Assembly (NCBI RefSeq): GCF_020055635.1 | Contig: NZ_JAIPUT010000001.1 | Span: 62,001 to 126,000, forward strand | Direction of reading: 5' to 3' | DNA length: 64,000 bases | Source of the DNA: Marivita sp. | Lineage (GTDB): Bacteria; Pseudomonadota; Alphaproteobacteria; Rhodobacterales; Rhodobacteraceae | Part shown: positions 1 through 64,000 of the stretch, piece by piece | Numbering within the stretch: position 1 is the stretch's first letter | Layout of the letters: each line of letters opens with the position of its first letter | Position numbers and translations under genes: made by a program | Notes under the pieces: generated by a model | What the model was told of the DNA's origin: nothing | Seen by the model: only the letters and a program-made list of their open reading frames with translations | Database searches by the model: none

Positions 1-1505
1 CGCAGCTGATCTACGATCTCAAGCAGATCAACCCGCGTTGCAAGGTGACGGTCAAGCTGGTGGCGTCGTCGGGCGTCGGCACGATTGCGGCCGGTGTGGC
101 CAAGGCCAAGGCGGACGTCATCCTGATTTCCGGCCATAACGGTGGCACCGGCGCGTCGCCTGCGACCTCGATCAAATATGCCGGTCTGCCGTGGGAGATG
201 GGCCTGACCGAGGCGCACCAGGTCCTGTCGATGAACAAGCTGCGGGATCGCGTGACCTTGCGCACCGATGGCGGTTTGCGCACGGGGCGTGACATCGTCA
301 TGGCGGCGATGCTGGGTGCCGAGGAATACGGCATCGGCACAGCGGCGCTGATTGCGATGGGCTGCATCATGGTGCGTCAGTGCCAGTCGAACACCTGCCC
401 GGTCGGTGTCTGTACGCAGGACGACGAATTGAGGGCCAAGTTCACCGGCAATGCCGACAAGGTGGTGAACCTGATCACCTTCTACGCGCAGGAAGTGCGG
501 GACGTCCTGGCCTCCATCGGTGCGCGGTCGCTTGACGAGGTGATCGGGCGGGCGGACCTGCTGAGCCAGGTGTCGCGCGGATCGGATCACCTTGACGATC
601 TGGACCTCAACCCGCTTCTCATCCGTGTCGACGGGTCTGACGACATCGTCTATGACCGCACCCGCCCGCGCAATCCGGTGCTTGATACGCTGGACGCGGA
701 AATCGTGCGCGACGCGGCGCGGTTCCTCGAGGATGGCGAGAAGATGCAGCTGTCCTACGCGGTGCAGAACACGCATCGCACCGTGGGCACCCGCACCTCG
801 AGCCATATCGTCCGCAAGTTCGGCATGCGCAACGCGTTGCAGCCGAACCACCTGACCGTGAAGCTCACCGGCTCTGCCGGGCAGTCGCTGGGGGCGTTTG
901 CCGCTCCGGGGCTGAAACTCGAAGTGTCGGGCGATGCCAATGATTACGTCGGCAAGGGCCTGTCGGGAGGCACGATCGTGGTGCGCCCGCCGATGATGTC
1001 GCCGCTGGTTGCGGCTGACAATACGATCATCGGCAACACCGTGCTCTACGGGGCGACCGACGGCTACCTATTTGCAGCCGGTCGCGCGGGCGAACGGTTT
1101 GCCGTGCGCAACTCGGGGGCCCGGGTCGTGGTCGAAGGCTGCGGATCGAACGGCTGCGAATACATGACCGGCGGCACCGCGGTGATCCTTGGCGATATCG
1201 GGGCCAATTTCGGCGCGGGCATGACCGGCGGCATGGCCTATCTGTACGATCCCGAAGGCAAGGCGCAGGCGCTCATGAACATGGAAAGCCTCGTGACCTG
1301 CCCGGTGACGGTCGATCATTGGGTGGATCAACTCAAGGGTCTGATCGAGCGACATGTCGATGAAACCATGAGCCGCAAGGCGCAGGACATTCTGCAACAC
1401 TGGGACATGGAACTGGGTAATTTCGTGCAGGTCTGCCCGAAAGAGATGCTGGACAAGATCAAGCATCCGCTCGGGATCGAGGAACAGGCCGTTCCGGCGG
1501 AGTGA
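1..1505 (+). CDS. gltB: Glutamate synthase (NADPH) large subunit, C-terminal part (5' end outside window)
   Basis: This is the tail of the large subunit of glutamate synthase, which makes two glutamates from glutamine and 2-oxoglutarate. The reading frame is open from base 3, so the start lies to the left. The first part is the FMN-binding synthase barrel, with the glycine-rich stretch ISGHNGGTGASP. It is followed by the cysteine cluster GCIMVRQCQSNTCPVGVC, the 3Fe-4S ligands that connect the flavin to the small subunit. From about base 870 the protein becomes the GXGXG beta-helix domain, seen as repeated glycine triplets (GGTIVVRPP, GATDGYLFAAG, GGTAVILGD). The small subunit gltD does not follow, so it lies elsewhere or upstream. 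A stem-loop terminator follows directly. Confidence 0.97.
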   Translation, partial: QLIYDLKQINPRCKVTVKLVASSGVGTIAAGVAKAKADVILISGHNGGTGASPATSIKYAGLPWEMGLTEAHQVLSMNKLRDRVTLRTDGGLRTGRDIVMAAMLGAEEYGIGTAALIAMGCIMVRQCQSNTCPVGVCTQDDELRAKFTGNADKVVNLITFYAQEVRDVLASIGARSLDEVIGRADLLSQVSRGSDHLDDLDLNPLLIRVDGSDDIVYDRTRPRNPVLDTLDAEIVRDAARFLEDGEKMQLSYAVQNTHRTVGTRTSSHIVRKFGMRNALQPNHLTVKLTGSAGQSLGAFAAPGLKLEVSGDANDYVGKGLSGGTIVVRPPMMSPLVAADNTIIGNTVLYGATDGYLFAAGRAGERFAVRNSGARVVVEGCGSNGCEYMTGGTAVILGDIGANFGAGMTGGMAYLYDPEGKAQALMNMESLVTCPVTVDHWVDQLKGLIERHVDETMSRKAQDILQHWDMELGNFVQVCPKEMLDKIKHPLGIEEQAVPAE

Positions 1506-1524
1506 TCCGGCTTCGGAGTATGGA

Positions 1525-1550
1525 AAAGCCCGGCCATCGCGCCGGGCTTT
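1525..1550 (+). terminator. Rho-independent terminator after gltB
   Basis: A perfect 10-bp stem (AAAGCCCGGC with GCCGGGCTTT) closes a 6-base loop, 20 bases after the gltB stop. The T-rich side is short (TTT, then CTCATTT), so it is of moderate quality. It separates gltB from mtgA. Confidence 0.8.
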
Positions 1551-1763
1551 CTCATTTCCAGGATACAGGCGCGCCGGAGTGTCCTTTCGGAGTCCGTGTC
1601 AGGGAAGGAATGCCACGACGCTCGTTGCGACTTCGGGGCGCGCCGGCCCGTGACGCCTGTCGTCGCGGCGTGTTTCACGGTTTTGCCACGGCTGCGCCCT
1701 GTCGGGACCGGAATGTGCCGGTACGGCAAGAGCTCATTTCATCAGCGAGGGATGTTTTCTTGG

Positions 1764-2576
1764 ATGGCAGTTGGGCCTAATGTGCCTGCGATGGCAGGCG
1801 AGAAACCCAAATCGACATCGCAGCAAGGACCTCGGCTGGAAAAGCCGAAGGCGAAGCGTGCGCGCAAGGCGAAGGAACCGGGATTCATCGACCGTATCCT
1901 CGCGCCCTATCGCTGGCTGGTGAAGTGGAGTTTTCGCACGGCGCTGGTGTTGATCCTGCTGGTGCTGCTGCTGGTCGGCCTGTTCGGGGTCGTGAACCCG
2001 CCGGTCACGCACACGATGTGGTCCGAGGGCCGCCGTCTGGGCGCGCCGGTGGACCGAAGCTGGGTCGATGCAGACGCGGTCGCGCCGGTGATGCTGCGCT
2101 CGGTGGTGGCGGCGGAGGATGCCAATTTCTGTCTGCATTGGGGCTTTGATGTCGACGCGATCCGCGCCGCAATCGAAGCGGGCGGCGCGCGCGGGGCGTC
2201 GACGATTTCGCAGCAGGTGGTGAAGAACGTCTTCTTGTGGCAGGAGCGGTCCTGGCTGCGGAAGGGCATGGAAGCGGTGCTGACCCCCGTCGTCGAGGCG
2301 ATGTGGTCCAAGCGGCGGATTCTCGAGCTCTATCTGAACGTCGCCGAATTCGACGAAGGTGTGTTCGGCGTGCAGGCGGCGGCGGTGCATTATTTCGGCG
2401 TCGATGCGCGGGATCTGAGCGCCTTGCAGGCGGCACGGCTGGCGGCGGTGTTGCCCTCGCCCAAGACGCGGTCGGCATCGCGCCCCGGCAATTCCGTCGA
2501 GCGGCGCGCGCGGTCGATCCGCGGCGGTGCGGAGACCATCAACCAGGACGGGCGCGCAGCCTGTTTCCAGGACTGA
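1764..2576 (+). CDS. mtgA: Monofunctional biosynthetic peptidoglycan transglycosylase
   Basis: Family GT51 enzyme that polymerises lipid II into glycan strands at the outer face of the inner membrane. A lysine/arginine-rich cytoplasmic tail is followed by one membrane helix (LVLILLVLLLVGLFGVV). The catalytic signature VAAEDANFCLHWGFD follows, and then the second GT51 motif GASTISQQVVKNVFLW. No transpeptidase domain is present, and the length of about 270 residues fits the monofunctional type. The start is uncertain: ATG at 1752, 1764 and 1791 are all in frame. I chose 1764 because a GAGGGA sequence lies 12-17 bases ahead of it, but 1791 is also plausible. The longer frame from 1596 has no support. 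Confidence 0.93.
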   Translation: MAVGPNVPAMAGEKPKSTSQQGPRLEKPKAKRARKAKEPGFIDRILAPYRWLVKWSFRTALVLILLVLLLVGLFGVVNPPVTHTMWSEGRRLGAPVDRSWVDADAVAPVMLRSVVAAEDANFCLHWGFDVDAIRAAIEAGGARGASTISQQVVKNVFLWQERSWLRKGMEAVLTPVVEAMWSKRRILELYLNVAEFDEGVFGVQAAAVHYFGVDARDLSALQAARLAAVLPSPKTRSASRPGNSVERRARSIRGGAETINQDGRAACFQD

Positions 2577-2698
2577 CCGCAACCGGGTGAGACGAAAACC
2601 GCGCGTCCCGGAATTATGCGAAGCCGGGCCATTGTATTGCAAGGCGCTTCACGGCAAGTAGGAGGGGACTGACCCACCCTCTTCCGGACCCGCTTCGC

Positions 2699-3364
2699 AT
2701 GGCCAAACTCTATCATGTTCCGTTGTCGCCGTTCTGCCGCAAGGTACGACTGAGCCTTGCGGAAAAGAAGATCGAGTGCGAACTGGTGGAAGAGCGGTAC
2801 TGGGAGAAAGACCCGGATTTCCTGCGCCGAAACCCCGCGGCCAAGGTGCCGGTTCTCAAGATCGACGGGCGCACGATGGCCGAAAGCGCCGCGATCTGCG
2901 AATATCTCGAAGAGAAATATCCCGAACCGCCGCTGATGCCGCGGTCGTCGGAAGCGCGCTACGAGGTGCGCCGACTGGTCGGGTGGTTCGACGACAAGTT
3001 TCACAACGAGGTGACGTCGAAACTCCTGTACGAGCGGGTGAACAAGAAGGTCACCAAGCAGGGGTTCCCGGACAGCGGCAACGTCAAGTCCGGGGCGAAG
3101 GCGATCAAGTACCATCTTGATTACATGGCGTGGCTGCTGGATCATCGGCGCTGGCTGGCCGGCGATACGATGACGCTCGCCGATTTCGCGGCAGCGGCGC
3201 ATCTGTCGTCGCTCGACTATATCCGGGATGTGGACTGGAACCGCAGCGAGGCGGTCAAGGACTGGTACGCCAAGATCAAGTCGCGTCCGGCTTTCCGGTC
3301 CATTCTCGCCGACCAGGTGCCGGGCTTTCCGCAGCCGCCGCATTATGCCGATCTGGATTTCTGA
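2699..3364 (+). CDS. Glutathione S-transferase family protein
   Basis: A 221-residue protein with the two-domain glutathione transferase layout. The N-terminal thioredoxin-like half begins MAKLYHVPLSPFCRKVRL and includes the glutathione-contacting segments KVPVLKIDG and MAESAAICEYL (residues about 50-70). The helical C-terminal half ends with the usual LAGDTMTLADFAAAAHLSSLDY segment. A serine and a cysteine (SPFC) sit where catalytic Ser or Cys residues occur in bacterial classes. The substrate cannot be told. It stands alone, with a strong GC-rich hairpin between it and queG. Confidence 0.9.
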   Translation: MAKLYHVPLSPFCRKVRLSLAEKKIECELVEERYWEKDPDFLRRNPAAKVPVLKIDGRTMAESAAICEYLEEKYPEPPLMPRSSEARYEVRRLVGWFDDKFHNEVTSKLLYERVNKKVTKQGFPDSGNVKSGAKAIKYHLDYMAWLLDHRRWLAGDTMTLADFAAAAHLSSLDYIRDVDWNRSEAVKDWYAKIKSRPAFRSILADQVPGFPQPPHYADLDF

Positions 3365-3400
3365 GGCGGCCCGGGTTCTTCGTCCCGACACTCCGGCATT

Positions 3401-3451
3401 GGGGGGCCAGCCCCCCAAACCCCCCGGCATATTTGGAAAGAGAAGAAGAGG
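3401..3451 (+). repeat. GC hairpin plus CCCCCGGCATATTTGG tail, a probable Rhodobacteraceae intergenic repeat
   Basis: The element opens with a perfect hairpin, GGGGGG-CCAG-CCCCCC (3401-3416). A C-run and CGGCATATTTGGAAAGAG then lead into a purine-rich stretch that serves as the queG ribosome binding site. From memory, near-identical hairpin-plus-ATATTT elements are scattered between genes in many Rhodobacteraceae. A shorter look-alike of the tail (CCCGGGATATTTCGAAACC) occurs near 20058. It may end transcription of the GST gene or protect mRNA 3' ends. Confidence 0.6.
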
Positions 3452-3460
3452 GAGCCCGCG

Positions 3461-4519
3461 ATGGATCTGACGGCCCGGGTGAAGGCGCAGGCCGTGGCGG
3501 AGGGGTTTTCGGCCTGTCGCATCTGTCGGCCGCAAGACGTGCCCGAGGTGCCCGCGCGGCTGCAAGCGTTTCTTGATGCCGGATATCACGGCCAGATGGG
3601 CTGGCTCGCGGATCGGGCGCACTGGCGCGGCGCGCCGCAGGTGCTCTGGCCCGAAGCGCGGTCTGTGATCATGCTGGCCGAGAACTATGGCCCCGCGCAT
3701 GATCCGCTGGACGTGCTGGACCGGCCCGAACAGGCTGCGATTTCGGTCTACGCGCAGAACCGCGACTATCATGACGTGGTCAAGAAGCGGCTCAAGCGGC
3801 TGGCGCGCTGGGTGATCGCCGAGGCGGGGGGCGAAGTGAAAGTCTTTGTCGATACCGCGCCCGTGCCGGAAAAGCCGCTTGGACAGGCGGCGGGGCTGGG
3901 ATGGCAGGGCAAGCACACCAACCTTCTGTCGCGCGATCTCGGGTCGTGGTTCTTTCTCGGGTCGGTGTTCACCACGCTGGACCTGACACCGGATGCGCCG
4001 GAGGTAGACCATTGCGGGTCGTGCCGCGCCTGTCTGGACGTCTGTCCCACGGATGCTTTTCCCGCGCCGTACCGGCTGGATGCGCGGCGCTGCATTTCCT
4101 ATCTGACGATCGAGCATCACGGGCCGGTCGATGAAGAGCTGCGCGCGATGATGGGCAACCGGATTTACGGCTGCGACGATTGTCTTGCGGTCTGTCCCTG
4201 GAACAAGTTCGCCAAGCGCGCCTCGGAAGTGAAGTACCATGCCCGCGACGATTTGATGGCGCCGGATCTGGCGGAGCTGGCGGGTCTAGACGATGCCGGG
4301 TTCCGGGCGCGGTTCTCGGGCTCGCCGATCAAGCGGATCGGGCGCAACCGGTTCGTGCGCAACGTGCTTTATGCGATCGGCAATTCCGGATCGGCGCGGT
4401 TGCGACCTGTGGCGCAGGAATTGGTGGACGATCCGGACGCAACCGTCGCGGATGCCGCCCGCTGGGCCGTGATGCGACTTGCCGATGTCGCAAACACGCG
4501 GGCCGCGTCCGGCGACTAG
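3461..4519 (+). CDS. queG: Epoxyqueuosine reductase
   Basis: Catalyses the last step of queuosine synthesis, reducing epoxyqueuosine in tRNA to queuosine with a cobalamin cofactor and two 4Fe-4S clusters. The 352-residue protein shows the ferredoxin-like cluster motif [12 protein letters not shown] at residues about 185-196. A second set of ligands is in [13 protein letters not shown] and [12 protein letters not shown] at about 207-249. [27 protein letters not shown] is the conserved substrate and cofactor region. The C-terminal part resembles a HEAT-like repeat. The ribosome binding site AGAGGGAG lies 6-13 bases ahead of the ATG. Other queuosine genes are not in the window. Confidence 0.96.
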
Positions 4520-4546
4520 GCTAGGTCCATCCCAGGAGGCGGGTAG

Positions 4547-6556
4547 ATGGCAATTCTCTTGGGTGTGGACACGGGCGGGACCTATACCGACGCGGTGCTG
4601 ATGCGCGACGAGGAGGTGGTGATCGCCAAGGCCAAGGCGCTGACCACGCGGCAGGATCTCGCGCTGGGCGTGGCTGCGGCGGTGCGGGCGGTGTTGCAGC
4701 GTTCGGGCGTCGATCCGGCCGAGATCGCGCTGGCGTCGCTGTCGACCACGCTGGCCACCAATGCGCTGGTCGAGGGGCAGGGCGCGCGGGTTGCGCTGGT
4801 CTATATCGGGTTTTCCGAAAAGGATTTGGCCGCACAGGGATTGGCCGAGGCGCTGGGCGGGGATCCGGTGCTGGTCATCGCTGGCGGGCACAGCCATGGC
4901 GGTGCGGAAATTGCCGCTCTGGATAGAGCGGCCATCGTCGAATGGGCTGTTGCGCAGGACGTGTCCGCCTTTGCCGTCGCGGCGCAGTTCGGCACGCGCA
5001 ATCCGGCGCATGAACTGGCGGCGCGGGACGCGATCCGGGCAGCCACCGGCAGACCCGTCACCTGTTCACACGAACTGTCCGCCCGGCTGGGCGGACCGAA
5101 ACGGGCGCTGACGGCGTTGCTGAACGCGCGCCTGGTGGGGCTGACGCACCGGCTGATCGGCCGGGCCGAAGGCGCGCTGCGTGACCTTGGCATCGATGCG
5201 CCGTTGATGGTGGTGCGCGGTGACGGGGCGTTGATGTCGGCGCACCAGGCGCAGGAACGGCCCATCGAGACGATCCTGAGCGGGCCTGCCGCGTCGATCG
5301 TGGGCGCGCGCTGGCTGACGCGGGCGGAGCATGCGCTGGTGGCGGATATCGGCGGGACAACGACCGATATCGCCCTGTTGCGCGACGGGCGGCCGGTGAT
5401 CGACCCCGATGGCGCACGGGTGGGTCCGCACCGCACCATGGTCGAAGCCGTTGCGATGCGCACCCATGGGTTGGGTGGCGACAGCGAGGTGCATGTGTCC
5501 GACCAGGGGCTCGAGGCTGGCGTGACGCTGGGCCCGAAACGGGTTCTGCCGATTTCCCTGGTGGCGCAGGATGCGCCGGAGGTGGTGCATCGCGCGTTGG
5601 ATGCGCAACTGGGCCGGTCGGTGCCGGGCGATCATGATGCCCGCTTCGTGCGCCGGGTGCTCGGGCAGGACGATGTCGGTCTTCCGGAACGGGCGAAGGC
5701 CGTATTGGGCCGTGTGACCGAAGCGGTGCAGCCTTTGGCCGATGTGCTGGCGACCCGGCTGGACGGGCAGGCGCTTCGGGTTCTGGTGGCGCGTGGGCTG
5801 GTACAGGTGGCGGGGCCGACGCCGACCGATGCGCTGCATGTGCTGGGGCGGTTCGATCATTGGGATGCTTCTGCGTCGGAAAAGGCGATGCTGCTTCTGG
5901 CGCGCAGGCGCGGCGGATCTGGGGATCGTCATGCCGAGAACGCCGGGGCCATGGCGCAGCGGATCGTCGATGCGCTGACGCAGGCGACCGGGACGGCGTT
6001 GCTCGAAGCAGCCTTTGCCGAAGACGGGTTGGAGGACGCCCCGGCGCTGGCGCGGCATCCGCTCTTGCATCGCGGGTTGCGGGGCGCGCCGGGGCTTGTG
6101 CGCATGACGGCGGGACTGTCCGTGCCGGTTGTCGGTCTGGGCGCGTCGGCGCGCGACACCTATCCGGCCGTCGGGGACTGGATCAATGCGGTGACGCTGC
6201 TGCCCGAAGACGGCGACGTGGCCAACGCCATCGGGGCGGTGACCGGGCGGATCCGTATGGTGCGTGAAGGCATGGTGACGCACCCGTCGGAGGGGCGGTT
6301 CCGGGCGCATCTTCCGGACGCTCCGCAGGATTTCGCGGATGCGGACAGTGCGATGGAGGCGGTCGAGCAGGCGTTACGCGCCCTGGCGGGAGCAGAGGCC
6401 GAAGCAGCGGGCGCCGCATCCGTGCATCTGACCGCGCTGCGCGACATCACACGGGTCGAGATCGAGGCGCGCGAGATGTTCGTCGAGGCGCGGATCACGG
6501 TCGAGGCGACGGGCCGGCCGCGCATCGCGGCTCACGACGTGGCGAACGCGCTGTAA
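4547..6556 (+). CDS. Hydantoinase/oxoprolinase family protein (HyuA-like), stand-alone
   Basis: A 669-residue protein of the ATP-dependent hydantoinase/5-oxoprolinase/acetone-carboxylase-beta superfamily. The N-terminal actin-fold phosphate loop is [14 protein letters not shown] (residues 5-18). The second phosphate-binding element [16 protein letters not shown] lies near residue 264, and [12 protein letters not shown] is conserved between them. In enzymes of this type the A subunit normally works with a HyuB partner. No hyuB gene is nearby, and the next genes are msrB and msrA. The substrate is therefore unknown and neither hydantoin nor oxoproline should be assumed. An AGGAGG ribosome binding site lies 7-12 bases ahead of the ATG at 4547. 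Confidence 0.88.
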
Positions 6557-6621
6557 CAGGGGTTGGACTTTGGCCGATCCGCGCCATCTATAGAGACAAG
6601 ATCACGGACAGGAGGCGATCC

Positions 6622-7071
6622 ATGCCGAAATATGAAAAGAACCCGGACGTCATCGCGACGCTCACGCCAGAGCAGTTCCATGTCACGCAGGAAAGCGGGA
6701 CCGAACGGCCGGGGACCGGAGACTACCTGGACAACAAGGACCCGGGGATTTACGTCGATATTGTCAGCGGCGAGCCGCTTTTTGCAAGCGCCGACAAGTA
6801 CGAGTCGGGCTGTGGCTGGCCCAGCTTCACCAAGCCGATCGAACCGGCGCATATCAACGAATTGCGCGACATGAGCCTTGGCATGGTGCGCACCGAGGTG
6901 CGGTCGACCCATGGCGACAGCCATCTGGGCCACGTGTTCCCGGACGGCCCGCGCGACCGGGGCGGTCTGCGCTATTGCATCAATTCCGCCAGCCTGCGGT
7001 TCATCCATCGCGACGACATGGAGGCCGAAGGCTATGGCGCTTATCTGGATCAAGTGGAGGATGTGGCATGA
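6622..7071 (+). CDS. msrB: Peptide-methionine (R)-S-oxide reductase, zinc-free form
   Basis: Reduces the R epimer of methionine sulfoxide in oxidised proteins. The catalytic motif [11 protein letters not shown] (Cys near residue 118) and the family signatures ESGCGWPSF and [11 protein letters not shown] are present. The two CxxC pairs that bind structural zinc in E. coli MsrB are replaced here by VDIVSGEP and RSTHGDSH, so this is the zinc-less type also seen in the Neisseria PilB MsrB domain. The Cys in SGCGWPSF could act as recycling partner. The stop overlaps the msrA start (ATGA), so the two repair enzymes are co-translated. A GGAGG ribosome binding site is clear. Confidence 0.96.
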
Positions 7072-7574
7072 GCGAACGTGCAGTTCTGGCCGGGGGATGT
7101 TTCTGGGGCATGCAGGACCTGATCCGCAAGCTGCCGGGCGTTGAATCGACCCGTGTGGGCTATACCGGCGGGGATGTTCCGAACGCGACCTATCGCAACC
7201 ACGGGACACATGCGGAAGGGATCGAGGTCATCTTCGATCCGTCGGTGATCTCGTATCGCAAGCTGCTCGAGGTGTTCTTTCAGATACACGATCCCACCAC
7301 GCTGAACCGGCAGGGAAACGACCGCGGGATGAGCTATCGCTCGGCGATCTATTATGTCGACGAGGACCAGAAAGCGGTGGCCGAGGACACGATTGCCGAC
7401 GTGAACGCGTCCGGCATCTGGCCCGGCAAGGTGGTGACCGAGGTGGAACCCGTGGGCGACTTCTGGGAAGCGGAACCCGAGCATCAGGATTACCTTGAAC
7501 GGTTCCCGAACGGCTATACCTGCCATTTCCCGCGCCCGGATTGGGTTCTGCCCAAGCGTGACGCGGCGGAGTAG
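7068..7574 (+). CDS. msrA: Peptide-methionine (S)-S-oxide reductase
   Basis: Reduces the S epimer of methionine sulfoxide, complementing MsrB. The catalytic motif [10 protein letters not shown] lies at residues 9-18. Also conserved are [24 protein letters not shown] and [25 protein letters not shown], typical of MsrA. The 168-residue length is that of the short single-domain form. The start at 7068 is set by the ATGA overlap with msrB; an upstream in-frame ATG at 6975 would run inside msrB and is unlikely. The convergent neighbour is plsY. Confidence 0.96.
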
Positions 7575-7652
7575 GGCAGACACGGTCAGAGGCGATGGCG
7601 AATGACAAGGGTCGGATCGGTTGGTCTGGCCCTTTTTGCGTCTGCGTCGTCG

Positions 7653-8264
7653 TCAGGCCTTCGACCCGCCGATCCGGGGTTCGGTGCCGTTCTTCAACCG
7701 TCCGAGATTGGCCCGGTGCCGCCACGCGATGAGACCGGCCAGAAACAGGGTCAGAAGAAAGATCTGCCCCTGTCCGACAAGCAGGCAAACCAGCGGAGAC
7801 CAGGCTGCCGCCACAAGGGCGGAAAGGCTTGAAATGCGGCTGATCAGAGCCGTGGCCAGCCAGACCGCGCAGGCCAGAAGCCCCACGGGCCAGGCCAGCG
7901 CAAGCATCAGTCCGAGGAAAGTGGCGACGCCTTTGCCGCCCTTGAACCCAAGCCAGACCGGGAAGCAGTGACCAAGAAACGCCGCCAGGGCCGCAACCTG
8001 CGTGGCGTCTTCGCCCGCCATGGCACGCGCCAGCAGAACTGCCAGGGCTCCTTTCGCACCGTCGAGAACAAGGGTGGCCGCCGCGGCGCCCTTGTTCCCG
8101 GTGCGCAGCACGTTGGTTGCGCCGATATTTCCCGATCCGATCTCGCGCAGGTTGCCGAGGCCCATTGCCTTAGTGAGCAACAGGCCGAACGGGATGGACC
8201 CCAGCAGATAGCCGACGATGGCCCAGAGGCCGAGAAGGGCGATGCTGGTCTCGAATGCTGGCAT
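7653..8264 (-). CDS. plsY: Acyl-phosphate:glycerol-3-phosphate acyltransferase
   Basis: An inner-membrane enzyme that makes lysophosphatidic acid from acyl-phosphate in the first committed step of phospholipid synthesis. All three family motifs are present: IGSGNIGATNVLRTGNKG near residues 42-59, LDGAKGA near 67-73, and the glycine-rich GFKGGKGVATFLG near 104-116. The remainder is a chain of hydrophobic helices ending in the basic tail WRHRANLGRLKNGTEPRIG, also typical. The start overlaps the pyrC-homologue stop by one base (TGATG), so plsY is the last gene of the pyrB operon. Length 203 residues is normal. Confidence 0.96.
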   Translation of the reverse strand: MPAFETSIALLGLWAIVGYLLGSIPFGLLLTKAMGLGNLREIGSGNIGATNVLRTGNKGAAAATLVLDGAKGALAVLLARAMAGEDATQVAALAAFLGHCFPVWLGFKGGKGVATFLGLMLALAWPVGLLACAVWLATALISRISSLSALVAAAWSPLVCLLVGQGQIFLLTLFLAGLIAWRHRANLGRLKNGTEPRIGGSKA

Positions 8265-9559
8265 CAGGTGCTCCGGTAGACCGAGGTTCCGCTGACGAAG
8301 GTTTCCAGAACCTTACCCTGCAAGCGGGCCCCGTCAAAGGGCGTGTTCTTGGATTTCGACAGCAATTCGAACCGGTCCAGCACGATGGGTTTGTCGGGAT
8401 CGAACAGCACCAGGTCGGCAGGCGCGCCCCTGGACAGCCGCCCGCAGTCAAGACCAAGCCGTTTCGCCGGGTTCAGCGACAGCGCCCGGAACAGCGTCGG
8501 CAGGTCAAGATCGCCGGAATGGCAGAGCCGCATGAGCACCGGCAGCATGGTTTCCAGCCCCACGGCGCCGCTCGCGGCTTCTTCAAAAGGCAGGCGTTTG
8601 CTTTCCTCGTCCTGCGGCGTGTGGAACGATCCGATGACGTCGATCAGCCCCGACTTGACCGCCTCGACCACCGCCTGCCGGTCATCCTCGGACCGCAGCG
8701 GCGGCTTGACCTTGAAGAAGGTACGGTAGTCGGCCACGTCATATTCGTTGAGCGTCAGGTGGTGCATCGACACGCCCGCGGTCACGTCGAAGCCGTTGCG
8801 CTTGGCGCGTTCCAGCGCGGGCAGTGCGCGGGTCGTGGTGATCTGGTCGGCGTGGTAGCGCACGCCGGTCATTTCTATGAGCGCGATGTCGCGGTCGAGC
8901 CCCATGCGCTCGGCCATCGGCGTGACAGAGGGCAAGCCGCGCAGCGATGCGAACTTGCCCGACGTGGTGGCGGCCCCTGCCGAAAGGTTGGGTTCCTGCG
9001 GATGGCCGACGATCAACGCGCCAAGCGCGCGGGCATAGGTCATCGCGCGGCTCAGAACCTTGGTGTCGCGCACGACGCGGTCGCAATCGGTGAAGGCGAC
9101 GGCGCCGGCATCCATCAGGAACCCGATCTCGGTCATCTCGCGCCCGTCGCGCCCCTTGGTGAGCGCCGCCATCGGCAGGACATGCACGGGGGCCGCCTCG
9201 TTGGCACGGCGGCGCACGAATTCGAGCGTTTCGGGTGTGTCGATGGCGGGGTTCGTGTCGGGACGGGTGACGATCGTGGTCACGCCACCGGCCGCTGCCG
9301 CCTGACCGGCCGAGCCATAGCTTTCCTTGTGCCGTTCGCCGGGTTCACAGATCTTGACCCCGATATCGACGATGCCGGGGGCAAGGCATTTGCCCATCGC
9401 GTCGCGGCGGTTGTCCTGCGGTACGGTGTCGGCCCCGATCTCGGGCTTCGGCGTGTCAAAGACCTCGGCGATCAGGCCGTCGCGGATCAGGATCGCGCCG
9501 GGGCTGAGAGTGCCTGCTTCGGGGTCGATGAGCCGCGCGTTGGTGATGAGCAGGGTCAT
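8264..9559 (-). CDS. Dihydroorotase homologue without metal ligands (PyrC'/PyrX-like)
   Basis: A 431-residue member of the dihydroorotase branch of the amidohydrolase family, encoded in the pyrB operon. The fold signatures are intact (PGIVDIGVKICEPGE, AAAAGGVTTIV, SMHHLTLNEYD, NTPFDGARLQGKV). The catalytic metal ligands are not: the usual HxH of DxHVHxREPG reads G-V-K here, the HCED-type site reads GHPQEP, and the late Asp of TDHAPH reads GSFHTPQ. Alphaproteobacterial and pseudomonad homologues of this sort are thought to be non-catalytic partners that stabilise PyrB. A working dihydroorotase is then expected elsewhere in the genome. Four-base spacing to the upstream gene and overlap with plsY show one operon. 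Confidence 0.88.
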   Translation of the reverse strand: MTLLITNARLIDPEAGTLSPGAILIRDGLIAEVFDTPKPEIGADTVPQDNRRDAMGKCLAPGIVDIGVKICEPGERHKESYGSAGQAAAAGGVTTIVTRPDTNPAIDTPETLEFVRRRANEAAPVHVLPMAALTKGRDGREMTEIGFLMDAGAVAFTDCDRVVRDTKVLSRAMTYARALGALIVGHPQEPNLSAGAATTSGKFASLRGLPSVTPMAERMGLDRDIALIEMTGVRYHADQITTTRALPALERAKRNGFDVTAGVSMHHLTLNEYDVADYRTFFKVKPPLRSEDDRQAVVEAVKSGLIDVIGSFHTPQDEESKRLPFEEAASGAVGLETMLPVLMRLCHSGDLDLPTLFRALSLNPAKRLGLDCGRLSRGAPADLVLFDPDKPIVLDRFELLSKSKNTPFDGARLQGKVLETFVSGTSVYRST

Positions 9560-9562
9560 GGT

Positions 9563-9952
9563 CTACGCCGCCTGTTTCTGCCGGGCGGCGTTGATCCGGT
9601 CGATCACTGCCCGTGGGTCTGGCTGGTACTTGATGAGGTGCTTGTTGCCTTCGCGGGTGATGATCTGGACCGATCCGGCGATGATGCGCAGCTTGACGAT
9701 CTCCTCCAGCCGCGCCTTGCGTTCGTAGGGGCCGGTCAGGCTGGAACTGGTCAGTGTCCAGACCTCGTCCATGACCTCGTCGGCAAGGTACCAGCCGCGC
9801 AGGGCCACCGCGGCAAGGCCGCCGATCGCGCCGGTCCAGACATGCGGGTTTCCAAGCAGCCACAGGATCGCCATGCCCGCCGCCATCGCGATCGCCGACA
9901 TGACTGCATGGGCGCGGATGTAAGTGGTCATGTCTGGTTTGAACTCGGTCAT
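9563..9952 (-). CDS. Small membrane protein of unknown function in the pyrB operon
   Basis: A 129-residue protein. Residues about 15-50 form two hydrophobic segments (AVMSAIAMAAGMAILWLLG and GAIGGLAAVALRGWYL). The rest is a soluble tail rich in charged residues, with beta-like strands (TLTSSSLTGPYERKARLEEIVKLRIIAGSVQIITREGNKHLIKYQ) that could form a small PH-like domain as in bacterial membrane-anchored DUF304-type proteins; that resemblance is only an impression. It lies three bases from the dihydroorotase homologue and is surely co-transcribed with it. Its function is not recognised. Confidence 0.75.
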   Translation of the reverse strand: MTEFKPDMTTYIRAHAVMSAIAMAAGMAILWLLGNPHVWTGAIGGLAAVALRGWYLADEVMDEVWTLTSSSLTGPYERKARLEEIVKLRIIAGSVQIITREGNKHLIKYQPDPRAVIDRINAARQKQAA

Positions 9953-9973
9953 ATGCGCTTTCGGCGATTCGGG

Positions 9974-10522
9974 TCAGTTGAGCATGAGCTTGGCAAGGAT
10001 GATGCCGCCGGCGATCAGAACGAACAGAACCGCGACAAACAAGAGCGCAGACCCGCCTGGCCGTTTTTCGGGAGCAGACGCGCCGCTTCCCGTGCCCCTT
10101 GCCGCCGCGCTGCGCACCGGCGCGCCCCGTGTGGCCGGCTCGGGTTCGTTGAACGTGCCGATCCAGCGCAACGGGCTGGAGATGGTCAGGTCCTGCTCGG
10201 TCCGGTCAAAGGCCTGAGAGGGCAGGACAAGAACGAAACCGGTCAGGGCATCAAGACGGGGTCGCGTGGTGTCGAACTCGGGCCCGCTGACGTCATGCGC
10301 GTTGACCAGGTATTGCGACAGGGGCATTTCACCCAGATCGCGCAGGTCGATCACCTCGACAAAGGCCTGGCGCAGGGATTTGGCGCCAAGCGCGTATTGC
10401 AGCGGCCATTCGCCGGTGCCGGCCTGGGTCGTGAAACGCTCGACCGCCTCGCGCGGGAGGTCGACATGAAAGACCCGGACCACGCCGCGTTCGGTGCTCT
10501 TGATATGCATGGATGTGCTCAC
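9974..10522 (-). CDS. Conserved hypothetical protein with C-terminal membrane anchor, downstream of pyrB
   Basis: A 182-residue protein. The first 120 residues are a soluble domain (begins [30 protein letters not shown]). They are followed by a proline/glycine/alanine-rich linker and a single hydrophobic helix at the very end ([23 protein letters not shown]), so it should be tail-anchored in the inner membrane facing the cytoplasm. Its start overlaps the pyrB stop by four bases (ATGA). I do not recognise the family. The linkage with pyrB suggests translational coupling but not necessarily a role in pyrimidine synthesis. Confidence 0.78.
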
Positions 10523-11481
10523 ACCATCACGCCTTCTTTCCGTGTCGCACGCCGGTCGCGCAGGGATCGTGCCAGCAGGTCCATCGCCGCCATGCGCACC
10601 GCGACGCCCATTTCGACCTGTTCCTGGATCACCGACCGGTTGATGTCATCGGCCAACGTGCCGTCGATTTCAACACCGCGATTCATCGGGCCGGGATGCA
10701 TGACGATGGCGTCTTCCTTGGCGTGACCCAACTTTTCGGCGTCAAGGCCGTAGCGATGGTAATATTCGCGCTCGGAGGGGATGAAGCCGCCATCCATTCG
10801 CTCTTTCTGAAGCCGCAGCATCATCACGACGTCGACATCCTTGAGACCCTCGCGCATGTCCTCGAACACCTCGACACCGAATTCGCCTATGCCCGACGGC
10901 ATCAGGGTGGGTGGGCCGACAAGACGCACGCGGTTTTCCATCTTGCCAAGCAGCAGGATGTTCGACCGGGCCACGCGGCTATGTGCGATGTCGCCGCAGA
11001 TGGCGATGGACAAGCGGTGTAGGCGCCCCTTGGCGCGGCGGATGGTGAGCGCATCCAGAAGCGCCTGGGTCGGGTGTTCATGCCTGCCGTCGCCGGCGTT
11101 CAGTACGGCGCAATTCACCTTTTGCGACAACAGGTCAACCGCGCCGGAATGCGGATGCCGCACGACCAGCAGGTCGGGATGCATGGCATTGAGCGTCAGC
11201 GCCGTGTCGATCAGGGTTTCGCCTTTCTTCACCGACGAGGCCTGCATCGCCATGTTCATCACGTCCGCGCCCAGACGCTTGCCCGCCAGTTCGAAACTGG
11301 CCTGCGTCCGGGTCGAATTCTCGAAGAACATGTTGATCTGCGTCATGCCCGCCAAGACGTCGGTGCTGGGGGTCCGCTGGCGATTGCGCTCGGCATATTG
11401 GTCGGAAAGGTCCAGAAGCGCGGTGATTTCATCCGGGCGCAGGGGTTCGATCCCGAGCAGGTGTCGTTGTGTGAAATGCAT
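10519..11481 (-). CDS. pyrB: Aspartate carbamoyltransferase catalytic subunit
   Basis: Condenses carbamoyl phosphate with aspartate in the second step of pyrimidine synthesis. The carbamoyl-phosphate loop [12 protein letters not shown] lies near residues 53-64. [14 protein letters not shown] lies near 129-142, and the aspartate-side motif [11 protein letters not shown] near 265-275. Length is 320 residues. I chose ATG at 11481 ([14 protein letters not shown]); the open frame runs 31 residues further upstream without family similarity. It heads a minus-strand operon of five genes ending with plsY. No regulatory pyrI is present, which agrees with the presence of a catalytically dead dihydroorotase partner. 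Confidence 0.96.
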
Positions 11482-11606
11482 GCTGGGCCTCGGTGCGCGT
11501 GTGACACGCTTATAGGGAGACGCTTTCCTGCCAGCAAGCCAAGTCATCGCGCCGGCGGAATGATGCGGAAACACTACATTTGGGGTTTGGGACGTTTTTC
11601 GATCTT

Positions 11607-11630
11607 CATATGGTTGATGTTCGCCATATG
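11607..11630. repeat. CATATG repeated 18 bp apart in the pyrB/lipoprotein divergent region
   Basis: Two copies of the palindromic hexamer CATATG start 18 bases apart (11607 and 11625) in the 187-base region between the divergent pyrB and lipoprotein genes. Spacing close to two helical turns would suit a dimeric regulator. No regulator is known to me for this exact pattern, and chance is possible. Confidence 0.25.
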
Positions 11631-11668
11631 CGTGTCTACAAGGTCTGTACTATATCTGTGGGGAAATC

Positions 11669-12157
11669 ATGAAATTTAACAAGATATTGCTTGGCGTCAT
11701 GCTGAGCGCGGGCGTGGTCCTGTCGGCCTGCGCAGAACAGGCACAGCGCGTCCCGGCCAGCTATATACCCAGCATCATCTATCGCGGTGCGACCTGCCAC
11801 GAGCTGTACCAGGAACGCGTGACGCTGGCGGGATATGTCCAGCACGTCACGGCGGAGCAACGCAAGGCGGCGCAGTCGGATACCGTCTTTTTCACCGCCA
11901 GCGCCCTGATCTTCTGGCCCGCGATCTTTGCCTTGCCGATCAGCGTTGACCAATCGGCGCAGCTTGCCACGGCGCGCGGGCATTACGACGCGTTGTCCAA
12001 GGCGATGATCGAACAGGGCTGCGTCAAGGGAGCCGGCCCGGCCTACGCCGCTGGGCAGCCCGCGCAGAAATATTCGGCCCCTGTGCGCACGTATTCCGCG
12101 CCGCATCCCGTGCTGCCGAACTGGAAGCGATATCCGGGGCAGTTCCCCCCGCTGTAA
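11669..12157 (+). CDS. Small lipoprotein, unknown function
   Basis: A 162-residue protein with a lipoprotein signal peptide. MKFNKILLGVMLSAGVVLSAC ends at a lipobox (LSAC), with the acylated Cys at residue 21. The mature part has a pair of cysteines (ATCHEL and EQGCVKG) that could form a disulfide. It also has a second hydrophobic stretch (TVFFTASALIFWPAIFALPI, residues about 70-90) and a proline/tyrosine-rich tail. The family is not identified. It stands alone between divergent pyrB and a terminator, so it is monocistronic. Confidence 0.85.
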   Translation: MKFNKILLGVMLSAGVVLSACAEQAQRVPASYIPSIIYRGATCHELYQERVTLAGYVQHVTAEQRKAAQSDTVFFTASALIFWPAIFALPISVDQSAQLATARGHYDALSKAMIEQGCVKGAGPAYAAGQPAQKYSAPVRTYSAPHPVLPNWKRYPGQFPPL

Positions 12158-12170
12158 GGCAATCGGCAAG

Positions 12171-12192
12171 GCGGCGTGACAACGCCGCTTTT
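12171..12192 (+). terminator. Stem-loop terminator after the lipoprotein gene
   Basis: GCGGCGT pairs with ACGCCGC around a GACA loop, followed by TTTTG, 13 bases after the stop codon. Upstream A residues allow the stem to extend into the T-run. It ends transcription before the uracil-DNA glycosylase homologue. Confidence 0.65.
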
Positions 12193-12223
12193 GTCGCCCC
12201 CGCTGCCGGGCTAGGTTGCGGAC

Positions 12224-13012
12224 ATGGATTCGCAAATGGACTGGCATGCGGCGCGCGCCGCGCTTGAGTGGCAGCTTGAGATGGGCGTGACCGAGGCGAT
12301 CTCGGAAACGCCCATCAATCGCTTCGAGCAGGTGGCACCGCCACCCAAGGCGGGCGTTGCCCCCGGCGTCAGTGCGCCTGCCGTACCGGTTCAACCCGTT
12401 CCCGAGGTCGATCCTGTCGAAGAGGCAGAAAAGGCCGCGGCCTCCGCTCAGGACCTGGCTGGGCTCAAGGCGGCGATGCAGGCCTATCCGCATTGCGAGT
12501 TGCGCAAGGGTGCCCGCAACCTGGTGTTTTGTGACGGAGTGCCCGGATCGCGCGTGATGATCATCGGCGAGGCGCCGGGACGCGAGGAAGACCGGGTCGG
12601 AAAGCCTTTCGTGGGCCGCGCGGGGCAGTTGCTCGACCGGATGCTGGCGGCGATCGACCTTGGCCGGGATCGGGAGGGCGCAGGATCGGTCTACATCACC
12701 AACGTGTTGCCGTGGCGGCCTCCGCAGAACCGCGACCCGAAACCGGTTGAAATGGCGATGATGATGCCTTTCCTGCTGCGCCATATCGCCTTGGCCAAGC
12801 CCGAGCTGCTGGTCGTCATGGGAAACATCTCGTGCCATGCCCTGCTGGGCAAACGCGGTATCACGCGCCTGCGCGGCCAATGGGCCAAGGCCGCAGGCCT
12901 GCCGGTGATTCCGATGTTCCACCCCGCGTACCTGTTGCGCAACCCTGCCGCCAAGCGCGAGGCCTGGGCCGATCTGCTTGACCTGCAAGCCCGCTTGCGC
13001 ACGACCACCTGA
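12224..13012 (+). CDS. Uracil-DNA glycosylase family 4 homologue lacking the iron-sulfur cysteines
   Basis: A 262-residue protein. An alanine/proline-rich N-terminal stretch of about 90 residues precedes a uracil-DNA glycosylase domain with motif A GEAPGREEDRVGKPFVGRAGQLLDRML and the substrate-strand motif FHPAYLLRNP. Family 4 enzymes hold a 4Fe-4S cluster with four Cys. Here the first CxxC pair is reduced to one Cys (HCELRKG), and the other two ligand sites read LPWRPP and MAMMMPF, so no cluster is expected. It could still remove uracil, or be a divergent relative formerly called SPO1 DNA-polymerase-like. moaB follows after 17 bases and may be co-transcribed. Confidence 0.88.
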   Translation: MDSQMDWHAARAALEWQLEMGVTEAISETPINRFEQVAPPPKAGVAPGVSAPAVPVQPVPEVDPVEEAEKAAASAQDLAGLKAAMQAYPHCELRKGARNLVFCDGVPGSRVMIIGEAPGREEDRVGKPFVGRAGQLLDRMLAAIDLGRDREGAGSVYITNVLPWRPPQNRDPKPVEMAMMMPFLLRHIALAKPELLVVMGNISCHALLGKRGITRLRGQWAKAAGLPVIPMFHPAYLLRNPAAKREAWADLLDLQARLRTTT

Positions 13013-13029
13013 CCAAGAAAGCCTGAGCC

Positions 13030-13572
13030 ATGAGCCGTATCGACGACAGCAAGGACTTCCTGCCCATCCGCATCGCCGTTCTGACCGTCAGTGACACCCG
13101 GTCGCTGGACGAAGACCGGTCCGGCGATACACTTGTGGGGCGAATCGAAGGCGCGAGGCATATCGTGGCCGATCGCAAGATCATCCAGGACGAACGTGAC
13201 GGGATCGCCGACCAGCTGCGCGCGTGGTGCGACCAGCCCGATATCGACGTGGTGATCTCGACCGGCGGCACAGGGCTGACCGGACGGGATGTCACGGTCG
13301 AGGCGCATCGCGATGTCTACGAGAAAGAGATCGACGCCTTCGGCACGGTCTTCACCATGGTGTCGTTCCAGAAGATCGGCACCAGCGCCGTGCAAAGCCG
13401 CGCCACGGGCGGTGTGCGCAATGGAACCTACCTTTTTGCGCTGCCCGGCAGTCCGGGGGCGTGCAAGGATGCGTGGGACGAGATCCTGGGCCTTCAGCTC
13501 GATTATCGGCACCGGCCTTGTAACTTTGTCGAGATTTTACCGCGATTGGACGAGCATCTGCGACGGAAATGA
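13030..13572 (+). CDS. moaB: Molybdenum cofactor biosynthesis protein B
   Basis: A MogA/MoaB-fold protein that binds molybdopterin and is thought to act in its adenylylation. The core motifs LTVSDTRSLDEDRSGD (residues 18-33), VISTGGTGLTGRDVTVEA (about 76-93) and ALPGSPGACKDAWDEI (about 138-153) are all present. The serine in PGSPGA and the TGGTG loop bind the pterin. Length of 180 residues is right. There are no other moa genes nearby; the 17-base gap to the glycosylase homologue suggests shared transcription only. Confidence 0.95.
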   Translation: MSRIDDSKDFLPIRIAVLTVSDTRSLDEDRSGDTLVGRIEGARHIVADRKIIQDERDGIADQLRAWCDQPDIDVVISTGGTGLTGRDVTVEAHRDVYEKEIDAFGTVFTMVSFQKIGTSAVQSRATGGVRNGTYLFALPGSPGACKDAWDEILGLQLDYRHRPCNFVEILPRLDEHLRRK

Positions 13573-13664
13573 CGTTTACCTGCGTGGATCGCAGAGAAGT
13601 GTTATTGGAAAACATCTGGTTTTGGCTATCTGTTCTCCAATGCCGTTGCTAAGGATTTTCGCCG

Positions 13665-15122
13665 ATGCGGTTTCTCCGCCGTAGCCTGACCGGGTTGTTT
13701 CTGTTGTCTGTCACGCTTGGACTTCTGGCCTTTGCCGGGGTGCAGGTCAGGGATGCCGTGCAGGATCGCATGGCGCAGGAGCCTCGGTCGTTCGAGGCCC
13801 GAGAGCGCATTTTCGCGGTCAACGTGGTTCCGGCCGACTTCGACACGATCACCCCGGTCATGACGGCGTTCGGCCAGATCGAAAGCCGACGCACGCTCGA
13901 GATCCGGGCCGCGGTCGGCGGACGCGTGGTCGAGATTGCCCCCGATTTCGTCGAAGGCGGAACCGTGACCGAGGGCCAGATGCTGGTCACGCTTGATCCG
14001 ACCGATGCGGAATCGGTGCTGGAGCGGGTGCAGAGCGATATCGTCGATGCCGAAGCCGAAAGGCGCGAGGCGGAGCGCGCGCTGGATCTGGCACAGGATG
14101 AATTGCAAGCGGCACAGGAGCAGGCGGACTTGCGGGAGCGTGCGTTTCAGCGGCAACGCGACCTTCAGGACCGGGGCGTCGGCACGGCGGCGACCGTCGA
14201 AGTGGCCGAACTGGCCGCGGCACAGGCGCGACAGGCCGTCCTGTCCCGGCGTCAGGCGGTGGCACAGGCCGAAGCGCGGATTGATCAGGCCGCAACCCGG
14301 CTGTCCCGCGCCCGGATCGCCGAGGCCGAGGCCCGACGGCGGCTTGACGACACGGTGATCACGGCGGATTTTTCCGGCACGTTGTCGGATGTGTCGGTGG
14401 TGCAGGGGCGGTTGGTGTCCTCCAACGAACAGCTTGCGCGGCTCATCGACGCCGACGCTCTTGAAGTTGCGTTTCGCCTGTCGACACAGCAATTTGCCCG
14501 CCTGCTGGACGAGTCCGGAACGTTGTCGGACGCCGATGTGACTGTGGTGCTGGACGTGTTCGGCACGAACCTGACCGCGACCGGCCGCCTGAGTCGCACC
14601 GGCGCCGCGGTGGGTGACGGCCAGACCGGGCGGCTTGTGTTTGCGACGCTGGATGCCGCGCCGGGATTCAAGCCCGGAGACTTCGTGACCGTCCGGATCG
14701 AGGAACCGCCGCTGCAACAGGTGGCGCGCCTGCCCGCCTCGGCGCTGAATGCCGCGGAGGAGGTGCTGGTCCTGGCCGAGGACGAGCGGCTCGAAGTGGT
14801 GCCGGTCACGCTTCTCAGGCGCCAGGGCGACGATGTGCTGGTGCGCGCCGAGGGGTTGCAGGGGCGCGACGTGGTGGCCCAGCGCACACCGCTTCTGGGG
14901 GCTGGGATCAAGGTGCGCCCGTTGCGCGAAAGCGGCGAGGCGGCTCCGCAAGAGCCGGACATGCTCGAACTGACGGAAGAACGTCGCGCCCGCCTGACGG
15001 CGTTTGTCGAGGCCAACACCCGGATGCCCGCCGAGGCGCGGCAGCGTATCCTGAACCAGCTGTCGCAGACCTCGGTGCCCGCGCAGGTGGTGACGCGCCT
15101 TGAATCCCGGATGGGGGGCTAA
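13665..15122 (+). CDS. RND efflux periplasmic adaptor (membrane fusion protein)
   Basis: A 485-residue membrane-fusion protein linking an inner-membrane RND pump to an outer-membrane channel. A short N-terminal signal anchor (LTGLFLLSVTLGLLAFAGV) leads to the lipoyl half-motif (IRAAVGGRVVEIAPDFVEGGTV). A long coiled coil rich in Ala, Glu, Gln and Arg follows (residues about 120-225), then the second half of the barrel and the beta-barrel domain. The C-terminal 60 residues (LTEERRARLTAFVEANTRMP) are helical and unusual for an adaptor. The ribosome binding site AAGGA precedes the ATG by nine bases. It forms an operon with the pump three bases downstream. Confidence 0.93.
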   Translation: MRFLRRSLTGLFLLSVTLGLLAFAGVQVRDAVQDRMAQEPRSFEARERIFAVNVVPADFDTITPVMTAFGQIESRRTLEIRAAVGGRVVEIAPDFVEGGTVTEGQMLVTLDPTDAESVLERVQSDIVDAEAERREAERALDLAQDELQAAQEQADLRERAFQRQRDLQDRGVGTAATVEVAELAAAQARQAVLSRRQAVAQAEARIDQAATRLSRARIAEAEARRRLDDTVITADFSGTLSDVSVVQGRLVSSNEQLARLIDADALEVAFRLSTQQFARLLDESGTLSDADVTVVLDVFGTNLTATGRLSRTGAAVGDGQTGRLVFATLDAAPGFKPGDFVTVRIEEPPLQQVARLPASALNAAEEVLVLAEDERLEVVPVTLLRRQGDDVLVRAEGLQGRDVVAQRTPLLGAGIKVRPLRESGEAAPQEPDMLELTEERRARLTAFVEANTRMPAEARQRILNQLSQTSVPAQVVTRLESRMGG

Positions 15123-15125
15123 GCC

Positions 15126-18100
15126 GTGGCGCGCGCTCTTTCAGGCCGGGCCGGGGGGATCCTGAGCTATTTCGTGCGTCACCGGACGGTGGCGAACCTG
15201 CTGCTGATCCTGCTGATCGCGGCGGGCGCGGTTTCGATCCCCAACATGCGCGCGCAGTTCTTTCCGGATGTCGTCATCGACGATGTCGATGTGTCGGTCA
15301 CCTGGAGAGGCGCGGGGGCGGAAGACGTGGACCGGGGGATCGTGCAGGTTCTCGAACCCGTGGTCCTGGCGGTCGAAGGGGTCGAAAGCTCCGATGCCGT
15401 GTCGCGCGAAGGACGCGCGTCGATCCGGCTTGAATTCGAACCCGGCTGGGACATGTCGCGGGCGGCAGATGACGTCCAGACGGCGGTCGAGTCGGTCACT
15501 ACCCTGCCCGCGGAGGCCGAGGACCCGGTGGTCCGGCGCGGCGGCTGGCGGGACCGGGTCACGGATGTCGTGATCACCGGCCCGGTCGGGGTCGATCAGC
15601 TGGCCCGTTTCGCCGACGAAATGTCGGCGCGGCTTTTTGCCGAAGGGGTGACGCGCACGACGATCCGGGGCCTGTCGGCGCCGCGTACGGTGGTCGAGGT
15701 GCCGTCGGCCAACCTGATCGCCTTCGACATTTCCATGCGCGAGATCGCCAATGCCATCGCGGCCGAGGTCGACACCGACCCGGCGGGCGATGTCGGGACC
15801 GGCAACACGCGGGTGCGGACCGGCGTGGAAAAACGCAGCGCCGACGAGATCGCCGATATCGTGCTGCGATCGAACGCCGATGGATCGAACCTCACCGTCG
15901 GCGATGTGGGCACGATCATTGTCGAGGGGATCGACCGCGAGCGCAGCTATTTCGTGGGCGAAAACCCGGCCATCTCGATCCGGATCGACCGCAGCGACCA
16001 GGGCGATGCCATCGCGATCCAGCGCACGGTCCAGGAAGTGGCGTCGGAGTTTGAGGCGTCCTTGCCCGACGGGGTGAGCGTCGATCTGATCCGCACGCGG
16101 GCCGAGATGATTTCGGGACGTCTCGACATCCTGCTCGACAACGGGCTGACCGGGCTGGCGCTGGTTCTGGCGCTGCTGTTCCTGTTCCTGAACGTGCGCA
16201 CCGCGTTCTGGGTCGCGGCGGGCATCCCGGCGGCAATGATGGCGGCGATTGCCTTCATGTACATGGCGGGCATCACGCTCAACATGATTTCGCTCTTTGC
16301 ACTGATCATCACCCTGGGGATCGTGGTGGATGACGCCATCGTGGTGGGCGAACATGCCGATCACCTGGCGCGCACCGGCCTGCCCCCGGTCGAGGCTGCC
16401 GAGCGTGCAGCGCAGCGCATGGCACTGCCGGTCTTTTCGGCCACGCTGACCACGGTCATCGCATTTTTCGGGCTCGTGGCGATTGGCGGGCGGTTCGGCG
16501 ACCTGATCGCGGATATTCCGCTGACGGTGATCGCCGTCCTGACGGCGTCGCTGGTCGAATGTTTCCTGATCCTGCCGAACCACATGGCGCATGCCATCGC
16601 CCACAGCGCCAGGCAGCATTGGTATGACGTCCCGTCGCGGGTGGTGAATCGCGGCTTTCGCTGGGTCCGGGAGACCCTGTTCCGGCCGCTGATGGCGCTG
16701 GTCATCCAGGCGCGTTACGCGGTTCTGGCCGGAGCGGTGGTGCTTCTGGCGCTCCAGGCGGCGCAGTTCATCCGGGGCGACGTGCAATGGCGGTTCTTCA
16801 ATTCGCCCGAACAAAGCTCGGTCACCGGCAACTTTGCCATGGCACCGGGCGCGACGCGCCAGGACACGTTCGAGATGATGCGCATCTTCCAGACCTCGGT
16901 CGAGGAGGTCGCCCGCAGCTTCGAGGAACGCCACGGCGTGAACCCCATCGACTACGTGATCGCCGAGGTCGGCGGTAATGCCGGTCGCGGCATTTCGGGC
17001 GCCGACACCAAGGACGCGGATCAGCTGGGCGGCATTTCGATCGAACTGATCGACGCCGACCTGCGCCCGTTCTCGAGCGGCGCTTTCGTCAGCGCATTGC
17101 AGGACAGTGTGCCGCGCCATCCGATGGTGGAAACCATCAGCTTCCGCAGCTGGGGCAGCGGCCCGTCGAGCGATGCACTGGATGTCGAGTTCTTCGGGGC
17201 AAGCGCGGAAACCCTCAAGGCGGCGTCGGAGGACCTGAAAACCGCGCTCTTGCCCTATCCCGAGGTGTCGGCGGTCGAGGATTCGCTGGCCTATGACAAG
17301 GAAGAGCTGATCCTCGAACTGACGCCGCAGGGGCAGGCGCTGGGCTTTACCATCGATGGTCTGGGCCAGGTATTGCGCGCGCGGCTGGGCGGCATCGAGG
17401 CGGCGACCTATCCGGACGGCCCGCGCAGCGCCGAGATCCGGGTCGAACTGCCGGCGGGGGAACTCACCGCCGATTTCCTGGAGCGGACGCAGATGCGGAC
17501 GCCCGACGGCGCCTATGTCCAGCTTGCCGATATCGTCAGCGTCGACCGCCGCACCGGCTTTTCGACCGTGCGCCGCGAAAACGGCGTCCGGCTCATTTCG
17601 GTGACCGGCGACATTTCCGAAGAGGATCCGGCCCGCGCCAATGACATCATGCTGGCGCTCGAGACCGAGATCCTGCCGACCATCGCCAGCGAACGTCAGG
17701 TCGAATACCAGCTGTCGGGCCTCAGCGAGGACGAGGGCGAATTCCTCAACGATGCGCGCACCGGGCTGATCCTGTCGCTGCTGGCGATCTATCTTGTGCT
17801 CTCTTGGGTCTTTGCCAGCTGGACGCGGCCGCTGGTGGTCATGGCGGTGATCCCGTTCGGGCTGGTGGGGACGATCTATGGCCACGCGCAATGGGACGTG
17901 CCGCTGAGCATGTTCACGGTGGTGGGCCTTCTGGGCATGACCGGGATCATCATCAACGATTCCATCGTGCTGGTGACGACAATCGACGAAAAGGCGGAAG
18001 ATCGCGGGTTGATCCCGTCGATCATCGACGGCGCGGCGGACCGTCTGCGCCCGGTGTTCCTGACCACGGCCACCACGGTGCTGGGGCTTGTGCCGCTGCT

Positions 18101-18530
18101 GTATGAGCAATCCAGCCAGGCTCAGTTTCTCAAGCCGACCGTGATCACACTGGTCTACGGGCTTGGGTTCGGCATGTTTCTGGTGCTGCTGATCGTGCCG
18201 TCGCTGATCGCCATTCAGGACGATATCGCGCGGCTGACGATGACGGCCCGACGGGGGTTGCGGTTCCGCAACACCGGCGTGCGCGCGGCGATGGTCTCCG
18301 CGGGGATGCTGATCGTGGCCTGGCTTGGTGCGACCATGGGGGCTTTTGCGATCACCGGTGGGTTGCCGGACGTTCTGACGACGATGCTGGCGGGAACGCC
18401 CTTTGGCGGGCAAGGCACGCTGGCGACGAGCCTCGGTCTGTTCGTATCTGGGTCGGCGATGATCTGTCTGGGGCTGTATGTCGTGGCGGCCATCGCCATG
18501 ACGGTCCTGCGGTCGCGCCGTCCGGCGTGA
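15126..18530 (+). CDS. RND-family efflux pump, inner-membrane subunit (AcrB/HAE1-like)
   Basis: A proton-driven trimeric exporter of 1134 residues starting with GTG. The first membrane helix is NLLLILLIAAGAVSIPN, and two large periplasmic loops follow. The proton-relay helices are recognisable in GIVVDDAIVVGEHADHL (residues about 398-414, with the double Asp) and in the second repeat as GMTGIIINDSIVLVTTIDEKAE. The C-terminus carries two extra hydrophobic segments (MLIVAWLGATMGAFAI and GLFVSGSAMICLGLYVVAAIAMTVL) beyond the usual twelve helices. No outer-membrane factor and no TetR/MarR regulator are next to it, so the substrate cannot be guessed. It converges with the DsbD-like gene, only three bases from stop to stop. 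Confidence 0.95.
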   Translation: MARALSGRAGGILSYFVRHRTVANLLLILLIAAGAVSIPNMRAQFFPDVVIDDVDVSVTWRGAGAEDVDRGIVQVLEPVVLAVEGVESSDAVSREGRASIRLEFEPGWDMSRAADDVQTAVESVTTLPAEAEDPVVRRGGWRDRVTDVVITGPVGVDQLARFADEMSARLFAEGVTRTTIRGLSAPRTVVEVPSANLIAFDISMREIANAIAAEVDTDPAGDVGTGNTRVRTGVEKRSADEIADIVLRSNADGSNLTVGDVGTIIVEGIDRERSYFVGENPAISIRIDRSDQGDAIAIQRTVQEVASEFEASLPDGVSVDLIRTRAEMISGRLDILLDNGLTGLALVLALLFLFLNVRTAFWVAAGIPAAMMAAIAFMYMAGITLNMISLFALIITLGIVVDDAIVVGEHADHLARTGLPPVEAAERAAQRMALPVFSATLTTVIAFFGLVAIGGRFGDLIADIPLTVIAVLTASLVECFLILPNHMAHAIAHSARQHWYDVPSRVVNRGFRWVRETLFRPLMALVIQARYAVLAGAVVLLALQAAQFIRGDVQWRFFNSPEQSSVTGNFAMAPGATRQDTFEMMRIFQTSVEEVARSFEERHGVNPIDYVIAEVGGNAGRGISGADTKDADQLGGISIELIDADLRPFSSGAFVSALQDSVPRHPMVETISFRSWGSGPSSDALDVEFFGASAETLKAASEDLKTALLPYPEVSAVEDSLAYDKEELILELTPQGQALGFTIDGLGQVLRARLGGIEAATYPDGPRSAEIRVELPAGELTADFLERTQMRTPDGAYVQLADIVSVDRRTGFSTVRRENGVRLISVTGDISEEDPARANDIMLALETEILPTIASERQVEYQLSGLSEDEGEFLNDARTGLILSLLAIYLVLSWVFASWTRPLVVMAVIPFGLVGTIYGHAQWDVPLSMFTVVGLLGMTGIIINDSIVLVTTIDEKAEDRGLIPSIIDGAADRLRPVFLTTATTVLGLVPLLYEQSSQAQFLKPTVITLVYGLGFGMFLVLLIVPSLIAIQDDIARLTMTARRGLRFRNTGVRAAMVSAGMLIVAWLGATMGAFAITGGLPDVLTTMLAGTPFGGQGTLATSLGLFVSGSAMICLGLYVVAAIAMTVLRSRRPA

Positions 18531-18533
18531 CGC

Positions 18534-19352
18534 TCAGGGGGTGCAACCCTGGATATCCACCGCCCGCGAGGCGCCGATAATTGTAAAGCGCAGGTCTGAC
18601 CGGTCGACAGCAAAGCTGCGGCCCTCCACATGCACCAGGCGGGTGGACGCATGCAGCGTGCCGCCGTCGCGCCGGCTGTCCGGTTCTGCCACCCAAAGGT
18701 GCGGATTGCCCGCTTCGACCACCACATGTTCGGTGCCGCCCGTCGCCGGCATGTCGATGGCGCTGTGCAGGATCAGCCCGCCCTTGGCACTGACTTCGAA
18801 GCGGCAGGTGACACTGCGGACCCCCGCATCGCCTGCGGTGTAGGGCATGTCGGCCAGGGCCGCCGCGATCACCGGATCGGGACGCGCCGATGCCGGCGGC
18901 AGGGTCGCGGTGAAGGACAGGTTGGCCGGGATGCAGATATCCTTGCACAGGCCGATCTGCATTTCACCGGACAGCTGGATGTCCGCCGCGTCGTCACGCG
19001 CCGTCAGGTGCAGCGGGATCACCACGCTTCGGGTATATCCGACAGACCGCGCCCCCTGTTCGAAGAACACTTCTGGTGAAGGCCAGTTCGCCGAAACCGC
19101 CCCGATGTTGCGCGATCCGGTCCAGTCGAACTGTGGCGGGATGCCGACATCTCCCGGCGCGCGCCAATAGGTCTTCCAGCCCGGTTCGAGCACGATCTGA
19201 ACGGCCGCCATGTGAGACCCGTCGGCCAACCGCCATCCGGGCAACAGCGCAGCCCGCTCGAGACCGGTGGTTTCGCCCGCCTGCGACGCAAGCGGAGTGA
19301 ACAGGGACATCGCCAGGGTACAGGCGGTCAGAAATGGCTTGAACTGTGTCAT
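18534..19352 (-). CDS. Exported DsbD-alpha-like protein (DsbD N-terminal domain only)
   Basis: A 272-residue exported protein. MTQFKPFLTACTLAMSLFTPLASQAGE is a signal peptide. The mature part is the immunoglobulin-like domain of the DsbD/ScsB N-terminus: LEPGWKTYWRAPGDVGIPPQFDWTGSRN is typical, and QIGLCKDICIPANLSF holds the redox-active Cys pair. The membrane (beta) and thioredoxin (gamma) domains of DsbD are missing, so electrons must come from a separate partner. The start was set at ATG 19352; a 44-residue upstream extension lacks a signal and overlaps the region before the YqgE gene. It is divergent from that gene. Confidence 0.88.
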   Translation of the reverse strand: MTQFKPFLTACTLAMSLFTPLASQAGETTGLERAALLPGWRLADGSHMAAVQIVLEPGWKTYWRAPGDVGIPPQFDWTGSRNIGAVSANWPSPEVFFEQGARSVGYTRSVVIPLHLTARDDAADIQLSGEMQIGLCKDICIPANLSFTATLPPASARPDPVIAAALADMPYTAGDAGVRSVTCRFEVSAKGGLILHSAIDMPATGGTEHVVVEAGNPHLWVAEPDSRRDGGTLHASTRLVHVEGRSFAVDRSDLRFTIIGASRAVDIQGCTP

Positions 19353-19485
19353 CCCCAAGCAGATGGCCGGTTTCCGGCGCGATGAAAAGTCACAAACAGG
19401 CGATCCGACCCGGGCCTGCGGCCTGTGTGCTCTTGCAACCCCTTGCCGCGCTGTCCATGTTTGGACGGTGAGCACATATGACATA

Positions 19486-20043
19486 ATGACCGACCTGACG
19501 GGCCAATTGCTGATCGCGATGCCTGGAATGCCCGACCCCCGGTTCGAGCACAGCCTGATCTATATCTGCGCCCATTCCGATGACGGGGCGATGGGTCTGA
19601 TCGTGAACAAGCCCTCGGCGGACGTGACCTTCGAAAACCTGATCGACCAGTTGCCGATCGAGGAGGCGGGCAACGTGTCCGGCATCCGGGTGCATTTCGG
19701 CGGCCCGGTCGAACTGGGCCGGGGCTTTGTCCTGCATTCGCCGGATTTCAGCTCCGAGATGACGACGTTGAACGTCGATGACGGCTTCGCCATGACGGCG
19801 ACGCTGGATGTGCTGGAAAGCATCGCGCAAGGCGGCGGTCCCGAAAAGCGCCTGATCGTTCTGGGATATGCCGGCTGGGGGCCGGGTCAGCTCGAGAGCG
19901 AGCTTGCGGCAAACGGCTGGCTGACCTGCGACGCGAGCAGCGACCTGGTGTTCGACATCGCCGATGGCGACAAGTGGGAAGCCGCGCTGGCAACACTGGG
20001 TGTGTCGCCGCTGGCGCTTTCCTCGGAAGGCGGACGCGCCTGA
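19486..20043 (+). CDS. YqgE/AlgH family protein
   Basis: A 185-residue protein of the UPF0301 (YqgE/AlgH) family. Conserved stretches are LTGQLLIAMPGMPDPRFEHSLIYICAHSDDGAMGLIVNKP at the start and FGGPVELGRGFVLHS near residue 66. The family fold is known, but its biochemical function is unclear; it has been described as a putative transcriptional regulator. The start at 19486 gives the family's N-terminus; an in-frame ATG at 19267 would overlap the divergent DsbD-like gene. It ends 42 bases before the convergent MBL hydrolase. Confidence 0.95.
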   Translation: MTDLTGQLLIAMPGMPDPRFEHSLIYICAHSDDGAMGLIVNKPSADVTFENLIDQLPIEEAGNVSGIRVHFGGPVELGRGFVLHSPDFSSEMTTLNVDDGFAMTATLDVLESIAQGGGPEKRLIVLGYAGWGPGQLESELAANGWLTCDASSDLVFDIADGDKWEAALATLGVSPLALSSEGGRA

Positions 20044-20085
20044 CGCGCAGCCCTTCATCCCGGGATATTTCGAAACCGGAGAGGT

Positions 20086-21132
20086 TCAGGCTTTGGCTTG
20101 AAAGAGCCACGCACCCTCATCGCTCAGTCTTCGGGTGGCGCGGCCCTCGTGCCAGAGATGCTGGCAATGCGCCATCGCCTCGACAAGGGCCAGACCGTAT
20201 TCGGCTTCGCCGATCTTGCGCTTGAACAGCGGCGCAAAGCAGGCGCCTGCCGCCTTGGGCGTGTCGAGATGCGCCTCCAGGCGGCGCAGCGCGCCGTGGT
20301 GGTTTTCGATCAACTGATGCAGCCGCAGCGGCAGCCCGGTGAAGGGCAGTTTGTGACCGCCCAGAACCAGGTGATCGTCGCGGGCGATGGTCGACAGGCG
20401 CTCGCATGCTTCGAGCCAGTCGGCCACCGGGTCGGCCTCGGGTTCGGTGGCATAGACGCCGATATTCGAACTGATCGACGGCAGGATCTGGTCACCGGCA
20501 AGGATGAGATTGTCATCGCGCGACCAGAGCGTGGCATGTTCGGGTGCATGGCCGTTGCCGATATGGATGTCCCAAGTCCGCCCGCCCGCGGTGATCGTGT
20601 CGTCCTGCCGGATGCGGGTGTAGCCCAGAGGCAGAGGCGCAACGCAATCGGCGAAATTGAAGGGCCGTTCGGTCTTGCGTTTTTCGAGGATCGCCGGGTC
20701 CATGCCGCAGCGCTGCCAGAAGCGAAGCGTTTCGGCACTGGGGGTAGCCTGAACGTCAAGCTGAAGCATCCGCCCCATCAGCCAGGCGGTGCGCGTGGTG
20801 ATCAGTTCGACGCCGTGCTCGGACTGGAACCAGCCGGCCATGCCGATGTGATCGGGGTGGTGATGGGTGACGATCACCCGCGTGACCGGCTTGCCCTTCA
20901 GCGGCCCGTCCATCAACCGGGTCCAGAGCGCCTTGCCATGCTGCGAGGCAAAGCCGGTGTCCACCAAGGTCCAGCCGTCGCCATCGTCCAGCGCGTAGAC
21001 ATTCACGTGATCGAGTTTCATCGGCAGCGGCAGGCGCATCCAGAGGATGCCGTCCGCGACCTCTGTCGCGCTGCCCTCTTCCGGCGGGGTGTCCCACGGA
21101 TACCGTATGCCGCCTGTGCTCCGGTCCTTCAT
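20086..21132 (-). CDS. Metallo-beta-lactamase-fold hydrolase, coupled to an acyl-CoA dehydrogenase
   Basis: A 348-residue soluble MBL-fold enzyme. The metal-binding motif VTHHHPDHIGMAG (near residues 108-120) and later ligands GNGHAPEHATLW and LILAGDQIL are intact, so two metals should bind. The C-terminal 100 residues form the helical extension seen in MBL thioesterase or lactonase relatives. The start overlaps the stop of the acyl-CoA dehydrogenase (ATGA), so the two act together. A thioester or ester hydrolase acting on the dehydrogenase product is a reasonable guess and no more. Confidence 0.88.
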   Translation of the reverse strand: MKDRSTGGIRYPWDTPPEEGSATEVADGILWMRLPLPMKLDHVNVYALDDGDGWTLVDTGFASQHGKALWTRLMDGPLKGKPVTRVIVTHHHPDHIGMAGWFQSEHGVELITTRTAWLMGRMLQLDVQATPSAETLRFWQRCGMDPAILEKRKTERPFNFADCVAPLPLGYTRIRQDDTITAGGRTWDIHIGNGHAPEHATLWSRDDNLILAGDQILPSISSNIGVYATEPEADPVADWLEACERLSTIARDDHLVLGGHKLPFTGLPLRLHQLIENHHGALRRLEAHLDTPKAAGACFAPLFKRKIGEAEYGLALVEAMAHCQHLWHEGRATRRLSDEGAWLFQAKA

Positions 21133-22829
21133 GCCGCCAGATCATCCAGGCTGAGGGCATAAAGCGCGTCCGCGCCCTGCCGTGCGTGGGCCAGCAGGCC
21201 GGCATGCTCGGGCAGCAGGCGGTTGATATAGAAGGTCGCCAACCGCTCATGGGCGCCGCCCTTATCTGCGCGGGCCGCCTTGAGGTGGAAATGCGCTCCC
21301 AGCACGCGGGCGAAGCCACGCAGATAGGGCACGGAGCCTGCAAAACGGTCCTGCGCGCCCTGGGCGACCATCCACTCGGTGGTTTCACGCAAGGTCTCGC
21401 ACGCCTGCCAGACCGCTTCGGCCAGGTCGGGCAGATCGGCGCGGGTCGCTTCAGCCTCGGCCTCCATCTCGTCCAGCAGGTTGTAGGCCGCGTCGCCGCC
21501 ATCCATCAGCTTGCGTCCGACAAGGTCCATCGACTGGATGCCGTTGGTGCCTTCGTAAATCGCGGTCACGCGCACATCGCGCGAATATTGTGCCGCGCCG
21601 GTTTCTTCGATGAATCCCATACCGCCATGCACCTGCACGCCAAGCTCGGCCACGTCAATCCCGGTCTCGGTGCCGAACGCCTTGGTGATCGGTGTCAGAA
21701 GGGCGGCGCGCGCGGCCCAGTCGGCATGTCCCGTCGCGGTCTCCATGTCGATCGCCACCGCATTGGCCAGCGCAATCGCACGCGAGGCAAAGGTCTCGGC
21801 CTTCATCGTCGCCAGCATCCGGCGCACATCGGCATGATCGGTGATGGAGTTGTTCTCGGTCCGGCCCTGCTTGCGGCCCTCGGCATAGGCCAGCGCGTGC
21901 TGATAGGCCCCATCGGCCACGCCGATGCCCTGCACACCGACACCAAGCCGCGCATTGTTCATCATGGTGAACATGGCGCGCATGCCGTCGTGTTCCCCGC
22001 CGATCAGCCAGCCGGTCGCGCCGTCATACTCCATCACGGCGGTCGGGCTGCCATGCAGACCCATCTTGTGTTCGAGGCTTACCACCCGGAGACTGTTGGC
22101 GACACCGGGCACGCCAGTGTCATCCGGAATGCGCTTGGGCACCAGGAACAGGCTGATCCCCTTGGTGCCGGGCACCGCGTCGGGCAGTCGGGCAAGGACA
22201 AGATGGCAGACGTTTTCGGTGAAATCGTTGTCACCCCACGAAATGTATATCTTCTGCCCGGTGATCGCATATGTGCCATCGCCATTCGGCACGGCCCTGG
22301 TCGTCAACGCGCCCACGTCGCTGCCCGCCTGCGGTTCGGTGAGGTTCATCGTGCCCATCCATGCGCCGGAAATCAGCTTGGGCAGGTACAGCGCCTTGAT
22401 CTCGTCGCTGGCATGATTCTCGATCGCCTCGATCTGGCCCTGCGTCATCAGCGGCGCCAACTGGAGCGACAGGCAGGCGGCGCTCATCATGTCGTTGACC
22501 GCGGTGGCCATCGCCATCGGCAGGCCCATGCCGCCAAACTCCGGATCGGCGGAAATCGCGATCCAGCCACCCTCGGCAATCGCCCGGTAGCCCTCGTCGA
22601 ACCCCGGGGAGGTCCGAACAACGCCGTTCTCAAGCCGCGCCGGATGCAGATCACCGGCGCGCCGCAGCGGGGCCAGGACCTCTTCGCACAACTTGGCCGC
22701 TTCGCCCAGAACCGCGTCGACGGTTTCGGGTGTCGCCTCGGCAAAGCGGTCGGTCGCTGCCACGTGTTCGAACCCGACCACGTGGTCCAACAGGAAACGG
22801 AATTCGGAAAGGGGGGCGCGATAGGTCAT
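21129..22829 (-). CDS. Acyl-CoA dehydrogenase, long DmdC-like type
   Basis: A 566-residue FAD-dependent dehydrogenase. MNLTEPQAGSDVGALTTRA and ITGQKIYISWGDNDFTEN are the flavin and substrate motifs. YEGTNGIQSMDLVGRKL contains the catalytic base region. The C-terminal 120 residues are the extra helical domain of long acyl-CoA dehydrogenases, as in DmdC (methylmercaptopropionyl-CoA dehydrogenase of DMSP breakdown) and FadE-like paralogues. Roseobacters carry several such paralogues, so the substrate is open. The gene lies immediately upstream of the MBL hydrolase and probably shares its promoter. Confidence 0.92.
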   Translation of the reverse strand: MTYRAPLSEFRFLLDHVVGFEHVAATDRFAEATPETVDAVLGEAAKLCEEVLAPLRRAGDLHPARLENGVVRTSPGFDEGYRAIAEGGWIAISADPEFGGMGLPMAMATAVNDMMSAACLSLQLAPLMTQGQIEAIENHASDEIKALYLPKLISGAWMGTMNLTEPQAGSDVGALTTRAVPNGDGTYAITGQKIYISWGDNDFTENVCHLVLARLPDAVPGTKGISLFLVPKRIPDDTGVPGVANSLRVVSLEHKMGLHGSPTAVMEYDGATGWLIGGEHDGMRAMFTMMNNARLGVGVQGIGVADGAYQHALAYAEGRKQGRTENNSITDHADVRRMLATMKAETFASRAIALANAVAIDMETATGHADWAARAALLTPITKAFGTETGIDVAELGVQVHGGMGFIEETGAAQYSRDVRVTAIYEGTNGIQSMDLVGRKLMDGGDAAYNLLDEMEAEAEATRADLPDLAEAVWQACETLRETTEWMVAQGAQDRFAGSVPYLRGFARVLGAHFHLKAARADKGGAHERLATFYINRLLPEHAGLLAHARQGADALYALSLDDLAA

Positions 22830-22967
22830 GCGTTCGGGTCCTCTGGTGTCTTGGCGACTGTCACGCGGCTTGGCATTCGGGTTCGGGAACGGTAAGCAGC
22901 TTGGAAATATGGTGCGACCCTGACGAATGCGGTCCGTGCCATCAACAAAAACGCGGCGTCACGACGG

Positions 22968-23921
22968 ATGAACCTGTCTTCCCCCGAGATCCTGCCGGAC
23001 ACGGCCCAAGGGCACAGCCGTGCCGCAAGGATTCTGAGCACCGGTGGCCTTGTCGCCTTCCCGACCGAGACGGTCTACGGCCTTGGCGGCGATGCCTGCG
23101 ACGATCGCGCGGTGGCGCGGATCTACGAGGCCAAGGGCCGGCCCAGCTTCAATCCCCTGATCGTGCATTTCGCCGATCTCGACACGCTGAAACAGAACGT
23201 GCACTGGACGACCGAGGCCGAGCTCCTGGCCCGGACCTATTGGCCCGGACCGCTGACGCTGGTTCTGAAGAAACGCGCCGACAGCCCGATCTCGCCGCTG
23301 GTGTCGGCGGGGCTCGAGACGATCGCGGTGCGGCTTCCGGCCCATGCCACGGCGCGCGCCATTCTCAGGGCGGCTGGATGTGGCGTGGCCGCGCCTTCGG
23401 CCAACCGGTCCGGGCAGATCAGCCCGACCCAGGCGGCGCATGTGGTGGCCAGCCTTGGTGATCGGGTGGACGCGGTCGTCGATGGCGGCGCCTGCGCGGT
23501 CGGCGTGGAATCGACGATTGTCGGCCTGCTGGACAAGCCCGTTCTGCTGCGCCCCGGAGGCATCACCGAAGAAGACCTCGCCCACACGCTGGGCCGCCAC
23601 CTGGCCGTCCGGCACAAGGCCGAGGCAATCTCCGCGCCGGGCCAGCTGATGTCGCATTACGCGCCGCATGCCCATGTCCGTCTGAACGCGACCGAATGGC
23701 TGCCGGGTGAATTGCGGCTCGGTTTCGGAGAGGTGGACTGCGATCTCAACCTGTCCGAGACGGAGGATCTGGTCGAGGCCGCCGCGCATCTCTTCGACTA
23801 CCTGCACCAGCTGGACGCCCGCCGGGCCGAGGTGATTGCCGTGTCGCCGATCCCGCATGAAGGGCTGGGCATCGCGATAAACGACCGTCTCAGCCGGGCC
23901 GCCGCGCCGCGCGACGATTGA
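22968..23921 (+). CDS. Threonylcarbamoyl-AMP synthase, Sua5 type
   Basis: Makes threonylcarbamoyl-AMP from threonine, bicarbonate and ATP for the t6A modification of ANN-reading tRNAs. The 317-residue protein has the YrdC catalytic domain: GGLVAFPTETVYGLGGDA (residues about 26-43), KGRPSFNPLIVHF, PSANRSGQISPT, and GVESTIVGL with RPGGIT. The C-terminal Sua5 domain begins after residue 220 (SAPGQLMSHYAPHAHVRL). The presence of that second domain makes it Sua5 rather than the short TsaC. It is divergent from the acyl-CoA dehydrogenase across 138 bases. Confidence 0.95.
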   Translation: MNLSSPEILPDTAQGHSRAARILSTGGLVAFPTETVYGLGGDACDDRAVARIYEAKGRPSFNPLIVHFADLDTLKQNVHWTTEAELLARTYWPGPLTLVLKKRADSPISPLVSAGLETIAVRLPAHATARAILRAAGCGVAAPSANRSGQISPTQAAHVVASLGDRVDAVVDGGACAVGVESTIVGLLDKPVLLRPGGITEEDLAHTLGRHLAVRHKAEAISAPGQLMSHYAPHAHVRLNATEWLPGELRLGFGEVDCDLNLSETEDLVEAAAHLFDYLHQLDARRAEVIAVSPIPHEGLGIAINDRLSRAAAPRDD

Positions 23922-23931
23922 CGCCTACGGC

Positions 23932-23954
23932 CCTGCCATCCAGCGCCCGGCAGG
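23932..23954. terminator. Weak stem-loop between convergent Sua5 and MBL genes
   Basis: CCTGCC pairs with GGCAGG around an 11-base loop in the 36-base gap between the two convergent stop codons. There is no T-run. It may act in both directions but is weak. Confidence 0.35.
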
Positions 23955-23957
23955 ACT

Positions 23958-24926
23958 CTAGTCGAACTTCCAGAGCGCCGGAACAAAGCTGTAGGCCTCG
24001 CCGTCGCGCATGACATGTCCCACGCCGGGGAACGGGAAGTGATAGCCCAGAACGGCCATCCGGTCGGTCGCGGCCATGTCCAGAAGCCGCTTGCGGGTGG
24101 CCACGGTCTGATCCCCGTCTGAATCGAAATTGTTGTACCACTCGGGGTGCGCAAAGTTGGTGTAGGCGTGGCTCATTGCGTCGCCAAGCGCGATCAGTTG
24201 CTGGCCGCCGCTTTCCACGACCACCGCCATGTGGCCCGGCGTGTGGCCGGGTGTGTCGATCACGCGGACACCGGGAACCACCTCGAACCCGTCCGACATC
24301 AGTTCCCAGTCTGCGCCATCGACAGTGATCGAGTTCTGTGCGCCGACAACGAATTGCTGCATCTCGGTCGGCACCTGTGTCGCCAGCCCGTCCTGCATCC
24401 AGTAATCATGCTCGGTCTCGCCCAGGAAATAGGCGGCACCCGGGAGGATCGCCTCGTCGAAATCGTCGCGAATACCCCAGATGTGATCCGGGTGTGCGTG
24501 GGTGATGACCACATGGGTGATGCCCGACGCGTCGATCCCCGCCGCATCCATATTCGCCCAGAGCCGCCCGGCGGTGTCCATGAACCGATTGCCCGATCCG
24601 ACATCCACCAGCACCGTGTTGCCGCCAATCTCGACGATCAGGTGATTGGTGTGCGATGTGTTGGTTTCGGTCGACAGGTAATGCTGCGCCAGGAACGCCT
24701 TCACCTCGGCGGGGTCTGCGTTTACCCCAAGCCCCTCGGTCGGCAGGGCCAGGTATCCGTCCGACAGGATGGTGATCCTTGCATCTCCCAGCGTGAACCG
24801 GAAATGGGCCGGATTGCCGCCCTCCGGTCCGCCCAGTTCGGCCAGGGCCTGCACGCCGGGAAGCGCAAAGGCAGGCATCGCTGCGGCGGTTTTCAGAAAA
24901 CTGCGGCGTGTCGGGCGCAAAAGCAT
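23958..24926 (-). CDS. Tat-exported metallo-beta-lactamase-fold hydrolase
   Basis: A 322-residue MBL-fold protein. The N-terminus MLLRPTRRSFLKTAAAMPAFALPG carries a twin-arginine motif (TRRSFLK) and a hydrophobic stretch, so it should be folded and metal-loaded in the cytoplasm and exported to the periplasm by Tat. Metal ligands are in VVITHAHPDHIWGI, DTPGHTPGHMAVV, ALGDAMSHAY and LGYHFPFPGVGH. The start was set at 24926 by a GGAGGAG ribosome binding site. Such proteins include quorum-quenching lactonases and other periplasmic esterases; the substrate is unknown. It is divergent from an orphan TRAP binding protein. Confidence 0.9.
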   Translation of the reverse strand: MLLRPTRRSFLKTAAAMPAFALPGVQALAELGGPEGGNPAHFRFTLGDARITILSDGYLALPTEGLGVNADPAEVKAFLAQHYLSTETNTSHTNHLIVEIGGNTVLVDVGSGNRFMDTAGRLWANMDAAGIDASGITHVVITHAHPDHIWGIRDDFDEAILPGAAYFLGETEHDYWMQDGLATQVPTEMQQFVVGAQNSITVDGADWELMSDGFEVVPGVRVIDTPGHTPGHMAVVVESGGQQLIALGDAMSHAYTNFAHPEWYNNFDSDGDQTVATRKRLLDMAATDRMAVLGYHFPFPGVGHVMRDGEAYSFVPALWKFD

Positions 24927-24984
24927 GGTGTCTCCTCCCAGAGATAAATTCAGATTTGTGAATAACATGGGGGCGATACGCGCT

Positions 24985-25005
24985 GCAATTGCGATTTGCA
25001 AAATC
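24985..25005. promoter_or_regulatory. Possible operator in the MBL/TRAP divergent region
   Basis: GCAATTGC (24985-24992) is a perfect palindrome. It is followed directly by GATTT-GCA-AAATC (24993-25005), a five-base inverted repeat around a 3-base centre. Both sit in the 266-base divergent region between the Tat-MBL gene and the TRAP protein gene. They look like half-sites for a dimeric repressor, but there is no independent support. Confidence 0.25.
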
Positions 25006-25192
25006 TGCGACGGGGAAGGACCGACAGCAATTCCCACCGATCGCGAAATAGGGCTGAAAGCTCAGGGTCATAGCCCCAAGCCGGTCGCGCCGCAGATGCG
25101 AGTCGTTTGCAACCACCGACCCGAAGCCTTACATGACCACCGTGCTGCGGTGCAGCAGTACGCTTTTTCGCTTCAGACAGGAGGCGCAGACC

Positions 25193-26242
25193 ATGGGCTT
25201 TTTCAAGACAGCCGCTTTCACCGCCATGCTTGGCATGACCGCAACCGCCGGGATCGCGCAGGAGGTCACGCTGCGCTTTCAGCATTTCGTGTCGCCGAAC
25301 TCGGCGAACCCGAAATATTTTCTCGATCCCTGGGTCGAAAAGGTCGAAGCCGAATCGAACGACCGGATCAAGATCGAGATCTACCCGTTCATGCAGCTGG
25401 GCGGCAAAGCCACCGCGCAATATGACCTGATCCGCGATGGCGTGATCGACGGCGGCTGGGTGATCCCCGGATACACGCCGGGCCGTTTCCCCGAAGCCGA
25501 GGCGCTGGAATTGCCCTTCATGGTGACCAAGAGCGCCGAGGAAGCCTCGCGCGCCGCGTGGGCCTATACGCAGCAGCATCTGATGGACGATTTCGCCGAC
25601 GTGCACCTGATCGCCGCGCACATGCACGGGCCGGGGATCGTGCACAAGACCGGGCCCGCGATTGAGGACCTGACCGATTTCGCCGGTCTCAAGCTGCGTG
25701 GCCCGTCGCGGCCGGCGACCTTGCTGCTCGACAAGCTGGGGGCGGAACCCATCGGCCTGCCAGTGCCGCAATTTCCTGAAGCGCTGTCGAAGGGCGTCGT
25801 TGATGGCGGTGTGATCACGTGGGAGATGTCGCCCTCGCTCAAGCTCGATGAACTGACAGACAGCCATACGGATGTGGCGGGCGACAAGTCGCTCTACAAC
25901 CTCTATTTCCTGTGGGCGATGAACAAGGACAGCTACAATGCGCTGCCCGATGACCTCAAGGCGGTGATCGACGCCAATTCGGGGCTTGAAACCTCGGCCA
26001 TGGCGGGCCGCGCGCATGACATTGGCGACCGCGAGGGGCGGGCGCTCATGGAAGACGCGGGCAACGAGATCGCCACGCTGAACGAGGCCGAAACCGCGCG
26101 GATCGTGGCGCTGGGCAATGCGGTCACGCAGGACTGGATCGCCGAGATGACCGAGCGCGGTCTGGATGCGGCGCAACTGGTCGACGACGCCCGCGCGGCG
26201 GTCGAGGCGACACGCGACACCGCCACCGATACCGACGGTTAG
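25193..26242 (+). CDS. TRAP transporter substrate-binding protein, DctP family (orphan)
   Basis: A 349-residue periplasmic binding protein with a signal peptide (MGFFKTAAFTAMLGMTATAGIAQE). TRAP motifs include LRFQHFVSPNSANPKYFLDPWVEKVE, YDLIRDGVIDGGWVIPGYTPGRFPEAEALELPFM and GLKLRGPSRPATLLLDKLGAEPIGLPVPQFPEALSKGVVDGG. The arginine of KLRGPSR is where the carboxylate-binding Arg of DctP proteins lies. The membrane subunits DctQ and DctM are not in the neighbourhood. The start was set at 25193 by a GGAGG ribosome binding site. The ligand is probably a small organic acid. Confidence 0.93.
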   Translation: MGFFKTAAFTAMLGMTATAGIAQEVTLRFQHFVSPNSANPKYFLDPWVEKVEAESNDRIKIEIYPFMQLGGKATAQYDLIRDGVIDGGWVIPGYTPGRFPEAEALELPFMVTKSAEEASRAAWAYTQQHLMDDFADVHLIAAHMHGPGIVHKTGPAIEDLTDFAGLKLRGPSRPATLLLDKLGAEPIGLPVPQFPEALSKGVVDGGVITWEMSPSLKLDELTDSHTDVAGDKSLYNLYFLWAMNKDSYNALPDDLKAVIDANSGLETSAMAGRAHDIGDREGRALMEDAGNEIATLNEAETARIVALGNAVTQDWIAEMTERGLDAAQLVDDARAAVEATRDTATDTDG

Positions 26243-26262
26243 GCCGGACCGGCAGCCAGGGG

Positions 26263-26308
26263 CGACGCGGCATCGATGCCGCGTCGTTTTTGCGTCGACG
26301 CAAAAACG
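26263..26308. terminator. Tandem palindromes (ATCGAT- and GTCGAC-centred), probable bidirectional terminator
   Basis: Two perfect 24-base palindromes overlap by two bases: 26263-26286, centred on ATCGAT with arms CGACGCGGC and GCCGCGTCG, and 26285-26308, centred on GTCGAC with arms CGTTTTTGC and GCAAAAACG. They lie in the 123-base gap between the convergent TRAP protein and rsmD genes. The second palindrome carries T5 on each strand, so it can end transcription from both sides. Confidence 0.75.
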
Positions 26309-26365
26309 CCCGCCGCAGATGGCGTTCTCCTGCCCCCCGCGCGACCGGGCGCGTGACGTCAAACG

Positions 26366-26941
26366 CTATGCGGTCGCCGGCCCGTTCCCAAACCGCAAGA
26401 CGGTCACGTGAGAATCGCCATAGCGCCGCGTGTCCAGCCGGATGAACCCTTCGGGCGCCAATTGCGGCGCATTTTCCTCCCAGACGATCAATGCCCCATC
26501 CGCCAGCCACCCGCCGGCCACCGCCGCCGCCAGCGCCTTTTGCCCCAAGGTCTTGCCGTAAGGCGGATCGAGAAACACCAGCGTCGCGGCGTCCGTGTCG
26601 CAGGGCGGCAGCCGCGTGGCATCCCGCGTGACCACCCGCGCCGTGTCGCAGCCCAGACTCTTGATATTGGCCTTGATCAGCGACAGAGCCTTGCGCCCGT
26701 CATCCACGAACACCGCCGACGCCGCCCCGCGCGACAGCGCCTCGAGCCCGAGCGCGCCTGTCCCTGCGAACAGGTCGAGCACATGCGCGCCGTCGAACGG
26801 ATCGCCGAAGCGGCCACCGCCCAGCATGTTGAACAGGCTCTCGCGCACCCGATCTGTCGTCGGCCGCAGATGTGCGCCCGGATCGCCCTTCCCGACACTG
26901 GCCAGAACCCGGCCCCGATAAAGCCCCGCGATGATCCTCAC
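26366..26941 (-). CDS. rsmD: 16S rRNA (guanine(966)-N2)-methyltransferase
   Basis: A 191-residue Rossmann methyltransferase that modifies G966 of 16S rRNA. Motif I is VLDLFAGTGALGLEALSRG (residues about 50-68). The catalytic and base-binding motif IV is LVFLDPPYGK, and RPTTDRVRESLFNML is the conserved N-terminal segment. The start is a GTG at 26941 that overlaps the stop of the upstream FAD reductase gene (GTGA). The longer frame to 27094 lies inside that gene and has no support. Confidence 0.94.
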   Translation of the reverse strand: MRIIAGLYRGRVLASVGKGDPGAHLRPTTDRVRESLFNMLGGGRFGDPFDGAHVLDLFAGTGALGLEALSRGAASAVFVDDGRKALSLIKANIKSLGCDTARVVTRDATRLPPCDTDAATLVFLDPPYGKTLGQKALAAAVAGGWLADGALIVWEENAPQLAPEGFIRLDTRRYGDSHVTVLRFGNGPATA

Positions 26942-28149
26942 GCCTTCAGAAGCGCCTTGAGGTCGGTGCCCGTGTCGCGGATCGCCTCCGGATCGGGGGA
27001 TTTGCCCATCTCGATCAAACGCTTGCCCACCATGTAGGCGCGCGGATCGTTCATCGCGTCGATTGCCAGCAACCGATCCCCGGCAAAATACCAATGCGAC
27101 ACCACATCGCCGTCGCCCCTGCGGGTCACGATGCGGTCATAGCCGGCGTTCAAACCGGCAATCTGCAACTTGACCTCGTACTGATCCGACCAGAACCACG
27201 GCTTGGCATCATAGGCGCGCGCATTGCCCAGGATGTTGTCGGCCACGCATTCGGCCTGATCGATGGCATTGCCGACGCTTTCAAGCCGCATCTGCTGTCC
27301 CTGCCACGGAAAGGAGGCGCAATCGCCCGCCGCCCAGATATGCGGATCCGATGTGCGGCCATTGGCGTCGGTCGCGATGCCGTTGTCGATCGTCAGCCCG
27401 GCGGCCTCGGCAAGCTGGGTGTTCGGCGCGATGCCCACGCCGACCAGCACGAAATCCACCTGCACCGTGCTGCCATCGCTCAGCACGGCCCCGGTCACGT
27501 GGCCCTCCGTGCCGGTGAGGTGATCCAGACCGACGCCTTCGCGCAGGTCGACACCGTGATCCCTGTGCACCTTGCGGAAGAAATCCGATGTCTCGGGCGC
27601 GGCCACCCGTTGCAGGATGCGATCGGCCATTTCCACAAGCGTGACCTTCAGCCCCAGCTTTGCCGCAACCGCCGCCGCTTCGAGACCGATATACCCGCCG
27701 CCAACGATCAGCACCCGCGCGCCCTTGGCAAAGCGCGCGGCCATGGCATCGACATCGTGCAGGCCGCGCACCACCATCACGCCGTCCAGGTCACCGCCGA
27801 TCGCGGCGGGCAGACGGCGCGGGGTGGAGCCTGTGGTCAGGACCAGGTCGTCATAGCGCAGCACGTCGTCGCCCACGCGCAGCGTCTGCGCAGCCGGGTC
27901 GATGGCGGTCACCGGCGCGCCCAGCTTCAGCGTGATGCCCTGTTCCGCGTAAAAGCTTTCGGGTCGCAGGTAGAGCCGGTCGCGCTCCATCTCGCCCAGC
28001 AGGTAGGCCTTGGACAGCGGCGGGCGCTGGTAGGGCGGAAACGGTTCCTCGCCGATCAGCGTGATCTGCCCGTCAAAGCCCTTCGCCCGCAACCGGGCGA
28101 CACAGGAGGCCCCGGCCTGCCCGGCGCCGACGACAATAACATGTTTCAT
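26938..28149 (-). CDS. FAD-dependent ferredoxin/rubredoxin reductase
   Basis: A 403-residue flavoprotein of the ThcD/CamA/AlkT type, which passes electrons from NAD(P)H to a small iron-sulfur protein. FAD binding is at VIVVGAGQAGASCVARLR (residues 4-21). NAD(P)H binding is at VLIVGGGYIGLEAAAVAAKLG (near 148). The second FAD motif HIWAAGDCASF lies near 283, and a C-terminal reductase domain ends the protein. The start at 28149 (MKHVIVVGAG) is that of the family; the frame extends upstream without similarity. The partner ferredoxin or rubredoxin is not encoded in the window. AlkB, a rubredoxin-dependent enzyme, lies 0.6 kb away on the same strand, with the peroxiredoxin gene in opposite orientation between them. 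Confidence 0.92.
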   Translation of the reverse strand: MKHVIVVGAGQAGASCVARLRAKGFDGQITLIGEEPFPPYQRPPLSKAYLLGEMERDRLYLRPESFYAEQGITLKLGAPVTAIDPAAQTLRVGDDVLRYDDLVLTTGSTPRRLPAAIGGDLDGVMVVRGLHDVDAMAARFAKGARVLIVGGGYIGLEAAAVAAKLGLKVTLVEMADRILQRVAAPETSDFFRKVHRDHGVDLREGVGLDHLTGTEGHVTGAVLSDGSTVQVDFVLVGVGIAPNTQLAEAAGLTIDNGIATDANGRTSDPHIWAAGDCASFPWQGQQMRLESVGNAIDQAECVADNILGNARAYDAKPWFWSDQYEVKLQIAGLNAGYDRIVTRRGDGDVVSHWYFAGDRLLAIDAMNDPRAYMVGKRLIEMGKSPDPEAIRDTGTDLKALLKA

Positions 28150-28243
28150 CGCTGAACCTTTTTGCACGGGGCCATTGGTCTCATCCCGCGCGACCCTATA
28201 TGGCTGGTCATCATAAATGCAATTCTTCAACGAGGGACGAATC

Positions 28244-28732
28244 ATGACAATTGCACCGGGCGACGCTCTGCCAGAGGCCACACTTGTGAAAATGGGCGCC
28301 GACGGCCCCGAATCCGTGAACCTGGCCGAACATGCAAAAGGCAAGAAACTGGCCGTTTTCGCCGTGCCGGGGGCCTTCACCCCGACTTGTCATGCGGCCC
28401 ATGTGCCCAGCTTCATCCGCACCAAGGACCAGTTCATGGCAAAAGGCGTGGACGAGATCATCTGCGTGTCGGTGAACGATCCCTTCGTGATGAAAGCCTG
28501 GGGCGAATCGACCGGCGCGACCGACGCGGGCATCACCATGCTGGGTGACGCGGACAGCAGCTTTACCAAGGCGATGGGTCTCCATTTCGACGCACCGCCT
28601 GCCGGTCTGATCGGGCGGTCCAAGCGCTATGCGATGATCGTCGATGACGGCAAGATCACCACCCTGCATGTCGAGGAAAGCCCGGGTGTCTGCGAAGTGT
28701 CCGGTGGGGAATCCCTGCTCGCAGAGCTTTGA
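28244..28732 (+). CDS. Peroxiredoxin, Prx5 type
   Basis: A 162-residue thiol peroxidase that reduces hydrogen and organic peroxides. The peroxidatic Cys is in FAVPGAFTPTCHAAHVPSFI (near residue 49). The context (PGAFTPTCH) marks the Prx5 class, many of which use glutathione or glutaredoxin. A second Cys is in ESPGVCEVSGGESLL near the C-terminus, where some members have a resolving Cys. The start at 28244 follows a GAGGGA ribosome binding site; the ATG at 28217 has none. It is divergent from the ferredoxin reductase. Confidence 0.94.
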   Translation: MTIAPGDALPEATLVKMGADGPESVNLAEHAKGKKLAVFAVPGAFTPTCHAAHVPSFIRTKDQFMAKGVDEIICVSVNDPFVMKAWGESTGATDAGITMLGDADSSFTKAMGLHFDAPPAGLIGRSKRYAMIVDDGKITTLHVEESPGVCEVSGGESLLAEL

Positions 28733-28738
28733 GCGCGG

Positions 28739-28781
28739 GGCAATCCTTCGAAGGATTGCCGTGAACTCTTCGAAGAGTTCA
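28739..28781. terminator. Tandem TTCGAA-centred palindromes, probable bidirectional terminator
   Basis: Two perfect palindromes lie in the 63-base gap between the convergent peroxiredoxin and alkB genes: 28739-28760 (arms GGCAATCC and GGATTGCC) and 28762-28781 (arms TGAACTC and GAGTTCA). Both are centred on TTCGAA and lie one base apart. The transcript would fold into two consecutive hairpins in either direction. No long T-run is present. Confidence 0.75.
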
Positions 28782-28795
28782 GGCCCGGTGGCGGA

Positions 28796-29938
28796 TCACT
28801 CTGCGTGCCGGGCCTTGTTGTACGTGGTCCAATCGTTGATTTCCGGATAATACCGCGCGCGCCACGTCTTGACGCGCGGGTTCATCATCGCCCGCCATTT
28901 TCGCGGGAACAAGGCAAAGAAGGTCATCACCGGATAGCCGTATGGCAATTGCGGTGCCTCGGTCTCGTCATGGGTCTGCAAGAGCGGAAACCGCCTGTCG
29001 GGTTTGTAATGGTGGTCCGAATGGCGTTGCAGGTTGATCAGGAACCAGTTCGACGCGGTGTGCGACGCGTTCCAGCTGTGGCGCGGCTTGACGTGTTCGT
29101 ATTTGCCCTGGCCGAGGTATTTGCGCGTCAGCCCGTAATGTTCGACATAGTTCACCAGTTCGAGCTGAAAGACCGCCGAGGCCGCCTGCAACACGAAGAT
29201 GAGCACGCCCAGCCAGCCGCCCAAGGCGAAGGCCAGGGCCAGAAACGCCGCCTGCAGCGCCCCGTAGCGCCAGAACGGATTGCCGAGATGCCACCATTGC
29301 AGCCCCTTGCGGGCCAGCATGTCGCGTTCGGCGCGAAACGACGACACGAGGCTTTGCCGCAGCACGCGGGGATAGAACCGCCAGAAGCTTTCGTTGTAGC
29401 GCGCCGTCACCGGGTCGCGCGGTGTGCCGACATGACGGTGATGGACCAGCAGGTGCTCGGACCGGAAATGCCCGTAAAGCGCCATGCACATCAGGATGTC
29501 GCCTAGCCAGCGCTCCAACTTGTTGCGCTGGTGCATCAACTCATGCGCGTAGACGATGCCGACGCTGCCCGACAGCACCCCCATTCCGACCGTCACGAAA
29601 TAGATCTCGAGCGGTCCCAGATGATCGGCGCGGGGGATGTACCAGACCAGCCCGAAGATCATCGCGAATTGCAGCAGCGGCCAGATGAGGGTGATCATGC
29701 GGTGCCAGTACAGCGCGCTGTCCCTGGTCTCTGGATCGAGGTTGTCGGTGTTCAGCCCGAGCGCTGCATCCAGCGTGGCGAACACACCCCAGGTGGCGAT
29801 GATCGGCACGATCACCCAGACCCCTCCGATAAGCGCGGCGGACAGGACCAGCGGGATCATCACCAGCGACAGCCAGAACGGCAGCGCGGCCCGCAAGGGC
29901 AGACGTGTGGAAGGGGGGCTGGAAAGGCTGTCAGACAT
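28796..29938 (-). CDS. alkB: Alkane 1-monooxygenase
   Basis: A 380-residue integral-membrane di-iron hydroxylase that oxidises the terminal carbon of alkanes. The four AlkB histidine motifs are present: HELMHQ (near residue 132), EHLLVHHRHVGTPRDP (near 161), NYVEHYGL (near 265) and LQRHSDHHYKPDRRFP (near 305). Six or so hydrophobic helices surround them. The enzyme needs rubredoxin and a rubredoxin reductase. A suitable reductase is encoded nearby (26938-28149), but no rubredoxin gene is visible. No AraC or LuxR regulator is adjacent. mutY lies 75 bases upstream on the same strand and is probably unrelated. Confidence 0.94.
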   Translation of the reverse strand: MSDSLSSPPSTRLPLRAALPFWLSLVMIPLVLSAALIGGVWVIVPIIATWGVFATLDAALGLNTDNLDPETRDSALYWHRMITLIWPLLQFAMIFGLVWYIPRADHLGPLEIYFVTVGMGVLSGSVGIVYAHELMHQRNKLERWLGDILMCMALYGHFRSEHLLVHHRHVGTPRDPVTARYNESFWRFYPRVLRQSLVSSFRAERDMLARKGLQWWHLGNPFWRYGALQAAFLALAFALGGWLGVLIFVLQAASAVFQLELVNYVEHYGLTRKYLGQGKYEHVKPRHSWNASHTASNWFLINLQRHSDHHYKPDRRFPLLQTHDETEAPQLPYGYPVMTFFALFPRKWRAMMNPRVKTWRARYYPEINDWTTYNKARHAE

Positions 29939-30013
29939 GGGACTGCATGCTCGGTTTCTGAGGGCAGCTTAGCAGCGTCTTGCAGGTTTCACCAAGCGCG
30001 ACGTCGCGAACCC

Positions 30014-31090
30014 TCATGTGCCCCTGCTCAATGCATAGGCCTTGCGCATGACCGTGGGCAGATCGTCCGGATCAAACGCTTCGGCCTCGACGAAATGCCC
30101 CCGGGCCGGTGTGCGGTCCATCGGCACAAGCGCGGTCTTGACGGTCAGTTTCAGGTGGAAATGCGTGAAGGTGTGGCGCGCCTCGGCGGGCAGGGTGCGC
30201 CACTCGGCGCGGATCGGCGGGTCCTCGGCCGGTGCGTCGTTCCACTCGCTGCCGGGCCAGCCCAGCATCCCGCCCAACAAGCCGCTGTCGGGGCGTTGCT
30301 CCAGCAGCCAGGCGCCATCGACCCGGCGCGCCAGGTAGGCGATGCCCAACCGGGTGGGCTTGCGCTTTTTCGGGGTCTTTTTCGGCAGGTCCTTCGCTGT
30401 GCCTTCTGCCCATGCGGCGCAGGATTTGCGCCAGGGGCACAATCCACAGGCCGGGTTGCGCGGGGTGCAGATCGTGGCCCCCAGATCCATCACCGCCTGC
30501 GCATAACAACCCGGGCGGTCATTTGGCGTGAGCGCCGAGGCGTAGCCCATGAAGACGGGTTTCGCAGCGGGCAGGGGCGTGTGGTCGTCGTGAAGCCGCG
30601 CCATCACCCGTTCCACGTTTCCATCCAGCACGGTTTCCGGCAGGTCGAAGGCGATCGACGCGATTGCGGCGGCCGTGTAAGGCCCGATCCCCGGCAGCAC
30701 GATCAGCCCGTCATAGCTGTCCGGAAAGACGCCGCCGTGATCCGCATGCACGACGCGGGCGCATTTGAGCAGGTTGCGGGCGCGGGCGTAGTAGCCGAGG
30801 CCCGCCCAGGCGGCCATGACATCGGAATCCTCGGCCAAAGCCAGATCGCTGATGGTGGGCCAACGGGTCGTGAACGCCTCGAAATAGCTTTTGACGGCGG
30901 CCACGGTGGTCTGTTGCAGCATGATCTCGGACATCCAGACGCGGTACGGGTCCGGGCGTATCCCCTGCGCGCGGGCGGCGGGGCCGACACGCCACGGCAT
31001 TGTGCGGGCATGCCTGTCGTACCAGTCCAGCAGCAGGATCGGATCGGGCGGATCACGCAGGTCTGACATACCTTTGATTTCGGTTCTCAT
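30014..31090 (-). CDS. mutY: A/G-specific adenine glycosylase
   Basis: Removes adenine mispaired with 8-oxoguanine. The helix-hairpin-helix LPGIGPYTAAAI with the catalytic Asp in VLDGNVERVMAR lies near residues 124-156. The 4Fe-4S ligands CTPRNPACGLCPWRKSC (C-x6-C-x2-C-x5-C) lie near 204-220. The C-terminal NUDIX-like domain that reads 8-oxoguanine follows (LEQRPDSGLLGGMLGWPGSEW). Length is 358 residues, or 351 if the Met at 31069 (MSDLRDPP) is used. It is divergent from the DUF721 gene across 61 bases. Confidence 0.96.
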   Translation of the reverse strand: MRTEIKGMSDLRDPPDPILLLDWYDRHARTMPWRVGPAARAQGIRPDPYRVWMSEIMLQQTTVAAVKSYFEAFTTRWPTISDLALAEDSDVMAAWAGLGYYARARNLLKCARVVHADHGGVFPDSYDGLIVLPGIGPYTAAAIASIAFDLPETVLDGNVERVMARLHDDHTPLPAAKPVFMGYASALTPNDRPGCYAQAVMDLGATICTPRNPACGLCPWRKSCAAWAEGTAKDLPKKTPKKRKPTRLGIAYLARRVDGAWLLEQRPDSGLLGGMLGWPGSEWNDAPAEDPPIRAEWRTLPAEARHTFTHFHLKLTVKTALVPMDRTPARGHFVEAEAFDPDDLPTVMRKAYALSRGT

Positions 31091-31151
31091 TTGTGGGCTG
31101 GTTGCGGCGGCATCGGATCACTAGAATAGCGTTCGGAAGAGGGAGTCAAAC

Positions 31152-31661
31152 ATGCCGCCGCGCTCCGGTTACACAAAAGGCTTCAAACGCACATCGAGCC
31201 TCTTGCAGACACAGATCCGCAAGACCTCCGAGACGCGTGGCTTTGCGCAATCGCGGCTTCTGACCCACTGGACCGAGATCGCAGGCGAGGACATTGCCGC
31301 CATCAGCCGCCCCGTCGAGGTGCGTTACGGGCGCGGGGGCTTCGGGGCGACGCTGACGCTTCTGACCACCGGGGCCAATGCGCCGATCCTCGAAATGCAG
31401 AAGGAAAAGCTGCGCGAGAAGGTGAACGCGGTCTATGGCTACAACGCCATTTCGCGCGTGCGGGTCACGCAGACCGCCTCGACCGGTTTTGCCGAGGGGC
31501 AGGTGAGCTTCGACCACCGTCCCAAGGCGCGGGATGACACGCCAGCCGCGATCCTGCCCGAGGCGCAGCAGCTTGCGGGCGGCGTTCAGGATGACGGCTT
31601 GCGCGCTGCGCTGGAACGTCTGGCGACAAACGTCTATTCAAAAACGCAAGATCGGACCTAG
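31152..31661 (+). CDS. DUF721 (DciA-like) protein
   Basis: A 169-residue protein of the DUF721 family. The domain spans residues about 12-125 (LLQTQIRKTSETRGFAQSRLLTHWTEIAGEDIAAISRPVEV). In other bacteria this domain is the core of DciA, the loader of the replicative helicase DnaB in lineages without DnaC. The short C-terminal extension is unlike the long C-terminal linkers of characterised DciA proteins. A GAGGGAG ribosome binding site precedes the ATG. dsbA follows 33 bases later. Confidence 0.85.
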   Translation: MPPRSGYTKGFKRTSSLLQTQIRKTSETRGFAQSRLLTHWTEIAGEDIAAISRPVEVRYGRGGFGATLTLLTTGANAPILEMQKEKLREKVNAVYGYNAISRVRVTQTASTGFAEGQVSFDHRPKARDDTPAAILPEAQQLAGGVQDDGLRAALERLATNVYSKTQDRT

Positions 31662-31694
31662 GTCCACAAGGCACACAGAGCAAAGGGTTTCGCA

Positions 31695-32375
31695 ATGAAA
31701 CAACGGTTGATGACGATTGCACTGGCAACGACCCTCGTGGCGGGCGGCGGCTGGTGGGTGGCCGGTACAGGCAACACTCCCACAGTGAACGGGCAGGCGA
31801 TCGCGCTGCCGGGCGCTGCCAATGCGCAGGAAAGCGATGCCGGTGAGGTGACGATCCAGGAAATGACGCTCGGCGCCGAAGACGCGCCGGTCGAGATGAT
31901 CGAGTATGCGTCCTATACCTGTCCGCATTGCGCGACCTTCCACCAGGGCGTCTTCAAGAACATCAAGGAAGATTACATTGACACCGGCAAGGTCAAGTTC
32001 ACCTACCGCGAGGTCTATTTCGACAAGTACGGGCTCTGGGGATCGCTGGTTGCCCGCTGTGGCGGTGAAGACCGGTTCTTCGGCATCACCGAGATGATCT
32101 ACGACACCCAGAGCGACTGGTCCCGCGCCGGGTCCGAGGCGGCTATTGCCGACGAATTGCGCAAGATCGGACGCATCGCCGGGCTTGAGACCGAACAGCT
32201 TGAATCCTGCCTGACGAACTCCGACAAGGCGCGCGGCCTGATCGAATGGTACCAGGCGAATGCCGAAGAGCACGGCATCAGTTCGACCCCGTCCTTTGTC
32301 ATCGACGGCGAGACCTATTCGAACATGAGCTATGGCGAGTTTCAGGAAATCCTGGACGAGAAGCTGGGTAGCTGA
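31695..32375 (+). CDS. Thiol:disulfide interchange protein, DsbA family
   Basis: A 226-residue exported thioredoxin-fold protein with a signal peptide (MKQRLMTIALATTLVAGGGWWVAG; possibly cleaved later, near PGAANAQ). The redox motif is CPHC in YASYTCPHCATFHQGVF (near residues 75-78). The cis-proline loop STPSFVIDGETYS follows near 197. These are the hallmarks of the DsbA/ScsC/TrbB-like group. It donates or isomerises disulfides in the periplasm. A strong terminator follows. In many relatives smc comes next; here it does not. Confidence 0.93.
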   Translation: MKQRLMTIALATTLVAGGGWWVAGTGNTPTVNGQAIALPGAANAQESDAGEVTIQEMTLGAEDAPVEMIEYASYTCPHCATFHQGVFKNIKEDYIDTGKVKFTYREVYFDKYGLWGSLVARCGGEDRFFGITEMIYDTQSDWSRAGSEAAIADELRKIGRIAGLETEQLESCLTNSDKARGLIEWYQANAEEHGISSTPSFVIDGETYSNMSYGEFQEILDEKLGS

Positions 32376-32401
32376 TCCGGCATCCAGCCTTTGAAACCGA
32401 G

Positions 32402-32432
32402 AAAAGACCGGCCTCCTGAGCCGGTCTTTTTT
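32402..32432 (+). terminator. Rho-independent terminator after dsbA
   Basis: AAAAGACCGGC pairs with GCCGGTCTTTT around a 7-base loop, followed by further T residues (TTTTTT in all). This is a textbook terminator 26 bases after the dsbA stop. Confidence 0.92.
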
Positions 32433-32582
32433 GTGTCGTCAATGAAAGGTCCGCGCCGGACCCATTGTTTCGCGCGCGAAACATTCGGGCCGATACGGAC
32501 CTATTAATTTTTGGGGGTGCCCGCAAACTGTGTTGGTTTGTATCTTTTCTGTCTGAACGGACGCCTACGGCACCTGTGTCGC

Positions 32583-33008
32583 TCAGTCCTTGGTGAACTC
32601 CATGCGATAGATCACTTCTTCTCCAGTTGCAGGGTCGATGCCCGGAGCCCCGCTGATGAACAGTCGATTTTCCTCGAGCGTGAAAGGGCGGTCCAGTGCC
32701 CCCTGCCAATTCGGGTTCCAAGAGCCATCGACTTCGTGAATGACTCGACCTTCTTCAAGATGGTAGGTGGCGACATACGCCAGCATGTCATCGAACAGCT
32801 GCGCTTTCTCCTCAGTCGTCCATGCCCGATCCTTTGGCGGGAAACGATCACGACGGAAAACGGATGCCATCATCCGTCCACAGCGATGGTAAGCAATATA
32901 GCCTATCGGCGAAGGGCCCAACGCGTCAGTGGTCACGCCGGTCGCCACCGATGTGCGGGTCCACGCATCCATACGCCACGAACCGATCAATGCCTCGATG
33001 TCTGCCAT
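32583..33008 (-). CDS. Lipocalin-like domain protein in a less GC-rich patch
   Basis: A 141-residue soluble protein. ADIEALIGSWRMDAWTRT at the start, GYIAYHRCGRMMASVFRRDR in the middle and GSWNPNWQGALDRPFTLEENRLFISG near the end match the lipocalin-like family often found in small hypothetical proteins (DUF4488/Lipocalin_5 type); the ligand is unknown. The start was set at 33008 because a CGGAGGA ribosome binding site lies seven bases ahead; the frame runs further to 33113. The gene and its flanks (about 32440-33180) are visibly richer in A and T than the surroundings, which suggests acquisition or insertion between dsbA and the operon that follows. Confidence 0.72.
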   Translation of the reverse strand: MADIEALIGSWRMDAWTRTSVATGVTTDALGPSPIGYIAYHRCGRMMASVFRRDRFPPKDRAWTTEEKAQLFDDMLAYVATYHLEEGRVIHEVDGSWNPNWQGALDRPFTLEENRLFISGAPGIDPATGEEVIYRMEFTKD

Positions 33009-33164
33009 AAACGCGTCCTCCGGCCGATGTTTATCGAGATCATGCACATAGCTTTTGCGTTTGACCAGCGATTGATCCCAGAGCCAATCAGTAATGGGCA
33101 AACCTCCCGACATCCTGGTCTTAAAGGCAGGCCAAGTGTGCCAACACGGCTTGCGGACACCCCC

Positions 33165-33179
33165 TTAACTTTTTGTTAA
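33165..33179. repeat. Small hairpin TTAAC-TTTTT-GTTAA
   Basis: A five-base inverted repeat around a T5 loop, located between the lipocalin-like gene and the 680-residue envelope gene that ends at 33217. It may help end transcription of the minus-strand operon but is too small to be sure. Confidence 0.3.
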
Positions 33180-33216
33180 CAGGCCGGATCTCAGCCGGAA
33201 ACCCGTGGGGCCGATG

Positions 33217-35259
33217 TCAGGAGCGTCGCCCTTCGCGCAGCCATGCGCCAAGGATCAGCCCGGCGGACAGAAGCAGGACCAGCCAGCCGGGCAGCATTGG
33301 CGTCTGCGTCACGTCCATCGTCTCGAACGCTTCGCGCGGCGTGATTCCGAGCCAGCCGCGACCGGCTGCCGGACGGCCTTCGCCCACGGCGCGGATGCCC
33401 GGCACGCCGTCTTCCAGACGCCGGACGCCGCCATTGGTGCCATCGACAGCCGGCTCCAGCGCGTCGCCGCTGGCGATGGTTTCCTCGAACTCGCGTGGGG
33501 CGGCGGGGCCAAGGCCGACAACGGCGGTCTGGTCGCCTTCGGCCAGGCGGTAAAGCCCGATATCCGGCCCGGTATACAGCGCCTCGAACCGGCCGGGGCT
33601 GGATTCCTCGAGGGTGATCTCTTCCTCGGTGCCGTCGGGGCGGGTGACGGTCACCGCGCCGATCTCTTCGTCCAGTGTCCGGCGGATGATCCGCATGGTC
33701 TGGCCGGTGGGTTCGGCCCAGAGCGCCTCTTCCTCGAGCTCGGGTTCCTTCATCATCCAGTGCGCCAGGCGGCGCAGCAGATCCAGCTGCGGGCCGCCGC
33801 CTTCAAAGCCGCGCGACCAGAGCCAGGCATGATCCGACGCGATGAGCGCGACGCGGCCCTCGCCGATGCGGTCCAGCACCAGAAGCGGCTTGTCGTCGAT
33901 CCCGCTCAGAACCACATCGCCGCCGATCGGATCGACCTCGATCTGGCGCATCCAGCGGCCCCAGGTTTCGGGACCGGCAAGACCGGCTGTCACCGGATGA
34001 CGTTCGCCGAGTTCGGTGATGGTGGGCTGAAAGCCGCGTTCAAAGACGCGCGCGGTCGGTTCGGCAGGCAGGATATCGGCCAGCGGCGAGCGGTAGATGC
34101 TGTCCGCGCTGGCAAAATCCGGGCCAGCGGCCACAAGCACCGCGCCACCCTGTTCGACATAGCTGCGCACGTTGTCGAGATAGATCGCGGGCAGGATGCC
34201 ACGCCGCTTGTAGCGGTCGAAGATGATGAGGTCGAAATCCTCGATCTTCTCGAGGAACAGCTCGCGGGTCGGGAAGGCGATCAGCGAGAGTTCGGTCACT
34301 GGCACGCCGTCCTGCTTTTCCGGCGGGCGCAGGATGGTGAAATGCACGAGGTCCACCGAACTGTCGGATTTCAGCAGGTTGCGCCAGGTGCGTCCGCCGG
34401 CATGCGGCTCGCCACTGACCAGCAGCACGCGCAGACGGTCGCGCACGCCGTTGATCTGCACAAGCGCGGTGTTGTTGCGCTCGGTCAGCTCGTCATCCTC
34501 GGTGGGCACGGTGAACTGGATCACGTTCAGCCCGCCATGCGGCAGGGTGATCGGCAGTTCGATGTCTTCGCCGATGGGCATGTCGAATTGCTGTGGCTCT
34601 TCGCCATCGACGGAAATGTCGATCACCGTGGAGGCGTCGTCGGGGGCGGCACCGTCATCTTCGACCCGCAGCGTCAGGGTGACGGGTTCACCCAGGATGG
34701 CGAAGGCCGGGGCGTTCTGGACGATGAGGCGGCGGTCCCAGTCGGTTTCCTTGCCGGTCAGCAGAAGATGCGTCGGCGCAGGCAGGTCGGGGGTGCGTTC
34801 GAGATCGTGCAGGCGTCCGTCGCTGAGCAGGAAGATGCCCGCGATGCGCCCGCTTGGTTCCTCGGCCAGCGCATCGGACACCGCCGACATCAGAAGCGTT
34901 CCGGTGTCGCCCTCGCCATCGCCGACCTCGATCCGGCGCACTTCGGTGTTGGGGCGTGTGGACAGGTCGGTGGCGATCGCCGCCGCAGCGTCGGTCGTGA
35001 CATCAAGCCGGTCCGCCAGCGACTGGCTCGCGCTCTTGTCCTCGACGATCAGCACGATGTCGGACAGCGGTGCGCGGTCTTCGACCTGGTAGGAGGGTTG
35101 CGCGAGGGCCGCGAGGACAACCAGGGCGGCCAGCGCCCGCAAGGCCCAGCCCTGCAACCCGCGCCACAGCGCAAGCGCGATGCCCAGCCCGGCCAGCCCG
35201 GCAAGCACGGCGATGAAGCCCCAGGGAAGAAGCGGATCGAAAACGATGCTGCCGGTCAT
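33217..35259 (-). CDS. Large membrane protein with vWA-like and glutamine-amidotransferase-like domains (MoxR operon)
   Basis: A 680-residue protein. Two N-terminal membrane helices (residues about 14-55) are followed by a vWA-like region with a MIDAS-type sequence, DKSASQS (near residues 74-80). A long beta-rich part follows, then a glutamine-amidotransferase-like domain around YDRYKRRGILPAIYLDNVRSYVEQGGAVLVAAGPDF; in that domain no clear nucleophile Cys is visible. One C-terminal helix (LPGWLVLLLSAGLILGAWL) ends it. It is translated from an ATG overlapping the upstream stop (TAATG). Its role in the envelope is unknown; MoxR/vWA sets are thought to assemble or activate proteins or respond to stress. 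Confidence 0.85.
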   Translation of the reverse strand: MTGSIVFDPLLPWGFIAVLAGLAGLGIALALWRGLQGWALRALAALVVLAALAQPSYQVEDRAPLSDIVLIVEDKSASQSLADRLDVTTDAAAAIATDLSTRPNTEVRRIEVGDGEGDTGTLLMSAVSDALAEEPSGRIAGIFLLSDGRLHDLERTPDLPAPTHLLLTGKETDWDRRLIVQNAPAFAILGEPVTLTLRVEDDGAAPDDASTVIDISVDGEEPQQFDMPIGEDIELPITLPHGGLNVIQFTVPTEDDELTERNNTALVQINGVRDRLRVLLVSGEPHAGGRTWRNLLKSDSSVDLVHFTILRPPEKQDGVPVTELSLIAFPTRELFLEKIEDFDLIIFDRYKRRGILPAIYLDNVRSYVEQGGAVLVAAGPDFASADSIYRSPLADILPAEPTARVFERGFQPTITELGERHPVTAGLAGPETWGRWMRQIEVDPIGGDVVLSGIDDKPLLVLDRIGEGRVALIASDHAWLWSRGFEGGGPQLDLLRRLAHWMMKEPELEEEALWAEPTGQTMRIIRRTLDEEIGAVTVTRPDGTEEEITLEESSPGRFEALYTGPDIGLYRLAEGDQTAVVGLGPAAPREFEETIASGDALEPAVDGTNGGVRRLEDGVPGIRAVGEGRPAAGRGWLGITPREAFETMDVTQTPMLPGWLVLLLSAGLILGAWLREGRRS

Positions 35260-38030
35260 TATTGGCCTAACCTGTCAAGAAGCGCAGGCACGTGCACCTG
35301 GTCGGATTTGTAGTTTCCGGTCAGCACGTGCATGACCAGATTGACCCCGAAGCGATAGGCGATCTCGCGTTGGCGTTCGCCGGAATAGCCGCGCCCGATC
35401 GGGTAAAGCGGATCGCCGCGGGCGTCCATCGCCCAGGCCGCGGCCCAGTCATTGCCCCCGATGATCACCGGCGTGACGTTGTCGTTCAGGTTGCGGAAAG
35501 GCATGCCGTCGACCTGTTCGGCGTCGGGCGGGGCGGCTTCGACCCAGACATCATGGCTGTTGTAGCGACCGGGAAAATCCTGGAGCAGGTAGAAGGTGCG
35601 GGTCAGGACGTGGTCTTCGGGGATCGGTTCCAGCGGCGGAATGTCGAGCGGTGCCGCCAGTTGTTGCAGCTTGCGCCCGTTCGGGCTTCCGGTGCCGAAA
35701 TTGGCGATGTCGGCATCCCGCGTGTCGAACAGGATCATGCCGCCCGACCGCAGGTAGGTGTTCAGCTTGGAATACGCTTCGTCCGAAGGCGTCGGCTGAT
35801 CCGGGGTGATCGGCCAGTAGAGGAACGGAAAGAAGGCAAGCTCGTCTGTTTCGAGGTTCACCGCGACCGGGTCGGCAGGTTCGACCGACGTGCGGAAGAA
35901 CAGGGTTTCCGACAGGCCGACCAGCCCGGCATGCGCCACCTCGTCGAGCGTTTCGTCACCGGTGACGACATGCGCGAAAGTCACCTCGGCTGTTGCGGCC
36001 AGGGCAAAGGCGTCTTCCGTGGATTGGGCCTGGGCCGGTTGGACCGGCATCAGCAGGGCGGCCAGAACGATGCCGGCCGCGGTGGTCGCACGCGGACCCG
36101 AAAGGCGCCCCGACAGGAGCAGCGAGGCCAGGATATCGGCCAGAAGAAGCGCGATTGCCAGCGCCAGCAGCCATCCGGCGAGCGGCGTTTCCTCGGACCG
36201 GTCGAGCCCTTCGACATTGATGTCGTCGGGCCAGCTGACCGGGGTGAGGGTGCTTTCCGCCGACAGCACGTTGCGCGCCAGCGCGCGGTCCTGGCTCTGG
36301 TAGAGGCCGGGGCGCAGGTCGGGGCCGAGCGAGGCATCGACCAGGTCTTCGCCGGCCACACCGGCCAACGTGCTGCCATCGCTGAGCGACCCGAAGGCGT
36401 CGAGCACCACATTGGGACGCCAGATCGTGCCGGCCAGGTCTTCGGCACTGGGCTGCGCCGCGTTTCCGGCGGCGATGGCCAGACGTTCCATCATACTCAC
36501 GAAAAGGCCCGACAGCGGCAGCGAGGACCATTCGGCGTTGGCGGTGACGTGAAACAGGATGATCTGGCCCTGTCCCACCGATTTGCGCGTGACCAGCGGT
36601 GTGCCATCGGTCAGTTGCGCGATCACCCGGTCGGCGAGGGCGGGATCGGGCTGCGCCATCACCTGCGCCGTGACGGTCACGTCTTCGGGGATGTCGAGGC
36701 CGAAAAACGGGCTGTCTTCGCCGAATTCCGCCAGCGATTTCGGTTCGCCCCAGCTCATGGCGCCACCGACGCTGCGGCCGCCCGCGCGCAGGCGCACCGG
36801 CATCAGCGGGTCTTCGCGGTCGCGGCTCACATCACTTGCGGCAAGGCGCGGTCCGGCAAAGCGGAGCAGGATACCGCCCTCCTCAAGCCAGTCGAGAAGG
36901 GCCTCTTCCTCGGCCGCGCCAAGGGTTGCCACATCGGCCAGCGCGATCACGTCGGGATTGGCCGGGATCATGTCCATCAGCGAGCCGTCCAGCAGGTCGG
37001 CGCTCGGCTCGAGGGCCTTTTCGAGATAGTGCAGCGGCGACAGCAGCTCGAGCCCTTCGCGGTCCTCGAGCCCGGCCATCAGGGCCACTTCGCGGCGGCG
37101 CAGGCTGTCGTCGGGCAAGGTCGTGGCCCCGGCGCTGCGGTTGCCTTCGATCTCGAACCGGGTGATCCGGGCGCGCAGTTCCGACGGCAGCGACAGCGCC
37201 GTTTCGGCGGTGGCGGCCTCCGGCTCGAAGGCGGCCGTTGCGCGGGCAAGGACGGTCGGGTTGCCGGACGGGTCGCGGCCCTGGGCCAGGATGGTCACAT
37301 CGCGCGCGCTTGCGGTCTGGGCGCGTCGGGCGGTGAGCACGATGTTGCCCTCTTCAAAGCGCGCCGGGGCGAGACCGAGAATGGTCTGTCCGGCTTCGAA
37401 CACGGTCACCGTGCCGCGATCCTGAAGCGTGTCGAGAAGCGCCGAGCGGGTGTCGCGGTCAAGCCCGTCGGACATCCAGTAGGTGTCGAACGCGCCCTCG
37501 GGCAGGAGCGATGCAGCGCGGTCGACCTGATCGGCGTCGGGTTCCCACGGCTCTGGCGTCAGCCCCACAAGCCGGGTGCGCAGGTCGTCGGCGGTCTGGA
37601 AGCTGGTGGGTTCGGGGGCGGTCAGCTTGAGCAGCGCGACGCGGCGGTCATCCCGTGCGGCCTGTGCCAGCAGACCGTCGAGCGCCTGTGTCCGGGCGCG
37701 CCAGCTTGCGGCGCTGGCCCAGCTTCCGTCCATCACGACAAGCAGGGGGCCATTGCGGGCGGTCACGTCTTCGTCTTCCGGGTTCAGGATCGGTCCGGAC
37801 AGCCCGACGATCAGCGCCGCCACCGCCAGCATCCGCAGCAGCAAAAGCCACCACGGCGTGCGGTCGCTGACCTGGTCGTCATCCTTGAGGCCCAGAAGCA
37901 GGACCACGCCGGGAAACATCCGCCGGATCGGTGCGGGCGGCACCGCGCGCAGGATCAGCCAGAGGATCGGCAACGCCAGAAGCGTGAGCAGAAGCCAGGG
38001 AGTTGCGAAACCGATACCAAAAAGCGTCAT
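35259..38030 (-). CDS. BatA-like membrane protein fused to a DUF4159 domain
   Basis: A 923-residue protein. The N-terminus (MTLFGIGFATPWLLLTLLALPILWLILRAVPP) is the aerotolerance-regulator (BatA) N-terminal segment. A second helix and a vWA-like segment with degenerate MIDAS (VVMDGSWAS) follow. Near residue 640-668 a helix and a signal-peptide-like sequence occur (AGIVLAALLMPVQPAQAQ). The remaining 250 residues are DUF4159 (FPFLYWPITPD, GGMILFDTRDAD, LTRTFYLLQDFPGRYNSHDVW). The layout suggests two ancestral genes fused, with DUF4159 in the periplasm. The start at 38030 overlaps the DUF58 stop (ATGA). No enzyme activity is known. Confidence 0.88.
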   Translation of the reverse strand: MTLFGIGFATPWLLLTLLALPILWLILRAVPPAPIRRMFPGVVLLLGLKDDDQVSDRTPWWLLLLRMLAVAALIVGLSGPILNPEDEDVTARNGPLLVVMDGSWASAASWRARTQALDGLLAQAARDDRRVALLKLTAPEPTSFQTADDLRTRLVGLTPEPWEPDADQVDRAASLLPEGAFDTYWMSDGLDRDTRSALLDTLQDRGTVTVFEAGQTILGLAPARFEEGNIVLTARRAQTASARDVTILAQGRDPSGNPTVLARATAAFEPEAATAETALSLPSELRARITRFEIEGNRSAGATTLPDDSLRRREVALMAGLEDREGLELLSPLHYLEKALEPSADLLDGSLMDMIPANPDVIALADVATLGAAEEEALLDWLEEGGILLRFAGPRLAASDVSRDREDPLMPVRLRAGGRSVGGAMSWGEPKSLAEFGEDSPFFGLDIPEDVTVTAQVMAQPDPALADRVIAQLTDGTPLVTRKSVGQGQIILFHVTANAEWSSLPLSGLFVSMMERLAIAAGNAAQPSAEDLAGTIWRPNVVLDAFGSLSDGSTLAGVAGEDLVDASLGPDLRPGLYQSQDRALARNVLSAESTLTPVSWPDDINVEGLDRSEETPLAGWLLALAIALLLADILASLLLSGRLSGPRATTAAGIVLAALLMPVQPAQAQSTEDAFALAATAEVTFAHVVTGDETLDEVAHAGLVGLSETLFFRTSVEPADPVAVNLETDELAFFPFLYWPITPDQPTPSDEAYSKLNTYLRSGGMILFDTRDADIANFGTGSPNGRKLQQLAAPLDIPPLEPIPEDHVLTRTFYLLQDFPGRYNSHDVWVEAAPPDAEQVDGMPFRNLNDNVTPVIIGGNDWAAAWAMDARGDPLYPIGRGYSGERQREIAYRFGVNLVMHVLTGNYKSDQVHVPALLDRLGQ

Positions 38031-38902
38031 CTGTGGGCCCCATCCATAGCCCGGTATATCCAGAGCAGTGCGGATTGCGCGCTGTCGCCGGTGTGGTGGC
38101 AAAGATATTGCCAGCCCGTCAGTCGGGATAACTGTTCAAGTCGGTCCTTGCGTTCCGCCAGGCGATCAAGATAGCGCGCGCGCAGATCGCCTGCCTTGAG
38201 CGTCTCGTGTACGACACCGCCGCCCATGCTTTGGAAAATCGTACGCCCGTCGAAGGGAAACAGTTCCTCGCTCGGGTCGAGAATCTGCACCAGCGCGCCG
38301 CGCACGCCGCGGTCGGCCGCCTTGGTCAGGGCGGCCTCGACCACGGTCGGATCGTTCAGGAAGTCGGAAAAGAAGATCGCGCGCGATTGCGGGATCATGC
38401 CGCGCGCCTCGGGTTCGGAGTAATCGTCCGGAGTGTCCACCGACAACAGTTCCGCCAGGCGCGATATCTGTGCCTGTCCGCGGCGCGGCGGCAAGTCGAA
38501 CCCGGTCAGGCCGACCCGCTCACCGCCGCGGATCAGCAGGATCGCGCTGGCCAGGGCCAGCGTCCGCGCTCGGTCGGCTTTCGTGCTCAGGTTGGCGTCG
38601 GAGGCGAACCGCATCGACGCGGCCTGATCGACCCAGAGGATCACGCTTTGCGCGATCTGCCATTCCCGTTCGCGCACGAACTGCGTGTCGCTGCGCGCCG
38701 AGCGCCGCCAGTCGATGTCGCGCAGCGCGTCGCCATGCTGCATCGGGCGGTATTGCCAGAAATCGTCGCCCAGCCCGGCGCGCCGGCGGCCGTGTTCGCC
38801 CAGCAGGACGGTGCCGGCAAGATGCTCGGCCCGCGCCAGGAGGGCCGGAAGCCGACCGGCTTCCTCTTCCGCGCGTTGTCTGAGGGTGGTGACTGTCGTC
38901 AC
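38027..38902 (-). CDS. DUF58 domain protein
   Basis: A 291-residue soluble protein of the DUF58 family, the usual partner of MoxR ATPases. The conserved segment FWQYRPMQHGDALRDIDWRRSARSDTQFVREREWQ lies near residues 47-81. A vWA-like core follows, with VILWVDQAASMRFAS where a MIDAS DxSxS would be; here Asp is followed by Q-A-A-S-M, so the motif is weakened. Its start and stop overlap the neighbouring genes by four bases each, so MoxR, DUF58 and the two large proteins form one tight operon. Confidence 0.92.
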   Translation of the reverse strand: MTTVTTLRQRAEEEAGRLPALLARAEHLAGTVLLGEHGRRRAGLGDDFWQYRPMQHGDALRDIDWRRSARSDTQFVREREWQIAQSVILWVDQAASMRFASDANLSTKADRARTLALASAILLIRGGERVGLTGFDLPPRRGQAQISRLAELLSVDTPDDYSEPEARGMIPQSRAIFFSDFLNDPTVVEAALTKAADRGVRGALVQILDPSEELFPFDGRTIFQSMGGGVVHETLKAGDLRARYLDRLAERKDRLEQLSRLTGWQYLCHHTGDSAQSALLWIYRAMDGAHR

Positions 38903-39906
38903 GCAGCCGCCTCGGTCATGACCAGTCGTCTGGCCACGTCGTCGATCAGGTCGCCAAGGTCTTCGCCGCGTGCCCGCGCCGAGAAGGTGAGCGCCATCCG
39001 GTGTGTCAGGACCGGCCGCGCCATGTTGATCACGTCCTCGGGCGCCGGGGCGAGCCGACCTTCGAGAAGCGCCCGCGCGCGGACCGTCAGCATCAGAGCC
39101 TGCGCGGCGCGCGGACCGGGGCCCCAGGAGACGGTTTCCTTGACGCGCGAGCCGGCCAGTTCATCATGCGGCCGGAAGGCACGCACCAGGTCGAGGATCA
39201 TCTCGACCACCGCGTCACCCACGGGCATGCGCCGCAGCAATTTCTGCGCCGCGATCAGTTCGGCCGCCGTGAAGACCTCGTAGGCGTCGGCCTCTTCGGC
39301 GCCGGTGGTGGCGAGCAGGATGTCCTTTTCCGTCGCTCGATCCGGATATTGCACGTCGATCTGCACCAGAAAGCGGTCAAGCTGCGCTTCGGGAAGCGGG
39401 TAGGTGCCCTCCTGTTCGATCGGGTTCTGGGTCGCCAGCACGTGAAAGGGCGCCTCGAGCGGGCGTGTCTCGCCGGCCACCGTGACCACCTTTTCCTGCA
39501 TCGCCTGCAACAGCGCCGATTGCGTCCGCGGCGAGGCGCGGTTGATTTCGTCGGCCATCAGAAGCTGGCAGAAGATCGGACCCTGGATGAACTTGAACGC
39601 CCGGCTGCCATCGGACCCGGTTTCCAGTACCTCCGAGCCGAGGATATCGGCTGGCATCAGGTCGGGGGTGAACTGAACGCGGTTGCCGTTCAGGCCCATC
39701 ACGGTCGATACGGTCTCGACGAGGCGTGTCTTGCCGAGGCCGGGCAGGCCGATCAACAGCCCGTGACCGCCGCACAGAAGCGCAGCAAGGGTCAGCTCGA
39801 CAACACGTTCCTGACCGATGAATCTCCGGGTGATCGCCGTTCTGGCCTGTGCCAGCTTGTCTTCCAGCGCTTCGATGTCTGCCACCAAATCTTCGGCTGC
39901 GACCAT
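38899..39906 (-). CDS. MoxR-family AAA ATPase
   Basis: A 335-residue AAA+ ATPase. Walker A is GLPGLGKTRLVET (near residues 51-63). Walker B is LLMADEINRASPRTQSALLQAMQE (near 117-140), and ATQNPIEQEGTYPLPEAQLDRF is the sensor region. MoxR proteins act as chaperones that activate metal- or vWA-containing partners. It heads a four-gene minus-strand operon. The start at 39906 follows GGGAGA; the frame upstream of that lacks similarity. Its promoter shares 57 bases with the divergent DUF1285 gene. Confidence 0.95.
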   Translation of the reverse strand: MVAAEDLVADIEALEDKLAQARTAITRRFIGQERVVELTLAALLCGGHGLLIGLPGLGKTRLVETVSTVMGLNGNRVQFTPDLMPADILGSEVLETGSDGSRAFKFIQGPIFCQLLMADEINRASPRTQSALLQAMQEKVVTVAGETRPLEAPFHVLATQNPIEQEGTYPLPEAQLDRFLVQIDVQYPDRATEKDILLATTGAEEADAYEVFTAAELIAAQKLLRRMPVGDAVVEMILDLVRAFRPHDELAGSRVKETVSWGPGPRAAQALMLTVRARALLEGRLAPAPEDVINMARPVLTHRMALTFSARARGEDLGDLIDDVARRLVMTEAAA

Positions 39907-39963
39907 GACGTGTCTCCCTTGCGCATTACATCTCTCTAAGAAACTGTAACGCGCAAAGGGGAA

Positions 39964-40566
39964 ATGGCAAAAGCAATGAGCGCACAAGATCGTGTTATTC
40001 CGTCCGCCGAAGGCATCGCTGCCTCTGCGCGGGCAAGCAAGGGCAAGGGCCTGCCGCCGGTGCACAGCTGGAACCCGCCGTTTTGCGGTGATCTCGACAT
40101 GCGGATCGCCCGCGACGGCACGTGGTTCTATCTTGGCACGCCCATCGGACGGCCCGGCCTCGTCAAGCTGTTCTCATCGATTCTTCGCAAGGACGGGGAG
40201 AAGTATTTCCTCGTGACCCCGGTCGAGAAGGTGGGAATCACCGTGGACGACGCGCCGTTCGTCGCCACCGATTTCGAGGTCACCGGAGACGGGGACGACC
40301 AGGTGCTGACCTTTACCACCCATGTCGGCGATACGGTGGTGGCCGGGCCGGACCATCCGATCCGGGTCAGCCGCGACCCCGAGACAGGAGAACCGTCGCC
40401 CTATGTGCTGGTGCGCGACAATCTCGAGGCGCTGATCGACCGCAAGAGTTTCTACCGGCTGGTCGAGTGCGGCGCGCATCATGACGTGGACGGGCAAAGC
40501 TGGTTCGGTGTCTGGTCCGGGGGTCGGTTCTTTTCCATCATCCCGTCAGAAGACCTGCCCGATTGA
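39964..40566 (+). CDS. DUF1285 family protein
   Basis: A 200-residue soluble protein. [71 protein letters not shown] (residues about 32-101) is the DUF1285 signature. Its function is unknown. In relatives it also sits next to MoxR-type genes, here divergently. It ends at a pair of palindromes shared with the convergent sulfotransferase gene. Confidence 0.9.
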
Positions 40567-40576
40567 GCCTGCGCGG

Positions 40577-40620
40577 AAAGCCGCTTCGAAGCGGCTTTGA
40601 AAGCGCCTTCGAAGGCGCTT
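40577..40620. terminator. Tandem TTCGAA-centred palindromes (copy 1 of a shared pair)
   Basis: Two perfect palindromes lie between the convergent DUF1285 and sulfotransferase genes: 40577-40598 (arms AAAGCCGC and GCGGCTTT) and 40601-40620 (arms AAGCGCC and GGCGCTT). Both are centred on TTCGAA. The same two cores recur at 43568-43611 in the opposite order. Probable bidirectional terminator. Confidence 0.78.
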
Positions 40621-40646
40621 GGCACCGCCCGGACCCGCGTCGCGCG

Positions 40647-41474
40647 TCAGTCGCCCAGTTTGGCGTGCACTTCGTCGAGATCGATCTCGCCGATGGGCAT
40701 CTTGTTGCCCGGGTTCTCGAAGTCGTACTTGAACAGGTCGAAATCCTTTTTGTAGATCTCGTAAACCAGGTGCATGGACAGGTCGTCAAAATACGCCTCG
40801 ACCGGATGCGCCCGTTTGGGCCCATGACCTTCGCTTTCGTTGAACCGCGGAATCTCGGTGAGGTTGACGCTTTGGCGTGTTTCGACCCTTTCAAGCACCG
40901 AAGCCATCCCGTCGTTGAAGTTCTCGGTCCAGAAGATGTTGTCGTAGCGGCCCCCATTGACGATGAAGGTGCTGATATGGCCTGACATCGCGGACCAGTG
41001 GATGTCGGGATCCATCGGGCGCCGCCAGCGGATCGTGTCGCGTGCGAAAAGCAGGAACCGACGAAAGCTCTTGACCTGGTCGAACTCCTGCTTGCCATCC
41101 TCGCCGCCCACTTCGATCCCGTATTTCTGGGTCAGCAGCGGCACAAGGTTGCCCCGGTAGCGTTTGCCATTGCGCTGGATGCCACAGATCTTGTCGAAGA
41201 ACGAACTCAGGATCCGGGTGTAGGGGTTGCGGACACAGGTGAAGGAATAGGTATCATGCGACTGGATGCGCTTGGTGATCGCGTCCTTGCTGGCGTCCAG
41301 CGCCCATTTGTGCAGGCCTTTCTGCGCATCGTGGATGTCGCCATCGAAGAATTCGCCGTGGTCGGAATAGAACATGATCTGACCAATGGTCGAACACGCG
41401 CATTTGGGAACCACGCGATAGACCATGCTCTCGCTCTCGGTCATCCACGTTCCGGGAAATCCCATGATATTCAC
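40647..41474 (-). CDS. Sulfotransferase family 2 protein
   Basis: A 275-residue protein that should move a sulfo group from PAPS to a carbohydrate. The 5'-phosphosulfate loop is VVPKCACSTIGQIMFY (residues about 21-36). The 3'-phosphate motif is FTCVRNPYTRILSSFFDKI (near 78-96). HWSAMSGHISTFIV and the TEIPRFNESEG region resemble chondroitin/HNK-type sulfotransferases. There is no signal peptide, so it acts in the cytoplasm. It is divergent from the GT14-like gene at 41608 across 133 AT-rich bases, which suggests shared regulation. Confidence 0.88.
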   Translation of the reverse strand: MNIMGFPGTWMTESESMVYRVVPKCACSTIGQIMFYSDHGEFFDGDIHDAQKGLHKWALDASKDAITKRIQSHDTYSFTCVRNPYTRILSSFFDKICGIQRNGKRYRGNLVPLLTQKYGIEVGGEDGKQEFDQVKSFRRFLLFARDTIRWRRPMDPDIHWSAMSGHISTFIVNGGRYDNIFWTENFNDGMASVLERVETRQSVNLTEIPRFNESEGHGPKRAHPVEAYFDDLSMHLVYEIYKKDFDLFKYDFENPGNKMPIGEIDLDEVHAKLGD

Positions 41475-41607
41475 CGCCTCCAGCCTCGTTCCGGGCTTTT
41501 GTCATCCGGTAACGTAAACAAAAAATCAAAGAAAGCCGGTTTATTCAATCTCAGAACGCGCTTATCAAGGTAATAACGAGGCGAAGATAGGGCAGATGAT
41601 CCACTGA

Positions 41608-43185
41608 ATGGCAAATATTGCCTTCATATTGCTGTGCCACAAGGATCCGGACGCGATCATCCGTCAGGCGCTCAGCCTGACGGCGGTCGGAGATTACATC
41701 GCGATCCATTTCGACGCCCGTGCCGATGCCGTGGCGTACCGTACCATCCGAACGGCGCTGTCCGACAACCCGAATGTCACCTTTGCCCGCAAACGCATCA
41801 AGTGCGGCTGGGGGGAATGGTCCCTGGTGCAAGCTTCGCTTTACGCGGTGGAGGCGGCGGTCGAGGCGTTCCCCCGCGCCACCCATTTCTACATGCTGTC
41901 GGGCGATTGCCAGGCGATCAAGACCGCGGAATACGCACATGCCTACCTTGACCGCTTCGACGCCGATTTCATTGAAAGCTTCGATTTCTTCGCCTCCGAC
42001 TGGATCAAGACCGGCATGAAGGAAGAACGGCTGATCTACCGCCACTTCCTGAACGAACGAAACAACAAGTGGCTGTTCTACAAGAGCCTCGAGATACAGA
42101 AACGCCTCGGTCTGACCCGGCAGGTGCCGGAGGATCTCGAGATCCAGATCGGCAGCCAGTGGTGGTGTCTGCGCCGCCCGACGATGGAGAAAATCCTTGA
42201 TTTCCTGAAAGCGCGTCCGGATGTGAAGCGGTTCTTCGCCACCACCTGGATCCCGGATGAAACCTGTATCCAGACGCTGGTCCGGCACCTCGTACCGGAA
42301 TCCGAGATCGAATGCCGGACGCTGACGTTCCTGATGTTCTCGGATTACGGCATGCCGGTGACCTTTTACAACGATCACTATGACCTGCTGCTCAGCCAGG
42401 ATTTCCTGTTCGCCCGCAAGATCAGCCCCGAAGCGGTGCAACTCAAGGAGCGTCTGGGATCGCTTTATTCCGCCAGGGGCGTCAATTTCGAAATCTCGAA
42501 CGAAGGCCGGTCGCTCTACAAGTTCCTGACCGGCAAGGGCCGCATCGGACGCCGTTTCGCGCCGCGCTTCTGGGAAACCGAAAGCACGCTGGGCCGCGAA
42601 CGCGAATTGCTGATCGTGGTGTGCAAGAAATGGCACGTGGCCAAGCGTCTTGTCGCGCGCATCCGGCAGCTGACCAACGTGCCCTGCATCGAGTACCTCT
42701 TCAACGAAGAGGATACCGGCCTGCCGGACATGGGCGGCATCCAATCGACGCTGGGCAAGCGCCATCGTCACCGGCGGTCGCTGATGCGGATGCTGTTCGA
42801 CTATTACGAAACCGATCGCATGGTCATCTGCATGGACCCCGGCAATCTCGACCTGCTCGAGGATTTCTGTCGCGATCGCGCGATGACGCGGCTGCTCGAG
42901 GTCGAGTGCAGTTTTTCGGATGACTACCTGATCGGCCATGCAACCCGCGTGGGGCTGGCCGGGGACCGCACGCCGCGCGAAACGCTGGAACGGCTGCTGC
43001 CGACGATCCGCAACGATATCGTGCATGAAAGCGACCGGATCCGCGACGCCGAGTTCGAAAACTACGTGCGCATCCGCGAGGAAGACAGCATAGAGGCCAA
43101 CGCCGCCGCGCTGACCCGGTTCCTGTCCATCACCCCCGACCAGGCGCTCGAGATTTCGCGCACAGATCACCTCTTTTCAGACTGA
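41608..43185 (+). CDS. GT14-like (core-2/I-branching type) glycosyltransferase with a 230-residue C-terminal extension
   Basis: A 525-residue protein. The N-terminal 290 residues resemble beta-1,6-N-acetylglucosaminyltransferases. Landmarks are IAFILLCHKDPDAIIRQAL, KCGWGEWSLVQASLYAV, THFYMLSGDCQAIK, QIGSQWWCLRRPTMEKILDF and TTWIPDETCIQTL. They are shared with the gene at 60783 (GSQWWCL, WIPDE), so the two are paralogues. The C-terminal part (RELLIVVCKKWHVAKRLVARI...) differs between them and I do not recognise it. The HIT gene follows 10 bases later. It probably decorates a surface glycan that the neighbouring sulfotransferase sulfates. Confidence 0.85.
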   Translation: MANIAFILLCHKDPDAIIRQALSLTAVGDYIAIHFDARADAVAYRTIRTALSDNPNVTFARKRIKCGWGEWSLVQASLYAVEAAVEAFPRATHFYMLSGDCQAIKTAEYAHAYLDRFDADFIESFDFFASDWIKTGMKEERLIYRHFLNERNNKWLFYKSLEIQKRLGLTRQVPEDLEIQIGSQWWCLRRPTMEKILDFLKARPDVKRFFATTWIPDETCIQTLVRHLVPESEIECRTLTFLMFSDYGMPVTFYNDHYDLLLSQDFLFARKISPEAVQLKERLGSLYSARGVNFEISNEGRSLYKFLTGKGRIGRRFAPRFWETESTLGRERELLIVVCKKWHVAKRLVARIRQLTNVPCIEYLFNEEDTGLPDMGGIQSTLGKRHRHRRSLMRMLFDYYETDRMVICMDPGNLDLLEDFCRDRAMTRLLEVECSFSDDYLIGHATRVGLAGDRTPRETLERLLPTIRNDIVHESDRIRDAEFENYVRIREEDSIEANAAALTRFLSITPDQALEISRTDHLFSD

Positions 43186-43195
43186 GGACACACCC

Positions 43196-43567
43196 ATGCC
43201 CCATGCCTATGACGACCAGAACATCTTTGCCAGGATCCTGCGTGGCGAGATCCCGAACGACACCGTCATGGAAACCGACCACACGCTGGCGTTCCGCGAT
43301 ATTCAGCCGCAAGCGCCGGTGCATGTGCTGGTGATCCCGAAAGGGCCATATGTCTGCTATGATCATTTTGCCCTCGAGGCCAGCGATGCGGAGATCGCCG
43401 ATTTCACCCGCGTGATCGGCGAGGTCTGCAAGATGGAGGGCGTGCAGGAGGCCGGCTACCGGATCATCTCGAACGCCGGCGAGGCAGGTGTCCAGGAAGT
43501 GCCGCATCTGCATGTGCATGTGCTCGGCGGGCGTGGTCTGGGGCGGATGCTGCAACCCGCGCGGTGA
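43196..43567 (+). CDS. HIT family (histidine triad) nucleotide-binding protein
   Basis: A 123-residue HINT-branch protein that hydrolyses AMP conjugates. The catalytic triad HLHVHVLGGRGLG is near residues 102-114. The N-terminal DDQNIFARILRGEIPNDTVMETDHTLAFRDIQPQAPVHVLVIPK is typical. Length is normal. Ten bases from the glycosyltransferase gene, it is likely co-transcribed with it, although HIT proteins are housekeeping. A palindrome pair follows the stop. Confidence 0.95.
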   Translation: MPHAYDDQNIFARILRGEIPNDTVMETDHTLAFRDIQPQAPVHVLVIPKGPYVCYDHFALEASDAEIADFTRVIGEVCKMEGVQEAGYRIISNAGEAGVQEVPHLHVHVLGGRGLGRMLQPAR

Positions 43568-43611
43568 AAGCGCCTTCGAAGGCGCTTGCCAAGCCGCTTC
43601 GAAGCGGCTTG
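43568..43611. terminator. Tandem TTCGAA-centred palindromes (copy 2, order reversed)
   Basis: Two perfect palindromes lie between the convergent HIT and ABC-ATPase genes: 43568-43587 (arms AAGCGCC and GGCGCTT) and 43590-43611 (arms CAAGCCGC and GCGGCTTG). Both are centred on TTCGAA. The cores are those of 40577-40620 in swapped order. Since each palindrome is its own reverse complement, swapped order equals inversion of the whole pair. Probable bidirectional terminator. Confidence 0.78.
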
Positions 43612-43617
43612 CCCGCC

Positions 43618-44535
43618 TCAGGCCGACCGCGTGAGTGACAGGAACACGTCTTCGAGATCGGCCTGTTCGGTCCGCACGTCGCGGATCCGCACACCGTTGT
43701 CGCGCAGCATCGACAGCACGTCCTCGGCCGAGGTCTGTCGCGCGCGGTAAGTGACTGCAAGCGTGCCGTCGTCGCGGGTGGCGACGCCGATCCCGGCCAC
43801 CTCTGGCAGAGTGCCGACCTCTGCGTCGGGCTGGATCACCATCGTCTTGGCGTCCAGGGCCCCCAAGAGGTTGCGCGTGCTGTCGCGGGCGACCACGGCA
43901 CCGTGGTTGATGATCGCGATCTCGTCGCACATCTCCTCGGCCTCTTCGAGGTAATGCGTCGTCAGGATGATCGTCATCCCGTTTTCACGGTTCAGCTTGC
44001 GCACATTGTTCCAGAGCATCTGGCGCAACTCGATATCGACGCCCGCGGTGGGTTCGTCCAGCACGAGCACATGCGGCCGGTGCACGAGCGCCTTGCCCAG
44101 CAGGAGCCGCCGCCGCATCCCTCCGGACAGGGTGCGGGCATAGGCCTCGGCCTTGTCGCTCAGCCCGACCATCTCGAGAATCTCGTCCGACCGGCGTTCG
44201 GATTTCGGCACGCCGTACAGACCTGCCTGCACCTCGAGCGCGCTGCGTGGCGTGAAGAACGGATCGAGGTTCAGTTCCTGCGGCATGACCCCGATGGACG
44301 CGCGCGACTGGCGTGGGTTCACATCCTGATCCCAGCCCCAGATCGTGACCCGACCGGCGGATTTCGTGACCAGACCCGCCAGAATGTTGATCAAGGTGGA
44401 TTTACCGGCCCCGTTCGGCCCCAGCAGGCCGAAGACCGATCCGCGCGGAACGGTCAGGTCGATGTCCTTGAGGGCCTCCTTGCCGCCGGTATAGACCTTG
44501 CGCAGCCCCTCGATCTGAATGGCGTCCTGTGTCAT
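43618..44535 (-). CDS. ABC transporter ATP-binding protein, stand-alone
   Basis: A 305-residue ATPase of the CcmA/NodI/DrrA type. Walker A is GLLGPNGAGKSTLIN (residues about 34-48). The signature is LSGGMRRRLLLGKAL (near 136-150) and Walker B is VLVLDEPTAGVD (near 157). The switch His is in IILTTHYLEEAEEM. The C-terminal 80 residues are the domain found in exporters of this class. No permease gene is adjacent on either side, so the membrane partner lies elsewhere. It is divergent from the zf-CHCC gene. Confidence 0.93.
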   Translation of the reverse strand: MTQDAIQIEGLRKVYTGGKEALKDIDLTVPRGSVFGLLGPNGAGKSTLINILAGLVTKSAGRVTIWGWDQDVNPRQSRASIGVMPQELNLDPFFTPRSALEVQAGLYGVPKSERRSDEILEMVGLSDKAEAYARTLSGGMRRRLLLGKALVHRPHVLVLDEPTAGVDIELRQMLWNNVRKLNRENGMTIILTTHYLEEAEEMCDEIAIINHGAVVARDSTRNLLGALDAKTMVIQPDAEVGTLPEVAGIGVATRDDGTLAVTYRARQTSAEDVLSMLRDNGVRIRDVRTEQADLEDVFLSLTRSA

Positions 44536-44611
44536 CGCTGTCTCTTGCTCCTCTGGCCTCGTCGTCCTAAACCGCTCGTAGTGGAAAACGCCAGTGAAGG
44601 AAACGCAGCAG

Positions 44612-44797
44612 ATGGCAACGCAAGCGCCCGAAACAAAGATCGTGGACAGCTACCGCATCGCCTGTGACGGCGGCGAGGGGGCCCTGGGTCACCCGCGGGT
44701 CTGGCTGCAAATCCCGCATGACACCGGCTGGGTCGAATGCGGCTACTGCGATGCCCGGTTCATCCACAAGGATTTCGCAGACACCCAGGACACCTGA
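44612..44797 (+). CDS. Zinc-finger (zf-CHCC) protein, NDUFS6-like
   Basis: A 61-residue protein of the CHCC zinc-finger family, the bacterial counterpart of the complex I accessory subunit NDUFS6. The ligands are in [18 protein letters not shown] (Cys, His) and [11 protein letters not shown] (two Cys). The start was set at ATG 44612 with a GAAGGA ribosome binding site; a GTG at 44594 would add six residues. It stands alone between a divergent ABC gene and polA. Confidence 0.9.
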
Positions 44798-44966
44798 CCG
44801 CGCAGCAGAGCGAGAACGGCCGAAAGTCCTTGGGCGGCCGGCACGCTCTTGCGCGCTTTTCCCGCAGGGAGTCGTGACCTCGCGGTGAGCTGGCGCAGGT
44901 TCCTGCTGGCACAGGCAGGCCGTCCGTGGCAAAGCTTGGCGCAGCACGAAAACAGGGGCGCGCGAC

Positions 44967-47771
44967 ATGGCATTCGGCAAAGGACATCACCTTCACCTGA
45001 TCGACGGCTCGGCCTTCATCTTTCGCGCCTACCACGCGCTGCCGCCGCTATCCCGCAAGTCCGATGGCCTGCCGATTGGTGCGGTCGCGGGCTTCTGCAA
45101 CATGCTTCAGAAATATGTCGAGGGAAATCACGGCCCCGATGCGCCCACCCATGTGGCGGTGATCTTCGACAAGGGCAGTCACACGTTCCGCAACGACATG
45201 TACGATCTGTACAAGGCCAACCGCGACGAGATGCCGGAAGACCTGCGCCCGCAAATCCCGCTGACCCGCCGCGCGACCGAAGCCTTCAACATCGCCTGCG
45301 AGGAAAAGGAAGGATTCGAGGCCGACGACATCATCGCGACGCTTGCCTGCCAGGCCCGCGATGCCGGTGGTCGCGTGACGATCATTTCGTCGGACAAGGA
45401 CCTGATGCAACTGGTCGGCGACGGTGTCGAGATGCTCGACGCGATGAAGAACCGCCGCATCGACCGCGAGGGCGTGTTCGAAAAGTTCGGCGTCTATCCT
45501 GACCGCGTCGTCGATGTGCAGGCGCTGGCCGGCGACAGCATCGACAACGTGCCCGGCGCGCCGGGGATCGGCGTCAAGACGGCGGCGCTTCTGATCAACG
45601 AGTTCGGGTCGCTGGAAGAGTTGCTCGAGCGTGCCGGGGAGATCAAGCAACCCAAGCGCCGCGAGACCCTGATCGAAAAACGCGCGCAGATCGAGCTTTC
45701 GAAAAAGCTGGTTCTGCTGGATGTGAATACGCCGCTTGATTTCACGCTCGACGATCTCGAGGTCCGCGACCCGGACCCCGACAGGCTGATGTCCTTTCTG
45801 ACGGAAATGGAGTTCCGCACCCTGACCAAGCGTATCGCCGAAGCGCTCGAGGTCGACCCGCCGGTGATCCCCGACAGCACGCCCGAAGGCGCGAACCCGC
45901 CCGAGGGGGATGCGCCGGTCTGGCCCGTGATCGACCCCGACACCTATGAATGCGTGCGCGACCTGACCGCGTTGCAGACCTGGATCGACGCGGCCAATGA
46001 CATGGGCCGTGTGGCCTTCGACACCGAAACCACCGGCCTCAATGACATGACCGCCGACCTGGTCGGCCTGTCGCTCTGCGTTGAACCGGGCAAGGCCTGT
46101 TACGTGCCGCTGGCGCATCGGGCCGAAGGCGGAGACGGGCTTTTCGGCTCGGACGACCTGGCCGAGAGTCAGATCGCGATGCAGGATGCGCTGGATGCGC
46201 TGAGGCCGCTGCTGGAAGACCCGGCCGTTCTGAAGATCGGTCAGAACATGAAATACGACGCCAAGATCATGTCGCGCTACGGGATCGACCTGAACCCGAT
46301 CGACGACACGATGCTGATGTCCTACGCGATGAATGCGGGTCTGCATGGGCACGGCATGGACACGCTTGCCGAACGCTATCTTGGCCATACCTGCATCCCG
46401 ATCAAGGAGCTGATCGGCTCTGGCAAGAGCCAGATCACCTTTGATCGGGTGCCGATCGACCAGGCCACGAAATACGCGGCCGAGGATGCCGAGATCACGC
46501 TGCGGCTCTGGCTGACGTTCAAGCCGCAACTGCACCGCGTGCATGTCACCCGTGTCTATGAGAGCATGGAGCGCCCGCTTGTGCCCGTGCTGGCCGACAT
46601 GGAGCGCGCCGGAATCAAGGTGGACCGGGATACGCTCTCGCGCATGTCGAACGCCTTCAGCCAGAAGATGGCCGCGTTCGAGCACGAGATCTACGAACTC
46701 GCAGGCCGCAAGTTCAACGTTGGCTCTCCGAAACAGCTGGGCGAAATCCTGTTCGACGAAATGGGCCTCGACGGCGGCAAGCGCGGCAAGACCGGGGCCT
46801 ATGCCACCGGCGCGGATGTGCTCGAGGATCTGGCCACCGAACACGAACTGGCGCGCCGCGTGCTGGACTGGCGGCAGCTGTCGAAACTGAAATCAACCTA
46901 TACCGACGCCTTGCAGGACCACATCAACGCCGATACCGGCCGCGTCCATACCTGCTATTCGATCGCCGGGGCCAACACCGGGCGTCTTGCCTCGACCGAT
47001 CCGAATTTGCAGAACATCCCGGTGCGCTCCGAGGAAGGCCGCCGCATCCGCGAAGCCTTTGTCGCCGAGCCGGGCAAGACGCTGGTGTCGCTGGATTACA
47101 GCCAGATCGAGCTGCGCATCCTGGCGCATGTCGCCGACATCCAGGCGCTCAAGGACGCGTTCAAGGACGGGCAGGACATCCACGCCGCCACCGCATCCGA
47201 GATGTTCAACGTGCCGCTGGACGAAATGACGCCGGATGTCCGCCGCCAGGCGAAGGCGATCAATTTCGGGGTGATCTACGGCATTTCGGGCTTCGGCCTT
47301 GCCCGCAACCTGCGGATCCCCCGATCAGAGGCGCAGGGCTTCATCGACCGCTATTTCGAACGCTTCCCCGGAATCAAGGCCTACATGGACGCCACCACGG
47401 CCTTTGCCAAGGAACACAACCGGGTCGAGACCCTGTTCGGTCGGGTGATCCACACGCCCGAGATCAACGCCAAGGGCCCGCGCGCCGGGTTCGCCAAACG
47501 CGCCGCGATCAACGCACCGATCCAGGGCACCGCCGCCGACATCATCCGCCGCGCCATGATCCGGATGCCCGATGCCATCAGCGGCTTGCCGGCCAGGATG
47601 CTGTTGCAGGTGCACGACGAACTGCTGTTCGAGGTGGAGGAGGGTGCCGAGGACGCGCTTATCAAGGTGGCGCGCGAGATCATGGAAGGCGCGGCCGATC
47701 CGGTCATCAAGCTGTCGGTTCCGCTTGTGGCCGATGCCGGTCAGGGGGCCAACTGGGCCAAGGCGCATTAG
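44967..47771 (+). CDS. polA: DNA polymerase I
   Basis: A 934-residue repair and Okazaki-fragment polymerase. The 5'-3' exonuclease domain fills residues 1-290 (DGSAFIFRAYHAL, EADDIIATLA, GDSIDNVPGAPGIGVKTAA). The 3'-5' exonuclease keeps its catalytic Asp-x-Glu in VAFDTETTGL (near 350), so proofreading should be active. Polymerase motif A is LDYSQIELRILAHV (near 709). Motif B is RRQAKAINFGVIYG (near 758) and motif C is LQVHDELLFEV (near 879-889). All key residues are present. The gene is followed by a glutaredoxin fusion. Confidence 0.98.
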   Translation: MAFGKGHHLHLIDGSAFIFRAYHALPPLSRKSDGLPIGAVAGFCNMLQKYVEGNHGPDAPTHVAVIFDKGSHTFRNDMYDLYKANRDEMPEDLRPQIPLTRRATEAFNIACEEKEGFEADDIIATLACQARDAGGRVTIISSDKDLMQLVGDGVEMLDAMKNRRIDREGVFEKFGVYPDRVVDVQALAGDSIDNVPGAPGIGVKTAALLINEFGSLEELLERAGEIKQPKRRETLIEKRAQIELSKKLVLLDVNTPLDFTLDDLEVRDPDPDRLMSFLTEMEFRTLTKRIAEALEVDPPVIPDSTPEGANPPEGDAPVWPVIDPDTYECVRDLTALQTWIDAANDMGRVAFDTETTGLNDMTADLVGLSLCVEPGKACYVPLAHRAEGGDGLFGSDDLAESQIAMQDALDALRPLLEDPAVLKIGQNMKYDAKIMSRYGIDLNPIDDTMLMSYAMNAGLHGHGMDTLAERYLGHTCIPIKELIGSGKSQITFDRVPIDQATKYAAEDAEITLRLWLTFKPQLHRVHVTRVYESMERPLVPVLADMERAGIKVDRDTLSRMSNAFSQKMAAFEHEIYELAGRKFNVGSPKQLGEILFDEMGLDGGKRGKTGAYATGADVLEDLATEHELARRVLDWRQLSKLKSTYTDALQDHINADTGRVHTCYSIAGANTGRLASTDPNLQNIPVRSEEGRRIREAFVAEPGKTLVSLDYSQIELRILAHVADIQALKDAFKDGQDIHAATASEMFNVPLDEMTPDVRRQAKAINFGVIYGISGFGLARNLRIPRSEAQGFIDRYFERFPGIKAYMDATTAFAKEHNRVETLFGRVIHTPEINAKGPRAGFAKRAAINAPIQGTAADIIRRAMIRMPDAISGLPARMLLQVHDELLFEVEEGAEDALIKVAREIMEGAADPVIKLSVPLVADAGQGANWAKAH

Positions 47772-47843
47772 GCTTTCGGGGTCTGGCTCGGAACGTTTTG
47801 GATGCGCTCCGGTTGACCTGCGGAGAGTTGAAAGAGCCGGAAC

Positions 47844-48647
47844 ATGACCGCAACCGACATGATCGACGGCCCGCAGGCCGCCCGTGAGAAAAGCCGGGGC
47901 GACAGCAAGACCGCGTCGCTGTACCGGATGGCGATGCCGGGGCACCTTTGCCCGTTCGGCCTCAAGTCCCGGTCGCTTCTGAGGCGCAAGGGGTACAAGA
48001 TCGACGACAATCTCCTGACCAACCGGGACGAGGTCGATGCCTTTCAGGAGGCGCATGATGTCCCGACCACGCCGATCACCTTCATCGACGGCGAGAGGAT
48101 CGGCGGCTATTCCGACCTGAAGGAACATTTCGGCTACCGCGTGCTGGGTGAGGATGACACCACCTACATGCCGGTGATCGCCATTTTCGCCTCGACCGCG
48201 CTGATCGCACTGGCGATCCTGCTCAACCTCTATGACGGTTTTCCGATCCTCACCTGGCTCAAGTGGTTCTTCGCCCTGTCGATGGCCGCATTGGCGATCC
48301 AGAAATTGCAGGATGTCGGAAGCTTCGTGAACGGCTTTCTGGGATATGATCTGCTTGCCCGGCGCTACGTGCCTTATGGCTATGCCTACCCGTTCCTCGA
48401 GCTTTATTCCGGTGTCGGGATGATGGCCCTGATCGGCACCCAAAGCCCGCTGATCTGGCTGGTGGCCCCGGTTGCCCTGTTCATCGGGACGGTCGGATCG
48501 ATCAGCGTGATCAAGGCTGTCTATATCGACAAGCAGGAATTGACCTGCGCCTGTGTGGGCGGCGGGTCGAACGTGCCGCTGGGCGCGATTTCCCTGAGTG
48601 AAAATCTCATCATGGCCGGGATGGGCGTCTGGATGCTGCTGCTCTAG
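47844..48647 (+). CDS. Glutaredoxin domain fused to a MauE/DoxX-like membrane domain
   Basis: A 267-residue fusion. Residues about 25-100 are a glutaredoxin domain (SLYRMAMPGHLCPFGLKSRSLLRRKGY, TTPITFIDGERIGGYSDLKEHFG) whose active site is CPFG, a single-Cys form. The second half has four membrane helices. It ends with LTCACVGGGSNVPLGAISLSEN, where the CAC pair and the helix layout resemble MauE and related membrane thiol redox proteins. The design suggests passage of reducing power across the membrane, or reduction of an exported protein. It follows polA by 72 bases, with no obvious common role. Confidence 0.87.
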   Translation: MTATDMIDGPQAAREKSRGDSKTASLYRMAMPGHLCPFGLKSRSLLRRKGYKIDDNLLTNRDEVDAFQEAHDVPTTPITFIDGERIGGYSDLKEHFGYRVLGEDDTTYMPVIAIFASTALIALAILLNLYDGFPILTWLKWFFALSMAALAIQKLQDVGSFVNGFLGYDLLARRYVPYGYAYPFLELYSGVGMMALIGTQSPLIWLVAPVALFIGTVGSISVIKAVYIDKQELTCACVGGGSNVPLGAISLSENLIMAGMGVWMLLL

Positions 48648-48680
48648 ACTGCGGTACACCCATCCTGACCCGGAGCCTGC

Positions 48681-49868
48681 GTGACCCCTCTCAAGATCCC
48701 GAACCGCACTGCCCGGCACCTGTGGCTTTGGGTCAATGGGCTGGGCGACACGCCGACCGGCCCGCTGGACCCGGCGGCGCTGATCCGCGGGCTTGGATTT
48801 GTGCAGCTTGACACGATCCAGGTCGTGTCGCGCGCGCATCATCACATCCTCTGGAGCCGCAACCAGACCTATCGCGAGCCGATGCTCGACCGGTTGCTGG
48901 CCCGAGACCGGGCGGTGTTCGAACATTTTACCCACGATGCGTCGGTCCTGCCGATGGACATGTTGCCGATGTGGCAGCGTCAGTTCCGGCGGATGAAGGA
49001 CAAGGCCAGCCGGTCGTCGTGGTTCGGCAAGCATCTGGCCGAGGATCACCTTGACGACATTCGGCGCCGCATCGCCGAGGAAGGCCCGCTTTGCACCCAT
49101 GATTTCGACACCAGGATCGTCGGAAAACGCGAGATGTGGAAACGCCCGCCGCACAAGATCGGGCTGGATTTCCTGTGGTACGCTGGCGAACTGGCGACCT
49201 GTCACCGCGACGGGTTCACCAAGTATTACGATCTGGCCGAACGGGTCTTTCCCGAGCATCTGCGCGCACAGAAGGTGCCGGACCGCGACCAGGTCGATTG
49301 GCTTTGTGGTGCAGCGCTCGACCGCCTCGGCATCGGCACGCAGGGCGAGATCCGCAAGTTCTGGGACGCGACCGAGGTTTCCGAGGTGTCCGACTGGGCC
49401 GATCGCCATGCCCGGGGGCTGGTTCCCGTCGAGATCGAGTCGGCTGAGGGGACATGGACCAAGGCGCTGGCCTGTCCCGATATCGAGGCGCGCCTGACCG
49501 CGCTTGCGCCGCCCACGTCACGCCTGCGCATCCTCAACCCGTTCGATCCAGCGATCCGCGATCGTGTTCGGCTGAAACGGCTTTTCGGCTTTGACTACAC
49601 GGTCGAGATGTTCGTGCCGGCCGCGAAGCGCCAATGGGGATATTACGTCTATCCGCTGCTTGAGGGAGACCGCATCGTCGGCCGGATCGAGGTCAAGGCG
49701 GATCGCGCCAGGGACAGGCTGAGCATTCTCAACCTCTGGTGGGAGCCCAAGGTCAAACCGACGGCGCAGCGTCTTCGCAAGCTCGAAAGTGAACTTGGTC
49801 GGCTGGCCCGCCTTGCCGGTGTCGCCACCGTGACATGGCAAGGCCCTGCATTCGACGCTGTGCGCTAG
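48681..49868 (+). CDS. YcaQ-like winged-helix DNA glycosylase (DUF1006)
   Basis: A 395-residue protein of the YcaQ/AlkX (HTH_42) family. E. coli YcaQ unhooks DNA interstrand crosslinks and removes bulky N7-alkyl bases. The family's catalytic Q-x-D motif is seen as GFVQLDTIQVVSRAHHHILWSR (near residue 36). The winged-helix arrays continue with FEHFTHDASVLPMDMLPMWQRQ and LRILNPFDPAIRDRVRLKRLFGFDYTVE, all typical. It starts with GTG. It lies within a stretch that also holds polA, nth and an Ada-type gene. Confidence 0.92.
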   Translation: MTPLKIPNRTARHLWLWVNGLGDTPTGPLDPAALIRGLGFVQLDTIQVVSRAHHHILWSRNQTYREPMLDRLLARDRAVFEHFTHDASVLPMDMLPMWQRQFRRMKDKASRSSWFGKHLAEDHLDDIRRRIAEEGPLCTHDFDTRIVGKREMWKRPPHKIGLDFLWYAGELATCHRDGFTKYYDLAERVFPEHLRAQKVPDRDQVDWLCGAALDRLGIGTQGEIRKFWDATEVSEVSDWADRHARGLVPVEIESAEGTWTKALACPDIEARLTALAPPTSRLRILNPFDPAIRDRVRLKRLFGFDYTVEMFVPAAKRQWGYYVYPLLEGDRIVGRIEVKADRARDRLSILNLWWEPKVKPTAQRLRKLESELGRLARLAGVATVTWQGPAFDAVR

Positions 49869-49897
49869 AGCGTCGCCCCCTCGGCGCTTGGTTCGGG

Positions 49898-50890
49898 TCA
49901 GAGCAGCCCGGCATTCCTGAACAGCGCTTCAAGATCCGTCTCGGGGCGCGGGCCGATATGCGAGATCACTTCCGCCGCCGCGACACAGCCCATGCGGCCG
50001 CTGGTTTCCATGTCCCGCCCCGTTGCCAACCCGAACAGGAACCCGGCGGCGAACTGGTCGCCTGCGCCTGTCGCGTCCACCGGGACCACCTTTTCAACGG
50101 GGATATCGATACGGGTGCCATCGTGAATGATCGACACGCCATCGCCCGACCGTGTGCAGACCACCAGCGGGCAGATCGCGGCCACGGCGGCCAGATCGGA
50201 CTCCAGATCGTTGTTCTGATAAAGCGACATGATCTCGGCCTCGTTGCCGATCACGTAATCCATCTCGTGTTCGATCAGGTTCAGGAAATCGTCGCGGTGC
50301 CGTTCGACGCAGAACGGGTCGGAAATGGCGATGCCCGCCTTGCCGCCTGCGGCGCGGCAGGTGCGGGCGGTGCGGATGAAGGCGTCCTTGCCCTTGTCCT
50401 TGTCGAAGAGGTAGCCTTCGAGGAACACCACCTCGGCCTGCGACGCCACGTCTTCGGACACGTCCTCGGGGCCTAGTTCGGCAGAGATGCCCAGATAGGT
50501 GTTCATCGACCGCTCACCATCGGGCGAGACAAAGATCATCGACCGCGACGTGGGCAATTCCCCACCCGGAACCGGCGCGTTCACGAAATCGGTGCCGTCC
50601 TTTTCCATCGCACCCGCATAGAACCGCCCCAAAGCGTCGTCATGCACCCGACCGATAAAGGCGGTGCGCAGCCCCAGGTTGCCCAGACCGGCCAGCGTAT
50701 TGGCGACCGATCCGCCGGGCGTCTGGGTGCGTTCCTTCATGGCGGCATACAGCGTTTCGCCGCGTTCGCGTTCGACCAGCTGCATGATGCCTTTCTGAAT
50801 GCCCATCAGGTCCAGAAACGTGTCCTCGGCCCGTGCGATCACATCGACAACGGCGTTGCCGATGCCGACAACCTGGTATTTCTTGCTCAT
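49898..50890 (-). CDS. Adenosine kinase-type PfkB sugar kinase
   Basis: A 330-residue PfkB-fold kinase. GIGNAVVDVIARAEDTFLDLMGIQKG at the start and GGSVANTLAGLGNLGLRTAFIGRVHDDALGRFY near residue 54 are the adenosine-kinase-like N-terminal signatures. The catalytic Asp lies in VVPVDATGAGDQFAAGFLFGL (near 279-299). Adenosine is the likely substrate; a sugar substrate cannot be excluded. The start at 50890 overlaps the nth stop (ATGA), so it is translated with nth. Confidence 0.92.
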   Translation of the reverse strand: MSKKYQVVGIGNAVVDVIARAEDTFLDLMGIQKGIMQLVERERGETLYAAMKERTQTPGGSVANTLAGLGNLGLRTAFIGRVHDDALGRFYAGAMEKDGTDFVNAPVPGGELPTSRSMIFVSPDGERSMNTYLGISAELGPEDVSEDVASQAEVVFLEGYLFDKDKGKDAFIRTARTCRAAGGKAGIAISDPFCVERHRDDFLNLIEHEMDYVIGNEAEIMSLYQNNDLESDLAAVAAICPLVVCTRSGDGVSIIHDGTRIDIPVEKVVPVDATGAGDQFAAGFLFGLATGRDMETSGRMGCVAAAEVISHIGPRPETDLEALFRNAGLL

Positions 50891-51531
50891 TCGGTCTTGT
50901 CCTCGAATTGACAGAGATCGCGGATCACGCAGACGCCGCATTTGGGTTTTCGCGCCACGCAGGTGTAGCGCCCGTGCAGGATCAGCCAGTGATGGGCGTG
51001 ATGTTGAAAATCGACCGGAATATGGTCTTCGATGGCGCGTTCAACTGCCACCACGTCCTTGCCGGGGCAGATGCCGGTGCGGTTGCCGACGCGAAAAATA
51101 TGCGTATCGACCGCCTGCGCCGGATAGTGCCACCACATGTTCAGCACCACATTGGCCGTCTTGCGCCCCACGCCGGGCAGGCTTTCCAACGCGGCGCGGG
51201 AATTGGGCACTTCGCCGCCGTACTCATCGACCAGAATGCGGCTCAGCTTGATGACGTTCTTGGCCTTGTTCCGGTAAAGACCGATCGTCTTGATATGCTC
51301 GGTCACGCCCTCTTCGCCCAGTTCGAGCATCTTTTCCGGCGTATCCGCGATCTTGAACAGGTCGCGCGTGGCCTTGTTCACGCCGATATCCGTGGCCTGC
51401 GCCGACAGCGCGACCGCAACGACAAGGGTGTAGGCGTTGACGTGATCAAGCTCCCCCTTGGGTTCGGGGTCCACCGCCTGAAAGCGGGTAAAGATCTCGC
51501 GGATCATGTGGTAATCAAGCTGCCTAGCCAT
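50887..51531 (-). CDS. nth: Endonuclease III
   Basis: Removes oxidised pyrimidines and nicks the abasic site. The helix-hairpin-helix with catalytic Lys is LESLPGVGRKTANVVLNMWW (near residues 107-126). The catalytic Asp is in AVDTHIFRVGNRTG. The 4Fe-4S cluster ligands are CVARKPKCGVCVIRDLC (C-x6-C-x2-C-x5-C), near 192-208. The start at 51531 (MARQLDYHMI) fits the family; a 12-residue upstream extension does not. Its stop overlaps the start of the downstream kinase gene by four bases. Confidence 0.96.
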   Translation of the reverse strand: MARQLDYHMIREIFTRFQAVDPEPKGELDHVNAYTLVVAVALSAQATDIGVNKATRDLFKIADTPEKMLELGEEGVTEHIKTIGLYRNKAKNVIKLSRILVDEYGGEVPNSRAALESLPGVGRKTANVVLNMWWHYPAQAVDTHIFRVGNRTGICPGKDVVAVERAIEDHIPVDFQHHAHHWLILHGRYTCVARKPKCGVCVIRDLCQFEDKTE

Positions 51532-51654
51532 TGCACCCCGTATGCCGCGCGACGAATTTGGGGGCAAGCGTGTTGCTTGCGCAGCTTTCGGGTCGAATGC
51601 GTCCGTGACATCGGGGTATCACGGGGCAAGCTGACACAAAGAAAGGCCGCTCCG

Positions 51655-52506
51655 ATGCAAAGCCTGACCGAAGACACGCAGGGGTATCATTTCAACGTCA
51701 TGCGCCGCGCGCTCGACGTGATCGATCAGGCCGGGCCGTCGGTGACGCTCGACGAACTTGCGGCACAGATGAACATGAGCCCGGCGCATTTCCAACGGGT
51801 GTTCTCGCGCTGGGTCGGGGTCAGCCCGAAGCGGTACCAGCAATACCTGACGCTGGGCCACGCCAAGGCGCTTCTGTCGGAGCGCTTTACCACGTTGGCG
51901 GCCGCGCATGCCTCGGGCCTGTCGGGCAGCGGGCGATTGCACGACCTTTTCATCCGATGGGAGGCGATGAGTCCCGGTGAGTTCGCACGCAAGGGCGACG
52001 GGCTGACGATCTACTGGGGCTGGTTCGACAGCCCCTTCGGCCCGGCACTTGTCATGGGCACCGACAAGGGGCTTTGCGGGATCGGCTTTGCCTCCGAGAC
52101 CGGCACCGCAAATGCTTGGCAGGATTTGGTCGGGCGCTGGCCCAACGCGGTCTATGTCGAAGATGCCGACCGCCTGCGCCCTTGGGTCGACAGCGCGTTC
52201 GGCGCAGGCGAGGTCTCGCACGAAACGCCGCTTTTCATGATCGGCGCACCGTTCCAGATCAAGGTCTGGGAAGCGCTGATGCAGATTCCGTCGGGCCATG
52301 TGACGACATATTCCGAGATCGCCGATTACATCGGGCATCCCAAGGCGGTGCGTGCCGTGGGAACGGCCGTTGGGCGGAACCCTGTCAGCTACCTGATTCC
52401 ATGCCACCGGGCGCTGCGCAAATCCGGTGGTCTGGGCGGCTATCACTGGGGTCTGCCGGTCAAGCGCAGCATCCTCGCCTGGGAATCCGCCCGCGTCGAA
52501 GCGTGA
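51655..52506 (+). CDS. Ada-type methyltransferase: AraC helix-turn-helix plus O6-methylguanine-DNA methyltransferase
   Basis: A 283-residue two-domain protein. An AraC-type DNA-binding domain fills residues 10-110 (DELAAQMNMSPAHFQRVFSRWVGVSPKRYQQYL). The methyltransferase domain follows, with the suicide Cys in NPVSYLIPCHRALRKSGGLGGY (near 240). The N-terminal metal-binding domain of E. coli Ada, which senses methyl phosphotriesters, is absent. Repair of O6-methylguanine is therefore expected, while classical Ada activation by methylation of that domain is not possible. An AAAGG-type ribosome binding site precedes ATG 51655. Confidence 0.93.
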   Translation: MQSLTEDTQGYHFNVMRRALDVIDQAGPSVTLDELAAQMNMSPAHFQRVFSRWVGVSPKRYQQYLTLGHAKALLSERFTTLAAAHASGLSGSGRLHDLFIRWEAMSPGEFARKGDGLTIYWGWFDSPFGPALVMGTDKGLCGIGFASETGTANAWQDLVGRWPNAVYVEDADRLRPWVDSAFGAGEVSHETPLFMIGAPFQIKVWEALMQIPSGHVTTYSEIADYIGHPKAVRAVGTAVGRNPVSYLIPCHRALRKSGGLGGYHWGLPVKRSILAWESARVEA

Positions 52507-52622
52507 TCGCGTGCGCGGAAACGTGCCGATTTCACCGGACTTAAGGTGTTCGTCCGGGTATGTTATCGCATAGCAACAGCAAGACCCATAGCATTGGGCA
52601 CAGTCACATGAGGCGAAACACT

Positions 52623-53291
52623 ATGATACTATCCAAATTCTCCATGGCCTTGGCGCTTTCCGGTGCCCTGGTTCTCTCGGCCTGTACGACAGGCACATTC
52701 AACGATCCGAACGACCCGAACCGCCAGACCAAGACCGGCGCGCTTGTCGGCGCGGGTGCGGGTGCCGCCATCGGCGCGCTGATGGGCAACGACCCCGAAG
52801 AGCGTCGCCGCAATGCCGCGGCAGGCGCGATCATCGGGGGTGGTGGTGGTGCCCTCATCGGCAACCGCCTCGACAGGCAGGAAGCAGACCTGCGCGCACA
52901 GATCGGCAATGACAACGTGACGATCCGCAACACGGGTGAACGTCTCATCGTGACCCTGCCGCAGGACATCCTGTTCGCCACGGACAGCGCATCCTTGCGC
53001 CCCGATCTGCAACGTGACCTGCGCACGGTGGGGCAGAACCTGTTGGCCTATCCGAACACGTCCGTTCAGGTCATCGGCCACACCGACAACACGGGTGACG
53101 CGCAGTACAACCTGAACCTGTCGCGGCAACGCGCGCAATCGGTCGCGAACATCCTGATGAGCGAAGGCGTTCCGTCCTTCCGAATCCAGAGCATCGGCCG
53201 CGGCGAAGATCAACCGATCGCCAGCAACCTGACACCGGACGGCCGGGCACAGAACCGCCGGGTCGAGATCGTGATCCTTCCGAACGCCTGA
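52623..53291 (+). CDS. OmpA-family outer-membrane lipoprotein
   Basis: A 222-residue lipoprotein. MILSKFSMALALSGALVLSAC ends at a lipobox (LSAC). Next is a glycine-rich YMGG-type hydrophobic segment (GALVGAGAGAAIGALMG, AAGAIIGGGGGALIG). The C-terminal OmpA domain that binds peptidoglycan follows, with VTLPQDILFATDSASLRP and VIGHTDNTGDAQYNLNLSRQRAQSVANIL (near residues 154-182). It ties the outer membrane to the wall. ATG 52623 was chosen since a GAGG site precedes it; upstream ATG codons lack a signal peptide. A strong terminator follows. Confidence 0.94.
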   Translation: MILSKFSMALALSGALVLSACTTGTFNDPNDPNRQTKTGALVGAGAGAAIGALMGNDPEERRRNAAAGAIIGGGGGALIGNRLDRQEADLRAQIGNDNVTIRNTGERLIVTLPQDILFATDSASLRPDLQRDLRTVGQNLLAYPNTSVQVIGHTDNTGDAQYNLNLSRQRAQSVANILMSEGVPSFRIQSIGRGEDQPIASNLTPDGRAQNRRVEIVILPNA

Positions 53292-53315
53292 TCCCGGATC
53301 CCTTGAACACCATGG

Positions 53316-53343
53316 CCCGCACCTTCCTGGTGCGGGTTTTTTT
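53316..53343 (+). terminator. Rho-independent terminator after the OmpA lipoprotein gene
   Basis: CCCGCACC pairs with GGTGCGGG around a 5-base loop and is followed by seven T residues, 25 bases after the stop. A textbook terminator. Confidence 0.95.
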
Positions 53344-53419
53344 GCGCGCGTCCCATGGCTTGCGGGTTGTCAGGCTGTGATCGGGGACCAAGTGGCACTG
53401 CGATCAACAGGAGACAGAC

Positions 53420-53974
53420 ATGGCCACTCTCAAACTGCTGGGACTTTGCGGTTCCTTGCGGAGCGCATCGACCAACAGACTTCTCATGCGCGAAGCTGCG
53501 CGCCGGTTCGGACCGTCCGACTTTGTCGAAGCCGATCTGCGCGTTCCGCTTTACGACGGCGATCTTGAAAACGACTCGGGCATTCCCGAGGCGGTGCAAA
53601 CCCTGTCGGACCAGATCGCCGAAGCAGACGCGGTGATCGTCGCCACACCGGAATACAACAAGGGTATTTCCGGGGTGCTCAAGAACGCGCTCGACTGGGT
53701 CAGCCGGACATCGGGAGCGCCCTGGGCCGGAAAACCCGTGGCCCTGATGTCTGCCACGGCAGGCCGCGCCGGCGGCGAGAGGACCCAGAACATGGCGCGG
53801 CTCTGCCTCACGCCGTTCCGTCCGCATATCGTTCCCGGTCCGGAAGTCCTTGTCGGGGCCACATTCCAGCAATGGGACGAGGACGGGCGCCTGACAAATG
53901 AAATCAATGCCAAAGCGCTTGATGAATTGATGCAGATACTGCGCCGCACCGCAGAGGCGAACCAGGCGGGCTGA
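53420..53974 (+). CDS. NADPH-dependent FMN reductase
   Basis: A 184-residue flavodoxin-fold reductase. The FMN phosphate loop is LGLCGSLRSASTNRLL (residues 7-22). The second FMN segment is IVATPEYNKGISGVLKNALDWVSR (near 74-97), and PVALMSATAGRAGGER follows. Relatives reduce quinones, azo dyes or chromate; the natural acceptor is unknown. An AGGAGA ribosome binding site lies ahead of the ATG. It ends one base before the convergent sugar transferase stop. Confidence 0.93.
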   Translation: MATLKLLGLCGSLRSASTNRLLMREAARRFGPSDFVEADLRVPLYDGDLENDSGIPEAVQTLSDQIAEADAVIVATPEYNKGISGVLKNALDWVSRTSGAPWAGKPVALMSATAGRAGGERTQNMARLCLTPFRPHIVPGPEVLVGATFQQWDEDGRLTNEINAKALDELMQILRRTAEANQAG

Positions 53975-54664
53975 TCAGCAGCCGGTGCCCTTGGTGACCA
54001 CGCTCACGGTTTTCCAGATCACCGAAACGTCCTGGGCGAAAGTCACCTTGGACAGGTATTCGGCATCGTAATGCGCGCGTTCGGCAAAGCTGCTCTCGTG
54101 GCGGACGGATACCTGCCAGAAGCCGGTCAATCCCGGACGCAGGGCGTAATAGGCAGAGCCGGGGTAGAGCGTCTGCTGATCGACCATCATCGGGCGCGGA
54201 CCGACCAGCGACATGTCGCCCTTGAGAACGTTCCACAATTGCGGAAGTTCATCCAGCGATGTCTTGCGCAGGATCTGGCCGACTGTCGTGATGCGCGGAT
54301 CATGGCGAAGCTTCTGGTTGCGATCCCATTCGGCGCGTGCCGCTGGGTTCCGGGCCAGGTGATCTTCAAGCGCCTGGTCGGCATTTGGGACCATGCTGCG
54401 CAGCTTCCACAGCTTGAAGGGCTTGCCGAACCGGCCAATGCGGGTCTGGTGGTAGAATGGCGATCCGCCGTCCAGAGCCACGAGCAATGCGCAGACGCCA
54501 AGAACCAGCATCACCGGAGCCGCCGCCATCAGCACAAGCAGGATATCGACGCCGCGCTTGAGGTGATCGCGGTAGAGGCTTTTCGGTCCGGATGTCGTGA
54601 AGGCCGCATTGACGAGCGATTCAATGTCGGTGCCAGGCAGAGGTTGGCGAATATGCAGTGTCAT
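53975..54664 (-). CDS. ExoY/WcaJ-type undecaprenyl-phosphate sugar phosphotransferase
   Basis: A 229-residue initiating transferase that moves a sugar-1-phosphate onto undecaprenyl phosphate to start an exopolysaccharide. One membrane helix near the N-terminus (VDILLVLMAAAPVMLVLGVCALLVAL) is followed by family motifs FYHQTRIGRFGKPFKLWKLRSM, SLDELPQLWNVLKGDMSLVGPRPMM and LRPGLTGFWQVSVR. There are no other polysaccharide genes beside it, but two glycan clusters lie elsewhere in the window. It has an unusually long upstream gap (908 bases to rnd). Confidence 0.95.
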   Translation of the reverse strand: MTLHIRQPLPGTDIESLVNAAFTTSGPKSLYRDHLKRGVDILLVLMAAAPVMLVLGVCALLVALDGGSPFYHQTRIGRFGKPFKLWKLRSMVPNADQALEDHLARNPAARAEWDRNQKLRHDPRITTVGQILRKTSLDELPQLWNVLKGDMSLVGPRPMMVDQQTLYPGSAYYALRPGLTGFWQVSVRHESSFAERAHYDAEYLSKVTFAQDVSVIWKTVSVVTKGTGC

Positions 54665-55572
54665 TTGAACACCCTTTTTACCCTATGTGCTCGGGCCGCA
54701 TGCCGGATTGCCGATGGCGCGCAAAATCTGTGTGCTTGAAGCGCGGGGCGACAAGCACTGAGACCGGATTTTCACCCGTCAACCAGATTTTCAGACTACA
54801 TGGCAGACTTCAGCAGACGAACCTTACGCAACTCCCAGATGGAAGCACCAACCCCCCAGTGCCAAACGAAACATGGCAGGAATGTGGTCTGCCAAATCAT
54901 GACCTCTTTATGGCCTTGCGCCTTAATTGGGTCAACTTTCAGATGGAGGGGAAACTTTCACGGGCATTCCCACCCGGAACTCAATCCTGGGATGTGTTGA
55001 AATGCGGCGCATTTTCGCCGATTTATCCACAAGTTCACTTTTTACAAATCGTGCGCAATCAAGGATGCATCCGGCTCCCGGTGCCCGATCTGGCCATTAA
55101 ACATTCGTAACAAAAGAATCTTTTTCCGGACCGCTTTAATGATGATCCGTGTCAAATGATCGTGCCGGTGCAGATTTGATGCCGATTTTTACCGCAATGC
55201 AGCATCAATCAAGCCGATCCTGTCCGGTCTGTTTCAGCAGCGGAAACTGTTGCGGTAACGTGTCCTATGTTTCTGCGCTGGTTCACTGTTCGAGAACTCG
55301 CAACAATACGCTTCGCGGAGACCAGGGCAGAGCCGGGGATCGGGGCCTCGCAAGACCCCGGAACGCTCCGAAAAACACCGATCACAAGTTGTAACATATT
55401 GTAATATATTGGGCGGAATTACGACAGGTGAAACAAGGCAGTTGCCACATATCGGGTCGAATCATGTCCAGATTGAGAGAATCGGGAAAAACTGAGGCAA
55501 AGCCGGACAGGTTGCGCCACAATCTGAGACGGTCTATCTGCCGGTTGTTGCCCCTGACCGAGGAAACTTCCC
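54665..55572. other. 908-base intergenic region between the ExoY-type gene and rnd, no convincing gene
   Basis: This is the longest stretch without a recognisable gene. It is poorer in G and C than the surroundings and is divergently flanked, so promoters for both genes are expected in it. Two short frames (54658-55110 and 55149-55394) have no ribosome binding site and no family likeness, and I reject them. It holds one perfect consensus DnaA box (TTATCCACA, 55022-55030) and a tandem ten-base repeat at 55391-55410. A small RNA cannot be excluded. Confidence 0.7.
55391..55410. repeat. Tandem 10-bp direct repeat upstream of rnd
   Basis: GTAACATATT is followed directly by GTAATATATT, identical at nine of ten positions. 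The spacing equals one helical turn, so a protein could bind both copies on the same face of the DNA. It lies about 160 bases ahead of the rnd start in the AT-rich part of the gap. It may also contain promoter elements. Confidence 0.5.
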
Positions 55573-56187
55573 ATGTCCCACAAAGTCTATACCCGCGACC
55601 TGCCAGATGGCCTTGACCTTGGGCGGGAGGTTGCCATCGATTGCGAGACGATGGGGCTGCATCCGCACCGCGACAGGCTGTGTGTTGTCCAGCTTTCCGG
55701 AGGCGATGGCACGGCGCATCTGGTGCAGATGGAAAAGGGCCAGACCTCGGCTCCCAACCTGGAGCGGCTTCTGACCGATCCGGCTATCCTCAAGCTCTTT
55801 CACTTCGGCCGGTTCGACATCGCCGCGCTGCAAAACGCCTTTGGCGTGGTCACGGCACCGGTCTATTGCACGAAGATCGCGAGCCGACTCGTGCGCACCT
55901 ATACTGACCGGCACGGGTTGAAGGTGCTGTTGCAGGAACACCTGGGGATCGACATCTCGAAACAGCAGCAATCCAGCGATTGGGGCGCAGGGAAGCTGAG
56001 CCAGGCACAAATCGAATATGCGGCCTCCGATGTGCTTTACCTGCACCGGCTTCGTGACGCGTTGCAGGCGATGCTCGAACGCGAAGGCCGGGCAGAGCTG
56101 GCGCAGGCCTGTTTCGACTTTCTGCCGACACGCGCGAATCTCGATCTTGCAGGCTGGCCGGACACCGACATCTTTGCGCATTCCTGA
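55573..56187 (+). CDS. rnd: Short ribonuclease D (DEDDy 3'-5' exonuclease)
   Basis: A 204-residue exonuclease of the RNase D family. The catalytic DEDD residues are in VAIDCETMGLHP (D23, E25), FHFGRFDIAAL (near 79-89) and EYAASDVLYLHRLRD (near 153-167, with the Tyr of the DEDDy type). The helical HRDC domain of E. coli RNase D is missing, which is common in alphaproteobacteria. The lptC gene starts 15 bases later, so this gene probably heads the lpt operon. Confidence 0.94.
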   Translation: MSHKVYTRDLPDGLDLGREVAIDCETMGLHPHRDRLCVVQLSGGDGTAHLVQMEKGQTSAPNLERLLTDPAILKLFHFGRFDIAALQNAFGVVTAPVYCTKIASRLVRTYTDRHGLKVLLQEHLGIDISKQQQSSDWGAGKLSQAQIEYAASDVLYLHRLRDALQAMLEREGRAELAQACFDFLPTRANLDLAGWPDTDIFAHS

Positions 56188-56202
56188 CGCACGGGATCCG
56201 GG

Positions 56203-56796
56203 ATGTATTCGCGCCTGATCGCCTGGTTGAAGATCCTGCTGCCGCTGGGTGCGCTGGTGCTTCTGTCGACGATCTTCCTCTATTCGCGGGGCCCCGACCC
56301 GATTGCCACGATCCCGCTTCTCACCGGCGGCGCCGACCCCAGCACAAGCGAACAGATCGGCGCGCCGTTCTACGCCGGGACGACACAAAGCGGGCGGGGG
56401 CTTACCCTGGCCGCGCGGCAGGCCCGCATCGTGGGCGAAACCGGCGACGACATGATCGCCGATGACGTGAAGGCGGTGATCGATGTCGAAGATGGCAACC
56501 GGATCACCATCGACGCCACGGTCGGCCAGATGGAGCAGGGCGAACGCCTGCTCCTGCGCGAGGGCGTGATCCTGGACAGCACGTCGGGCTATACCGTGCG
56601 CACCGAAGGGTTGAACTCCGCCATCGACCGGGTCGCCATCCAAAGCACCGGCCCGGTGGATGCCGACGGCCCCGGATTGACGCTGTCGGCGGGAAAGCTC
56701 ACGGTCGCGGAGACCGCCGAAGAGGATGACATCGAGTTGCTGTTCACGGATGGCGTAAAGCTGATATACACGCCACAACCAAGCGAGGCGGAATGA
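56203..56796 (+). CDS. lptC: LPS export protein LptC
   Basis: The bitopic inner-membrane component of the LPS transport bridge. A 197-residue protein with one N-terminal helix (LIAWLKILLPLGALVLLSTIFLYS) and a periplasmic beta-jellyroll. PRGPD is the short linker equivalent (RGPDPIATIPLL). The body shows the usual alternating strands (APFYAGTTQSGRGLTLAARQARIV). It overlaps lptA by four bases (ATGA). Position between rnd and lptA confirms the weak sequence similarity typical of LptC. Confidence 0.92.
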   Translation: MYSRLIAWLKILLPLGALVLLSTIFLYSRGPDPIATIPLLTGGADPSTSEQIGAPFYAGTTQSGRGLTLAARQARIVGETGDDMIADDVKAVIDVEDGNRITIDATVGQMEQGERLLLREGVILDSTSGYTVRTEGLNSAIDRVAIQSTGPVDADGPGLTLSAGKLTVAETAEEDDIELLFTDGVKLIYTPQPSEAE

Positions 56797-57278
56797 TGAT
56801 CCGAACAGTGATGACCGTGGCGATGATCTGCCTTGCCTCAGCAGCGTTTGCCCAAGGGGCAGAGGTGGCGTTCGGCACGATCGAACAGGACACGTCGCTT
56901 CCCGTCGAGGTCAGCGCCGACGCGCTGTCGGTGTCGCAGAATGACGGCTCCGCGCTGTTCACCGGAAATGTCGTGATCGGTCAGGGCGAAATGCGGCTGT
57001 CGGCGCCCCGCGTCCTGGTGTTTTACACCGAGGGACAGACCGGCATCGAGCGTCTCGAAGCGACCGGCGGCGTCACATTGGTGAACGCCGATCAGGCGGC
57101 CGAGGCGGACACGGCCGAATACGAGGTGAATCGCGGAACCATCCGGATGGCGGGAAACGTGCTTCTGACGCAGGGCGCGAACACGCTGGTATCGGACACG
57201 ATGGATGTGGATCTCGAAACCGGCACGGCGCGCATGAGCGGCCGCGTGCGCACGGTGTTTCAGTCGGGGGACGAGTGA
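56793..57278 (+). CDS. lptA: LPS export protein LptA
   Basis: The periplasmic bridge protein that carries LPS from LptC to LptD. A 161-residue protein with a signal peptide ([22 protein letters not shown]) and the OstA-like jellyroll: [43 protein letters not shown] and [17 protein letters not shown]-type strands follow. The length is on the short side but normal for the group. The stop overlaps the ATG of lptB by one base. Confidence 0.94.
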
Positions 57279-58036
57279 TGTCCGGCCCGCGCCTTTCCGT
57301 GACCGAAGGCCAAAGCGGGCTGATCGTGCGTCACCTGCGCAAGAGCTACAAGAAACGCGTTGTGATCCGCGACGTGTCGCTGGACGTGCAGCGCGGCGAG
57401 GTGGTGGCCCTGCTGGGACCGAACGGCAGCGGCAAGACGACCTCCTTCTATGCCATCGCCGGGCTGGTGAATCCCGAAGGTGGCCAGGTCCTGATCGACG
57501 GCGAGGACGTCACCTATCTGCCGATGTACCGCCGCGCCCGCATGGGAATCGGCTACCTGCCGCAGGAAATGTCGATCTTCCGCGGCATGAGCGTCGAAGA
57601 CAATATCACCGCGATCCTCGACATCAGCCAGCCCGATCGCCACAAGCGCCGCGAAAGGCTGGAGGAATTGCTGGGCGAATTCTCCATCGAGCATCTGCGC
57701 CGGGCACCAGCGCTGGCCCTGTCGGGTGGTGAACGGCGGCGGGTCGAAATCGCCCGTTGTCTGGCCGCCGATCCCAAGTACCTGCTGCTCGACGAACCTT
57801 TCGCTGGGGTCGATCCGATCAGCGTCGGTGACATCCGGCACCTCGTCGCGGACCTCAAGAAGCGCGGAATCGGCGTTCTCATCACGGACCACAACGTCCG
57901 GGAAACGCTCGAAATCGTGGATCGCGCCTATATCCTGCATGACGGCAAGGTCCTGATGTCCGGCTCGCCCGAGGAGGTCGTGCGCAACGAAAACGTCCGG
58001 CGGGTCTATCTTGGGGACAGTTTCCGCATCGGATAA
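57278..58036 (+). CDS. lptB: LPS export ATPase LptB
   Basis: The ATPase of the LptBFG transporter that extracts LPS from the inner membrane. A 252-residue protein with Walker [17 protein letters not shown] (near 44-59), signature [16 protein letters not shown] (near 148-163), Walker [12 protein letters not shown] (near 169-179) and the switch His in [27 protein letters not shown] is characteristic of LptB. A GTG three bases upstream (57275) could also start it. LptF and LptG are not encoded here, as usual. Confidence 0.96.
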
Positions 58037-58061
58037 TTCCCGCTGTGTCGGACGGAAATGA

Positions 58062-58090
58062 TTGACACATCGCCGTTGCAGGATTGAAAT
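58062..58090 (+). promoter_or_regulatory. Candidate sigma-70 promoter for hpf-ptsN
   Basis: A perfect -35 box TTGACA (58062-58067), a 17-base spacer and a -10-like TGAAAT (58085-58090, four of six consensus bases) lie in the 224-base gap between lptB and hpf. It would give hpf and ptsN their own promoter with a leader of about 160 bases. The place is where rpoN sits in many other proteobacteria. Confidence 0.45.
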
Positions 58091-58260
58091 GGAGACATGG
58101 CGTTTGAACCTTCAGACCGTCACCCTTTTCACTGCCTGCCTCAACGGCTGGACGATGGATTACAACGGTCATCACGCCAAATTCCATTTGCACACGAACC
58201 GCAGCCGGGCCTTTCCGGCGCTGTTCCTGTGCAAGGCTAGAACAATAAAAAGGATATGCT

Positions 58261-58824
58261 ATGCGTTACCAGATAACCGGCAAGCAGATTGATGTTGGCG
58301 AGGCGCTCCAGACGCATGTGAGGACGGAACTGGAGACGATGTTGGGCAAGTATGCGGGGCGACCGACGGACGCGACCGTGATCTTCTCCAAGAGCGGGCA
58401 TGAATTTGTTTGTGAGACAGTCGTGCACCTGTCGACCGGTTTGAACGCCACGGCCAAGGCGCATGCCACCGAGATCTATGCCGCGTTCGACGGCTGCTGC
58501 GAGAAGATGGACAAGCAGTTGCGGCGCTATAAGCGGCGTCTGAAGGATCACCACAAGGATCGCACGGAACCTGTTGAACTCATTGGGGCGTCCTCTTATA
58601 TCCTCGCCAGCGAAGCGGATACGCAAGACGACGAACCGGAATCGCTGCAACCGATCATCGTGGCCGAGATGGAAACACAGATTCCGTCTCTCACGGTGGG
58701 CGAAGCGGTGATGCAAATGGAATTAGCGGGATTGCCAGTTCTGGTGTTCCGGAATGACAAAAAGGACGGAGTGAACGTCGTATATCGCCGGGACGATGGA
58801 AACATCGGCTGGATTGATCCGTAG
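58261..58824 (+). CDS. hpf: Ribosome hibernation-promoting factor, long form
   Basis: Binds the small subunit in stationary phase and, in its long form, dimerises 70S ribosomes to 100S. A 187-residue protein. The N-terminal ribosome-binding domain is MRYQITGKQIDVGEALQTHVRTELETML. The C-terminal dimerisation domain spans about residues 130-187 (TVGEAVMQMELAGLPVLVFRNDKKDGVNVVYRRDDGNIGWI). The ribosome binding site AAGGA precedes the ATG. The gene is separate from rpoN, which is absent between lptB and hpf. Confidence 0.95.
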   Translation: MRYQITGKQIDVGEALQTHVRTELETMLGKYAGRPTDATVIFSKSGHEFVCETVVHLSTGLNATAKAHATEIYAAFDGCCEKMDKQLRRYKRRLKDHHKDRTEPVELIGASSYILASEADTQDDEPESLQPIIVAEMETQIPSLTVGEAVMQMELAGLPVLVFRNDKKDGVNVVYRRDDGNIGWIDP

Positions 58825-58866
58825 ATCCGATATATCGGCGGCTATCGTCCAGAACACGAGCAGCGC

Positions 58867-59331
58867 ATGAAATTTGCCGACCTGTTGAATTCCAAGGCCG
58901 TAAAGGCCGTGACAACCGCGTCCAGCAAGAAACGGCTGATGCACGATATCGCCGATGTGGCCCAGTCTGCCTATGGCATCCCTGCAGCAAGGGCGGTCGA
59001 AGCACTGCTTGAACGTGAAAGCCTTGGCCCCACAGGTGTGGGCCATGGCGTCGCTCTGCCGCATGCCCGGCTGGAAGGGGTCGATGCGGTTGTCGGGGTG
59101 TTCATCCTGCTGGAAAAACCGATCGATTTCGACGCGGTCGACCGCCAGCCGGTGGATGTGGTGTTTGCCCTTTTTGCTCCCGAAGATGCCGGTGTCGAAC
59201 ATCTCAAGGCGCTGGCGCTAGTGGCACGGACCCTGCGCGATCAGGCGTTCTGCACCAAGCTGCGGGCCAACCCGGATCCGTCGACGCTTCACACGATCAT
59301 CACCGAAGCCCCGACCGTTCAGGCGGCCTGA
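58867..59331 (+). CDS. ptsN: PTS IIA-like nitrogen-regulatory protein (EIIA-Ntr)
   Basis: A 154-residue phosphocarrier of the nitrogen PTS that regulates potassium, nitrogen and envelope functions. The phosphorylated His is in GPTGVGHGVALPHARLEGVD (near residue 66). The fold segments FILLEKPIDFDAVDRQPVDVVFALFAPEDAGVEHLKAL are typical of this family. It follows hpf by 42 bases as in other proteobacteria. The kinase PtsP and the HPr-like partner are not in the window. A terminator overlaps the convergent gene's stop. Confidence 0.96.
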   Translation: MKFADLLNSKAVKAVTTASSKKRLMHDIADVAQSAYGIPAARAVEALLERESLGPTGVGHGVALPHARLEGVDAVVGVFILLEKPIDFDAVDRQPVDVVFALFAPEDAGVEHLKALALVARTLRDQAFCTKLRANPDPSTLHTIITEAPTVQAA

Positions 59332-59336
59332 CCGAC

Positions 59337-59358
59337 ACCCCGCTCAGGCGGGGTTTTT
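59337..59358 (+). terminator. Terminator after ptsN, overlapping the end of the convergent sulfotransferase gene
   Basis: ACCCCGC pairs with GCGGGGT around a TCAG loop and is followed by T5. The TCA in the loop (59344-59346) is the complement of the stop codon of the convergent sulfotransferase gene, so the last codons of that gene form the stem. An economical junction. Confidence 0.85.
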
Positions 59359-60777
59359 CGTGCAGAAATCCGAGAACCCGAACATCATGTAATCGCGGGG
59401 ATATGCCTCGCGGCAAAGTCTTTCCAACTGCGCATCATGGATTTGCGCAAGCCGGTCCGTCTGGCTGCGGTCGCCTTGCGGCACGGGGCCGGCATCGATG
59501 CCCATCGTCTGCGCCAGTCTGGGCAGCGCATCGGCCAGCTCTTCCTCGCGGTAGAGGTGATCCGGAAGACAGAATTCCGCCATCCCCTGCAGACAGGTCA
59601 CCTGACTGGCCCAATGCGCATCGACGCGAAGACTGGTCTGGCCGTTCAGGTTCGACTTGAGAAAGCGCAGGAACCCTTCGAAGGCGGCCCTGTGGGCCTT
59701 GAGACCGTAACCCGGATCGGTCGGATCATCGGGAAGCTCGAGGCCGTGAAACTGGCCAAGCTGCTGACGTATTCTGCTGAAACTGCCTGGGCCGGTGTCG
59801 AGGATCTTGTCGCAGAACGCGGCATGGGCGCGCGCCAGAGGATGCCGCAGGACGGTGAAGCGCTGATGCCCCGGATTCTCCTGCATCCAGGCGCGCAGGG
59901 TCTTCTGGTTGAACTTGCCCAACAGATCGGACGCCGCGCCATCCAGCGCTGCCATCCACCGGATGACCCGATCCTCGGGGCCGGACCGGATCGGCATATA
60001 AAGCACCGGATGCGCCGGGCAAGCGACGTAGGAGGGCACCACCGGTCCGCGCCGCGGCTCGAAATTCGGAATGCGCGTCAGGTCGAACCGGTCCAGCCCG
60101 CGCAGCGCGACCTGCATCTGGTCGAAATTGGCCACCTTCTCGGACAAGGGCTGCGGGTTCTGCGGCTTCAGGTTGGACTTCAGGCTGTCGGGATCGACCG
60201 ACACACCCAGCCAGTTTGCCAGACCGCTCAGAATTTCGGTGTCGTGCAGATCGTCATAGCCGATATGGAACGCCGTTTGCCCCGTCACCTGCAACGCACG
60301 CATGATGTCCAGCTGGAAGTTCTGCATGCCGGCGACGTGGCGTTCGAATTCGTGAAGATCGAAATGCGCCTGTGCTGCCTTGCGGGTCGTGACGTTGGTC
60401 AGCTTCCACTGGTCCGTCGCCTTCGCGATCTTCAGGCTGATATAACTGTCCAGCGGATTGCGCGTCAGGATGATCTTGGCACAGCGGGCATCGGACAGGA
60501 TGGCCGGCAGGACGCGTGGGTCATGGTCGTGAAAATACCGGAACCCGCCAAGCCCGTCCCGCGTCCGGATGGCCCGCAACAGCCTGTCGGGATTGTCCTC
60601 GCGCTGGCGATGCGTGATCCCCAAGAGGTCCTTGCGGTTCGGGTAGCCGATGAAGTTCTGGTTGAAGGCTTCGCCATGGCAGGTGACGCCGTCGATCCGG
60701 TTCAGGTAATCCTCAAGCAGGTTCGACCCGGTTCGCATTTCCGCGAAGAGAACGAATGTATCGAAACGGGACGTCAC
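59344..60777 (-). CDS. Double-domain sulfotransferase (Stf0/NodH-like plus a second, degenerate domain)
   Basis: A 477-residue protein with two sulfotransferase-like halves. The first has a PAPS loop VLFAEMRTGSNLLEDYLN (residues 9-26) and a 3'-phosphate motif KIILTRNPLDSYISLKIAKATDQWKL (near 101-126). The second half, from about residue 240, repeats the layout with VLYMPIRSGPEDRVIRWM and FTVLRHPLARAHAAFCDKIL, but its phosphosulfate loop lacks the usual Lys/Arg-x-x-x-S/T pattern and is probably inactive. It lies five bases after the GT14-like gene and ends the glycan operon. The substrate is inferred to be the glycan made by its neighbours. Confidence 0.88.
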   Translation of the reverse strand: MTSRFDTFVLFAEMRTGSNLLEDYLNRIDGVTCHGEAFNQNFIGYPNRKDLLGITHRQREDNPDRLLRAIRTRDGLGGFRYFHDHDPRVLPAILSDARCAKIILTRNPLDSYISLKIAKATDQWKLTNVTTRKAAQAHFDLHEFERHVAGMQNFQLDIMRALQVTGQTAFHIGYDDLHDTEILSGLANWLGVSVDPDSLKSNLKPQNPQPLSEKVANFDQMQVALRGLDRFDLTRIPNFEPRRGPVVPSYVACPAHPVLYMPIRSGPEDRVIRWMAALDGAASDLLGKFNQKTLRAWMQENPGHQRFTVLRHPLARAHAAFCDKILDTGPGSFSRIRQQLGQFHGLELPDDPTDPGYGLKAHRAAFEGFLRFLKSNLNGQTSLRVDAHWASQVTCLQGMAEFCLPDHLYREEELADALPRLAQTMGIDAGPVPQGDRSQTDRLAQIHDAQLERLCREAYPRDYMMFGFSDFCTKNPA

Positions 60778-60782
60778 GGACT

Positions 60783-62486
60783 TTATTTCACCAGGTAGGG
60801 GCGCGGGCGCGGTTTGTCGCGTGGGGCGTCCTGCGCAATCGGATCGGCGGGAAAATCGCCCATGAGATAGGGATGCATTCCCTGGTTCTTGAGGTTCTGG
60901 AGAAACTGTCCGAACCCGGTCAGATCCACCATCACCGGGGCCGAGGTCAACCGCCGGTTCGGTTGGAACCCGATCTCGTCAACGATGACCTGGATCGACT
61001 CCATCGGGCTTTCGATGAACTCGGCCATGGTCCAGATGCGCCGTCGGCACTTCGAGAACGGGGATCGCAGGGCATCGAGCATCTCGGTTTCGATTTTCTG
61101 CAACTTGGCGGCTTCGCTGCGCAGTTCGGCGAAGGATCGGTTCGACTGGAACAGCGGAATCGCCCAGGCACCGCTGATCACGGAAACCTGTGCGTTGGGG
61201 TCCTTGGCAATGTCCCAGATCACATGCCGCGTGCTGTGCGGCCCCATCTGGAAACACTGACGTTCCCCGCGGGTATTCCACAGCAGGTTGGTCAGGAACA
61301 TCTTGGGATCGTAGTCCCGCAAGGTTGCGTTGTCCGACAGCGCGCCGTTCATCACGGTCTGCCCGTCGGCGAAATGCGCCCTGTCCGGTGCGAAAAGATG
61401 CCCATGCACGCGCGCGCCCGTCACCTGGGCCAGCCAGGGTTCGAAATCTGTGAACAGCTCGGTAAAGCCCTGGAACACCGAATACTTGGCGGCCGTGACG
61501 CCGTTTTCCCAATCCTCGTTCGGAAACCGGCTTTGCATGTAAAGGCCCGGGCGGCCGCGCGTACGCCGATCTACTGCCTTGGCGAAGATGCGGTCGATCT
61601 TGCCCGGATTTGGCTCCTGCAAGCTCAGTTCTCCTGGCTTCGGGCTCAGGAACGTCTGGTAAAGCCGCTCCGCATTGGGCCAGATCTTGCGCGCCACGAA
61701 ACAGTCGGACCGGCGCAGCAATTGCAGGTGATCGTCGTAGAAGATGTGCGGCTTGCCCTGAAAATCGAACTTCGACAGGGTCAGCGATCGGCTGACGATA
61801 TTGGTCGAATAGAGCCTCGCCAATGTCTGGAAATAGCTTTCATCCGGAATCCACACATGCCGGAAATAGCGGTCATGGGTCTTGCGACTGGGATCTTCGA
61901 GGATTGACGCCAGGGTTTGCCGGGTCAGGCACCACCACTGGCTGCCCATATGCGGCGTCAGCCCGTCGGGAATCTTGCGCCTGTAGCCGACCTTGCGCTG
62001 CAATTCGACGAAGCGGTCGAACAGGTACCGGTTGCGCCGCCACGAGAACGGGAACCGCATGGTGAACCGTTCTTCGTCGAGGCCACCCACCGTCCATGGG
62101 ACATCCGCTGTGGTCGCGCTTTCGATGTGGTCGGTGCGCGGTCGCGCCTTGAGGTAGTCGATCAGTTCCTGAACCGGACGCAGCGGAAGGCACGCGCCCG
62201 AGGTCAGGTAGACATGGCTGACCTCCTCGAACTCGGCCAGCATCAGTTCGCCGGCGTCCTGGCTGGCCGCGACCAGGCCCCAGGTGCCCCAGTCGCAGCG
62301 ATGCCTGCGGGAAAAGCGGATCATCGGATCGTCGCTCAGCCGTTCGGTAAAGATTTTGTAGCGCCGCTGCGACACGATCTGATCGACATGGATCACCACC
62401 GGGCAGCCTGCCTTGGTCCAGTGCCGCGCCACCTCTTCGGCGCGGTGCAGCGCCGTATGCGCCAGCATGATGATCCCGATGCTCAT
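60783..62486 (-). CDS. GT14-like glycosyltransferase with a 270-residue C-terminal extension
   Basis: A 567-residue protein. The N-terminal 300 residues are core-2/I-branching-like: IGIIMLAHTALHRAEEVARHW, RHRCDWGTWGLVAASQDAGELM, SHVYLTSGACLPLRPVQELIDYLKAR, MGSQWWCLTRQTLASIL and HVWIPDESYFQTLARLYS. They align with the gene at 41608. The C-terminal part (from about 320) differs and is not recognised. The start at 62486 overlaps the upstream glycosyltransferase stop by four bases (ATGA). The longer frame to 62564 lies inside that gene. Confidence 0.87.
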   Translation of the reverse strand: MSIGIIMLAHTALHRAEEVARHWTKAGCPVVIHVDQIVSQRRYKIFTERLSDDPMIRFSRRHRCDWGTWGLVAASQDAGELMLAEFEEVSHVYLTSGACLPLRPVQELIDYLKARPRTDHIESATTADVPWTVGGLDEERFTMRFPFSWRRNRYLFDRFVELQRKVGYRRKIPDGLTPHMGSQWWCLTRQTLASILEDPSRKTHDRYFRHVWIPDESYFQTLARLYSTNIVSRSLTLSKFDFQGKPHIFYDDHLQLLRRSDCFVARKIWPNAERLYQTFLSPKPGELSLQEPNPGKIDRIFAKAVDRRTRGRPGLYMQSRFPNEDWENGVTAAKYSVFQGFTELFTDFEPWLAQVTGARVHGHLFAPDRAHFADGQTVMNGALSDNATLRDYDPKMFLTNLLWNTRGERQCFQMGPHSTRHVIWDIAKDPNAQVSVISGAWAIPLFQSNRSFAELRSEAAKLQKIETEMLDALRSPFSKCRRRIWTMAEFIESPMESIQVIVDEIGFQPNRRLTSAPVMVDLTGFGQFLQNLKNQGMHPYLMGDFPADPIAQDAPRDKPRPRPYLVK

Positions 62487-63511
62487 GCCCAATTGCCCAT
62501 CGACATGAGCCCCAGGATCTCGAGTTGCCGCCAGTTGATGTATTTCTCCGACCACTTGCACCACAGTTCGGGATTGTCCTGAAGCGCGTTGGCATAGGCC
62601 ACGTATTCAAGGCTCCCGGCGTAATGCTCGCGGCGCTTGAGCTCTTCCATCGCCTTGGCACTGAAGGTGCTGATGAACTTGGTATGCAACAGCGCGCCCG
62701 ACGCCTTTTCGCCACCCCATTCATCGTAGACGTAATTCAGGCCGCGCGGCAAAAGCATGTGTGTCGAGCTGGCATAGGCATAGCGGTTGTGCCATTTCAC
62801 CAGCGGGATCTTGTTCAACGCAGGTGCTGCCTCGGGGCGGTCGGCAAAGAACACACGCGCACGCGCGCCGCCCTGAATCCAGAGATTGCCCAGAAGGTGA
62901 TTGCGCTTGAGCGTGTAATTCCCGGAATCGAACCACGACGCGATCTCGAGCGGGTTCTGCCCGGGCTGATAAGGCATCGCGTCGATGCGGCCCTTGGGAT
63001 ACATGTCCAGCAGCATCGCGCTGAAGGATCGGATCGACGATGCGTCCAGCCAGTCCGTCAGCGCGGGCAAAGGCCGCGAGTCGCAGAACGGATAAACGAA
63101 GAATTCGTCCGGATCGACGGTCAGGCACCAATGGTCGTGGCCATATTTGCGCAGCAGCCAATTCATCCAGTCCATTCCGAAACGGGCGCGCTTGTAGCTT
63201 TTCCGGCTGTGCCAGACCGACACATCCGGCTGTTCGGCCAAAAGCTCGGCGGTGCCGTCGGTGCTGTCATTGTCGACAAACAGGAAATGGGACACGCCCA
63301 TGTCGCGGTAATACTTGAGGAAATAGGGCAGGCGCACGCCTTCGTTCCGCAATGTGCAAAAGAGAAGAATGTCGGATTTCCGGATTTGGTCAGTACGATT
63401 TGTCACAGGTTTCAGTTCGCGCCGCTTTCGAAGCGCGCGTATCCTCCAGCGTTTCCGCTGAAGCCTGAGGCCATATCGTTGCACAACTCCCAAGAGTCCG
63501 CTGCCTGTCAA
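62483..63511 (-). CDS. Glycosyltransferase family 2-type protein (GT92/Glyco_tranf_2_4-like)
   Basis: A 342-residue glycosyltransferase of the GT-A fold. DILLFCTLRNEGVRLPYFLKYYRDMGVSHFLFVDNDSTDGTAELLAEQ (residues about 47-95) is the nucleotide-binding half. The metal-binding DxD-type sequence is LTVDPDEFFVYPF, near 129. The substrate is unknown. The start is uncertain: the frame begins with TTG at 63511, there is no internal Met before residue 70, and a GTG lies at residue 10. No good ribosome binding site was seen. The N-terminus is very basic (RLQRKRWRIRALRKRRE). It is second in the glycan operon. Confidence 0.87.
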   Translation of the reverse strand: MTGSGLLGVVQRYGLRLQRKRWRIRALRKRRELKPVTNRTDQIRKSDILLFCTLRNEGVRLPYFLKYYRDMGVSHFLFVDNDSTDGTAELLAEQPDVSVWHSRKSYKRARFGMDWMNWLLRKYGHDHWCLTVDPDEFFVYPFCDSRPLPALTDWLDASSIRSFSAMLLDMYPKGRIDAMPYQPGQNPLEIASWFDSGNYTLKRNHLLGNLWIQGGARARVFFADRPEAAPALNKIPLVKWHNRYAYASSTHMLLPRGLNYVYDEWGGEKASGALLHTKFISTFSAKAMEELKRREHYAGSLEYVAYANALQDNPELWCKWSEKYINWRQLEILGLMSMGNWA

Positions 63512-63536
63512 TTAGGTCGCAATACACGTCTGGGTA

Positions 63537-64000
63537 TCAAAGGAGCGTAAACAGCTGGTTGAAATGCGCCTGCCATGTCGGGGCCTGAAAGCCCGTTTCA
63601 GAATACTGCTCACCGCCTTGATCCCGACGTCTTTGCGCCAGTTGCTTGATTTTGTTGGCCCAAGCGTAGCGATCTGATTCGGCTGCGTAAATAGGGTATG
63701 CGTCAAGCACCTCCTTGAAGATGGGCAAAGAGTTGCAGATGAGCGGCACATTCAGCGCGGCCGCCTCGATTGCGGGATAGCCAAAGCCCTCGGCGCGGCT
63801 TGGAAACATCAGCCCGTTGCTTTGCTCAAGCAGCCCCCACATTCGGGGATCGGGCAGGTCGGCCAGTTCATGCACATTTGCAGGGCCCTGGTCGAGCGCG
63901 GCGAAAACCGCCTCGTTCATCCAGCCGCGCCGCCCGCACAGGATCAGGTGTGGATCGTCGGGGCCGGCAAAGCCCGTCCACAGATCAAGCAGAAAGCCGA
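63537..64000 (-). CDS. Glycosyltransferase family 1/4, C-terminal part (5' end outside window)
   Basis: The last 154 residues of a GT-B-fold glycosyltransferase that runs off the right edge; the frame is open from base 64000 (reading GFLLDLWTGFAGPDDPHLILCGRRGW before the first internal Met). The nucleotide-sugar-binding motif with the E-x7-E pattern is PSRAEGFGYPAIEAAALNVPLICNSLPIFKEVL. It lies 25 bases ahead of the GT2-type gene and is the first visible gene of the glycan operon. The donor sugar cannot be told. Confidence 0.92.
   Translation of the reverse strand, partial: GFLLDLWTGFAGPDDPHLILCGRRGWMNEAVFAALDQGPANVHELADLPDPRMWGLLEQSNGLMFPSRAEGFGYPAIEAAALNVPLICNSLPIFKEVLDAYPIYAAESDRYAWANKIKQLAQRRRDQGGEQYSETGFQAPTWQAHFNQLFTLL

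Follow-up and report, generated by a model that had tools for sequence, protein, structure and literature searches.

The genes at the right end of the window (the whole stretch of 64,000 nucleotides that was analysed) raise the question of which glycan they make, whether it is sulfated, and how it leaves the cell. In the accessible part of a 2024 review, six bacterial genera are reported to make sulfated polysaccharides (PMC11625862). If the locus acts as its genes suggest, well over 100 genera of a single family that is common in marine waters could make such polysaccharides, all from one fixed chromosomal site. This would be relevant to the question of which organisms produce sulfated polysaccharides in seawater, and deletion of a single gene would test the purpose of sulfation. 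According to the accessible part of a preprint, the head spikes of the gene transfer agent of Rhodobacter capsulatus attach to the capsule of the recipient (PMC13420450). No report of the locus was found in the open-licence literature among the matches listed, and it is not described in the accessible parts of PMC9275681, PMC13420450, PMC3230580 and PMC11625862. Gene content, synteny, co-occurrence, motifs and probable folds were determined by computation; the substrates, the reactions, the sulfation of the product and a partnership with the Kps proteins are inferred.

Gene order and continuation of the cluster

Four open reading frames of the cluster lie on the minus strand of the window. A two-domain sulfotransferase gene (59344-60777) is the last gene of the cluster and convergent with ptsN. 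It is preceded by a GT14 (Branch)-DUF5927 fusion gene (60783-62486; Pfam PF02485 and PF19349), a GT2-type glycosyltransferase gene (62483-63511; Glyco_tranf_2_4, PF13704, E 7.7e-37) and the 3' part of a GT4 glycosyltransferase gene (63537-64000; Pfam Glycos_transf_1), which runs past the edge of the window. The spacing of 5, -4 and 25 bases and the gene types GT1/4, GT2-type and GT14-like, as given in the initial annotation, were reproduced; the value of -4 assumes a start at 62486. For the GT14 gene, which has an ATG at 62486, an in-frame GTG at 62564 is an alternative start.

The cluster had been predicted to continue past the window, which it does. The complete GT4 gene is found at L003:6538-7755, reaching window-equivalent position 64754, and galE, galU, a GT2 gene and cysQ, then a divergent, weakly VexB-like permease gene, lie upstream of it (all within L003:7736-12734, right of the window). 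Rightward extension, which had been proposed as a search for export genes, thus recovered a permease, and the neighbours are not those of an unrelated pathway. The cysQ product is a CysQ-type PAP phosphatase scoring over its cut-off, and an APS kinase is present in the genome. No polymerase was recognised within the cluster.

The genes lptB, lptA and lptC adjoin the cluster in convergent orientation; membership in the lpt group was rejected because these genes are on the opposite strand. The GC content of the cluster (0.59-0.61) is slightly lower than that of most of the window. A horizontal island was rejected, since the cluster is syntenic across Rhodobacteraceae and its GC content only slightly low, and chance open reading frames were rejected because many genera share this gene order. 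The contamination value of the assembly is 4.91%.

Domains of the sulfotransferase and the GT14 protein

Two domains were found in the 59344 protein, as had been annotated. Pfam places Sulfotransfer_2 on residues 303-469. The N-terminal half of the window copy has no Pfam match, and the family profile matches the solved 'LPS sulfotransferase NodH' 9vki over residues 7-155 (E 6.3e-15). The predicted structure (pLDDT 82.8) was aligned with Stf0 (Z 11.9, rmsd 3.9, 193 residues aligned) and with heparan 3-O-sulfotransferase (Z 11.9), and all 50 matches listed were sulfotransferases. Structures were predicted from alignments of 78 of 81 available rows (A3) and of 67 rows (A4; the window and the 66 of 80 loci passing the coverage filter). 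For motif counts, sequences covering less than 85% of the query were left out (less than 95-97% for L080-L159); only identical rows were removed, so that near-duplicates of one genome may be included.

Within the N-terminal domain (residues 1-243; 60049-60777, minus strand), residues 13-20 (EMRTGSNL, 60718-60741), which we take to be the 5'-phosphosulfate-binding loop, and residues 106-114 (RNPLDSYIS, 60436-60462), presumably the 3'-phosphate-binding segment, were located by alignment. R15, G17, S18, N19, R106 and S114 are invariant in 112/112 sequences. The domain combines the R-x-G-S/T loop and the Arg and Ser of the 3' segment typical of PAPS-dependent sulfotransferases with a sulfotransferase fold, as seen in the model (Z up to 11.9) and in the 9vki match. 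The C-terminal domain (residues 244-477; 59347-60048, minus strand) departs from this pattern despite its Sulfotransfer_2 match: the Ser expected at residue 319 is present in just 9 of 112 sequences, Arg 311 in 102, and the 5' loop is variable. Judged from the alignment, one of the two domains keeps the PAPS motif residues and the other is degenerate. The term 'double sulfotransferase' therefore holds for the number of domains but not for catalysis. The lack of a PAPS site, which had been named as a refutation, was not borne out, and the reading as a glycan cluster that includes a sulfotransferase of the PAPS type is supported by the invariant N-terminal motif, the cysQ gene, the APS kinase and the permease to the right. 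The likeness to carbohydrate sulfotransferases of the NodH/Stf0 type extends to the 5' loop, where RTG agrees with the RXG form that PMC11625862 gives for NodH. Unlike NodH and Stf0, the present enzyme has a further, degenerate sulfotransferase domain fused to it, and the cluster of glycan genes to which it belongs is conserved across a bacterial family.

The GT14 protein carries a Branch domain (E 1.3e-16; 61.3 bits at a cut-off of 23.4), which was also found in 17/17 relatives. Its glycosyltransferase domain (residues 1-261; 61704-62486, minus strand) matches xylosyltransferase 1 by profile comparison (E 4e-10), the match spanning only residues 3-224. In the Pro-Asp-Glu motif (residues 214-216; 61839-61847), which by its role in GT14 enzymes we take to be the position of the catalytic base, D215 and E216 are conserved in 125/125 sequences. 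With the Branch domain and the conserved acid E216, the protein falls into GT14 beside xylosyltransferase 1 and core-2 GlcNAc-transferase; unlike these, it is bacterial and carries DUF5927.

The extension had been called unrecognised; it is the named Pfam domain DUF5927 (residues 262-567; 60786-61703, minus strand), matched at full length (300/300 positions, E 6.4e-156). The Pfam entry PF19349 gives no function, and the word DUF5927 is absent from the open-licence literature searched. Structure prediction, which had been recommended for the extension, gave a divided result. In VIA-align the best 13 matches of the model were sulfotransferases (top Z 9.7, rmsd 4.4, 206 residues aligned), only two matches reaching Z 8 and kinases beginning at Z 7.1; Foldseek by itself did not decide between guanylate kinases and sulfotransferases, with no match at E <= 0.001. 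The assignment of the fold therefore rests on VIA-align and on profile comparison. DUF5927 matched the sulfotransferase profile at E 8.3e-5 to 3.5e-4 with the more diverse alignments; two shallow alignments gave a non-significant E of 0.047. In the reversed-profile control against the N-terminal domain, forward against reversed profiles gave 0.093 or worse (reversal of both profiles reproduces the forward comparison, at 0.0013 and 0.00046, and does not serve as a control). Comparison with the sequences of solved structures yielded nothing useful, the best match being a designed helix bundle (E 0.055), and the C-terminal sulfotransferase domain did not match the DUF5927 profile (E 0.12). The position of DUF5927 matched to R106 is Gly in 123/125 sequences, and there is no RTGS loop. 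The model and the profile comparisons suggest that DUF5927 is a diverged sulfotransferase fold without the canonical PAPS-binding residues; a fold is thereby proposed for a domain to which Pfam assigns no function.

Conservation in Rhodobacteraceae

The GT14/DUF5927 protein was found in 121/149 sampled Rhodobacteraceae genera. GT14 had been regarded as rare in bacteria, which fails inside this family, where the protein is near-core; class-wide it was found in 5/385 genomes, all five of them Rhodobacteraceae. In two sets of loci, the GT2_4 gene is upstream of GT14 (40/40 and 76/76), the sulfotransferase gene directly downstream (33/39 and 76/78) and the permease divergent from cysQ (35/37 and 68/69). 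Among the loci that miss the sulfotransferase adjacency, L055, L059, L064 and L065 nonetheless carry a sulfotransferase match, and L061 and L062 are without one. The gene galE is absent from many loci, and kdsB lies behind cysQ in 58 of 100. Most of the Rhodobacteraceae genera sampled thus have the glycan gene set at one shared chromosomal position.

DUF5927 and the sulfotransferase occurred together in 119 of the 149 genomes, each alone in two, and neither in 26. G057 and G074 were counted as DUF5927 only; G133 and G148, with partial sulfotransferase matches and no DUF5927, as sulfotransferase only. Weak sulfotransferase matches in G069 (3.6e-4) and G074 (2e-8, away from the cluster) were counted as absent. 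The KpsC/S family was present in 121/121 DUF5927-positive and 17/28 DUF5927-negative genomes, and the permease (E <= 1e-30) in 119/121 and 5/28, respectively. These counts were compared by Fisher tests, which ignore phylogeny; presence tables were tallied by eye, and some of the genomes without a match were assigned by elimination.

Nature and export of the product

A sulfated glycan as the product of the cluster is well supported, and on balance the locus is probably a conserved route of the Rhodobacteraceae to a sulfated glycan of the cell surface, for which a capsule with export through an ABC transporter is the likeliest form. UDP-Glc and UDP-Gal would be supplied by GalU and GalE, and the glycan would be assembled in the cytoplasm by the GT2, GT4, GT2_4 and GT14 enzymes. 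Sulfate would be transferred from PAPS by the N-terminal sulfotransferase domain, and CysQ would remove the by-product PAP. A lipid linker may be made by KpsC/KpsS-like proteins encoded elsewhere in the genome, and export may proceed through the divergent KpsM/VexB-like permease together with KpsT-, KpsE- and KpsD-like proteins, likewise encoded elsewhere. DUF5927 and the C-terminal sulfotransferase domain, read as worn sulfotransferase folds, would probably serve in substrate binding or in keeping the enzymes in contact. A bolder version, which we consider distinctly doubtful, is that the repurposed DUF5927 on a xylosyltransferase-like GT14 and the inactive C-terminal domain of its neighbour read or hold the nascent glycan, coupling sugar addition and sulfation in one cytosolic complex, and that the product is a sulfated capsule, an ancestral coat that nearly all Rhodobacteraceae would share.

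The putative export genes come closest to those of KpsMTED-KpsCS and Vi antigen capsules. The VexB model has a single match in the genome, the cluster permease, which is weak (E 6.8e-6) and below the curated cut-off. KpsT-, KpsE-, KpsC-, KpsD- and KpsS-like genes are present and unlinked to the cluster; the KpsT- and KpsE-like genes have no adjoining permease, and a VexC-like ATPase (E 1.3e-30, below the curated cut-off) is on a different contig from the permease. The genome encodes both KpsC- and KpsS-like proteins, the linker enzymes characteristic of ABC-transporter-dependent (group 2/3) capsules; Capsule_synth scored over its cut-off at C55, and the KpsS model gave E 3.7e-51, below its own. 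Unlike in the known systems, the export genes are spread over three contigs, all Kps-like genes score below the curated NCBIfam cut-offs, and a search of the genome for a CMP-Kdo synthetase found none: the Pfam family gave one weak match (E 2.9e-5), and with kdsB from the clusters of relatives the best E was 0.94. The Kdo-linker step is weakened by this, and LPS equally. Judging by the titles, marine sulfated capsular polysaccharides with sulfotransferase genes are also known from Vibrio sp. KMM 8419 (PMC11641403) and Cobetia marina (PMC11766843); these are single strains of other bacteria.

The product could instead be LPS with sulfate on its core or O-chain, as is known from rhizobia, the permease serving something else. 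This appears rather unlikely: the adjoining lpt genes that point to it are on the other strand, and galU, galE and kdsB, which fit LPS too, and the name of the closest solved relative of the N-terminal domain, 'LPS sulfotransferase NodH', are countered by a permease whose only library match is a capsule permease (VexB), by an ATPase nearer VexC than Wzt (1.3e-30 vs 2.6e-22), and by the presence of KpsC/S, which tracks the cluster. We therefore infer a capsule rather than LPS.

NodH and Stf0, relatives of the N-terminal domain, act on small glycolipids. A short sulfated glycolipid, or a decoration of proteins or of another small acceptor, would agree with this and with the lack of a recognised polymerase in the cluster; it is improbable, as the cluster retains four glycosyltransferases together with a permease of the polysaccharide type. 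For an unsulfated glycan, with all sulfotransferase-fold domains as non-catalytic parts, it can be said that two of the three domains are without the canonical PAPS residues and that L061, L062, L139 and L145 have an intact GT14 with no sulfotransferase gene next to it. This reading is very improbable, since the N-terminal domain keeps every tested PAPS residue in all sequences counted and cysQ is kept in the cluster (35/37 and 68/69 loci).

Organization and distribution of the locus

Since the window (bases 62001-126000) is part of a 247 kb contig, the flank right of its edge was readable. The four minus-strand genes of the initial annotation were confirmed with gaps of 5, -4 and 25 bases, and the cluster was found to run on past the edge, as had been proposed; galE, galU, a GT2 gene, cysQ and a divergent permease gene lie there. 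According to Pfam and NCBIfam models, the order of transcription is cysQ, GT2, galU, galE, GT4, GT2_4 (PF13704; 62483-63511), GT14 (Branch domain plus DUF5927; 60783-62486) and sulfotransferase (59344-60777). Cut-offs were exceeded for cysQ (TIGR01331), galU (TIGR01099) and galE (TIGR01179). The membrane protein divergent from cysQ had one library match only, a sub-threshold one (E 6.8e-6) to VexB, the permease for Vi capsule. This gene is followed by alkB and by dnaK and dnaJ (the latter two named by eye). On the left flank, ptsN lies convergent to the cluster, followed by hpf, lptB, lptA and lptC (these four assigned by eye). The closest named-record relatives of the GT14 protein were mostly from Marivita (91-94% identity), which places the source organism in the Rhodobacteraceae, near Marivita.

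DUF5927 was detected by profile search in 121 of 149 sampled Rhodobacteraceae genomes (111/132 among those of good quality), with a single match per positive genome, G118 excepted. It was found in none of 14 control genomes, which were the genomes covered outside the class, and in 5 of 385 genomes of a class-wide search, all five being Rhodobacteraceae. The view that GT14-like enzymes are rare in bacteria therefore fails inside this family. The order GT2_4, GT14, sulfotransferase was identical in the 30 best loci (30/30). For a wider comparison, 40 loci picked to include diverged copies and the 80 best named-record loci were used, and adjacency was counted in loci with enough flanking sequence. 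The usual order was dnaK-alkB-permease / cysQ-(GT2)-galU-(galE)-GT4 or second GT2_4-GT2_4-GT14-sulfotransferase / ptsN-hpf-lptB. In the diverged and the named-record set, respectively, GT2_4 was located upstream of GT14 in 40/40 and 76/76 loci, the sulfotransferase immediately downstream in 33/39 and 76/78, and convergent ptsN at most 2.2 kb away in 35/39 and 67/76; cysQ was present in 35/37 and 68/69 loci, and the permease was divergent from it in 35/37 and 68/69. Prevalence and synteny make the cluster near-core in a single family, the Rhodobacteraceae.

The GT4 position is taken in many genera by another GT2_4 paralogue (L037:4459, L047:11934, L050:12412 and others), so this slot is exchanged whereas the three final genes stay. 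Between permease and alkB, four loci carry small secreted-looking proteins with an SH3-like start, YDVxxVAxDDVLxIR (L041:18325-18921 and 18921-19541; L042:18582-19211; L047:16804-17445; L060:1501-2124). None was found at that place in the window's genome; they possibly belong to the same surface system.

Both DUF5927 and the sulfotransferase (scored present at E <= 1e-20) occurred in 119 of the 149 genomes, neither in 26 and one alone in 2 and 2; co-occurrence was assessed by Fisher test with phylogeny ignored. One of the two sulfotransferase-only genomes, G148, has retained permease, cysQ, GT2, galU and galE. A 9.6 kb stretch (L174:7300-16800), in which insertion-sequence-like genes and genes for RTX-like and GT2-like proteins were named by eye, replaces GT4, GT2_4, GT14 and the sulfotransferase N-domain, and a C-terminal remnant is left. 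Sulfation can go while the remaining cluster stays, because no sulfotransferase was found beside the GT14 gene in L061, L062, L139 and L145.

Sulfotransferase and GT14 protein

The sulfotransferase profile matched a solved "LPS sulfotransferase NodH" (E 6.3e-15). Single relatives (n=17) matched Sulfotransfer_2 in 11/17, Sulfotransfer_3 in 7/17 and Sulfotransfer_1 in 5/17. In the predicted structure (pLDDT 82.8, pTM 0.53), the first 240 residues aligned with Stf0 and heparan 3-O-sulfotransferases (Z 11.9). Residues R15, G17, S18, N19, R106 and S114 of the N-domain (residues 1-243) were invariant across 112 sequences. The C-domain (residues 244-477) matches Sulfotransfer_2 and retains an R-H-P-x-x-R stretch; its 5' loop is unconserved, and the expected Ser occurs in just 9/112 sequences. 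The double sulfotransferase initially annotated is thus upheld in part: a PAPS site, the absence of which would have spoken against sulfation, is predicted once in the protein, in the N-domain but not in the C-domain.

The GT14 profile matched xylosyltransferase 1 (E 4e-10) more closely than it did the core-2 type GlcNAc-transferase (0.037), and a D-E pair occupied the base position in 125/125 sequences. This suggests an active enzyme; donor and acceptor are not given by the D-E pair or the profile match.

The C-terminal extension of this protein, previously called unrecognised, is a complete match to Pfam DUF5927 (PF19349). Its model reached pLDDT 72.7 and pTM 0.68, with ten-residue means of 74-91 across residues 71-270. 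Using Foldseek alone, nothing was obtained at E <= 0.001, and guanylate kinases were listed beside sulfotransferases. In a second look with VIA-align, the top 13 rows were all sulfotransferases, including Teg12 and Teg14, which we take to be such enzymes. The best row was 4gox (Z 9.7, rmsd 4.4 A, 206 aligned) and the first kinase had Z 7.1; two rows only had Z >= 8, and values below 8 may reflect mere common arrangement. Independently of the structure match, a diverse-sequence DUF5927 profile matched the neighbouring sulfotransferase (E 8.3e-5, 151 columns). The whole GT14 profile gave 1.8e-4, larger alignments 3.5e-4, and shallow close-relative alignments just 0.047. Among 28 forward pairs of eight cluster profiles, the two sulfotransferase halves matched each other best (1.9e-4), followed by DUF5927 with the N-half (3.5e-4); the third pair had 0.0083. 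With moderate confidence, DUF5927 is considered a diverged sulfotransferase-fold domain. PAPS binding of the canonical type is not expected of it, since the position aligned to R106 is Gly in 123/125 sequences and the RTGS loop is missing.

Export and nature of the product

An ABC-exported capsule is favoured over LPS as the predicted product, based on the VexB-like permease, Kps-like genes, co-occurrence and kdsB. In the own genome, the VexB model gave a single match, the cluster's permease (E 2e-5). KpsC-, KpsD- and KpsS-like genes are grouped on contig C55, and VexC/KpsT- and KpsE-like genes on contig C150, where no permease was recognised by eye beside them. All Kps-like genes were under the curated NCBIfam cut-offs; Capsule_synth was above its Pfam cut-off. 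Capsule_synth was present in 121/121 DUF5927-positive versus 17/28 negative genomes (12 of the 17 at E <1e-20), and the permease (E <= 1e-30) in 119/121 versus 5/28. The CMP-Kdo synthetase gene kdsB directly follows cysQ, before the GT2 gene, in 58/100 loci (e.g. L040:2247-3047, L044:2958-3758, L052 near 3118-3918). Against a capsule stand the export genes unlinked to the cluster, the failure to find a CMP-Kdo synthetase gene in the window's genome, an assembly contamination of 4.91% and co-occurrence statistics that ignore phylogeny. The window's own cluster is without kdsB; its genome gave one weak CTP_transf_3 match (E 2.9e-5), and a relative's KdsB found no match there better than E 0.94. 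Since no CMP-Kdo synthetase was found, the Kdo step is unexplained in this genome for capsule and for the less favoured LPS alike.

Individual parts of the cluster are of known kinds, and sulfated capsules of single marine strains have been published (PMC11641403, PMC11766843). Among the matches listed from open-licence literature, mostly without subscription journals, no account of this locus was found, whether under DUF5927, under sulfotransferases or sulfated polysaccharides of Rhodobacterales, Rhodobacteraceae, Roseobacter, Rhodobacter sphaeroides and single genera, or under NodH structure, Kps and capsule-receptor topics. As far as seen, the family-wide fixed locus, the GT14 enzyme tied to sulfation genes and the proposed DUF5927 fold are new.

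A short WbaP/PglC-like sugar-phosphate transferase (53975-54664; Bac_transf, E 7.8e-58) is encoded close to the lpt genes, a placement shared by Marivita and several further loci, and may serve a different polysaccharide.
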